A stretch of DNA of 41,521 nt, from the NCBI GenBank assembly GCA_015492495.1, contig WGEY01000049.1:1-41521 (forward strand), given 5' to 3'. This DNA is from Deltaproteobacteria bacterium (GTDB lineage: Bacteria; Desulfobacterota; GWC2-55-46; DRQE01). Both the position numbers and the translations under genes were made by a program. Positions within the stretch are counted from its first letter, which is position 1; each line of letters begins with the position of its first letter. Shown here piece after piece: positions 1 through 41,521 of this stretch. The notes under the pieces were generated by a model that searched no databases, was not told the DNA's origin, and saw nothing but the letters and a program-made list of their open reading frames with translations.

Positions 1-63
1 ACCTAACTCCTTGACTATCTGTGCAGCTTGTGAGAAGTTCTCTATCGTGGCTCTCTGGGCCAT
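1..63 (-). CDS. 5' end of an unrecognised protein (partial)
   Basis: An open frame starts at ATG (63-61) on the minus strand and runs off the left edge. It encodes 21 residues beginning MAQRATIENF. A good Shine-Dalgarno sequence (AAGGAGGT) lies about 8 nt upstream of the start, which is why I treat it as a real gene divergent from rpsB. The visible part is a hydrophilic, probably helical N-terminus with no diagnostic motif, so I cannot name it. A 9-bp tandem repeat (77-94) lies in its 5' leader. Confidence 0.6.
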   Translation of the reverse strand, partial: MAQRATIENFSQAAQIVKELG

Positions 64-207
64 AGGGGTACCTCCTTATAGTTGGTATAGTTGGACCGCT
101 ATAAATGGTACCCCTTCCTCTTTACTGACACAAGATAAGATACATTACCTTTTTTGCTTTTTCTGGATGCAATGCCCTAAGATCAGTGATTTTGAGCCCT
201 TTTCCCC

Positions 208-236
208 TTGAAAGATGCACAGGGTTGTGGTAAATA
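208..236 (+). promoter_or_regulatory. candidate sigma-70 promoter of the rpsB operon
   Basis: TTGAAA (208-213) and TAAATA (231-236) are separated by 17 bp. Transcription would begin near 243, giving a leader of about 100 nt before rpsB. The rest of 64-207 is AT-rich, holds the divergent gene's leader and shows no convincing ORF. Confidence 0.55.
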
Positions 237-268
237 AAATTACTTAAACTACACACGCATTCCTTTAC

Positions 269-301
269 AGACCGGCGGTGTCCTGAAGTGGATTCCGGTC
301 T
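269..301 (+). promoter_or_regulatory. stem-loop in the rpsB leader
   Basis: AGACCGG (269-275) pairs perfectly with CCGGTCT (295-301) across a 19-nt loop. It sits between the predicted transcription start and the rpsB ribosome binding site. S2 is known to control its own mRNA in some bacteria, so this could be an S2 target, but no sequence match to a described leader was established. Confidence 0.35.
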
Positions 302-343
302 TGTTGTCGGGATGCGGAGGTACAACCAAAACAAGGAGGGGTT

Positions 344-1297
344 ATGGCATATCTTACGATGAAACAACTGCTGGAGACCGGCGTACACTTCGGTCACCAG
401 ACCAAGAGGTGGAACCCGAAGATGAAGCCCTACATCTTCGGGGCGAGAAATGGGATATACATCATCGACCTGCAGCAGACGGTCAAGATGTTCAGGGTCG
501 CCTATGACTTCATAAAAGAGGTGACCGCAAGGGGGGAGAAGGTGCTCTTTGTGGGCACCAAGAAGCAGGCCCAGAACTCCATAGAGCAGGCGGCAAAGAG
601 ATGCGGCATGGATTACGTGAACAACAGGTGGATCGGCGGACTGCTTACCAACTTCGCCACCGTAAAGAAGAGCCTTGACCGGCTCAAGGAGCTCGATGAG
701 CTGAAGGAAAAGGGTGATGTCACCGGGCTTACGAAAAAGGAGCTCTTGAGGCTCGAAAAGGAGAGGTTGAGGATAGAGAAGAACCTCGGCGGGCTGCGTG
801 ATATGACCAAGCTGCCCGGAGCCCTGTTCGTCGTGGATTCCAGGAGGGAGGCCATAGCGGTAAGGGAGGCGAGAAAGCTCGGTATACCGGTTGTGGCGAT
901 AGTCGATTCGAACTGCGACCCCGATGAGGTTGACTTCGTCATACCGGGCAATGACGACGCCATAAGGGCCATAGATCTTTTTTCCAATGCCGTTGCAGAT
1001 GCCTGCATCGAAGGCCGGGCGATCTACGAGGAGAGCCTTCAGAGGGAGACCGATAAGGAGGCTGCTTCAGAGGGCGTTACGGTCGGTGAAGAGGCTGCAT
1101 CCGGAGGTGTGACGGTGGTGAAGAAGGAGGCTGTTACGGAGGAGGCCTCAGAGCAGGAGGCTGCTGCAGCTGCAACCGAAGAGCAGACGGGCGGTGCCCT
1201 TGAACAGGCCGAGGGCTTACAGGCTCCTCAGGCAGAGGCCGAAAAAGAGGAGGCCCCTGCAGAACCGCAAGAGGTCGGTCAGCCACAGCAGGGTTGA
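344..1297 (+). CDS. rpsB: 30S ribosomal protein S2 with acidic C-terminal tail
   Basis: This is ribosomal protein S2, which joins the small subunit late and supports mRNA docking. The N-terminus ([19 protein letters not shown]), [11 protein letters not shown] and the [19 protein letters not shown] region are family signatures. The S2 fold ends near residue 230, but the protein is 317 aa, against about 240 in E. coli. The extra 85-90 residues are rich in Ala, Glu and Gln and contain an 11-residue tandem repeat (residues about 239-260). The start is ATG 344 with AAGGAGG just upstream. It heads a run with tsf, pyrH and frr, the usual bacterial order. The tail is probably disordered; its role is unknown. 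Confidence 0.97.
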
Positions 1298-1367
1298 GAG
1301 TGTACACACCGAGTACGGCTCTCAAGCTAGGTGCTTGGGCCGCGCCTGAGATGCACGGCAAGCGTGC
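1294..1367 (+). other. rpsB-tsf intercistronic stem-loops
   Basis: TTGAGAG (1294-1300) pairs with CTCTCAA (1319-1325), a 7-bp stem overlapping the rpsB stop codon. A second small hairpin, GCACG (1353-1357) with CGTGC (1363-1367), follows. Neither is followed by a T-run, so they look like RNA processing or attenuation structures rather than a full terminator. Function is inferred only. Confidence 0.35.
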
Positions 1368-1415
1368 TCCATGAGGCTTCGATTAATGAATATCTACGGG
1401 AGGAGATTGACATAG

Positions 1416-2030
1416 ATGCAGATTTCGGCACAGCAGGTAAGGGACCTCAGAGAAAAGACAGGGGCCGGTATAATGGACTGCAAGAAGGCCCTCTCCGAGT
1501 CCGGGGGCGACGTTGAAAAGGCCATAACCTATCTGAGGGAGAAGGGGCTTGCAGCGGCCCAGAAAAAGGCTGGCAGGCAGACATCTGAAGGGGTTGTCTC
1601 CTCTTATATACATGCCGGTGGAAAGATAGGGGTGCTCGTGGAGGTCGATTGCGAGACCGACTTCGTTGCAAAGACCGAGGACTTTCAGAACCTCGCAAGG
1701 GACCTGGCCATGCATATAGCCGCCCTTAACCCGCTGTATGTGAAGCGGGAAGATGTGCCTCAGGATGTATTGGAAAGGGAGAGGGACATCTTCAGGGCTC
1801 AGGCGAAGGAGTCTGGAAAGCCGGAAAATGTGGTCGAAAAGATCGTCGAGGGCAAGATAGAGAAGTACTTCAAGGAGAACTGCCTCCTTGAGCAGGGGTT
1901 CGTCAAGGATCCGGACAGGACCGTTGGGGACCTGATCACCGAAGCCATAGCAAAGCTCGGTGAAAATATCCAGGTGAGCCGGTTTGCTCGTTTCAAAGTC
2001 GGTGAAGAAGTGCACCAAGAGGGCTGTTGA
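1416..2030 (+). CDS. tsf: elongation factor Ts (short form)
   Basis: EF-Ts is the guanine nucleotide exchange factor that recycles EF-Tu-GDP in the cytoplasm. The N-terminal UBA-like segment ([19 protein letters not shown], residues 8-26) and the TDFVAKT motif, whose Asp-Phe contacts EF-Tu, are both present. At 204 aa it is the short type, as in Thermus, rather than the 280-residue E. coli type, which has an added subdomain. The start is ATG 1416 with GGAGGAG about 11 nt upstream. It follows rpsB by 118 nt. Confidence 0.96.
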
Positions 2031-2176
2031 TCCCGGTATCCATCATGGCTGGTGATGCAGGGGAACGGTAAGGGGTAAGGAGCTGCCCGATCCTGGACGG
2101 TCCCCGGGCACGCTCGCCTATAGTCACCGCAAGCCTTGCAAAGCAACCCTTAATCCTTAGGAACCCTCAGACCTAT

Positions 2177-2890
2177 ATGGAGCCCAGATACAAGAGGATA
2201 ATGCTCAAGCTCTCCGGCGAGGCGCTGATGGGGGATCTCCCCTACGGAGTCGATGCAGGGGTGATAGGTGTGATCGCGGAAGAGATAAAGGAGGTCACGG
2301 AACTCGGGGTGCAGATAGCGGTGGTCATCGGTGGCGGAAATATCTTTCGTGGCCTCGAGGCGAGCGCACAGGGCATGGACAGGGCTACCGCCGACTACAT
2401 AGGGATGCTCGCAACCGTCATGAATGCGTTGACCCTCCAGGATGCGCTTGAAAAGATCGGCGTCTACACGAGGGTCGTAAGCGCCATAGAGATGAAGGAG
2501 CTTGCCGAGCCGTACATCAGGCGTAGGGCCGTAAGGCACCTCGAGAAGAACCGTGTGGTCATATTCGCGGCAGGCACAGGCAACCCTTACTTTACAACAG
2601 ACACCGCGGCCTCGCTTAGGGCCATGGAGATACACGCCGAGGTCATACTCAAGGCGACCAAGGTCGACGGTGTATACGATCGTGATCCAATGAAGGAGGC
2701 CGGGGCGAAGAAGTTCGATGAGCTGACCTACATCGATGTGCTCAAGAAGGAGCTCAAGGTCATGGATACCACGGCGGTGTCTCTGTGTATGGACAACAAC
2801 CTTCCCATAATAGTCTTCAATGTTAAGAAAAGGGGCAATATAATCAGGATACTGAAGAACGAAAAGGTCGGAACGACCGTGAGGGCGTAG
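2177..2890 (+). CDS. pyrH: uridylate kinase (UMP kinase)
   Basis: This enzyme phosphorylates UMP to UDP in pyrimidine nucleotide synthesis, using the amino-acid-kinase fold rather than a P-loop. The N-terminal phosphate-binding segment MLKLSGEAL (residues 9-17), the glycine-rich IGGGNIFRG and the [15 protein letters not shown] segment are characteristic of bacterial PyrH. The length of 237 aa is normal. The start is ATG 2177; only a weak ribosome binding site (TAGGAA) lies upstream, after a 146-nt gap in which I see no ORF. The stop is 2 nt before frr, so the two are probably co-translated. Confidence 0.96.
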
Positions 2891-2892
2891 TC

Positions 2893-3453
2893 ATGGGAGT
2901 GAAGGAGATATTCGACGAGGCAACAAGGAAGATGGACAAGGCCGTGGAGGTCTTTCGGCACGAACTTACGAAGCTCAGGACCGGACGCGCCTCGGTATCG
3001 TTGCTTGAAGATGTCAAGGTGGATTACTACGGCACCCCGACACCGATAAACCAGGTCGCAACCCTCACGGCCCCGGAGCCGAGGCTCCTTGTGGTTCAAC
3101 CATGGGATGCGTCTCAGATATCGGCCATAGAGAAGGCGATACTGTCCTCCGATCTCGGGCTTACCCCTACCAATGACGGCAAGGTCATACGCATACAGAT
3201 TCCGCAGCCTACCGAGGAGAGGAGGAGGGAGCTGGTAAAGGTCGCCAAAAGATATGCCGAAGAGTGCAGGATCGCTATCCGTAACTGCCGCAGAGACGCC
3301 AACGAGGCTTTGAAGAGGTTTGAGAAGGAAAAGGAGATCTCCCAGGATGATCTCAAGAAGGCTCAGCAGCGCATCCAGGAGATAACGGACAAGGAGATAG
3401 CTCGGGTTGAAGAGGTGCTTTCCGCAAAGGAACAGGAGATAATGGAAGTCTGA
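2893..3453 (+). CDS. frr: ribosome recycling factor
   Basis: RRF works with EF-G to split post-termination ribosomes. The protein is 186 aa, close to the family's usual 185. It has the KLRTGRAS motif (residues 26-33), the YYGTPTPINQVA segment of the hinge and domain II, and the long helical C-terminal half with RNCRRDANE. The start ATG follows the pyrH stop by 2 nt, so translation is probably coupled. Confidence 0.97.
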   Translation: MGVKEIFDEATRKMDKAVEVFRHELTKLRTGRASVSLLEDVKVDYYGTPTPINQVATLTAPEPRLLVVQPWDASQISAIEKAILSSDLGLTPTNDGKVIRIQIPQPTEERRRELVKVAKRYAEECRIAIRNCRRDANEALKRFEKEKEISQDDLKKAQQRIQEITDKEIARVEEVLSAKEQEIMEV

Positions 3454-3499
3454 TCCGTTACGGTGTTTTCACACAACCCTTACGTCGATTTCGGGAAAT

Positions 3500-4243
3500 A
3501 TGGAAGATATCTCACGAGAAAAACTGCCCAACCACATAGCAATCATCATGGACGGCAACGGAAGATGGGCCATGAAAAAGCACCTCGGCAGGATCAGGGG
3601 GCACCGCAAGGGGATAGAGGTGGCCAGGGATACCGTGAGGTTCTGCAGCGAGCTCGGAATAAAGTACCTGACACTCTACACGTTTTCGCGTGAGAACTGG
3701 AACCGTCCCCGGGCTGAAGTCGACATGCTTATGGGGCTTCTTGAAAGGCACCTCAAAAACGAAGCCCCGATGATGATGAAAAACAATATCCGTTTCAGGG
3801 CCATCGGCAACATGGACGAGCTTCCGGCGCGGGTCAGGAGTGTCGTAATGGAGGTGGAGGATAAGACCGCACGTAACGATGGAATGGTTCTGCAGCTCGC
3901 CATAAGCTACAGCGCGAGGGCCGAGATAGTCGATGTCTGCAGAGGTATCGCCGAAAGGGTGAAGAGCGGGGAACTTTCCGTTGAAGATATCGATGAACAG
4001 ACGGTGCAGAATGCCCTGTATACGAACGGTGTGCCGGATCCGGACCTCCTTATAAGGACGAGCGGGGAGAAGAGGCTTTCGAATTTTCTGCTCTGGCAGA
4101 TAGCCTATACAGAGCTTTACATAACGGATGTACTGTGGCCCGATTTTACAAGGGAGCATCTCGTCGAGGCCATAAGGGACTTCCAGGGCAGAGAGCGCAG
4201 GTTCGGGCTTACAAAGGAGCAACTGGTGGGGGTTGTCGGCTGA
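3500..4243 (+). CDS. uppS: isoprenyl transferase (undecaprenyl diphosphate synthase)
   Basis: This cis-prenyltransferase condenses isopentenyl diphosphate onto farnesyl diphosphate to make the C55 lipid carrier for peptidoglycan and surface polysaccharides. The catalytic IMDGNGRWA segment (Asp near residue 18) and the substrate-binding RTSGEKRLSNFLLWQ and WPDF motifs are intact. Length is 247 aa, normal for the family. The start is ATG 3500 with a weak GGGA ribosome binding site, 46 nt after frr. Next to cdsA and dxr it forms a lipid-precursor block. Confidence 0.96.
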   Translation: MEDISREKLPNHIAIIMDGNGRWAMKKHLGRIRGHRKGIEVARDTVRFCSELGIKYLTLYTFSRENWNRPRAEVDMLMGLLERHLKNEAPMMMKNNIRFRAIGNMDELPARVRSVVMEVEDKTARNDGMVLQLAISYSARAEIVDVCRGIAERVKSGELSVEDIDEQTVQNALYTNGVPDPDLLIRTSGEKRLSNFLLWQIAYTELYITDVLWPDFTREHLVEAIRDFQGRERRFGLTKEQLVGVVG

Positions 4244-4316
4244 GCGGGGTGATTGCGCTGGATGAGACGCCCAGCGGCATAGATCCCCCTTCCTACTACC
4301 TTACGGGAGGAAGATT

Positions 4317-5117
4317 CTGAAGAGGCTTCTGAGCGGTTTTTTATTAATTCCTTTAGTCCTTGTCATAGTCCTCTATGCTTCAGCCTTCTGGTTAACCCTG
4401 ACCATATCCCTGATCACACTTCTCGCCCTCTGGGAGTTCTGCAGCATGACCTCCACGACAGGGGCTGTGGGCTGGAACATCCCTGCGGTCATTGCCGGCG
4501 CGGCCCTGCCGATCATCTTTTATTTCAAAGGCGCCGATGCGGTCCCTCCGTATCTCGTCGGCGCACTGTTTTTTTTCTTTGTGTACGGGATGTCATTCGG
4601 AAGGGACTTCACCGGCACCTTCAACTGGGTGGTGAGGAGCATCACTGGGGTCGTGTACATAGCCCTGCCGCTTGCGTGCCTCGTACTGCTTGCCGGTATG
4701 GAACACGGCCGGTTGTGGATGATATTTGTCTTTACAGTCGTATGGTCGAACGACACCTTCGCATATTACACCGGCAAAAACCTCGGAAGGCACAGGCTTG
4801 CGCCGCGTATAAGCCCTAAAAAGACGATAGAGGGCGCCGTGGGAGGGGTCGTCGGCGGGGTGGCGGCCACCTATATCTTTAACCGTTTCCTCGGCATGGG
4901 ATTTTCCGCGATAGAGGTTGTGGTCGTCTCGTTGCTCCTCGGGGTGATCTCCCTTGCGGGTGATCTTGCGGAGTCGATGATTAAAAGAGGTGCCGGGGTG
5001 AAGGATTCCGGAAGCATCATTCCCGGCCACGGCGGCATGCTGGACAGGATCGACAGCGTGCTCTTTGCGGTGCCGGCACTTTACTACTATCTTCTATGGC
5101 GCAACGCAATGATTTAG
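4317..5117 (+). CDS. cdsA: phosphatidate cytidylyltransferase, probable CTG start
   Basis: CdsA makes CDP-diacylglycerol from phosphatidic acid and CTP in the inner membrane; PssA at 14.7 kb uses this product. The C-terminal family signature is present in full: SMIKRGAGVKDSG followed by PGHGGMLDRIDS, with several membrane helices before it. The first ATG in frame (4446) would remove the first membrane helix. The frame is open back to 4266 with no ATG, GTG or TTG, but GGGAGG (4305-4310) lies 6 nt before CTG 4317. From there the protein is 266 aa and starts (M)KRLLSGFLLIPL, a typical CdsA N-terminus. ATT 4314 is a less likely alternative. The 3' end overlaps dxr by 22 nt. Confidence 0.9.
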   Translation: MKRLLSGFLLIPLVLVIVLYASAFWLTLTISLITLLALWEFCSMTSTTGAVGWNIPAVIAGAALPIIFYFKGADAVPPYLVGALFFFFVYGMSFGRDFTGTFNWVVRSITGVVYIALPLACLVLLAGMEHGRLWMIFVFTVVWSNDTFAYYTGKNLGRHRLAPRISPKKTIEGAVGGVVGGVAATYIFNRFLGMGFSAIEVVVVSLLLGVISLAGDLAESMIKRGAGVKDSGSIIPGHGGMLDRIDSVLFAVPALYYYLLWRNAMI

Positions 5118-6280
5118 ATAAGCCGCGCAAAGGTGTGGCGATACTCGGCTCCACCGGATCCATCGGACGTAACGCCCTGGATGTCGTACGTAGGTCTCCG
5201 GAGAGGTTCAAGGTCGTAACGCTCGCCGCCGGGAGAAACACCGCGCTTCTGAAGGAACAGATAGAAGAGTTTCACCCGTCCTTCGTCTCCGTGCTTACAG
5301 AATCCGCGGCAGAGGATCTTAAAGTAGATGCTCCGGACACACGGATCGGCTTTGGTACGGATGGCGCATCCATGGCCGCCTCGTACCCGGGTGTGGAGAT
5401 AGCGGTATCAGCGATAGTCGGAGCCGCCGGGCTCGTTCCCACGCTGGCGGCCATAAGGTCCGGCAAGGACGTCGCCCTTGCCAACAAGGAGACGCTCGTG
5501 GTGGGGGGTGCTCTGGTAATGAAGGAGGTCAAGAAAAGGGGGGTTAAGATCCTGCCGGTCGACAGCGAGCACTCGGCCGTGTTGCAGTCCATTCAAGGTC
5601 ACAGGAAAGAGGACATAAAGAGGATCATACTTACGGCCTCCGGGGGGCCTTTCCTCGGACTGCCGCGTGAAAAACTCGACAGCGTCACACCCGAGCAGGC
5701 GCTCAGGCACCCGACCTGGAGCATGGGGAAGAGGATCACGATCGACTCCGCGACCCTGATGAACAAGGGGTTCGAGGTGATAGAGGCGTGCTGGCTTTTT
5801 GACATACCGCCGGACAAGGTGTCGGTGTGTATACATCCGCAGAGCATAGTGCACTCTATGGTGGAGTACATCGACGGCTCCATAGTTGCGCAGATGGGCT
5901 CGTCCGACATGAGGGTCCCTATTGCATACGCCCTTTCGTACCCCGAAAGGATGGAGACCGAGGCAAGGCCGTTTGACATTGCCGGGAAAAGGCTTGAGTT
6001 CATTGAGCCCGATCCCCGGAAGTTTCCGTGCCTTGCGCTGGCGTACAGGGCGGCGGAGCACGGCGGAAGCTACCCCTGCGTGCTCAACGCCGCCGATGAG
6101 GTGGCAGTGGATATGTTTCTCAAGGGTGTGATAAAATTTACAGAAATATACTCAACGGTCGAGGGTGTGCTGGAAAGGCACTCCCCTGTGAGCCTCGATA
6201 CGGTCGACCGTATACTCGAGGTCGACCGGTGGGCGAGAGAGGAGGCCCGAAGTATTGTTAAACGCAGGAGTAAAAGTTAA
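5096..6280 (+). CDS. dxr: 1-deoxy-D-xylulose 5-phosphate reductoisomerase
   Basis: DXR converts DXP to 2-C-methyl-D-erythritol 4-phosphate, the committed step of the MEP isoprenoid pathway feeding UppS. The NADPH-binding GSTGSIGRNALDVV (from about residue 18), NKETLVVGG, the metal-binding PVDSEHSA, the ATLMNKGFEVIEA segment and HPQSIVHSMVEY are all present. The length of 394 aa is normal. ATG 5096 lies inside the cdsA 3' end and lacks a clear ribosome binding site, so translation is likely coupled to cdsA. A shorter start at an internal GTG cannot be excluded. Confidence 0.97.
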   Translation: MAQRNDLDKPRKGVAILGSTGSIGRNALDVVRRSPERFKVVTLAAGRNTALLKEQIEEFHPSFVSVLTESAAEDLKVDAPDTRIGFGTDGASMAASYPGVEIAVSAIVGAAGLVPTLAAIRSGKDVALANKETLVVGGALVMKEVKKRGVKILPVDSEHSAVLQSIQGHRKEDIKRIILTASGGPFLGLPREKLDSVTPEQALRHPTWSMGKRITIDSATLMNKGFEVIEACWLFDIPPDKVSVCIHPQSIVHSMVEYIDGSIVAQMGSSDMRVPIAYALSYPERMETEARPFDIAGKRLEFIEPDPRKFPCLALAYRAAEHGGSYPCVLNAADEVAVDMFLKGVIKFTEIYSTVEGVLERHSPVSLDTVDRILEVDRWAREEARSIVKRRSKS

Positions 6281-6292
6281 GGACGGAGGGAC

Positions 6293-7594
6293 ATGATCAC
6301 CCTAATTTCATTTATAGTAGTCCTGGGCATTCTCATATTCATACACGAGCTCGGACACTTCGCCGTAGCCAAGTTCTCAGGCGTGGGTGTCGAACGTTTT
6401 TCGCTCGGTTTCGGCCCGAGGATTATAGCCGTGAAAAGAGGCGAGACTGAGTACTGCATATCCATTGTGCCCTTCGGTGGATATGTGAAGATGGTGGGCG
6501 AGAGCCCCTCAGAGGATGTGAGCCCCGAGGACAGGAGGAGGTCGTTCACACACAAGCCCCTTTCGGTCCGCTCGGCCATAGTGGCGGCAGGTTCTGTTAT
6601 GAACATCGTGTTAGCCCTTGTGCTCTTCCCGCTCATATTTATGATAGGCGTCCAGGTGCCTGCGTACATGGACGACGAGCCGAGGATAGGCTATGTATAC
6701 GCCGGCGAGGCGGGTGACAAGGCTGGCCTTGAGAAGGGGGACATCATAGAAGAGGTCGACGGCAGGGAGGTGGAGAGCTGGGAAGACCTCTACAAGGTAA
6801 TAGCCCTGAACCCAGACCAGCCGCTTCGTCTCAAGGTAAGGCGTGGTTCCACCACCTTTGAGACGACCCTTGTGCCAGAGTCCTCGGCCGACCTTGGGGT
6901 CGGCATAGGCGGTTTTGCCCCGCAGATGGTCCCCAGGATAGGAGCGCTCGCCCCTGGCTCTCCGGCCGAGAAGGCTGGCCTCAGGCCCGGCGATATCATA
7001 AAGGCAGTAGACGGCAATCCCATAACCCACTGGGCCGAATTGCAGGAGGTCATTCGACACAGCGGGGCCGAGAGGGTGTTCACGATAGAGAGGGATGGTG
7101 AGGTGTTCGACGTCAAAATCACGCCGGAGCTGAACAAAGAAGCCGGAATCTACCTCATAGGGGTCGCCCAGGGTGAGGATACGATAATCAAGAGCTACGG
7201 CTTCTTTGAATCGATACACCTCGGCCTCAAGAAGGCCGTCGAGTTGACAGCGCTTCTCTTTACGGTTCTCAAGGGGCTTATAGTCGGTGACTTCTCGCTC
7301 AAGAGCCTCGGCGGCCCCATCATGATCGCGCAGGTGGCCGGCAAGGCGGCCGAATCAGGTCTGGTGGACCTCTTGTCCATACTTGCGTTCCTGAGCCTGC
7401 AGCTCGGTATAATAAACCTCTTCCCCATACCGGTGCTCGACGGCGGTCACCTCATGTTTTGTTTGATAGAACGGCTGAGGGGAAGGCCGCTCAGTGAGAA
7501 GGTCATGGGCGTGGCCCAGCAGGTAGGTATGGCGCTGCTTATAGTGCTCATGGTGCTCGTGACCTGGAACGACATATTAAGGCTGCTGCGCTGA
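6293..7594 (+). CDS. rseP: RseP-type site-2 zinc metalloprotease
   Basis: This is an intramembrane metalloprotease that cleaves membrane-anchored anti-sigma factors or signal-peptide remnants. The HELGH zinc site is at residues 18-22 in the first membrane helix, and the second catalytic motif LFPIPVLDGGH has Asp near residue 383. Between them are two PDZ domains, each with an 'AGDKAGLEKGD'-like core (about 125-210 and 210-290). At 433 aa it has the two-PDZ architecture of E. coli RseP. A GGAGG ribosome binding site lies 5 nt before ATG 6293. The uppS-cdsA-dxr-rseP order is common in proteobacteria. No anti-sigma substrate is visible here. Confidence 0.95.
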   Translation: MITLISFIVVLGILIFIHELGHFAVAKFSGVGVERFSLGFGPRIIAVKRGETEYCISIVPFGGYVKMVGESPSEDVSPEDRRRSFTHKPLSVRSAIVAAGSVMNIVLALVLFPLIFMIGVQVPAYMDDEPRIGYVYAGEAGDKAGLEKGDIIEEVDGREVESWEDLYKVIALNPDQPLRLKVRRGSTTFETTLVPESSADLGVGIGGFAPQMVPRIGALAPGSPAEKAGLRPGDIIKAVDGNPITHWAELQEVIRHSGAERVFTIERDGEVFDVKITPELNKEAGIYLIGVAQGEDTIIKSYGFFESIHLGLKKAVELTALLFTVLKGLIVGDFSLKSLGGPIMIAQVAGKAAESGLVDLLSILAFLSLQLGIINLFPIPVLDGGHLMFCLIERLRGRPLSEKVMGVAQQVGMALLIVLMVLVTWNDILRLLR

Positions 7595-7606
7595 CCGGTT
7601 GCTTTT

Positions 7607-8308
7607 GTGAAGATACTTGCGTTTGACACATCCTCGGCCTCTGGCAGTATCGCACTTACCGCCGGAGACCGGCTCGTCGGGGAGACCACGGTGGGTTCGG
7701 TCGGGGTCCATGCCGAGTGGCTCATGGAAAGTATAGACGGGTTCCTGAAGGGCCTGGCTACCTCCATCCATGAAGTGGACCTCTTTGCGCTCACCACTGG
7801 GCCGGGTTCCTTTACCGGGTTGAGGATAGGGGTCAGCACGGTGAAGGGGCTTGCCTGGGCGTTAAGAAAACCTGTCGTCGGAGTCTCTACACTCGAGGCA
7901 CTTGCGATGAACCTCCCATACAGTTCAGCACCGGTCTGTCCGGTCCTCGATGCAAGGAAGAGGGAGGTTTACGCGGCCGTTTTCACCCCGGCCGGATCGA
8001 GGTGCGAGAGGATCGTGGAGGATTGCGCCGTAACACCGCAAAGGCTCTTCGAGATCCTTTCATCGGCCGTGGACGGTCCCGTTGTGTTCCTGGGAAATGG
8101 GCTCGAGTTGTACGCCGACGATATCAAGGGGAAGGTGAAAGGCGCGATACTGGCACCCAGGCACCTGTGGTATGTAAGGGCCTCGAACATAGCCCGCATA
8201 GCCTACCGGTCCCGTTACTCTGCGGCCGGGGCCGAGCGCATCAGCCCCGTCTACCGCAGGAAGTCCGAAGCCGAGCTTAAAAAGGATGCGCCCAAGAAGT
8301 CCGGATAG
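7607..8308 (+). CDS. tsaB: tRNA threonylcarbamoyladenosine biosynthesis protein TsaB
   Basis: TsaB is the catalytically inactive ASKHA-fold partner of TsaD in making the universal t6A modification at position 37 of ANN-decoding tRNAs. The N-terminal ILAFDTSSASGSIAL and the TTGPGSFTGLRIGVSTVKGLAWAL segment (from about residue 63) are diagnostic of TsaB; the His metal ligands of TsaD are absent. It is 233 aa, with a GTG start at 7607 that lies 12 nt after rseP and lacks a clear ribosome binding site. It is probably the last gene of the operon. Confidence 0.93.
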   Translation: MKILAFDTSSASGSIALTAGDRLVGETTVGSVGVHAEWLMESIDGFLKGLATSIHEVDLFALTTGPGSFTGLRIGVSTVKGLAWALRKPVVGVSTLEALAMNLPYSSAPVCPVLDARKREVYAAVFTPAGSRCERIVEDCAVTPQRLFEILSSAVDGPVVFLGNGLELYADDIKGKVKGAILAPRHLWYVRASNIARIAYRSRYSAAGAERISPVYRRKSEAELKKDAPKKSG

Positions 8309-8323
8309 CGCAGGGTTGTCGTA

Positions 8324-8352
8324 TTGACAATATTTTGCCCATGGGTTAATAT
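8324..8352 (+). promoter_or_regulatory. sigma-70 promoter for the DUF465 gene
   Basis: A perfect TTGACA (8324-8329) is followed after 17 bp by TAATAT (8347-8352). It sits just after tsaB and about 50 nt before the next start codon, so it can drive the small gene and possibly ilvD. Confidence 0.65.
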
Positions 8353-8399
8353 CTGACATTACCTGTAAGTCTCTTTAACCTTTAAAAAGGAGGTTCTCC

Positions 8400-8618
8400 A
8401 TGAAAGATGAGGGCATTGGAATGGCGGAAAAGCTCCTTAAGGAGAATAAAGAGTTCAGGGATGCATACATAGCGCATCTGGAGTTCAAGAAAAAGGTTGA
8501 GAAGATGGAGAGGAAACCTTTTTTGAGCCACAGGGAGGACCTGGAGAGGAAAAGATTGAAAAAGCTCAAGCTTGCGCTGAAGGACAAGATGGAGAAGATA
8601 ATGGCGCAGCACCGCTGA
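8400..8618 (+). CDS. small DUF465 (YdcH-like) helical protein
   Basis: A 72-aa, highly charged protein, nearly all helix and probably a coiled coil. The arrangement is an N-terminal helix (residues 8-38), a connecting HRED segment, and a second Lys-rich helix ending in LKLALKDKMEKI. This matches the DUF465 family of small proteins, which are frequent in proteobacteria and have no established biochemical role. A strong AAGGAGG site lies 7 nt before ATG 8400, and a near-consensus promoter lies upstream, so it is probably well expressed. It ends 18 nt before ilvD. Confidence 0.8.
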   Translation: MKDEGIGMAEKLLKENKEFRDAYIAHLEFKKKVEKMERKPFLSHREDLERKRLKKLKLALKDKMEKIMAQHR

Positions 8619-8636
8619 ACCGGCATCTATAATATC

Positions 8637-10292
8637 ATGCGAAGCGACAGGATAAAGAAAGGCGTGGAAAGGGTCCCTCACAGGGCCCTTCTATATGCAA
8701 CGGGTGTACCCAGGGGCGAGATGAGAGCCCCTTTCATAGGGGTGGCCTCGAGCTTTACGGACCTCATCCCCGGGCACATAGGAATGAGGGATCTGGAGAG
8801 GTTCATCGAAAAGGGGGTGCATACCGCAGGAGGGTATCCCTTCATATTCGGGCTCCCCGGCATATGTGACGGGATCTCCATGGGGCACAGGGGGATGCAC
8901 TACTCCCTCCCTTCGAGGGAACTTATCGCCGATATCGTCGAGAGCGTTGCGGAGGCCCATGCGCTTGACGGTCTGGTCCTCCTTACGAATTGTGACAAGA
9001 TAACCCCCGGGATGCTTCTGGCGGCGGCGAGGCTTGATATTCCTGCCATAGTGGTCTCGGCCGGCCCGATGATGACCGGACGCTATATGGGCAAGAAGAC
9101 CTCTTTCATAAGAAATACCTTCGAGGCCATGGGCCGTTTCAGGAAGGGCGATATAACCAGACATGAACTCGATGCCTGCGAGATAGGGGCGTGTCCCGGT
9201 GTGGGAAGCTGCCAGGGACTTTATACCGCGAATACAATGAACTCGCTCACCGAGGCCATGGGCATGAGCCTGCCCGGGTGCGGGACTGCGCCTGCGGTAA
9301 CGAGTGAGAAGCGCAGAATAGCCTTTGAAAGCGGATCAAGGGTGGTCGAGCTGGTAAAGAAGAAGATCACTCCCAGAAAGATCATGACCAGGGCGGCCTT
9401 TGAGAACGCAGTCAGGGTGGACCTCGCCCTCGGCGGATCCTCCAACACCGTACTGCATCTCCTTGCGATAGCCCACGAGGCCGGTGTGGATCTGCCGCTG
9501 GAGACATTCGACAGGTTGAGCCGCACGACCCCGCACATAGCCTCGATAGAGCCGGTTGGAGACTATTACATGGAAGACCTCCACTGGGCAGGCGGCATAC
9601 CGGCCATACTGGCAAGGCTCAAGGGAAGGATAAAGGACAACCCCACCGTCTCTGGCCACAGGATTAAGAAGATAATCGAAGGGGTGGACTATATAGACGA
9701 TGAAGTGATAAGGCCCGTAAGACGTGCGTATCATCGTGAAGGCGGTATCGCGGTTCTTAAGGGAAACCTCGCCCCGCTCGGTGCCGTTGTGAAGCAGTCG
9801 GGGGTGAGCGAGAAGATGATGCGTTTCGCCGGCAGGGCGCAGGTCTTCGACAGCGAAGAGGCGGCGATGAGGGCCATTATGAGCAACCGCATACGCAGCG
9901 GTGACGTGGTTGTCATACGGTACGAGGGGCCGAAGGGTGGCCCGGGCATGCGCGAGATGCTCGCACCAACCGCCAATATCGTCGGCACGGGGCTTGGTGA
10001 GTCCGTTGCTCTCATAACCGACGGCAGGTTCTCTGGCGGTACGAGGGGGCCTTGCGTCGGGCATATATCGCCCGAGGCTATGGAGGGCGGCCCCATCGCG
10101 CTCGTAAGGGACGGCGATGTAATAGAGCTTGATATCCCGAAGAGAAGGATCACACTCAGGGTGTCGGCTGAGGAGCTCAAGGCGAGGAAGGCGAAGTGGA
10201 AGCCGCCCGAGCCCAAGATAAAGAAGGGATGGCTTGCCAGGTATGCTAAGATGGTGGGTTCGGCCAACACAGGTGCGGTGCTCAAGGCCTGA
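8637..10292 (+). CDS. ilvD: dihydroxy-acid dehydratase
   Basis: IlvD dehydrates 2,3-dihydroxy acids to the 2-keto acids of valine and isoleucine synthesis, using an Fe-S cluster and Mg2+. Family motifs are clear: [39 protein letters not shown] (cluster Cys near residue 120), [17 protein letters not shown] (cluster Cys near 193), [12 protein letters not shown] and the C-terminal [20 protein letters not shown]. At 551 aa it has normal length. ATG 8637 lacks an obvious ribosome binding site, so it may depend on coupling with the gene 18 nt upstream. It supplies the step missing from the ilvBNC cluster that follows. Confidence 0.97.
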
Positions 10293-10377
10293 CACGCCCG
10301 CAGCACACAGAGTCTCGGGGGGGCGCTTAATATCTTAAGATGGCAGGATGAGCCATATCTTATGGAAGCACCCATGC

Positions 10378-10413
10378 CACCGCTGAACTCGGCCTTAAAG
10401 GCCTTCGGCGGTG
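10378..10413 (+). other. strong stem-loop between ilvD and ilvB
   Basis: CACCGCTGAA (10378-10387) pairs with TTCGGCGGTG (10404-10413) with one T-G wobble, and inside it GGCC (10391-10394) pairs with GGCC (10400-10403) around TTAAA. No T-run follows, so it is not a standard intrinsic terminator. It lies in the 340-nt gap 10293-10632. An imperfect hairpin, including the palindrome ATCTTAAGAT (10332-10341), precedes it. No credible leader peptide rich in Ile, Leu or Val was found. Confidence 0.5.
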
Positions 10414-10451
10414 TACGAGCTATTATACGGGCAGCAGGGAGAAGATATACA

Positions 10452-10600
10452 GAAACCCTGATTCATTGCGTGTCTCGTCATTGCGAGCGCAGCGAAGCAA
10501 TTCCGTTTTTAGTGAGATCGAACACTTAGAGATTGCTTCGCCGGCTTCCCTCGCTCCGCGTCGGGACAAGCCTCTCTAACGACGAATTGATCAGGGTTTC
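10452..10600. repeat. MITE-like palindromic dispersed repeat
   Basis: GAAACCCTGAT (10452-10462) and ATCAGGGTTTC (10590-10600) are perfect 11-bp inverted ends. Nested inside are GCGAAGCAAT (10492-10501) and ATTGCTTCGC (10532-10541). The core CGTCATTGCGAGCGCAGCGA belongs to a widespread class of bacterial intergenic palindromic repeats whose translation gives 'RHCERSEAI' in false ORFs. It encodes no transposase. The element occupies most of the space just before ilvB, where it could affect transcript folding. Confidence 0.7.
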
Positions 10601-10632
10601 CATAGGATAAGAGAGAGACCAGGACGCAGAGT

Positions 10633-12327
10633 ATGAAAAAGACCGGTGCAGAGATATTCATCGAATCATTGTTCAAGGAAGGGGTGGATACGATATTCGG
10701 CTACCCCGGAGGAGCGGTCCTTCCCATATACGACGCCCTGTACAAGTCACGGTTGAGGCACATACTCGTCAGGCACGAACAGGGCGCGGTGCATATGGCC
10801 GACGGATACGCAAGGGCCACGGGCAGGCCGGGTGTCGTACTTGTGACCTCCGGTCCGGGTGCCACGAACACAGTTACAGGGCTTGCAACGGCCTATATGG
10901 ACTCCATCCCGGTCGTCGCCTTCACCGGCCAGGTTCCCACGGAGCTCATAGGAAACGACGCGTTCCAGGAAGCGGACATCGTAGGCATAACGAGGCCCTG
11001 CACGAAGCACAACTACCTGGTCAAGGATATCAGGGACCTTGCGAGGGTGATAAAGGAGGCGTTCTACATCGCTACCACCGGCAGGCCCGGTCCCGTCCTT
11101 GTGGACCTGCCAAAGGACGTCCTGAACGACTCGACAGAGTTCATCTACCCAGACAAGGTCCATATTCCGAGCTATCAGCCGACGTACAAGGGACATCCAG
11201 GGCAGATCAGGAAGGCCGTCAACCAGATACTCGCTTCAAAGAGGCCGATAATATATGCCGGAGGAGGCGTTATAAGCTCCAACGCGGCCAATGAGCTCAG
11301 GCAGTTCGCGAAGAAGCTCGGCATCCACGTGACAACGACGTTGATGGGGCTTGGCGCGTTTCCCGGCACGGACCCGCTCTTTCTGGGAATGCTGGGGATG
11401 CACGGCACATACGGTGCCAATATGGCTGTTACCAACACGGACTGCCTCATCGCCATAGGTGCGAGGTTCGATGACAGGGTCACCGGCAAGATAGACGAGT
11501 TCGCCCCGTACGCAAAGATAATACACATCGACATCGATCCTACGTCCATAAGCAAGAACGTGGTGGTTGACATACCCATAGTCGGTGATGTCAGGGGCGT
11601 GCTCAAGGACATGATGAAACTCCTGACCGCCGCGAAGGTCAGGGAATTCAAGAAAGGGCTGAAGGAGTGGCACGGGGATATAGACGGCTGGATGAAGACC
11701 CATTCACTCTCCGCCGCCCAGGACATGACGAGGAAGATAAGGCCCCAGTACGTCATAGAGAGGCTCTACAGGCTCACCAAGGGGGATGCGATCATCACCA
11801 CCGAGGTGGGGCAGAACCAGATGTGGGCCGCCCAGTTCTTCAAGTTCAAGGAGCCCAGGAGGCTTCTTACAAGCGGCGGGCTCGGGACCATGGGATACGG
11901 CTTTCCCGCGGCCATAGGCGCGCAGATAGCCTGCCCGGACAAGACCGTCATAGATATTGCTGGTGACGGTTCGATACAGATGAACATCCAGGAGCTTGCC
12001 ACTGCGGTTGAGTACAAGCTGCCGGTGAAGGTGGCAATACTCAACAACAGGTTCCTCGGCATGGTGAGGCAGTGGCAGGAGTTCTTCTACGACAAGAGGT
12101 ATTCGTACACCTGTATAGGCAACAAGCCCGACTTCGTGAAGATCGCCGAGGCCTACGGAGGGGTGGGGCTGAGGGCCAAAAAGCCCGACGAGGTGGACCC
12201 GGTCATAAAGGAGGCCCTGAAGGTGAAGGACAGGCCGGTCTTCATGGACTTTGTGGTCGATGCCGCCGAGGATGTCTATCCGATGGTGCCGGCGGGTCAG
12301 CCGCTGAGCAAGATGCTGCTCGTATGA
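10633..12327 (+). CDS. ilvB: acetolactate synthase large (catalytic) subunit
   Basis: This TPP-dependent enzyme condenses pyruvate with pyruvate or 2-ketobutyrate, the first common step to valine, leucine and isoleucine. The N-terminal pyrimidine-binding domain has [14 protein letters not shown] and the catalytic Glu in [17 protein letters not shown] (near residue 50). A central FAD-binding-like domain follows, and the C-terminal domain has the TPP/Mg motif [15 protein letters not shown] ending in LNN (residues about 440-475). Length is 564 aa, typical of the biosynthetic AHAS family. It is followed by its regulatory subunit gene. The ribosome binding site before ATG 10633 is weak. Confidence 0.97.
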
Positions 12328-12409
12328 AGCGTTATATCGGCGCCTGTTCGTAGTAAAGGGATGCCCGTATCATGGTGCATCGAGAAAAATGCATATGTAA
12401 GGTGGTTCC

Positions 12410-12895
12410 ATGCGTCATACGATTTCAATATCCGTGATGAATGAATTCGGGGTGCTTTCGCGTATAGCCGGGCTCTTTTCAGGCCGGGGGTTCAACATCG
12501 AGAGCCTGTGCGTGGCCGAGACCATTGATCCCAGGGTCTCCCGCATGACCATCGTAACGAGCGGGGACGACCGGATAATAGAGCAGATAACGAAACAGCT
12601 GAACAAGCTCGTAAACGTCATAAAGGTGCATGACCTTACCGGAGAGGAGTATCTCGAGAGGGAATTGGCCCTCATCAAGGTTAACTGTAACGCGGACAAC
12701 AGGGCCGAGGTCCTGAGTATCGTTGATATCTTCAGGGCCAAGGTCGTGGACGTGAGCCCCCGCAGCTATACGATCGAGGTGACCGGTGACGAGGAAAAGA
12801 TCGCCGCGATAACAGAGCTCTTGAGGCCCTTCGGCATAAAGGAGATAGTAAGGACCGGGCGTATCGCAATGGCGAGAAGCCCCAAGGCAAAGTGA
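12410..12895 (+). CDS. ilvN: acetolactate synthase small (regulatory) subunit
   Basis: The regulatory subunit stabilises IlvB and confers valine feedback inhibition. The N-terminal ACT domain is plain: HTISISVMNEFGVLSRIAGLFSGRGFNIESL (residues 3-33), followed by the SRMTIV strand. The C-terminal domain includes VDVSPRSYTIEVTGDEEKI. It is 161 aa, the usual length for the one-ACT type (also named IlvH). It starts 82 nt after ilvB with AAGGTGG as ribosome binding site. Confidence 0.96.
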   Translation: MRHTISISVMNEFGVLSRIAGLFSGRGFNIESLCVAETIDPRVSRMTIVTSGDDRIIEQITKQLNKLVNVIKVHDLTGEEYLERELALIKVNCNADNRAEVLSIVDIFRAKVVDVSPRSYTIEVTGDEEKIAAITELLRPFGIKEIVRTGRIAMARSPKAK

Positions 12896-12930
12896 CCGCC
12901 GCGGACGGAACGCCTGTATAACAAAGATAA

Positions 12931-13965
<1,035 letters not shown>

Positions 13966-13986
13966 GGTTTCCCTCCGAGTGGAGAG

Positions 13987-14664
13987 TTGATAAATTCTTT
14001 CGGGAGTTTTGAAATAGGCTCAAAAAGGCTTGTTCCCATTGCGCGCGAGGGTTACCCCTTTATACTCGCATCATTCATCCCTCCGGTAATAACCTCTGCT
14101 TTAGGACTCTGGTGGCCCACGGCCATAACCCTGGTTCTTGCCTGGTGGGTTGTATGGTTCTTCAGGGATCCCGAGAGGGAGATACCGGGGGATCAGGGCA
14201 GTATAGTGAGCCCTGCGGACGGAAAGGTCATAAAGATAGCAAGGGCGAGGGAGGACAGGCTCCTCGGGGACGAGGCGTTGAAGATAAGCATCTTCATGAA
14301 CATCTTCAACGTCCATGTCAACAGGGCGCCGGCATCGGGCAGGGTTGTAGGGACCCTGTACAACCCCGGAAAGTTTTTCAACGCAAGCCTTGACAAGGCA
14401 TCGCTTGAGAACGAGCAGAACCTCCTCCTCATAGAGGCTGCAAACGGCAGGAGGTTCGCGGTATGCCAGATAGCCGGGCTCGTTGCGAGGAGGATCGTCT
14501 GCTACGTGAGTGAGGGCTCGCGGCTCGAGAAGGGAGAGAGGTTCGGGCTCATAAGGTTCGGCTCGCGGCTCGACGTATATCTCCCACTGGACGCTAAAGT
14601 AAAGGTGCGTGTCGGCGATAAGGTAAAGGCCGGAAGTTCTGTGCTGGCCTGTTGGCGGGATTAA
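13987..14664 (+). CDS. psd: phosphatidylserine decarboxylase proenzyme (short type)
   Basis: Psd converts phosphatidylserine to phosphatidylethanolamine at the inner membrane, using a pyruvoyl group formed by self-cleavage. The cleavage site is the Gly-Ser of KAGSSVLACW, near residue 218. N-terminal helices precede WFFRDPERE and SPADGKV, and the conserved MNIFNVHVNRAP segment carries a catalytic His. At 225 aa it is the compact type common in Deltaproteobacteria-like genomes. The only usable start after the ilvC stop is TTG 13987, with a GGAG site placed rather close, so the exact N-terminus is uncertain. It is followed by pssA, the preceding enzyme of the pathway. Confidence 0.93.
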   Translation: MINSFGSFEIGSKRLVPIAREGYPFILASFIPPVITSALGLWWPTAITLVLAWWVVWFFRDPEREIPGDQGSIVSPADGKVIKIARAREDRLLGDEALKISIFMNIFNVHVNRAPASGRVVGTLYNPGKFFNASLDKASLENEQNLLLIEAANGRRFAVCQIAGLVARRIVCYVSEGSRLEKGERFGLIRFGSRLDVYLPLDAKVKVRVGDKVKAGSSVLACWRD

Positions 14665-14684
14665 GCGAGGGGGATGAAAGGATC

Positions 14685-15473
14685 ATGCTGGACAAGGAGC
14701 TGAGGCGTGGGAGACGGAGAAGGCGCGTGAAGAAGGGGGTGTATCTTCTGCCCAACCTCCTGACATCCGCAAGCCTCTTCGGCGGTTTTTATTCCATCGT
14801 CGCCTCGCTCGACGGCAAGTTCGAATACGCCGCCGCGGCCATACTCATATCCGCCGTCCTCGACGGCCTTGACGGGAGGATCGCAAGGCTCACCGGTACC
14901 ACGAGCAGGTTCGGCATGGAGTACGACTCCCTATCCGATGTCGTGGCATTCGGGTTGGCGCCCGGTATACTCATCTTCACATGGGCCTTGAGACCGTTCG
15001 GCAGGTACGGCTGGCTCGCCGCGTTCCTTTACGTCGTCTGCGGCGCATTGAGGCTTGCACGGTTCAATGTGCAGGTCACGACGATAGAGAGCAGGCGCTT
15101 CAACGGGCTTCCGATCCCGGCGGCCGCGGCCTTCGTGGCCTCTACGGTGCTTCTCTTCTTCTATCTGGGCAGGGAAGAGACGGCCAAGCATATTCCCATA
15201 TTGATCATCGTCTATCTCCTGGCGTTCCTAATGGTGAGCAACGTGAAGTATTACAGCTTCAAGGAGTTGAACCTCACCCGCAGGATGCCGTTCATGCTGC
15301 TTGTGGGGCTGATATGCCTGTTGATACTGATAGCCGCCGAGCCGCAGGTCATGCTCTTTTTGCTGACATTCGGATACATTGTGTCAGGGCCTGCCACGAT
15401 GATCTTTTCAAGGCGCAGGTCCGCTTCAAGGTCCGCCAGGGACGAAGACAAGCCGGCCGAAGGCAAGCTTTAA
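14685..15473 (+). CDS. pssA: CDP-diacylglycerol-serine O-phosphatidyltransferase
   Basis: PssA makes phosphatidylserine from CDP-diacylglycerol and serine. The CDP-alcohol phosphatidyltransferase signature is intact: DGLDGRIARLTG, then FGMEYDSLSD, at residues about 62-90. The N-terminus is strongly basic (several Arg and Lys) and several membrane helices follow. I chose ATG 14685, which has GAGGGGG and AAAGG upstream and leaves psd intact; a TTG at 14652 overlapping psd is the alternative. Length is then 262 aa. psd and pssA together form a phosphatidylethanolamine module inside the branched-chain amino-acid operon. Confidence 0.94.
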   Translation: MLDKELRRGRRRRRVKKGVYLLPNLLTSASLFGGFYSIVASLDGKFEYAAAAILISAVLDGLDGRIARLTGTTSRFGMEYDSLSDVVAFGLAPGILIFTWALRPFGRYGWLAAFLYVVCGALRLARFNVQVTTIESRRFNGLPIPAAAAFVASTVLLFFYLGREETAKHIPILIIVYLLAFLMVSNVKYYSFKELNLTRRMPFMLLVGLICLLILIAAEPQVMLFLLTFGYIVSGPATMIFSRRRSASRSARDEDKPAEGKL

Positions 15474-15550
15474 GCATATCTTAAGCATGCATTACCGGGG
15501 CCTTTAAGGGGGTTCCCGTGATTGATCGGATTTTTTTATGGTGCTGCAAC

Positions 15551-17089
15551 ATGGCTGACAAGGTAAGGATATTCGATACCACTTTGAGGGACGGCGAGCA
15601 GTCGCCCGGGGCGTCCATGAACGTGGAGGAGAAGCTCAGGGTGGCCGGCCAGCTCGCACGCCTCGGTGTGGACGTCATAGAGGCGGGGTTCGCGTTCAGC
15701 TCTCCCGGTGACTTCGAGGCCGTAAGAAGGATCGCTCACGAGATCGAGGGGCCGGTTGTGTGCTCGCTTGCAAGGGCCAAGCCGGAGGACATAGAGGCTG
15801 CGTGGAATGCGCTCAAGGGTGCTCCCAGGCCGAGGATTCACACGTTCATATCGACATCCGACATACACCTCGGGTACCAGTTTAGGCTCACGAGGGAAGA
15901 GGCCCTTGAAAGGGCCGTTGAAATGGTGCGGATGGCGAAGGGTTATGTCGATGACGTGGAGTTTTCCCCGATGGACGCATCGAGGACCGAGCTTGCTTAC
16001 CTGTACGAGGTCATAGAGGCGGTGATAGAGGCCGGGGCCACGACCGTGAACATCCCGGATACCGTGGGATATGCACTTCCGCAGCAGTTCGGGGAGCTCA
16101 TAAAGGGTATAAGGGATAACGTGCCTAATATAGACAGGGCCGTGATATCCGTACACTGCCATAATGATCTGGGGTTGGCCGTTGCGAACTCGCTAAGCGC
16201 CGTTATAAACGGCGCGAGACAGGTCGAGTGCACGGTGAACGGCATAGGCGAGAGGGCCGGCAACGCCTCGCTCGAGGAGATCGTGATGATAATAAAGACC
16301 CGAAAGGACCTTTTGGGCCTCGATACATCCGTGGTGACTGAGCAGCTCTATCCTACAAGCCGCCTCGTATCGGGTATCACCGGCATAATGGTCCAGCCCA
16401 ACAAGGCGATCGTGGGTGACAACGCCTTTGCGCATGAGTCCGGCATACACCAGGACGGGCTGCTCAAGGAGAAGACCACCTACGAGATAATGAGTCCGGA
16501 GTCCGTCGGCCTTCAGCAGTCAACGCTCGTCCTCGGCAAGCACTCTGGTCGCCATGCGTTCAAGACAAGGCTCAAGGAGCTCGGATACGAGCTCGGGGAC
16601 GATGAGCTCAACAAGGCCTTCGAAAGGTTCAAGCGTCTCGCCGACAAGAAAAAGGAGGTCTTTGACGAAGACATAGAGGCGATAGTACAGGATGAGGTGC
16701 TGAGGATCGAGATGCCGGACAAGTACAGACTCGTGAAACTGAGCGCTTCGAGCGGCACGGAGGTGCAGCCAAGGGCCGTGGTGGAGATGGAGGTGGACGG
16801 CAAGGTGCTCGAAGAGGAAGGGGTGGGTGACGGGCCGGTGGACGCTGTCTTCAAGGCCATCTCCAGCATCACCGGAACCAAGAGTAGGCTTTTGAGGTAC
16901 TCTGTAAGCGCCATAACCGGCGGTACCGACGCGCAGGGCGAGGTCTCCGTAAGGCTCGAGGAGGACGGCCACGTTGTCCTCGGCCGGGGCGCCCATACGG
17001 ACATCATAGTCGCGAGCGCAAAGGCGTACATCAATGCGCTGAACAGGCTCGAATACAAGAAGCAGGAGACCAGGGAGCGGCTCGTGTAG
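15551..17089 (+). CDS. leuA: 2-isopropylmalate synthase
   Basis: LeuA condenses acetyl-CoA with 2-ketoisovalerate, the first committed step to leucine. The catalytic HMGL-like domain has [16 protein letters not shown] (Arg/Asp near residues 13-14), the [13 protein letters not shown] metal-binding His pair and [13 protein letters not shown]. The C-terminal LeuA regulatory domain, which binds leucine for feedback inhibition, occupies about residues 375-505. The clustering with leuCDB argues against citramalate synthase. I prefer ATG 15551 (512 aa) because homologues begin [15 protein letters not shown] at 15518 has a better ribosome binding site (AAGGGGG) and would add 11 residues. Confidence 0.94.
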
Positions 17090-17097
17090 GTCGCGCC

Positions 17098-17135
17098 ATT
17101 TGAGGTTGCAGGCCCTTGCGGCCGGCCTGTCAAAT
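17098..17135 (+). other. stem-loop just before the leuC ribosome binding site
   Basis: ATTTGA (17098-17103) pairs with TCAAAT (17130-17135), and inside CAGGCC (17109-17114) pairs with GGCCTG (17124-17129), leaving a 5-nt bulge on one side. It lies between leuA and leuC, only a few bases before GAAGAGG. It may stabilise the downstream message or modulate leuC translation; this is inference. Confidence 0.4.
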
Positions 17136-17155
17136 CGATCCGAAGAGGTGTTTGA

Positions 17156-18442
17156 ATGACGATCAGATCCAGAAAACGTCCCATGACCATAACCGAAAAG
17201 ATCCTTGCAAGGCATGCGGGGCTTAGGGATGTATGGCCGGGAGAGCTGATAAACGCAAAGGTGGATATAGCGCTCGGCAACGACATAACCGCCCCCATCG
17301 CAATAGAGCGGTTTCGCGAGGTCGGCGCCAAGAAGGTCTTCAACAGGAATCGTGTCGTGCTGGTGGCCGATCACTTTACCCCTAACAAGGATATAAAGTC
17401 AGCGACCCAGTGCAAGATCGTCAGAGAGTTCGCCCGTGAGCAGAAGATCACCCATTACTTCGAAGGCGGCAACGTCGGGGTCGAGCACGCGCTTCTGCCC
17501 GAGAAGGGCATAGTCGTACCGGGCGACGTGGTGATCGGGGCCGATTCCCACACCTGTACCTACGGCGCCCTGGGTGCATTCGCCACGGGCGTGGGCTCCA
17601 CGGACCTGGCCGCTGCAATGATAACCGGTGAGGCCTGGTTCAAGGTCCCCGAGTCCGTAAAGTTCGTCTACCACGGCAGGCTCAACAGATGGGTGAGCGG
17701 AAAGGACCTCATCCTCTATACCATAGGCGACATCGGGGTGGACGGGGCGCTGTACAAGGCCATGGAATTCACCGGCGAGGTCATCGAAAGCCTCTCGATG
17801 GACAGCCGTCTCGCCATGTGCAACATGGCCATAGAGGCCGGGGCAAAGAGCGGCATAGTGGCCCCTGACGGTGTTACAAGGAGCTACGTCGAAAAGAGGG
17901 CCGAAAGGAAGCCCAGGTACTTCGCAAGTGACCACGGGGCCCAGTACGAGAGTGTGCGCGAGTACGACTGCACGAAGATAGAACCCCAGGTGGCGTTGCC
18001 GCACCTGCCGGAGAACACGAAGAATGTAACGGATGTGGGCAGGATAGACATAGACCAGGTGGTCATAGGCAGCTGTACCAATGGAAGGATAGAGGATATG
18101 GAGACCGCGGCCCGCGTTTTGAAGGGCCACAAGGTTGCACGCAACGTGAGGCTCATAGTGATACCGGCGACCCCCGCCATATACCAGGAGTCACTACGCA
18201 GGGGGTACTTTGATACGTTCCTCCAGGCCGGTGCGGTGATAAGCCCGCCGACGTGCGGTCCGTGTCTCGGTGGGCACATGGGCATACTTGGACCCGGAGA
18301 GAGGGCCGTTGCGACCACGAACAGGAACTTCGTAGGAAGGATGGGGGATACAACGAGCGAGGTCTACCTCACGAATCCGGCCGTCGCCGCCGCTTCGGCG
18401 GTAAAGGGGCGCATAGCGCACCCGGACGAGGTCAGCCGGTAG
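17156..18442 (+). CDS. leuC: 3-isopropylmalate dehydratase large subunit
   Basis: LeuC with LeuD isomerises 2-isopropylmalate to 3-isopropylmalate through a [4Fe-4S] cluster. The cluster cysteines are in [14 protein letters not shown] and [14 protein letters not shown]. The aconitase-family [22 protein letters not shown] motif is also present. At 428 aa it is the shorter LeuC/HacA-like type seen in archaea and many Deltaproteobacteria-like genomes. ATG 17156 has GAAGAGG at proper spacing; ATG 17183 is a possible internal start. leuD follows after 54 nt. Confidence 0.96.
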
Positions 18443-18496
18443 GGAATGGAGCGAGGAAAAGGGACCTTATCAAGGCATCTTGTTCAAGGAGTGAAG

Positions 18497-18991
18497 ATGA
18501 AGCTTAAAGGCAAGGTATGGAAGTTCGGTGCTGACATCGATACCGACAGGATCATTCCGGCGAGGTATCTCAACACATCCGATCCCAAGGAGCTTGCAAA
18601 GCACTGCATGGAGGATGAAGACCCGGGGTTCAGCAGAAAGGTCAGGGCAGGGGACATAATCGTTGCGGACAAGAACTTCGGCTGCGGGTCCTCGAGGGAA
18701 CACGCTCCCATAGCCATAAAGGCCGCCGGTATCTCGTGCATCGTGGCCAAGAGCTTTGCGAGAATATTCTACAGGAACGCCTTCAACATGGGGCTTCCCA
18801 TCCTCGAGTGCAGCGAGGCGGCGGATGATGCAAGGACAGGCGACATCCTCGAAGTTGACATGTCGACCGGGGAGATATATAACGTAACCCGGAAAAAGCG
18901 TTACGAGGCAAGGCCGGTACCGCCGTTCATGCAGGAGCTGGTGAGTGCAGGAGGCCTCATGAAATGGATCAAAAAAAGGGGGTTCGTATGA
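18497..18991 (+). CDS. leuD: 3-isopropylmalate dehydratase small subunit
   Basis: LeuD is the swivelling small subunit that completes the active site of the LeuCD isomerase. The characteristic [16 protein letters not shown] segment and the substrate-recognition [12 protein letters not shown] loop are intact. I chose ATG 18497 because AAGGAG lies 6 nt before it and homologues start with a short [11 protein letters not shown]; an ATG at 18446 would add 17 unconserved residues. Length is 164 aa, normal for the short type. The stop overlaps the next start (ATGA). Confidence 0.95.
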
Positions 18992-19266
18992 GAAAGGACA
19001 ACTCGAAGAGCAGGATTTTATCCACCGACAAACTTCACATCGAAAGCAAGACACTTTTCCTGGACCTGAAGGAGAATGCTGGAGGAAGGTTCCTGCAGAT
19101 AGCGGAACTCTCCAATGCGCGCAGGAGCACCATCGTCATCCCCTTGAGCGGTTTTGAGGAGTTCATGGCCTCGTTGCAGAAGATCGCCGAGGCAGGATGC
19201 CTGCCGGAGGGTACTATGACCACAGAGGGTGGTGTGGCAGGCGGAGCGGTCTCGGAGGAGTTTTAG
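18988..19266 (+). CDS. PUR-domain-like nucleic-acid-binding protein
   Basis: A 92-aa protein whose central part (residues about 15-65) reads as a single PUR repeat, a beta-beta-beta-beta-alpha module. It has strand 1 with [10 protein letters not shown], strand 2 with GRFLQIAEL, strands 3-4 with RSTIVIPL, and the helix [14 protein letters not shown]. Bacterial PUR proteins such as Borrelia BpuR bind single-stranded DNA and RNA. The C-terminal 25 residues are Gly-rich and probably disordered. ATG 18988 has AAGGGGG 5 nt upstream and overlaps the leuD stop by 4 nt; its own stop abuts the leuB start. It is therefore a true operon member and may act as a regulator. The family call is by eye. Confidence 0.7.
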
Positions 19267-20358
19267 ATGAAGTGTTTCAGGATACTGGTCCTTCCGGGAG
19301 ACGGCATAGGCCCGGAGATAATGAGGGAGGCCACAAAGATACTGCTTGCGGCCGGCAAGCGGCACTGCGTTGAGTTCGATATAGTCGAGGCCGCTGTGGG
19401 AGGTGCCTCGATAGACGAGCACGGCGTACCCCTTACGGATGAGGTGCTGAGGATGGCGCTCGACAGCGACGCCGTGCTGCTCGGTGCGGTGGGCGGCCCG
19501 AAGTGGGAGTCGCTCGACTACGGTGTGAGGCCTGAGAGGGCTCTCCTCAGGCTGCGCAAGGAGCTCGGACTCTTTGCGAACCTCAGACCGGCGAAGGTTT
19601 ACTCCCCGCTTGTCGATTCATCGACGCTCAAAAGGGAGGTGGTCGAAGGGGTCGACCTCATTGTGGTGAGGGAGCTTACAGGCGGGCTTTACTTCGGTAC
19701 TCCACGCGGGGTTGAGCGGCTACCTGACGGGACGGAAAGGGGGGTGAACACCCTCGTCTATACGACCCCGGAGATAGAGAGAATAGCCCGTGTTGCATTT
19801 GACGTGGCCCGGAAGAGGAATAAAAGGCTTACGAGCGTCGACAAGGCCAATGTCCTTGAGACCACCGAGCTCTGGCGCAAGGTGGTGACCGATGTGTCAC
19901 AGTATTACCCGGATGTCGAGCTCAGCCACATGTATGTGGACAACTGCGCCATGCAGCTTGTAAGGGATCCGGCACAGTTCGACGTGATAGTTACAGAAAA
20001 CACCTTCGGCGACATCCTCTCCGACGAGGCCGCCATGCTCACCGGCTCCATAGGCATGCTGCCGTCCGCAAGCCTCGGCCGGGACAGCCGGGCGATGTAC
20101 GAGCCCATCCACGGAAGCGCCCCAGACATCGCCGGCCGGGATGTCGCAAACCCCATAGCCACCATCCTATCGGTGGCCATGATGCTCAAGTACTCCTTTG
20201 ACATGCAGGGCGCTTCGGCAGAGATCGAGAAGGCGGTGGAGGTCGTCCTGGAGAAGGGTTACCGCACCCCGGACATATACACCAAAGGAACGAGAAGGAT
20301 CGGGTGCAGCGAGATGGGTAATATCATATTGGATGAGCTCGAGGCAGTGGCTATTTAG
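19267..20358 (+). CDS. leuB: 3-isopropylmalate dehydrogenase
   Basis: LeuB oxidatively decarboxylates 3-isopropylmalate with NAD+ to 2-ketoisocaproate, the leucine precursor. Signature segments are [14 protein letters not shown] (residues 6-19), [19 protein letters not shown] with its substrate-binding Arg, [33 protein letters not shown], and the NAD-binding HGSAPDIAG. Length is 363 aa, normal. GGAGGAG lies 7 nt before ATG 19267, directly after the preceding stop. It is the last gene of the operon; a hairpin and a convergent gene follow. Confidence 0.97.
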
Positions 20359-20420
20359 AGGCGGCCGCTTCCCGATAGAATACTTCCGTACATTTGAGTG
20401 GCTGTCAGCCTGTTGACGGA

Positions 20421-20446
20421 ATCGAAGCCAGCTGAGTGGCTTCGAT
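20421..20446. terminator. hairpin between convergent leuB and phosphoesterase genes
   Basis: ATCGAAGCCA (20421-20430) and TGGCTTCGAT (20437-20446) form a perfect 10-bp stem with a 6-nt loop, just before the 3' end of the opposing gene. No T-run follows on either strand, so it may mark 3' ends or cooperate with Rho rather than act as a classic intrinsic terminator. Confidence 0.5.
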
Positions 20447-20447
20447 C

Positions 20448-21695
20448 TTACCCCAGTGCGCCGTTCCATACCTCGAACCTCCTGCTGCCCCTTTCCTCGT
20501 CGAGGTAGAACGCTATGAAGGTCAGCACGTGCCAGCTCGTGAACTCGTAGTTTTCGCGGTCAAAGGCGGCCTTGACATGCACCTTCCTCCACGTCCCGGT
20601 GTTGAAGTATGTCTTTTGAAGAAGACCGGACTCGAGCGGCACGAGGTCCAGGGGGTCTATCCTGTATGAGTGGGTGTGGCCGTACAATACGAACTCGGCC
20701 TCGTTTCTCCGCAGGTGCTCCTCGTTGTAGGCCCTTTCACGGTAATACTCGTCCTCCTTCTGGAACTTCCTCATGGGTATGTTGGCAAGATCCCTGAAGG
20801 ACATGTACTTGGTTATCTTGAGTCCCATATCGAGGGCATCCACCACGTCGAGCTGCCACGGCTTGTCGTGCGCCCTTACGAAGTCGATCTCGAGGAAGTC
20901 ATCCACAAGGTCGTTCCAGGTCTCCTTGACCTCTTCGGCCACCTTTACGGAGACCGCCCTCTGGCAGACACCCTGCAGCCAGTGAGGTATGTCCACAAGG
21001 GGCCTCACGTTGTCTATCTCCCTCAGCATGGCGATGAGCTCTGGGTCCGTATCCTTCCCGATCCTGTTCTCCACGGCCACAGGGAGCCTGTTTACCAGGT
21101 CTATCACTATGGCATCCCCTATCGAGGAAGAGTCCCTGTCCCCGTCGAAGTTGAAGGGGTCGTATACATCCCCGTGGCGCGCGAATACCCGGTATCCGTC
21201 CCAGAACCTTTCTGTCTCAAAGGGCCTGTGCAGGTACCGGTTCGGTTCATCCAGCTCCATGAACCCCGATATCATCTCCCTCGTTTCGTCGTAGCGGTTT
21301 ATCAGCCAGTCATGGTTGCCTATGAAGTAGGAAAACCTTACCGGAACCCCCTTGAATTCCATGGTCTTCCTGAAGTCCTTCAGGTGGTTGATGGACTCGA
21401 CGTTCTGTGGATTCTCCGTAATCCTCCTGACTATCTCCAAGGTGTAGTCCTTGAGAGACCTCCCCCTTCCGTCCCTTTCACCCGGCTCCGACCATGGACG
21501 AACCTCCGACCTCAGCCAGTAATCGGACCTTATGACATCGAAGATGTCGCCCAGGAAGGCCACCTCGATGTCCACGGCCCCTGCAGCGTCGGCCATGTCC
21601 TCGAGGGCGCGGACGAACTTCCGGAACGCCCCCGGGTGAATGGTCTGGCCGGTTGTGCCGTCGGTCAGGTGGACGTCGCTCAGGAATACCAGCAT
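20448..21695 (-). CDS. calcineurin-like metallophosphoesterase
   Basis: This is a binuclear metal phosphoesterase by its motif series: SDVH (Asp7, His9), GD (49-50), GNHD (126-129), ARHGD (His174) and YGHTHS near the C-terminus. At 415 aa it is larger than typical family members because of a long insert between the HGD and GHTH motifs. No signal peptide or membrane helix is seen, so it is probably cytoplasmic. The substrate cannot be told from sequence. I chose ATG 21695, which begins MLVFLSDVHL and has AAGGAG 7 nt upstream; the frame extends further upstream but without conserved sequence. It lies downstream of the mrfA-like helicase. Confidence 0.85.
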   Translation of the reverse strand: MLVFLSDVHLTDGTTGQTIHPGAFRKFVRALEDMADAAGAVDIEVAFLGDIFDVIRSDYWLRSEVRPWSEPGERDGRGRSLKDYTLEIVRRITENPQNVESINHLKDFRKTMEFKGVPVRFSYFIGNHDWLINRYDETREMISGFMELDEPNRYLHRPFETERFWDGYRVFARHGDVYDPFNFDGDRDSSSIGDAIVIDLVNRLPVAVENRIGKDTDPELIAMLREIDNVRPLVDIPHWLQGVCQRAVSVKVAEEVKETWNDLVDDFLEIDFVRAHDKPWQLDVVDALDMGLKITKYMSFRDLANIPMRKFQKEDEYYRERAYNEEHLRRNEAEFVLYGHTHSYRIDPLDLVPLESGLLQKTYFNTGTWRKVHVKAAFDRENYEFTSWHVLTFIAFYLDEERGSRRFEVWNGALG

Positions 21696-21797
21696 GTCGA
21701 GTCTCCTTTCTGCCGTTCGCAAGCCGTCCTTTCGGCCGGGCCCACCTTGCCTGGAAGAATGAGGGATGCGCCCTTTGCGACAGCCGTGTCCATACAC

Positions 21798-21826
21798 AGC
21801 AGACTACAAAACACGGTGCTTGTCAA
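21798..21826 (-). promoter_or_regulatory. weak candidate promoter for the phosphoesterase
   Basis: On the minus strand a perfect TTGACA (21826-21821) is followed after 17 bp by TCTGCT (21803-21798), a poor -10. It lies in the 184-nt gap between the helicase and the phosphoesterase. It would give the phosphoesterase its own transcript. Confidence 0.3.
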
Positions 21827-21879
21827 CCCGGAGGGCTGTCCTAAAACGGCTTGGCCGGACCGAAGCGCCCCGCGGAGCC

Positions 21880-24147
21880 TCATCCGCTCTTCAACCAGTG
21901 CCTTAGTATGACTATCGCCGCCCTCTTGTCCAGAGGTTCGTTGTTGTTTCCGCAGTGCGGATCCTGTGTGCACGACGGGCACGACACCTTGCACGGGCAG
22001 TCCTCCATGAGCCTGAGCGTGGAGGAGAACCACTCCTCCACGACCTCGTAACCCCTGTGTGTGAGCCCGACGCCGCCTTCATGGCCGTCGTATATGAATA
22101 CCGCGGGTGATTCGAGTTCAGGGTTGAAGGTGTAACTCACACCGCCGAGGTCGGTCCTGTCGCACATGGCATAGAGCGGCAGCGCCGCTATGGCCGAGTG
22201 TTCGAGCGCATGGAGCCCGCCGGCAACGCTGTAGCCAAGCCCCCTTGCCTCGTCGAGTACGGCCCCATCCACCTCCATCCAGATCCCCTTTGTGGTGAAG
22301 ACCTGGGGCGGCAGCTCGAGCGGGTATTCGTCAATGACCTTTCTCGTGTAGATATCCTTTTTCCTGTAGCCGAGAACGCTCTCCGTTATCCTCAGGTCCC
22401 CCATGTTGACTTCAAGGTTCAGCACCCTCTTTTTACCCTCCACCGAGAGGATCTCGGTCTCCTCCTCGGATATGGGGGTCGTGTAGTAGCTCACGTCAGC
22501 CCTGGTGCAGACCACCTCCTTTTCCCCCATGTGCAGGCCGAGGACCCTGTACTGGCTTCCCCTGTGAAGGTATATCGCCCCCGGGTGCAGCTCCCTGAGG
22601 ACGCGTGAGGAGCTCGACTCTCCGAGCAGCTGTCCGTCCTCTGTGAATATCCGGTATACCGTCCCGGTGCCCCTTATGGAGACCTCCCTGTGCGGGTAGC
22701 GTCTCTTGGGGTTCCACGTCTTCTTGACCCTTGAGAACCAGATCTTATTCGTCCTCGCAAGCTCTGCAAGCACCGGTTCGATGGTCTCGATGTCATAAGC
22801 GTACTCGTCGGGGCCTATGGGGAACTCGGCCACGGCACACTTGAGATGGGCCTCGAGGATCGGACGGTTCTTGATATCGAGAACCGCGGCCTCGACGCTC
22901 CTTCTGAAGAAGTCCTTGGGATGGCGCATGAAGTACTGGTCCAGCGCATCCTCCAATGCTACCATTATTATAAGTGAATCCCTGCCTTTCCTGCCCACGC
23001 GGCCGGCCCTCTGCCACGTGGAGCTTATGGTCCCCGGATACCCCACGAGTATGCAGACATCAAGGCCGCCTATGTCCACGCCGAGCTCGAGAGCGCTCGT
23101 GGATATGACGCCGGAAAGTTCGCCCTCGAAGAGCCTGCGCTCTATATCCCGCCTTTCCTCGGGCAGGTAGCCGGCGCGGTAGGAGCTTATCCTGTCACCC
23201 ATCTCCGGGGCGCTGCCCACGACCCATGTGTGCATGAGCTCGGTTATCTTCCTCGCCTTTGTGAACGCTATGGTCTTGAAGCCCGCTCTTACCGACTCGA
23301 TGAAGAGTTTTGTGGCGAGTGAATACGGACTGATCCCTTCTGCCGGATTCAGGAAGAGGAAGTTTCTCTTTCCCATGGGCGCACCGCTGCGGTCTATGAC
23401 CTCGAAGTCGAGCCCCGTAAGGAGTGTCGCGAGCTCACCGGGGTTGGCTATGGTCGCCGAGCAGGAGATGAACGTCGGGGTCGAGCCGTAGCGGTGCGCG
23501 ATCCTCCTGAGCCTTCGCATAACCTGCGCCACGTGGGAGCCGAGCACCCCCCTGTAGGTGTGTATCTCGTCTATTATTACGTACTTTAGGTTAGCAAACA
23601 GCCTCTCCCACTTCTCGTGGAAGGCGCAGATGCCGAGGTGCAGCATGTCGGGGTTGGTGAAGACGACCGAGGGCGGACGTTCGCGCATCTTTTTTCGCCG
23701 GTACTGGGTGGTGTCGCCGTCGTATATGCCGCAGGCGTTCTCAATGGGAAGGGGTTCCATTAGCTTTTTGAGTGCCTTGAGCTGGTCCTGCTCGAGCCCC
23801 TTGAGCGGAAAGATGTAAAGCGAGTGTGCAGTTGGATCGTCGAGTATGGACTCGACCACCGGTATATTGTAGACGAGGCTCTTTCCGCTTGCCGTGGGTG
23901 TCATGACCACGACGTTACGGCCTTCCCTTACGAGGTCGATCCCCCTGGCCTGGTGCGTGTAGAGCCTTTTGACGCCAAGTCCTTCAAGGGCCCTTTCGAG
24001 CGCCGCGGAGAGGGGGCTTCTGGTCCTGCCGTAGGAGGCGTTCTTAGCCGGCAGGAGCTCATGGTGGATGAAGTCCCTGATGTCCCTTCTCTTCTTGAGT
24101 TCCCTTACGAACGAGTCCATGGACATGGGATTGTGCCGGAGGATCAT
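21880..24147 (-). CDS. mrfA: MrfA/YprA-type DEAD/H-box helicase with C-terminal zinc domain
   Basis: This is a superfamily 2 ATP-dependent helicase. It has Walker A TASGKS (residues 85-90), a DEIH Walker B box (about 193-196), SATIANP (motif III), STSALELGVDIGGLD and QRAGRVGRKG (motif VI). The C-terminal DUF1998-type region has IYDGHEGGVGL and a four-cysteine cluster, CPCKVSCPSC then C before GNNNEPLDK (about 716-731). This architecture and the length of 755 aa match Bacillus MrfA, which takes part in repair of mitomycin C damage. The start ATG 24147 overlaps the resB stop (ATGA). No MrfB-like exonuclease is seen next to it. The symbol is by family resemblance. Confidence 0.88.
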   Translation of the reverse strand: MILRHNPMSMDSFVRELKKRRDIRDFIHHELLPAKNASYGRTRSPLSAALERALEGLGVKRLYTHQARGIDLVREGRNVVVMTPTASGKSLVYNIPVVESILDDPTAHSLYIFPLKGLEQDQLKALKKLMEPLPIENACGIYDGDTTQYRRKKMRERPPSVVFTNPDMLHLGICAFHEKWERLFANLKYVIIDEIHTYRGVLGSHVAQVMRRLRRIAHRYGSTPTFISCSATIANPGELATLLTGLDFEVIDRSGAPMGKRNFLFLNPAEGISPYSLATKLFIESVRAGFKTIAFTKARKITELMHTWVVGSAPEMGDRISSYRAGYLPEERRDIERRLFEGELSGVISTSALELGVDIGGLDVCILVGYPGTISSTWQRAGRVGRKGRDSLIIMVALEDALDQYFMRHPKDFFRRSVEAAVLDIKNRPILEAHLKCAVAEFPIGPDEYAYDIETIEPVLAELARTNKIWFSRVKKTWNPKRRYPHREVSIRGTGTVYRIFTEDGQLLGESSSSRVLRELHPGAIYLHRGSQYRVLGLHMGEKEVVCTRADVSYYTTPISEEETEILSVEGKKRVLNLEVNMGDLRITESVLGYRKKDIYTRKVIDEYPLELPPQVFTTKGIWMEVDGAVLDEARGLGYSVAGGLHALEHSAIAALPLYAMCDRTDLGGVSYTFNPELESPAVFIYDGHEGGVGLTHRGYEVVEEWFSSTLRLMEDCPCKVSCPSCTQDPHCGNNNEPLDKRAAIVILRHWLKSG

Positions 24148-25547
24148 GACCGGACACCAGGGAGGTGGTGAGAAAGCCTCCTTATGACCCTCGCTGGATC
24201 CGCTCCGAGCCCCTTTGACCTTATGGATATCAAAAGGGAGGTGGTGCCGTCTCTCTCCTCGACCCTGTAGGCAAGCTCGTACCACCTTCCGAAGCACCTG
24301 AGCGTCATCACCGCAAAGACTATGGATCCCGCGACCCACAGGATCGGCACCCCGGGGTCGTAACGGTAGCTCAGTACGGACGACTCCTCGAAGTCCACAA
24401 GGGAAAGCTTACTTTTCCCTACGCGTATGTGTCCGTTGAGCACGAGCCTTCCGAGCTCTTCGGTCTTTCCTCCAGAAAGCCTCTTTACCGTTACAAAAGG
24501 GGTTATCTTGTCGGTCGTTCCGTCGAGCCTGAAAAGCGTTCCGGTCCTCAGCGGGCCGAAGCGAAGCGTCCCTATGGAGGGGATGTCGACCTTTTTGCCG
24601 GCCTCGGCCTCGACGAGCCTTTCCCCGACCCGGAGTTTCAGCCTCTGTTCGTAGGCGAGCTGGTAGAATGTGTAGCCCTCGAACCTGAGAGGATCGTTCA
24701 CCTCTATCTTTTTTTCGTAGAGCGTCGAGCCGTCTCGTACGACCCTGAGGCGTGAGAACCAGTCCTTGGGAAAGAACGAGTCTTCGTCGAGCCTGTAGGA
24801 GAGGTCCTTCCAGCCCAGGGCGATGGCGACCCTTGAACGCTTGTCCTTCGGGTAGTCGAGTCGGGGTGACTCGGTGTACTCGGTTATGAACTCGTCGAGG
24901 ACGAGCTTGAAGCCAGGTGGGGAGTGGTCGCTCGGGACCAGCCAGCCGCGGTTTTCCGGCATTGTGGAGACTATCTCCACCTCTTCGCCCGGCCTGAGTG
25001 TGATTATGCCTTCCCTGACAAAGAGGCCCGAGATGAAAAAACCCACGAAGCTTATGGCTATGCCGGCGTGGTAGAGCCATGTGAGCCACCTGTAGGAGAG
25101 CCCCTTCTCCATCACCGTCCAGTCCGTTCCGGTACGCAGCACCTTGAAGCGCATCTTCCTTGTAAGTATCCTCGATACCTCCTCCTCTGCCTCCGCCCTC
25201 GTAAGGGCGAGGTGGACCGTGCAGTCGGGGCTGTAGGCCGCGGGGGCGGCACCCCTCCTTGCGCGTATCCTTAAGAACCTGTCGTACGTGCACACCGAGA
25301 CGTTCAGAAAGAGGACGAACGCCGGAACGAGGAACCACGGTGTGTTGAAGACGTCAAGGAGGTTGAAGAGCCTTACGGCCTCGAGGAACCTGCCGCCGGC
25401 CTTCTCGTATTCGTTGATGTCGCCGCCCTGGGGGAAGATGGTTCCTATCACGTAGAATATACACAGCACACCCAGCACATAGACCGAGGTCCTCAGGGAT
25501 GAGAGCTTGCGGTAGAGTAAACTTAAGAATCGATTACTGCCGGCCAT
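24144..25547 (-). CDS. resB: cytochrome c biogenesis protein ResB
   Basis: ResB (Ccs1) forms with CcsA the System II complex that carries haem across the inner membrane and attaches it to apocytochrome c. The 467-aa protein has three N-terminal membrane helices (about 18-38, 72-92 and 160-182), a long periplasmic beta-rich domain containing the PLRFEGYTFYQLAYEQ segment, and a fourth helix near residue 415 (VPILWVAGSIVFAVMTL). It starts 3 nt after ccsA and overlaps the helicase gene by 4 nt, so ccsA-resB-helicase is one transcription unit. Confidence 0.92.
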   Translation of the reverse strand: MAGSNRFLSLLYRKLSSLRTSVYVLGVLCIFYVIGTIFPQGGDINEYEKAGGRFLEAVRLFNLLDVFNTPWFLVPAFVLFLNVSVCTYDRFLRIRARRGAAPAAYSPDCTVHLALTRAEAEEEVSRILTRKMRFKVLRTGTDWTVMEKGLSYRWLTWLYHAGIAISFVGFFISGLFVREGIITLRPGEEVEIVSTMPENRGWLVPSDHSPPGFKLVLDEFITEYTESPRLDYPKDKRSRVAIALGWKDLSYRLDEDSFFPKDWFSRLRVVRDGSTLYEKKIEVNDPLRFEGYTFYQLAYEQRLKLRVGERLVEAEAGKKVDIPSIGTLRFGPLRTGTLFRLDGTTDKITPFVTVKRLSGGKTEELGRLVLNGHIRVGKSKLSLVDFEESSVLSYRYDPGVPILWVAGSIVFAVMTLRCFGRWYELAYRVEERDGTTSLLISIRSKGLGADPARVIRRLSHHLPGVRS

Positions 25548-25550
25548 AGG

Positions 25551-26435
25551 TCACACCGCGTACAGGTGAAGGCTCGGTATGCCAAGGAGCTTGGCGAGCC
25601 AGTTGACACCGAGAAAGGTCATCATCATGCAGACAAAGCCCAGGATGTTCAGCGCCGAGGCGACATTTCCACGCCACTTCGGTATTGACATGGCATGAAG
25701 GTACATTGTGAACACACTCCATGTTATCAGCGACCATGTCTCCTTGGGGTCCCAGCTCCAGTACCTGCCCCAGGCCTCGTTCGCCCATGCCGCGCCGGAG
25801 AATATGGCGAAGGTCAGGAGCGGGAAGCCGAAGAGCACCAGGTTGAACGCCGTACCCCTGAACTCTCTGATGTTGGAACGCGTGAGGCCGAAGACCTCGT
25901 CCGCGCCCCTGTTCAAGAACGGTTTTACAATCAGGTAGGTCACCTCGATCGAAGAGCTTACAACGAATACCGCGTAGGAGAAGAACGCCAGCACCACGTG
26001 CCACTCGAACCAGTAGCTCTGAAGCGGCGGGGAGAGGGGAGGCACTGCCGGGCTCCTTGACAGAAGCGCATAAAAACAGGCGCCGGAGGAAAGGGCGGCG
26101 ACGAAGGTAGCCGGAAGGTAGATATCCCGCCACTTTCTCGATACCACGAGGTAGGTGAGCACGGCCGTGCACGCAAACCAGGAAAGGCTCTCATAGAGTG
26201 TCTGAAACGGGGCCCTGCCTCCCTCGAATATGCGTAGCGCTATCCATCCAAGGTGCAGGATCATCCCGGCCCACATCATGCCTTGAGCCGCCCTGCCTAT
26301 ACCCACACGGCGGGTCAATATGTGGAAGAGCAGGACAAGCGCGCTGAATGCATAGACAAGCGCCACGAGCCAGAACAGCCTGACCTCCACCGTGAGGAGA
26401 TATGCGTCCCTCGAGAGTATAAGTTCCTGAGACAT
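25551..26435 (-). CDS. ccsA: cytochrome c biogenesis protein CcsA
   Basis: CcsA is the polytopic haem-handling subunit of System II cytochrome c biogenesis. The tryptophan-rich WWD-type motif WGRYWSWDPKETWSLITW, preceded by WANEAW, is present near residues 215-240, and conserved histidines lie in EWHVVLAFFSY and in TMYLHAM. About eight membrane helices are visible in 294 aa. The start ATG 26435 has no ribosome binding site, and the predicted transcription start is only 1-3 nt upstream, so translation may be leaderless. It is paired with resB, 3 nt downstream. Confidence 0.93.
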   Translation of the reverse strand: MSQELILSRDAYLLTVEVRLFWLVALVYAFSALVLLFHILTRRVGIGRAAQGMMWAGMILHLGWIALRIFEGGRAPFQTLYESLSWFACTAVLTYLVVSRKWRDIYLPATFVAALSSGACFYALLSRSPAVPPLSPPLQSYWFEWHVVLAFFSYAVFVVSSSIEVTYLIVKPFLNRGADEVFGLTRSNIREFRGTAFNLVLFGFPLLTFAIFSGAAWANEAWGRYWSWDPKETWSLITWSVFTMYLHAMSIPKWRGNVASALNILGFVCMMMTFLGVNWLAKLLGIPSLHLYAV

Positions 26436-26443
26436 AAGGATTA

Positions 26444-26472
26444 TTTATAGCATCTTGTGTTTGGTTTGACAA
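26444..26472 (-). promoter_or_regulatory. promoter of ccsA-resB-helicase (minus strand)
   Basis: On the minus strand TTGTCA (26472-26467) and TATAAA (26449-26444) are 17 bp apart. Transcription should begin near 26437, almost at the ccsA ATG (26435). Its -35 element overlaps that of the opposite promoter. Confidence 0.7.
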
Positions 26473-26494
26473 GCGGGTTGTTTAGGGTTACTAT
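26466..26494 (+). promoter_or_regulatory. promoter of the zinc-ribbon gene (plus strand)
   Basis: TTGACA (26466-26471) and TACTAT (26489-26494) are 17 bp apart, giving a start near 26501 and a leader of about 85 nt. Five of its -35 bases are shared with the divergent ccsA promoter. Confidence 0.65.
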
Positions 26495-26585
26495 TAATCA
26501 TAGTGTGCTTTGAAGCCCCGCGGTTGTGTGGGAACGTCGGCACAACAACAGATCTACAACTTTCATTGAAAGGGATATTCGCGTT

Positions 26586-26894
26586 ATGACCGTATTGAGA
26601 TGTCAGGGCTGCGGCCGTGAACTGCCGCGTGGCGGGTTGAAGTATATAGTGGAGCTTAAGAGCTTCGCCGACTTCGACGGCTACCTTGAGGAGTACCCCG
26701 GAGACATAGAGGACGGGATAGATGAACTTCTGGACGCCATGGAGGATGTAGACCCCAACACCCTGGAAGAGGACGTCTACATGGAACGTACGTACGTGGT
26801 CTGCAAGTTGTGCAGGGACAGGTTTGCAAGGGACCCTTTTCATGACAGCGGTTACGAGGAAGGGGAGTATGCCGCCAAGGGGACGCTGCATTGA
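26586..26894 (+). CDS. small acidic zinc-ribbon protein of unknown function
   Basis: A 102-aa protein with CxxC knuckles at both ends of its core: CQGCG (residues 6-10) and CKLCRDRF (about 76-83). This suggests one four-Cys zinc site bringing the two segments together. Between them is a strongly acidic stretch (EEYPGDIEDGIDELLDAMED). I do not recognise the family. ATG 26586 follows GAAAGGG at about 11 nt; an upstream GTG (26526) would add 20 residues that look unconserved. It is transcribed divergently from ccsA and converges with the pel operon end. No terminator is evident in the 65-nt gap that follows. Confidence 0.7.
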   Translation: MTVLRCQGCGRELPRGGLKYIVELKSFADFDGYLEEYPGDIEDGIDELLDAMEDVDPNTLEEDVYMERTYVVCKLCRDRFARDPFHDSGYEEGEYAAKGTLH

Positions 26895-26959
26895 CCACTG
26901 TACAAGGTTTTCCGTTCCGGTGACAGGTGAGAGCCTCTGATGTCGCGCCTCATGCGTGT

Positions 26960-29749
26960 TCAATATAGGAGCCTGTAGCTTGCAAGGAGCCTTAGGTATT
27001 CATCTTCAGTCCCCTTGAATCCCTTCACGTATTCTATGCCGGCCGATAGGCTGTCCCTTCTCAGGACGCCTCCACCGATCCCTACGCTGGTGCTGAACCC
27101 GGGACCTGTCTTGTCATTCAACGTCACATCGAGGCTTAGAAAGGGCCTCCACGGCCCTGCATGGCCGTAACGGTCGTCGAGGCCGAAGAGAACCCCGGCC
27201 CCCGCCATGTTGTAGCTTTCGGGCAGCACGCTTTCCGGTTCGTAGGGGAAGAGCGTCCTTATGGCGCCCTTGTCCCGGGTGCCTTCGTTAAACCGTACCG
27301 AGTCGAGGTAGACCCTGACGGTATAGTCCGGATAACCCGTCCTGACCCTGTAGGAGGCCTCGGAGTATACGTTCATGCTGCTTCCGACCGACGGGCCGTC
27401 CTGGGAACGGAACCGCTGGTAGGAGAGGCGTACGTTGAGGGTTGAGCGCCGCTCGAAGCTGTACGATGCCGAGACCGCGTAGCGATCCTTTATCCCGGCC
27501 AGATGGAGGTACACGTTCTCATCCGCGCGCACGTTTTTTCCGTAGAAGAGCCCCAGACGTATCCCGTTGAGGAGATGGTATGAATCCAGGCCGACCGTAT
27601 AAAAGACGTTTTCTTTGATCCCCTTGTGGGAGCCTGCGGCCAACTTCAGTCTGCCCCTGTCGAAGAGCCGCGACAACCTGATGCCGTAGATGTTCCTGCT
27701 GTCGGGTGCGTTTACAAGGCTTGCTTTGTCACTGTCGACGGTCCGGCCGCCGGTGTAGAAGAACGCCGCTTCGAAGCCCTTTGAGATGTCCAGCTCAAAG
27801 GAAATCTCTTCGGCGGTCTCCTCGTACGGTCCCCTCTCTTCGTAGTACAAAGTAACCCCCGCTGTCTGCTGGTAGTTTCTTGCCAGGTCAGAGAACTGCT
27901 TGTAGAGGAGATGATCCTCCCTGTTCTTATAGAGCCCCAGGTAGGCATGTTGCATGGCATCCTTGATCCGTCCGGTTCTTCTGAGCGCCTCCACCCGGTC
28001 CCTCGCCGGAAGCGTGTAGGGGTGTTTTCCAAGGAGTTCCGCCATATCGTACCTCGCATCCTCCCACAGGGCGAGGTTCAGGTACATCCACGGTCTTGCG
28101 GCATAATTGTACTTCCTTATAAGGTGTTCCACCATGGTCCTGCCCTCTATGCCCATCAGATAGGAGAGCTCTATGTCGTTCGCCGTCTTTTGGGGCAGCA
28201 CCTCTTTTGCAAGCGCCATGTATCCGGCCACAATGCGCGGGGACTCGTAGTAAGGTGCGACCCTCAGAAACTCCTCAAGGAACCTTCCGTCCTCAAGGAG
28301 CTCCGGGTTCTTCTTCAACTTGTCGCGCATGTCCCTGTATATGTTGAACCTCAGGGCCTCGGCCTCTGCATGCCTGCCGTACAGGGAGAGTATATCCGCG
28401 CGAAGAAGCCTTGTGGTGGCTGTGTCGTCAGGCAGTCGTTCAGCGAGCGTGAGGGCCTTTCGGCCGTTTCCTATCTTCGCGTACAGGAGGGTGAACGGCA
28501 TGAGCAGACCGGGTTCGTTCGCAAGCCTTCCGTAATCCCGTGCCACCCCCTTTAGCCCCCTGTCATCTTCATAGTCGAGCAGGAGATAGATGTACTGCGA
28601 CAGAAGCTCCTTGGAGAAGTTTTCCTTGAGTACCCTGGCATACAGCCTCTTGGCATGCTCGGGTCCCCTTGCGTTCCTGAGCGCCTGCGCATACACGGCG
28701 GTGAAGTACGGGTCTTTCAGGAACCTCTCGATATCCTCCCTGTCGAGCCTCTTGATCTCCGTTACGATCTGGTCCCATCTTCCAAGCGACGCCGCGGCGG
28801 TGAGAAAATGGTATAATAGATAGCTCGTTCTGAAGCTGCGCCATCCCTCCAGGGCGTAGTTCATCGCACGGCCGGGATCCTTTCCGTTCCAGTAAAGAAA
28901 TAGCCTCTCGTAGTCCACGGCCCTCGCCCTGCCTGTTCGGCGCAGGATTCGGCTAGCCTGGACAGAAGTGTCGTATTCCTGGAGCCCCCAGGCGAGGTCG
29001 CTCATGGTCTCCCAGTAACGGGCATCCCCGGGTGAGGCCTTGTCCATGTGCCTTTTCAGAAGATCGAGCGCATCGGCATACCTCCTGAGAGAATAGAGGA
29101 CCTCGGTGTAGAACAACGCATCATCGGGCTTGAGCCCGAACGTCTCCTCCGTCTCTCGAAGTATACGGGCCGCGTCTTCGGGCCTTCCGTAAGAGAAGTA
29201 GATCCTTGCAAGGTGCCCCGCAACCTTTCTGTCCCGGTCCTTCTCTATGATTCCCTCAAGCACCGCGATCAGCGCGTCTATGTCTCCTGATTGCTCGTAT
29301 ACGAACAGGATATTCTTAATGTCGTCCACCTTGCCGGACTCTATGTCCTCTTCCATAAGTTCCTTTGCAAGGTCGAACCTGTTGAGCGCCACGGCAAGAG
29401 AGAAGGCCTTCTTTCTGAGGGTGTCCTTTCCGGAGAGCCTGTACGCGGTGATGTATGCCCTGAGGGCATCGTCGCTTCTGCTCCTCCAGGAACTTATCTC
29501 CGCAACCCTCTCCCACCAGTAAGGATCTTCTGGAAAGAGCCTGGTACCTTTTTCGGCCACGACCGAGGCGTTTTTCAGGTCACCGGAGGCGAGAAAGGTG
29601 GAAAGAAGCAGCCTCAGAAGAGTCTCTTTCCTGCCCCCGGCCCTGTCCTCCTTTTCCGTCTCTCCCCGATCCATCTTCTTGCCGAGGGCCGGCTGTACGT
29701 TACAGAGGAGGGCCATGCCTACAAGAACGGTTATAAGACTCCTTACCAC
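26960..29749 (-). CDS. pelB: PelB C-terminal half: exported TPR and outer-membrane beta-barrel protein
   Basis: This corresponds to the TPR and barrel part of PelB, the outer-membrane porin for Pel polysaccharide. Residues 1-23 are a signal peptide (VRSLITVLVGMALL, cleavage after QPALG). About residues 40-620 are repeated helix pairs of TPR type, with PEDA and DAL motifs. From about 640 onward come alternating amphipathic strands ending in an aromatic (SYRLLY), as in outer-membrane barrels. Length is 929 aa. The start is GTG 29749, overlapping the preceding gene by 7 nt in another frame. The preceding 263-aa protein supplies the N-terminal part of PelB, so PelB is split here. Export of Pel is inferred from the gene set. 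Confidence 0.85.
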   Translation of the reverse strand: MVRSLITVLVGMALLCNVQPALGKKMDRGETEKEDRAGGRKETLLRLLLSTFLASGDLKNASVVAEKGTRLFPEDPYWWERVAEISSWRSRSDDALRAYITAYRLSGKDTLRKKAFSLAVALNRFDLAKELMEEDIESGKVDDIKNILFVYEQSGDIDALIAVLEGIIEKDRDRKVAGHLARIYFSYGRPEDAARILRETEETFGLKPDDALFYTEVLYSLRRYADALDLLKRHMDKASPGDARYWETMSDLAWGLQEYDTSVQASRILRRTGRARAVDYERLFLYWNGKDPGRAMNYALEGWRSFRTSYLLYHFLTAAASLGRWDQIVTEIKRLDREDIERFLKDPYFTAVYAQALRNARGPEHAKRLYARVLKENFSKELLSQYIYLLLDYEDDRGLKGVARDYGRLANEPGLLMPFTLLYAKIGNGRKALTLAERLPDDTATTRLLRADILSLYGRHAEAEALRFNIYRDMRDKLKKNPELLEDGRFLEEFLRVAPYYESPRIVAGYMALAKEVLPQKTANDIELSYLMGIEGRTMVEHLIRKYNYAARPWMYLNLALWEDARYDMAELLGKHPYTLPARDRVEALRRTGRIKDAMQHAYLGLYKNREDHLLYKQFSDLARNYQQTAGVTLYYEERGPYEETAEEISFELDISKGFEAAFFYTGGRTVDSDKASLVNAPDSRNIYGIRLSRLFDRGRLKLAAGSHKGIKENVFYTVGLDSYHLLNGIRLGLFYGKNVRADENVYLHLAGIKDRYAVSASYSFERRSTLNVRLSYQRFRSQDGPSVGSSMNVYSEASYRVRTGYPDYTVRVYLDSVRFNEGTRDKGAIRTLFPYEPESVLPESYNMAGAGVLFGLDDRYGHAGPWRPFLSLDVTLNDKTGPGFSTSVGIGGGVLRRDSLSAGIEYVKGFKGTEDEYLRLLASYRLLY

Positions 29750-30534
29750 GTGTTCTCACTCTGGAGGTTCTTCAATATAACGAGGGCGACCGTTCTTGCG
29801 AACGACACGTCACCCGTTGCCAGGGCCGAGGCGAGCACGAACTGCGCCATCTCCACATCAACTGAAAACTCTTTCCCATAGAGGGATATGAGTCTTTTCA
29901 CCATTCCGTAATCCCCGCCCCATAGGGCTGCCTCCACGGCACCCCTGAAGTAGGGGAACCGCTTTCGGTGGTCGATCTCGGTACGCAAGGCGGCTTCGTG
30001 GTATTCGATCGCCTTTGCGTAATCGTTCGTATACAGTGCAGCCTCGGCCGCCTTTTCATACCATGAAGGATCCTTTTCCGCGATAGCCAGTCTCTGGGCG
30101 TAGTTCCGGGCCGTCTCGTAGTCCCTGAGGGATACGGCGAGCCTGTAGGATACGAGGAGCCAGTCCGGGTTTTCTTCCATGCCGGTCCTTGATGCCGCAA
30201 CCTCCTTAAGAAGCCGGCCCGCCCTTTTGTAATCATTGACCGTCACGAACCTCCGTGCGAGCATGAGCTTCAGCCTGTCGTCCGGCTTAACCCGCACGAG
30301 ATTCTCCAGGTAGGCGATGCTGAGATCGATATTGGTCTCCTCACCGGCGAGAAGCAGCCTCTCCATTCCGAAGCCCGGATAGAGGAGCACCATCGAGGCG
30401 GCTATCACCAGGACCAGGAGGGTAAGCTCCCTGTATTCAAAAAACCTGGCCCTTACATCTTGCCCTAATGACCGCTTCGTTGGCGTCCTTGAATCTGTAA
30501 ACCGTAACCGCGCCTTTCTTCTTTCTTCGCTCAA
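29743..30534 (-). CDS. pelB: PelB N-terminal half: inner-membrane-anchored TPR protein
   Basis: A 263-aa protein with a basic cytoplasmic N-terminus, one membrane helix (LTLLVLVIAASMVLL, residues 37-51) and then TPR-like helix pairs (about 66-250, such as SIAYLENLVRVKPDD and AKAIEYHEAAL). This matches the N-terminal part of Pseudomonas PelB, and together with the next gene totals about 1,190 aa, the size of intact PelB. The start is TTG 30534, with a strong AAGGAGG 5 nt upstream, lying 98 nt inside the 3' end of pelA. It probably tethers the export channel to the inner-membrane synthase through periplasmic TPRs. The name pelB for this half is an inference from position and architecture. Confidence 0.8.
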   Translation of the reverse strand: MSEERRKARLRFTDSRTPTKRSLGQDVRARFFEYRELTLLVLVIAASMVLLYPGFGMERLLLAGEETNIDLSIAYLENLVRVKPDDRLKLMLARRFVTVNDYKRAGRLLKEVAASRTGMEENPDWLLVSYRLAVSLRDYETARNYAQRLAIAEKDPSWYEKAAEAALYTNDYAKAIEYHEAALRTEIDHRKRFPYFRGAVEAALWGGDYGMVKRLISLYGKEFSVDVEMAQFVLASALATGDVSFARTVALVILKNLQSENTW

Positions 30535-33217
30535 AGCCGCCTCCTTTTACGTGTACCTCGCACCCTGACTCTTCTACAGCGAATTCGAGCGGAAGGTAGC
30601 CTTTAAGCCCTATGGAGACCTGCCCTTTCCCCTTGTTGTGGAAGACCACCTGTCCGTTGGCCTCTATAAGCCTGAACCCGGGTCGTCTCTTGTCCGTGAA
30701 TGTGACGCGGTAATCTCCGGACCCGTCGAGGTGTATGTATATGACCTCGCCCGCCTCCCTGTACCCGACCACCCCCCTGGAACGAACCGGATCCGGATAG
30801 CCTCGGCCCTTTTCGATCTTCAGTGTCTTCATGCGGCCGCCGTCCCTTGCCGCAAGCTCACCGTTGATTCGGCCCACGGCCATATCCCTGAACCCGTGCA
30901 CCCTGGCGGCATACTCCGAAAGAAACATGGGATTCGTCTCCTGCGATAGCGCCCATGCGTAAACCTTCTTCAATGCCCTGAGGGATGCGATCTTCTGGCC
31001 GGAGTAGAAGTGGTAGTATATGCCGATGGGTTTCAACCGCCTCGGCCTTTCGGTGAGCTCGAATGTCTGGATTACGTTCGAGTACCCGTAGTACGGCCCG
31101 GTCCAAAGGCCGGTATAGAGGTTTTCGTTCTGAACAGGCGCGTAGACCTGAAAGTAGGGCCCCCTGTTTACACCCATGGGTGAGACGAAGACCAAAAACG
31201 GCCTTGAACGTGTCATCTGCGTGTCCCCTCCGTTTACGTTGTAGATCCCGAGCCGGTAGGTCATCTTCACCGCATCTTCGGGTGGCTGGCAGTCACCGGT
31301 CCATAGAAAGACCGAGAGCCTTTTGCCCTTGGGGGCAAGCCTTGTGTTTATGTATTCGGTCGATCCCTTTATCTCCCTTTCGAGGTCGAACCTGTAACCG
31401 GGCAGGGGGAGTATGTAGCGTTTCCCAGTGGCGGCCTCTGTGCCGGATCTCAGCGCCTTCCATACGAACGGATGGCTGTAGCTGTGGGATGCGGCCTCAA
31501 CGTTCTCCATCGCGAATATGGATCTCGCCACCTCTTCGAGCCTGGCGGACCTTTCGGGGTAAAGCCCCCACGGGGCGACCTCTCCTTCGATTACGGCGAC
31601 CGTGTGAGGCACCGCGAACCTTTTGAGTATCTCATCCCTTATGACCTCGCCGATGAGCCTCTTCCTGTCGAAGTCAGCGTATCCGAAGAAACTGTCGCCA
31701 TCTATGTGGGCCGTAAGTATCCTCCTGCCGTTCTCCGTGGTCACATCCGGCACCGGGGTCGTCACAGGACCGAAGACCGTCTTGAACACCTCGAAGGGGT
31801 CGTACGCCCAGGCGTCGAACCCCTTTACTATCAATGCGCCGTCGAGGGCGTAACCGCCCCACGGGGTGAGGGCGAAGGGGACAGATTCATCCCCGTTCTC
31901 GTCCTCGACTACGAGGAGCGGTGTACCCTCTTCAGGAGAAAGCCGCGGGACGGTCGGATCCACTGAAGGGGATACCTCGAAGAACGGCAGGATGCTTTTC
32001 TTTATCTTGAACGGCCAGAGTCTCTTCTCTCCTGCCTTGAGTATGTTTATCCCGAGCGGGGCGAGGAGCCTCTTATTCGCCGGGAAGCCGAAGCCGTCGA
32101 GGAAGAAGACCTTCAGCCCCTCTTCTATCCGCTCGGTTATCCATTGGTGGAATTCGTGGTAATCGTCAAGCCCTCCGGTCCAGACCACCGCGCCCGCGTA
32201 GGCACCGGTCATGTAGTCCCAGGGAGGCCCCTTTTTTACGTCCCTGAGCTCGGGTACAAAGCCTAGGTACTCCAGCGGCAACTGTACGAACCTGTGTATA
32301 TCGGTCAACGACTCTTCTTTCTGCCTGTCGGAGTTGTAAAAGAGAAGAATCCTTCTCGGCACGGGCTCGCAGTTACCGGTGCCCATCGTTGAGAGGTTGT
32401 AATCGCTTATGTAGGAGAGAAATCCGAGCTCAGAGATCCGACGTGCCACATCCCTTTGGAGCCCCCTGTTCCCCGGGCTCACGTAGTCCACAACGATTAC
32501 AGGCAGTCCGTATTCTTTCACCTTCCGAAGCCTCTCTGTGAGCCATCGCGTCTCCTCGCCGTCCATTTCCCTGTAATCCATGGCCTCGGTGTCAAGTCCA
32601 TGGAACAGGCCTTCTGCCAGAACACCGTCGACATAGCGGTGGATACTGTCCATGATCTCGAAGCCTCTGTTCACTATGATCATGATCCCGGGAAAGCGCT
32701 CCTTGAGTTTACTTATGAAGAGGACCTCGGCCTCCTCGTATCCCTTCCAGTCGCCTTTTTCGAGCACGAGCCTGTATGAGTCCAGCGTGTCGAGAAACAA
32801 TCCGTCGTAGCCCTGTTTCACGATGGGCGTTATGACACTGTCCACCAGGAAGCGCCTGTAGGCGGGGTTTCTCAGGTCCACAACGAGGCTGCCCCATGCC
32901 CTGTTTTCTCCGAGCACCCATTCCCTTTTAACATCCTTGAAGTGGTCTCTGTGGGGACCCCTTTCCGCTACACTCACGTACGCAAAAAGCCTTGCCCGCC
33001 TCTCGCCCATATAGGACCTCTCCCGCAGCCTTTCCATGGAGAATGTGTCGGGATCGACTATCAACCAGTCGTAGAAGTAAAGGGCCTCATCCGGGGGGGA
33101 TTTTGCGTAGAAGAGAGCCACGCACTCGGGGGCGCTGCCCGCACGGGATGGAGGAGCGGCGAGGAAGGCGATTAACACCATGCTAATGAAGCATGAAAGT
33201 CTGATAATGGACTTCAT
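30437..33217 (-). CDS. pelA: PelA: periplasmic Pel glycoside hydrolase and deacetylase
   Basis: PelA trims and de-N-acetylates the Pel polymer in the periplasm. Residues 1-26 are a signal peptide (cleavage after PSRA). An N-terminal TIM-barrel hydrolase domain has YDGLFLDTLDSY and DGVLAEGLFHG, whose Glu202 is the likely catalytic acid of the PelA hydrolase. A middle domain (about 290-420) follows. The polysaccharide deacetylase domain has AHIDGD (His504, Asp506, Asp508) and the HSYSH metal site (His578, His582). The C-terminal 130 residues are beta-rich. Length is 926 aa, close to Pseudomonas PelA. ATG 33217 has GAGGAG 8 nt upstream and overlaps pelG by 35 nt. Confidence 0.92.
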   Translation of the reverse strand: MKSIIRLSCFISMVLIAFLAAPPSRAGSAPECVALFYAKSPPDEALYFYDWLIVDPDTFSMERLRERSYMGERRARLFAYVSVAERGPHRDHFKDVKREWVLGENRAWGSLVVDLRNPAYRRFLVDSVITPIVKQGYDGLFLDTLDSYRLVLEKGDWKGYEEAEVLFISKLKERFPGIMIIVNRGFEIMDSIHRYVDGVLAEGLFHGLDTEAMDYREMDGEETRWLTERLRKVKEYGLPVIVVDYVSPGNRGLQRDVARRISELGFLSYISDYNLSTMGTGNCEPVPRRILLFYNSDRQKEESLTDIHRFVQLPLEYLGFVPELRDVKKGPPWDYMTGAYAGAVVWTGGLDDYHEFHQWITERIEEGLKVFFLDGFGFPANKRLLAPLGINILKAGEKRLWPFKIKKSILPFFEVSPSVDPTVPRLSPEEGTPLLVVEDENGDESVPFALTPWGGYALDGALIVKGFDAWAYDPFEVFKTVFGPVTTPVPDVTTENGRRILTAHIDGDSFFGYADFDRKRLIGEVIRDEILKRFAVPHTVAVIEGEVAPWGLYPERSARLEEVARSIFAMENVEAASHSYSHPFVWKALRSGTEAATGKRYILPLPGYRFDLEREIKGSTEYINTRLAPKGKRLSVFLWTGDCQPPEDAVKMTYRLGIYNVNGGDTQMTRSRPFLVFVSPMGVNRGPYFQVYAPVQNENLYTGLWTGPYYGYSNVIQTFELTERPRRLKPIGIYYHFYSGQKIASLRALKKVYAWALSQETNPMFLSEYAARVHGFRDMAVGRINGELAARDGGRMKTLKIEKGRGYPDPVRSRGVVGYREAGEVIYIHLDGSGDYRVTFTDKRRPGFRLIEANGQVVFHNKGKGQVSIGLKGYLPLEFAVEESGCEVHVKGGGFERRKKKGAVTVYRFKDANEAVIRARCKGQVF

Positions 33218-34553
33218 TGAAAAATCTCCTCAGGAATATGACGCCCAGAAGGCTTGAGACCAGGAGCGACAGTACGAACCCGTAACCGTAGTAATAGGGG
33301 CCGAGCGATATCGATACTTGGCTGAAGACGAGGTTCAGAAACAAGAAGACGCCGCTCAGTATCAGTGCTTCTCTTCGTTTGTCGAAGTAGAAGGCAAGCG
33401 CCAGAATCGACATGAGCATGAGCTGAAGAAAGGTGCCTATGCTCAGGATATTGAAAAGCGGTATGTACAGTAGGGAGAGCCCGAAGAACCTGAATATGAG
33501 CCGTTCGAAGAGAAAGACGAAGATCGTCCCTATGGCCTGCACCCTCAAGACATCGAGTATTATGGTCCTCGCAGAGTCCACCATCTCGTCTCCGATGCTG
33601 TAGAGCCTATCGAGGGTCGCTCCCTCGGTGACCGCCTTGTAGTACCTGTCGTAAACCTCGGCGAACTCGCCTTCGACCTTCAAAAAGAGCGATGCCATGC
33701 CAGGCGCTATTGTCAGGTAAGCGAGAAAGACCGGTATATCGTACATGACGGACGCCCTCAGAGGACCTATGATACTTTCACTCGTCGCCTCGTTGAACCA
33801 GAATACGAACTTATCCGCCCATACACCCGTATTGTAGAGGAAGCCGGTGAGTATGAGGGAAGGGTATATTCTGTCGCTTCTTGTAAAATCGAAGTCCACT
33901 ATCTTCTCAGACCTGTAGGAGCGGATGAGGTGGCCGGAGAGCATGACTATCAGTATGGCCTGGCCGGTGAGAAAGGACGACATGAGCCCCCTGAGTCCGT
34001 ACCCTGCCAGGAGGTACGACAATGCGAGAAATGTCCCGTAACCCGCGAGGAAGGAGTAGAGTATGTACCTGTAGCTCTTAAGGCTGGTAAGAAGTATGTT
34101 GATCGTCCATACCCCGCACAGCGTGGTGAAGGTGAAGAGGAACAAGATAGAGTAGAGTGTTCCCGTACCCTTGAACGCGAGTATTACGAACACCGCGCAG
34201 ATGATGAACCCGCTCAGCATGTTCAGAACAAGGGCGCCCATGAAGTTCGGCAGCACGGCCTGGAACCTTTTCTCGAAGATCCTGTCGGAGACGTATCTTG
34301 ACAGGACGAACTGGGAAAAGCCCGCATACACCAGGCTGAATGCGACCAGGTATGTTACGCTCACCTGGAACTGCCTCACCAGGGCCTTGTCTTCAACGAA
34401 CCTGTAGGCGAGCCAGCCGGAGAAGATGATGCTCAGTATGGATATGAAGTATGGCCCGGAGCTGAGCATGGCCGAGTATCCGAAGGCCCTCAAGACGGAG
34501 GTCAGTTTTCTGTCGCGCAGTATCCTTTTAAGTTCAAACCCTATTCCAGCCAT
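33183..34553 (-). CDS. pelG: PelG: polytopic Pel transporter (MOP-like)
   Basis: PelG is the multi-helix membrane protein thought to move Pel across the inner membrane with PelF, PelD and PelE. The N-terminus MAGIGFELKRILRD closely follows the known PelG start, and about twelve hydrophobic helices span the 456 residues, the same length as the Pseudomonas protein. ATG 34553 lies 20 nt inside the pelF 3' end; the frame is open further upstream but that part is out of register with homologues. It overlaps pelA by 35 nt. Confidence 0.93.
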   Translation of the reverse strand: MAGIGFELKRILRDRKLTSVLRAFGYSAMLSSGPYFISILSIIFSGWLAYRFVEDKALVRQFQVSVTYLVAFSLVYAGFSQFVLSRYVSDRIFEKRFQAVLPNFMGALVLNMLSGFIICAVFVILAFKGTGTLYSILFLFTFTTLCGVWTINILLTSLKSYRYILYSFLAGYGTFLALSYLLAGYGLRGLMSSFLTGQAILIVMLSGHLIRSYRSEKIVDFDFTRSDRIYPSLILTGFLYNTGVWADKFVFWFNEATSESIIGPLRASVMYDIPVFLAYLTIAPGMASLFLKVEGEFAEVYDRYYKAVTEGATLDRLYSIGDEMVDSARTIILDVLRVQAIGTIFVFLFERLIFRFFGLSLLYIPLFNILSIGTFLQLMLMSILALAFYFDKRREALILSGVFLFLNLVFSQVSISLGPYYYGYGFVLSLLVSSLLGVIFLRRFFNEVHYQTFMLH

Positions 34554-36051
34554 CGGTCTCGTCCCTGTATATCTCCCTGTAGGCGTCGATGAACCTGTCC
34601 ATGGTATAGTATGATTCAACCCTTTTTATTCCAGCCTCCCGGCACCTCTTCCAGTACTCCACATCGGAGAGCAGCCGGATGTATGCCACGGCGAGCGCCC
34701 TGGGGTTCGCTATGGGAGTCACCTCTCCGGCGGCCCCTATCCTGATGTCGGCATCATCCGGCCCGCCTTGGATGAGTTGCCTGCAGGAGCCCACGTCGGT
34801 TGTCACAACCGGGACCCCCGCGGCAAAGGCCTCGATGACCACCAGCGGCATGCCCTCGCTTACCGAGGTGAGGGTGACTATGCCTGAGGCGGGCAACACT
34901 TCGTGGATGTCCCTTCGCCCGAGGAACCTGACGCTTTCGCTCAACCCGAGGGCCTCCACCAGCCTTATACATTCGCTGTAATACTCGGGATCTTCATCGG
35001 TAGGTCCGACCACCCATCCCTGCACACCGGGCATGCTCTGGACCACCACCTTCATTGCGTTGATAAATGTCTTGATGTCCTTTATGGGGACGACCCTCCC
35101 TATGAGGGTGACCACCCACGGGACACCGTCTTTTCTGTCCACTCTCAGCTTAGAGAGGGCCTTCAGGTCCACGCCGTTCGGAATGGTGCGTGTCTTCTCG
35201 GGGGCCGCCCCGAGGCCGATCTGTATCTGTCTTGCGCCGTCAAAGAGGGAGATGATGAGGTCTGCGGCATTATAGGTGAACCTTCCTATGCTTTCGAAGA
35301 AGTTGATCCATATCTCTCTCAGGTGTTCCATCTCTCCATGCCTCTTTTGGAAGAAGAACCGCCTGTCAACGAGCCAGTCCGCGTTCATGAGATCTATCTT
35401 TCTCTCTCTCGTGTATATGCCGTGCTCGGTGAGGATGAGACGCCCCCTCCGGCCGTGTCTCAAAAGGGAGGCCAGGAACCCTGCGTACCCGGTGGAGGGA
35501 CTGTGTATGATCCTGTGTGGCGGGACCCTCTCAGCGATACCGGCAAGCCGCCATATCGGGGCATGAACGTTCCTGATCGTCCAGAAGTAATCCACGAACG
35601 GAGATTCCGTGTCGTAATTGAAGTACAGCTCCTTTATGAACCTCCAGGCGTTCCTGCCGTAAAGAAACGCCTCCTCCTTCAGATAGGCCGTGTAGAACTC
35701 CATGGAGCTCAGATCTCCCGGCAGCCCCTCTGTATGCCTCTCCTTGAACCACTTGTGGAGCTCCCGTATCCGCTCAAGGGCCTCTTCGTCCATGTCGTGC
35801 CCTGTTGGTGCCGGCCTTTCGCGGTCATCGAAGATGAAGTGGCTTTCGAGGTGTACGAGGTTGGCGGGGAGTTCAAACCTTCTTTCTCCGTAATCGTCAG
35901 GTCTTGCACCTATGAATACCACTCCGAAGCGGTATTCGGGCAGGCCCGTGATGAGGTGGTGAATCCAGGTAGAAACACCGCCGCTGATGTAGGGGTACGT
36001 ACCCTCCGCCATTATGAGAACGTCGATGTCCTTTGTCCCGTTCCTTTCCAT
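34534..36051 (-). CDS. pelF: PelF: cytoplasmic GT4-type Pel glycosyltransferase
   Basis: PelF is the UDP-sugar-dependent polymerase of Pel. It has a GT-B fold: N-terminal VLIMAEGTYPYISGGVSTWIH (about 10-31), and a C-terminal nucleotide-sugar domain with LIGRVVPIKDIKTFINAMK and the E-x7-E motif in SEGMPLVVIEAFAAGVPVV. There is no signal peptide or membrane helix. Length is 505 aa, against about 507 in Pseudomonas. ATG 36051 overlaps the pelE 3' end by 40 nt and pelG begins inside its 3' end, so the three are tightly coupled. Confidence 0.93.
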   Translation of the reverse strand: MERNGTKDIDVLIMAEGTYPYISGGVSTWIHHLITGLPEYRFGVVFIGARPDDYGERRFELPANLVHLESHFIFDDRERPAPTGHDMDEEALERIRELHKWFKERHTEGLPGDLSSMEFYTAYLKEEAFLYGRNAWRFIKELYFNYDTESPFVDYFWTIRNVHAPIWRLAGIAERVPPHRIIHSPSTGYAGFLASLLRHGRRGRLILTEHGIYTRERKIDLMNADWLVDRRFFFQKRHGEMEHLREIWINFFESIGRFTYNAADLIISLFDGARQIQIGLGAAPEKTRTIPNGVDLKALSKLRVDRKDGVPWVVTLIGRVVPIKDIKTFINAMKVVVQSMPGVQGWVVGPTDEDPEYYSECIRLVEALGLSESVRFLGRRDIHEVLPASGIVTLTSVSEGMPLVVIEAFAAGVPVVTTDVGSCRQLIQGGPDDADIRIGAAGEVTPIANPRALAVAYIRLLSDVEYWKRCREAGIKRVESYYTMDRFIDAYREIYRDETDGWNRV

Positions 36052-37025
36052 ATCTCTATAATATCCTTCAACTGGTTGCTGAATACAGCCTCGGTCTCCA
36101 TATGGGAGAATAGTTCCTTTACAGCCTTGTAATCCTTCCTGCGGAAGTAGATCTCGGCGAGGTAGGGTATGGTCCTCGCAGCCGGCGCGTCGAGTTCGCG
36201 GGCCTTTTCCAGGTAGGAGAGCGCCTTGTCGTGGAGATTCTTCTTGAGGCAGGCCTTGCCGAGCAGCACGTATGTGGCCGAATCGGAGGGGCTTTCCCTG
36301 AGCGATAGTTCGGCCCAACGTATGGCCTCGTCCAGCGCGGCTTCCCTGACCGCCTCGTCGACTATGTTGAAGTAGACGAGGTCATGGTAGGCCTGTGCCA
36401 GTTCCTTCTGTATCTCGGCCCTCTTGTATCCGCTTTTCTCCGCTTTGAGCGCCTCCTTCAGTGCGTGTATCCTGTCCGTGTACTGCTTTTCCACGTTGCT
36501 CATGATGCCGAAGGCGTACAACCTGACCTCGTCCGCCGGGTTGGATAGGCCGGCCTTTATTATTCTGAAGGCATCCGGCCTCCCGAAGCCCGAAAGCCCG
36601 GTAAATACCCTCTGCTTCAGTTCAACCGGCGCCTCTTTGGTTTCGAGTATCCTTGTGAAAGCACCTTCACCGAACCTTCTGTCCCCGAGCCGCAGGTCCT
36701 CTTCCATGATATCGGCGGTTGAGATGCTCTCTGCCGGAACAAGGCGGCTCGGCCTCTGTCGCGACAGCAATATGAAGACCGGTATCACGGAGATGTATCC
36801 AAGAAAGAACGTGGAGAATCCGAAGGTGAAAAGTACGATGAAGCCGTCGGCCCGTTGCCCTCGGTACCTTTCAGGAAGCATGCGGCAGAGTATCAGGGCG
36901 ACGAGGGATGCAGCCGCAGCATGGGCTGAGACCAGGGCGAGGACGGTTAGGGGATGGCCCCAGGGCAGGGGCCATGAAAAGGCCGTCTCCCTTGCCGTGT
37001 GCAGGAGGTTGAGAAGGCCGTTCAT
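36012..37025 (-). CDS. pelE: PelE: inner-membrane protein with TPR domain
   Basis: PelE is a scaffold of the Pel inner-membrane complex. Two membrane helices (about 24-49 and 61-88) are followed by a soluble helical domain with TPR motifs (such as SATYVLLGKACLKKNLHDKALSYLEKA). It is 337 aa, near the 329 aa of Pseudomonas PelE. Sequence is poorly conserved in this family, so the call rests on architecture and on its place between pelD and pelF. ATG 37025 overlaps the pelD stop (ATGA) and has GGAGGAAAGGG immediately before it. Confidence 0.85.
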   Translation of the reverse strand: MNGLLNLLHTARETAFSWPLPWGHPLTVLALVSAHAAAASLVALILCRMLPERYRGQRADGFIVLFTFGFSTFFLGYISVIPVFILLSRQRPSRLVPAESISTADIMEEDLRLGDRRFGEGAFTRILETKEAPVELKQRVFTGLSGFGRPDAFRIIKAGLSNPADEVRLYAFGIMSNVEKQYTDRIHALKEALKAEKSGYKRAEIQKELAQAYHDLVYFNIVDEAVREAALDEAIRWAELSLRESPSDSATYVLLGKACLKKNLHDKALSYLEKARELDAPAARTIPYLAEIYFRRKDYKAVKELFSHMETEAVFSNQLKDIIEIWKGTGQRTSTFS

Positions 37026-38299
37026 CCCTTTCCTCCGGAAACGTCGAGGCAGGTCCGAAGCACCTCGTCCGGACTCTCCTTTAGATTGACCACACGGTAG
37101 TTTACATTGCTTGCGAACCGGTCCATGCCCATGAAGCTTATCATCCTCTTTTTCATACGCTCCAGGAAGCTCGCTGCCCCCTGGGGGCCTGCAAAGGGCA
37201 GGATGGTGACATAGGCTTCCATACCCCCATCGAGGGTGATCCTGCATGCCATGTCGAGCGCCCTCAGGTTCTCCCTTATGACCACCTCCGTTTCCAGCGG
37301 GGTCTCCCTTATGTAAAAGACCACCACGGTACTTTCCACGCCGGTATGGGTGTAAAGATCGTGGTGTCTTTTTACCTCCTTCAGGAAGTCAGCCGGGAAG
37401 ATGTCGAAGTCAGCCATCAGCGGCCGGATATCCTTTAGTACGGTCTCCTCCTTGTACAGATAGTAGAGCAGCAGGTAGAACAGAAAGAGGTTGTCCTTGT
37501 TCAAGGATGTGAAGGGCATCTCCTTTATGAGCAGTAACGCCTTTGCGTCTTCTTCAACCACCGGCACCACCGCCAAGTACCTTGACCTCTCTTCCTCCAT
37601 GTTCAGCATCGATACGTAGCAGACCCTGCCTTCCTCGATGGCCTTCTGCACCAGCGGATCGTCCAACTCCATCGGCACGTCTTTGCCGACCGATGCGATC
37701 CTTTCAAAGGTGTTGCCGGTCTTTCCGTAAAGAGACGCCTCCTCGAGGTTGAAGTTGTCGGCTATAAGCCTCATCAAGACACCGTATGCGTGCCTTCTGT
37801 CGCCCCCTGCAAGGGTTTTCCTGATCCCTGAGATTATCCCCCTCAGGCTGACTGGCCTTATGAGGTAGTTCCTTTCGAGCTGGTCATGTGAGGTCTTAAG
37901 CAGGATGAAACTCTTGGCCATGTCATCCAGTTTGTCCTCCAGGTAGTCCACCTTCAGCCGCGCCTTTTCCGTCTGTTTCTTCCAGTAGAATTGAAATTCC
38001 CCCATTATCAGTACGAGCAGCAGGTGCCACAGGAGGTAGGTCGCGGGAAAGGGCTCGTACCAGTAGTAGACCAGCGGGGCGGCGACAGACAGCGCTACAA
38101 GACCGGCACCCAACCCGTAATACAGGGTGATGACCATAAGGATGATCAAGAGGTAGCTTACGTTTTTGCTTATCAAGAGCGGGTCGGACGGGTTTACCAA
38201 ATAGCCCGCTACGGTAAGCCCGCCCGTGAGGACGAATATCTCTCCCAGCAATACCTTGAGGCTGACTTCTTGGGAAGAGAACGAGGTTTTTATTTTCAT
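37022..38299 (-). CDS. pelD: PelD: membrane c-di-GMP receptor of the Pel synthase
   Basis: PelD is the inner-membrane receptor that activates Pel synthesis on binding cyclic di-GMP. The 425-aa protein has about four N-terminal membrane helices (residues 13-125), a short coiled coil (KARLKVDYLEDKLDDMAKSF), a GAF-like domain (about 165-285) and a degenerate GGDEF domain. An RxxD motif, Arg346-Ala-Leu-Asp349, lies where the inhibitory-site-type c-di-GMP motif is expected. The active-site GGDEF signature is absent, as in other PelD proteins. ATG 38299 overlaps the pelC stop by 4 nt. Confidence 0.88.
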   Translation of the reverse strand: MKIKTSFSSQEVSLKVLLGEIFVLTGGLTVAGYLVNPSDPLLISKNVSYLLIILMVITLYYGLGAGLVALSVAAPLVYYWYEPFPATYLLWHLLLVLIMGEFQFYWKKQTEKARLKVDYLEDKLDDMAKSFILLKTSHDQLERNYLIRPVSLRGIISGIRKTLAGGDRRHAYGVLMRLIADNFNLEEASLYGKTGNTFERIASVGKDVPMELDDPLVQKAIEEGRVCYVSMLNMEEERSRYLAVVPVVEEDAKALLLIKEMPFTSLNKDNLFLFYLLLYYLYKEETVLKDIRPLMADFDIFPADFLKEVKRHHDLYTHTGVESTVVVFYIRETPLETEVVIRENLRALDMACRITLDGGMEAYVTILPFAGPQGAASFLERMKKRMISFMGMDRFASNVNYRVVNLKESPDEVLRTCLDVSGGKG

Positions 38300-38787
38300 C
38301 TGACGAGCTTGTCCATCAGTTTTTGAGCGATGGTCCCGAGCGATTCATGTGACCAGCCCGTGGCAGAGCCCGTTGAACTCCAGACGACTTCGTCCTTTTC
38401 GAGGCTGTAGATGACCATGGTGATACTCACCGCCGGCTCACCGTCTATACCGGTTTTATACCTGAACTCGTTTACGGCTCCGGTGAAGGCGTATTCAACC
38501 CCGCTCCTTCGTGCCTTCTTTAAGAGCTCCCTTATCTCCGCCGGTGCAAGATCCCTGTCCCCGGATTCCTTGAACCTCCCTTTAACGGCGTATCCTCTGG
38601 CCCTAAGTATGCCATCGAGCATGGAGGCGGCCCTGAGGCCGGCCATCGGTGTCTCCGTATGGTTTTCAAATGGCAGCACTACGACCGTAGCGGTACTTGG
38701 CAGCACCAGTGGAGCGGCTCTGTTCATGACGCTCGAACATGAAAAGAGCACGCAACCGAGTAATGCAAGCAAGATGATCCTTGACAT
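38296..38787 (-). CDS. pelC: PelC: outer-membrane-associated lipoprotein
   Basis: A 163-aa lipoprotein with a short signal peptide ending in the lipobox LFSC (Cys17). The mature part starts with VVVLPFENHTETPMAG, then an alternating alpha/beta domain with EYAFTGAVNEFRYK and ending VWSSTGSATG. In Pseudomonas, PelC (about 172 aa) forms a ring under the PelB channel. A strong GGGAGGTAAGG precedes ATG 38787. It is the first gene of the operon, after a long leader. The family is divergent; the call relies on lipobox, size and position before pelD. Confidence 0.85.
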   Translation of the reverse strand: MSRIILLALLGCVLFSCSSVMNRAAPLVLPSTATVVVLPFENHTETPMAGLRAASMLDGILRARGYAVKGRFKESGDRDLAPAEIRELLKKARRSGVEYAFTGAVNEFRYKTGIDGEPAVSITMVIYSLEKDEVVWSSTGSATGWSHESLGTIAQKLMDKLVR

Positions 38788-39226
38788 ATACCTTACCTCC
38801 CGTAATGTTCTGCTACATGGGTATGTGCCTCATACCGGGATCTCAGGGCGGTCTTCCACAGCCGGTTCACCGCTCTTCGGCCGTTTCTTAACCAGGGCCT
38901 TGACCGGAGGGCGCGGCCCGGCTTTCGGATGCCTGCAACCGCGGTCAAGACGGCCTGGCGCAGATGCCCCCCTTACCGGTCCGGTGGAAGTGTACGTCCG
39001 TCTGTTGGTTGAATTTACGCTGGTGTGTCACCGTATTCGACCCTTTGGTGGATCCGGTCTTCTGAGATAAAGGGCGATGAGGTTCCACGGACACCGGTTA
39101 CGGCTAACTGAAGTCTTCATCCGCAGGCGGGGGCGTGGTCGCAAGGTGGGGTATCCTTTAGCTGCCTGCTGGAGGTGTATCCGGCTTGGCCGGTGTCCGG
39201 ATGACCTGGTCGAAACGGTGGTAGTC
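38788..39226 (-). promoter_or_regulatory. long, probably structured 5' leader of the pel operon
   Basis: From the predicted transcription start (about 39226) to the pelC ATG are about 440 nt with no convincing ORF. CGGACACCGG and CCGGTGTCCG (39088-39097 and 39190-39199) form a perfect 10-bp closing stem around a 92-nt domain that contains a further stem, GCAGGC/GCCTGC (39123-39128 and 39164-39169). A second inverted repeat, CTTGACCG/CGGTCAAG (38899-38906 and 38942-38949), lies nearer the gene. I could not match it to a c-di-GMP riboswitch or another known class by eye. Confidence 0.5.
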
Positions 39227-39232
39227 TCTTGA

Positions 39233-39261
39233 TTTATAGGTCCATTATCGGGTGGTGTCAA
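39233..39261 (-). promoter_or_regulatory. sigma-70 promoter of the pel operon
   Basis: On the minus strand a perfect TTGACA (39261-39256) is followed after 17 bp by TATAAA (39238-39233). It lies in the gap after the phosphoesterase gene (stop at 39371) and points into pelCDEFGAB. The rest of 39262-39370 holds two small inverted repeats (39288-39305 and 39352-39366) but no clear terminator. Confidence 0.7.
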
Positions 39262-39370
39262 TCTTTTTTAAGGATAAAGTTACATGGTGCCCGTGGATAC
39301 GGGCAGAAAATACATGGCAGGCGAATACAAAAACATCTTTTTTACGCTTCAAGATCTCTGAGATCTGTCC

Positions 39371-40105
39371 CTACCACCCGTAGAGAAGCCTCTCGGCGAG
39401 CACCTCTGGAAGCCCGGCCCCGAGTATCTTTCTCCTGCACGAGTCGATGTTGTATTCGGTCCTAAAAAAACTTATCTCCTGTGTAGCCGCATCGAATACC
39501 AGGAAGGCGGCTCTGGGGTCCCTGTCCCTGGGTTGTCCCACGCCTCCGGGGTTGGCCAGGCACATCACACCCTCTTTCAATGTGATGGTCTCATCGAGGC
39601 TGGTCTCAACGCAGCCGTTACGGGCGAGGTATGCTATCCTCACGTGCGTGTGCCCGAAGAAGGTGAGGTGAGGGGTCTTTTCCCTTTCCATGAGTCTGAA
39701 GTTGATCGAGGCGTCGGTTGCAGAGAGGATGTAACTGTCGGTATCGTTTATCCAGCCGTGCACGGCCAGGAATGCGTCGTCCACGACGGTTCTGCGGGGC
39801 AGCTTGCGCAAAAAGAGCCTGTTCTCTTCGGTGAGTTGTTTCCTCGTCCAGTATATGGCCTCGGCTGCGGCGGGATTGAAGTCATTGGGTTCTTCGAGTC
39901 CGGAGGCCCTTGCGTCGTGGTTGCCCATGACGCAGGATAGACCCAGCTTTCTGACAAGGTCTATGCATTCGTTGGGAGCGGCGTTGTAGCCCACTATATC
40001 GCCCAGGCAGACGGTTTTGTCCACCCCGATGGCGTCTATCCTTTCAAGTACCGCGGTAAGGGCCTCGATGTTGGAATGGATGTCGGATATGACGGCATAA
40101 CGCAT
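39371..40105 (-). CDS. YfcE/calcineurin-like phosphoesterase
   Basis: A 244-aa binuclear metallophosphoesterase with the full motif set: ISDIHSN (Asp8, His10), LGDIVGYN, MGNHD (about 75-79), VHGW and FFGHTHV. Members of this compact subfamily cleave phosphodiesters or protein phosphates; the substrate cannot be inferred here. The LGDIVGYNAAPNECI stretch is typical of a common single-domain group. No export signal is seen. It begins 20 nt after the penicillin-binding protein gene, so the two are probably co-transcribed. The ribosome binding site is weak. Confidence 0.88.
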   Translation of the reverse strand: MRYAVISDIHSNIEALTAVLERIDAIGVDKTVCLGDIVGYNAAPNECIDLVRKLGLSCVMGNHDARASGLEEPNDFNPAAAEAIYWTRKQLTEENRLFLRKLPRRTVVDDAFLAVHGWINDTDSYILSATDASINFRLMEREKTPHLTFFGHTHVRIAYLARNGCVETSLDETITLKEGVMCLANPGGVGQPRDRDPRAAFLVFDAATQEISFFRTEYNIDSCRRKILGAGLPEVLAERLLYGW

Positions 40106-40125
40106 ACGCTAACCGCTTCGGCCGT

Positions 40126-41521
40126 TCAGAACGCCTCGGGCAGTGTGGTTGCCGGTTGTGGTTCTTCCACGGGGGAGGAGTCTTCGATACCGACCGGTTC
40201 CTCCGCGGGCGGTATCTCGCCCGCATCTATGAGGAAGAAGTTCTTGTCTCCATGTGGTAAGTTTTTCCTCGGTGAGACCTTTACCGGGGTGGTCCCGACC
40301 TTGAAGACCTCGAAGACGGCGTTTTCAGTGGAGGGATTGGCCAGAAGCCCTGTCTTTGGATCCACCTTTGCGAACTCCACGCCGTCAGGGATGGGGAAGT
40401 TTTCGGGCGGCACTCCATCAAGGGCCTTCTTCATGAACCTGACCCATATCGGTGCCGCAGCCCTTGAGCCGGTTTCGTTCTTGCCGAGGGGCTGTTCGTT
40501 GTCGTAACCCACCCAAACCCCTGCGGCGAGCCGAGGGACAAACCCTATGAACCATGCGTCGTTCAGGTTGTTTGTCGTGCCGGTCTTGCCCGCCACGGGC
40601 CTCTTGAGCGCCCGTGCCCTCCATCCTGTGCCGTTCTCAACGACCCCCTGCAACAGGTTTGTCATTATGTAAGCGGTTTGCGGAGTCAGGACCGCCTCTG
40701 CCGATGGAGCGTTCTCCTCGAGGACGTTTCCGAACCTGTCGAGGACCTTGGTTATGAATACGGGCTCGGGTCTGAGACCAAGGTTTCCCAGTGTGGCGTA
40801 CGCCCTGGTCATCTCAAGTAGCGTCACAGCCGAGGAGCCGAGCGCGAGTGAGAGATCGTTGGCGAGCGGGGACTCTATGCCCAGCTTACGTGCGTAGGAT
40901 ATGGCCCGCCTCACCCCGATGTCCCTCAGTATCTTTATCGTGACCACGTTCCTCGATTTTGTGAGCGCCTCCCTTACTGTGGTCGGGCCGTGGAACTTCT
41001 CCTCGAAGTTCCTGGGCTTCCATTCCCATTTAACAGGCTCCTCCTCCACGCTGTCTGCAGCCGCTGTATGCTGCACGGTGGTCTCCTCGAAGACTATGGG
41101 TGAATCCACCACGATGGTGGCCGGGGTGTAGCCTGCGTCCAGAGCCGCGGCGTATATTATGGGCTTGAAGGCCGAACCGGGCTGGCGTTTTGCCTGTATC
41201 GCCCTGTTGAACTGTGTTTTGGCGAAGCTCGATCCACCCACCATGGCCCTTACAAAACCGGTCTCCGGCTCCATGGCAAGGAGTGCGGACTCTGCAAGCG
41301 GCTCCTGTTCTAGCCTCAGTACCACGGGCTCCTGTTTCACTTCACCGCCGCTTCCCTCCGCCTCCTCGATACCTTCCACCGGAGGGGTGGGCTCCGGAAG
41401 GTACTTTACTTTTACCTGGATGACGTCTCCGGGACTGAAAAGTTTTAGTGGATCTACAACGCTGCCTCCGTCCGGCTCGCCGGTGGGGTTGTAGAGCCTC
41501 GCCCAGGCGAAGTCCGGGTAC
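40126..41521 (-). CDS. mrcA: class A penicillin-binding protein (PBP1A-type), C-terminal part
   Basis: The frame is open to the right edge, giving 464 residues of a bifunctional peptidoglycan synthase; the N-terminal anchor and glycosyltransferase domain lie outside the window. The visible part starts in the linker domain (YPDFAWARLYNPTGEPD). The transpeptidase domain follows with its active-site motif SAFK in QPGSAFKPIIYAAALDAG, SRN in TKSRNVVTIKI and KTGT in VAGKTGTTNN. The C-terminal tail is Pro/Glu-rich. An internal GTG at 41379 is not the true start. Assignment to PBP1A rather than another class A protein rests on the linker and motif spacing. Confidence 0.92.
   Translation of the reverse strand, partial: YPDFAWARLYNPTGEPDGGSVVDPLKLFSPGDVIQVKVKYLPEPTPPVEGIEEAEGSGGEVKQEPVVLRLEQEPLAESALLAMEPETGFVRAMVGGSSFAKTQFNRAIQAKRQPGSAFKPIIYAAALDAGYTPATIVVDSPIVFEETTVQHTAAADSVEEEPVKWEWKPRNFEEKFHGPTTVREALTKSRNVVTIKILRDIGVRRAISYARKLGIESPLANDLSLALGSSAVTLLEMTRAYATLGNLGLRPEPVFITKVLDRFGNVLEENAPSAEAVLTPQTAYIMTNLLQGVVENGTGWRARALKRPVAGKTGTTNNLNDAWFIGFVPRLAAGVWVGYDNEQPLGKNETGSRAAAPIWVRFMKKALDGVPPENFPIPDGVEFAKVDPKTGLLANPSTENAVFEVFKVGTTPVKVSPRKNLPHGDKNFFLIDAGEIPPAEEPVGIEDSSPVEEPQPATTLPEAF

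Follow-up and report, generated by a model that had tools for sequence, protein, structure and literature searches.

In alginate export, the TPR scaffold and the outer-membrane barrel are separate proteins, AlgK and AlgE, held in non-covalent contact; AlgK is an outer-membrane lipoprotein and the cut lies between the TPRs and the barrel. For cellulose and PNAG, BcsC and PgaA combine a TPR scaffold with a 16-strand barrel, and in Pseudomonas aeruginosa a single PelB chain is proposed to span both membranes (PMC12141448). The PelA-binding repeats of P. aeruginosa PelB (PaPelB) are TPR9-14, with a crystal fragment covering residues 332-436 (PMC12022489). A "pelB fission" is named for aquatic thermophiles in the legend of Fig. 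5iii of Bundalovic-Torma 2020 (PMC7112194); a literature search that covered few subscription journals yielded no other account of a split pelB.

We analyzed a 41,521-nucleotide contig of a deltaproteobacterium (the window), in which a pel operon with pelA, pelD, pelF, and pelG includes a PelB encoded not as a single chain but as two ORFs, with two starts and a signal segment on the second. An initial annotation, made from the sequence alone, had described these ORFs as encoding 263 and 929 aa in different frames with a 7-nt overlap, and they exist as described. The features of the locus are as follows.

29743..30534, minus strand: small subunit gene, 263 aa, encoding the N-terminal part of PelB: a basic tail, then a membrane helix and a TPR solenoid
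30382..30435, minus strand: residues 34-51 of the small subunit, a membrane helix according to the model and hydropathy
26960..29749, minus strand: large subunit gene, 929 aa, encoding the remainder of PelB: a signal peptide, TPRs, and a barrel of 16 strands
29681..29749, minus strand: residues 1-23 of the large subunit, a predicted signal peptide with its site between ALG and KK by the -3,-1 rule
27875..29611, minus strand: residues 47-625 of the large subunit, its TPR and alpha-rich scaffold according to the model helices
26966..27865, minus strand: 16-stranded PelB barrel (residues 629-928), from PF24604, 16 model strands, and 9h80_M
29743..29749, minus strand: stop/start overlap of the small and large genes, 7 nt
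30437..30534, minus strand: overlap of the small gene with the 3' end of pelA, 98 nt
30437..33217, minus strand: pelA, GH114 domain (E 9e-19), same position in relatives
33183..34619, minus strand: pelG, PF16933 (E 2e-137)
34534..36318, minus strand: pelF, NF038011 (E 1e-188), match from residue 99; the listed TTG probably lies upstream of the true start
36012..37247, minus strand: pelE, membrane segment and TPRs, assigned by position, alignment, and TPR matches; the ORF start is probably too far upstream
37022..38299, minus strand: pelD, PF16963 (E 1e-10)
38296..38787, minus strand: pelC-like lipoprotein, lipobox LFSC by eye and a sub-threshold LpoB match; before pelD as in locus L032

The genes of the window (26960-38787) run in the order C-D-E-F-G-A-BN-BC, so that pelA and pelB close the operon. 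The Campylobacterota loci that we read agree with this; many Desulfuromonadia loci, unlike the window, show the order A-BN-BC-C-D.

The large protein scored over the cut-off of the PelB barrel family PF24604 (E 1e-42) and matched TPR_15 (E 2e-37), and its profile retrieved PaPelB residues 287-1174 from the PDB (E 1e-61). Its predicted structure consists of a low-confidence signal region, helices at 47-625, and 16 strands at 629-928, corresponding to the C-terminal barrel of PelB; the best PDB match of this model is the cryo-EM structure of PelB (9h80, chain 9h80_M; E 4e-16, TM 0.82 by target length). The N-terminus resembles a signal peptide, with a hydrophobic core, one basic residue, and A-x-G. 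PDB entry 5wft (PaPelB 332-436) aligned at positions 83-177 of the large profile, and this subunit thus carries, by alignment, the periplasmic TPR scaffold together with the counterpart of the PelA-binding repeats, where binding is predicted.

The 263-aa protein alone gave weak TPR matches in a domain profile search. Its profile retrieved PaPelB residues 12-266 from the PDB (E 2e-12), ranked above all generic TPR proteins; searches of the PDB with single sequences gave no PelB match, whereas the profiles of both proteins did. In the predicted structure (mean pLDDT 86), helix 34-51 precedes 12 further helices that form a TPR solenoid, and hydropathy peaks at 2.4 at residue 37, behind an arginine-rich tail. 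We infer that the small subunit is anchored in the inner membrane by an uncleaved helix that precedes the first TPRs, a predicted topology that agrees, by profile and model, with the N-terminal part of PelB. A Foldseek search with the small-subunit model returned generic TPR proteins only and gave no specific information; 9h80 resolves only 391 residues around the barrel. The identification of both proteins with PelB, and the makeup ascribed to each in the initial annotation (a membrane-anchored TPR protein, here still a prediction, and a protein with signal peptide, TPRs, and barrel), are thereby borne out.

The cut lies between two TPRs, at the equivalents of approximately residues 266 and 287 of PaPelB and upstream of the PelA-binding repeats, so that TPR9-14 map wholly within the large subunit. 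In profile alignments, the PaPelB equivalent of the last small-subunit repeat runs directly into that of the first large-subunit repeat, with no extra linker. A single-chain PelB of 1213 aa (L105:5261-8902, genome G515) occurs among split Campylobacterota relatives and is a natural fusion with neither linker nor internal signal peptide, indicating that the split and fused states interconvert at this boundary. According to simple rules, used in place of a trained predictor, a hydrophobic signal-like segment opens the large subunit in 33 of the 33 split loci listed, and none is present at any fused PelB junction that we read. Large subunits of split loci that lack an extra domain (see below) measure 919-948 aa, and small subunits range from 192 to 384 aa; that of the window is without about 107 aa (about three TPRs) carried by its nearest relatives. 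The initial annotation had pointed out that the two lengths sum to the Pseudomonas total; this holds for the window genome and fails for the relatives (369 + 930 and 369 + 932 aa), so the agreement is a coincidence.

We consider it probable that the locus encodes a two-part PelB in which a TPR stub in the inner membrane and a TPR-barrel subunit in the outer membrane dock end to end, giving a non-covalent bridge. Both subunits would be synthesized equally. The small one would stay in the inner membrane through its uncleaved helix and keep the first periplasmic TPRs close to the synthase, toward the Pel emerging from PelD, PelE, PelF, and PelG. The large one would be exported with a cleaved signal peptide and would place its barrel in the outer membrane, the TPRs facing inward and carrying the region to which PelA would bind. 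The two solenoids would then pack end to end at the repeat boundary, rebuilding the single PaPelB scaffold, and Pel would pass from the synthase via PelA to the pore along this non-covalently held bridge. A non-covalent TPR contact between the PelB halves, already deduced in the initial annotation, is a plausible and good inference: on a single PaPelB chain, the matches of the small and large profiles lie next to each other, and the position of the cut between TPRs that abut in P. aeruginosa favors it. The small-subunit length range, on the other hand, is odd for a bridge of fixed length.

The main rival to end-to-end docking is that PelB has two parts whose halves do not dock, the inner-membrane stub serving the synthase (PelD/E/F/G) or PelA, and the polymer being handed over across a gap or through PelA. 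We regard this as unlikely, though deserving of serious consideration. Betaproteobacterial fusions carry long low-complexity linkers at the boundary (an estimated 22-107 aa), which suggest that the halves are tethered and not stacked rigidly; the length of the small subunit is highly variable, that of the large one almost constant; and PelA of P. aeruginosa binds TPR9-14, all in the large-subunit equivalent (PMC12022489). A cut between repeats that abut without a linker in both P. aeruginosa and L105 argues against it and for docking.

Whether docked or not, the small protein could in principle be a second PelE-like TPR membrane protein that stands outside PelB, which we find very improbable. 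It shares with PelE a general make-up of membrane helix and TPRs, but a separate pelE is present at 37247-36012, and similarity to PelE along the length was not found: the small profile aligned with PelE over 45 columns, i.e. one TPR, at 65% probability. Against the N-termini of fused PelB proteins (from Caballeronia, Azonexus, Paraburkholderia, Pseudoalteromonas, and one Campylobacterota genome), the same profile aligned over 284 columns, nearly its full length, at 100% probability (E 5e-42).

The arrangement of the two genes also bears on whether they are expressed as separate products. The small gene starts with TTG and the large gene with GTG, and the 7-nt overlap between them reads GTGGTAA. 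GGAGG lies five bases upstream of the TTG, which, at 30534, is the sole ATG, GTG, or TTG before the membrane helix; the overlap with pelA is therefore needed for the anchor. The initial annotation had mentioned neither this start within pelA nor its uniqueness. In two relatives of the same family (L030 and L031), the small gene starts at the same place inside pelA, also with TTG. In nearly all split loci the small and large genes overlap by 4 or 1 nt (4 nt being the commonest value in relatives), which suggests that their translation is coupled. A single product made through programmed frameshifting at the overlap is more improbable still: the shortness of the overlap speaks for it, but the large frame is closed by an in-frame stop two codons upstream of the large-gene start, the slip window spans a few bases with no obvious slippery heptamer, and the product would carry a mid-chain signal peptide, which is absent from natural fusions.

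A survey of related pel loci, as proposed in the initial annotation, showed that the split is common. In the family of the window, all three genomes with a match (window included) are split, the two relatives being 46-48% identical; the intact single pelB in a close relative that the initial annotation had named as a refutation was not found there. A scan of named genomes, queried with a profile of split proteins that could favor split forms, returned 22 split loci out of 22, those of Trichlorobacter thiogenes and Pelotalea chapellei among them. For this reason, Desulfuromonadia and Campylobacterota were surveyed with the PF24604 barrel instead, a search without bias toward split forms. Among Desulfuromonadia, 25 of 277 genomes scored above the cut-off and all 24 that were examinable were split, the remaining one lying at a contig end. 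Among Campylobacterota, PF24604 was found in 12 of 249 genomes, 10 with a two-part PelB, one with a fused (L105), and one with a three-part form (L107). No relative was found in the viral contigs searched. Single chains were present in 5 of 5 betaproteobacterial plasmid copies examined, in a Pseudoalteromonas copy, and in P. aeruginosa, a sample drawn from plasmids and one PDB chain only. We treat the single chain as typical of PelB but not defining, since most surveyed homologs outside Beta- and Gammaproteobacteria are without it, and the split pelB is neither a local oddity nor wholly new. The conservation of a two-part, and once a three-part, PelB indicates that covalent continuity across both membranes is not required.

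Between L030 and L031, the two closest relatives, dS and dN were 0.81 and 0.17 for the small gene and 1.26 and 0.21 for the large gene, a dN/dS of approximately 0.2 that points to purifying selection on both pelB ORFs. In a draft genome of 112 contigs with two ORFs in different frames, one might suspect a frameshift introduced by sequencing or assembly, or a pelB that is decaying into a pseudogene. Conservation refutes this reading: the split recurs in more than 35 genomes of two phyla, in some of them on single contigs of 2-4 million bases. The start and signal segment of the second ORF, selection on both ORFs, and the lack of internal stops also argue against it, and its probability is negligible. 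The proposal of a true split is thereby strongly supported.

In an unrooted tree of large subunits, which includes some long branches and is without Gammaproteobacteria and Aquificota, split forms fall on both sides of the deepest division drawn. The fused betaproteobacterial forms make up one group, and fused L105 stands beside split L115 (99% SH-aLRT). Two changes are needed either way, i.e. two fusions, or one fission plus one fusion; because a split and a fused ancestor each demand at least two, we call the overall direction neither "fission" nor "fusion". Tentatively, we put forward the possibility that the Pel conduit began as a non-covalent TPR bridge of several subunits (an inner-membrane stub and an outer-membrane barrel subunit, in one case three pieces), from which the single-chain PelB of Pseudomonas and Burkholderia was derived by fusion.

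Several loci depart from the common two-part form. At L107 (G498:C1:405000-415800, minus strand, on a 1.8-Mb contig), pelB consists of three overlapping genes of 361, 548, and 573 aa, encoding a membrane-TPR part, a signal-TPR part, and a part with signal, extra domain, and barrel, the second and third each having their own signal segment. PelB of an Azospirillum thermophilum plasmid (L060:4090-7146 and 7232-8812) is divided at another place, into a 1018-aa membrane-anchored TPR-only protein and a 526-aa signal-peptide protein with a weak match to the PelB barrel. The extra domain occupies residues ~20-100 of the barrel subunit, between the signal peptide and the TPRs, in L106, L108, L109, L113, L107, and L115/L055; it has the pattern CYTVQLxS...TVRCGC, and L115 seems to hold two copies of the domain. 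This Campylobacterota domain is possibly peptidoglycan-binding; the likeness of these large subunits to SPOR domains is faint (best E 0.13) and we do not claim it. In addition, two alphaproteobacterial loci, on plasmids of Sulfitobacter and Cereibacter (L059 and L061), have pelF and pelG and a protein of the "polysaccharide biosynthesis/export family", but no PelB is annotated in them; perhaps a PelF/PelG product takes another export route there.

The split PelB marks the natural joint of the proposed bridge and provides protein pairs for probing whether this joint is a real contact. It also has a practical consequence, as annotation that seeks a PelB of 1,190 aa will overlook or wrongly label a part of many pel loci outside Beta- and Gammaproteobacteria.

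Compared with known systems, the window pair is closest to P. aeruginosa PelB (9h80, 5wft; PF24604), to which it is homologous over nearly the whole length and with which it shares a membrane helix, a TPR scaffold, and a 16-strand barrel in the same order within a pel operon; the difference is that the latter is one chain of 1,193 aa, whereas the window encodes two chains with an additional signal peptide. BcsC and PgaA are single chains, and the structural match of the large protein to BcsC is far weaker than that to PelB. AlgK-AlgE resembles the window in its non-covalent two-protein scheme, as proposed here for PelB, but AlgK is not an inner-membrane anchor and the cut is elsewhere. The "pelB fission" of aquatic thermophiles is, like the window, a split pelB within a rearranged pel operon; it is named there in a legend only, and the text describes neither a cut site nor a signal peptide, a topology, or a mechanism (PMC7112194). 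The two-part PelB is part of a known export system, in a widespread and under-described architecture with partial precedent.
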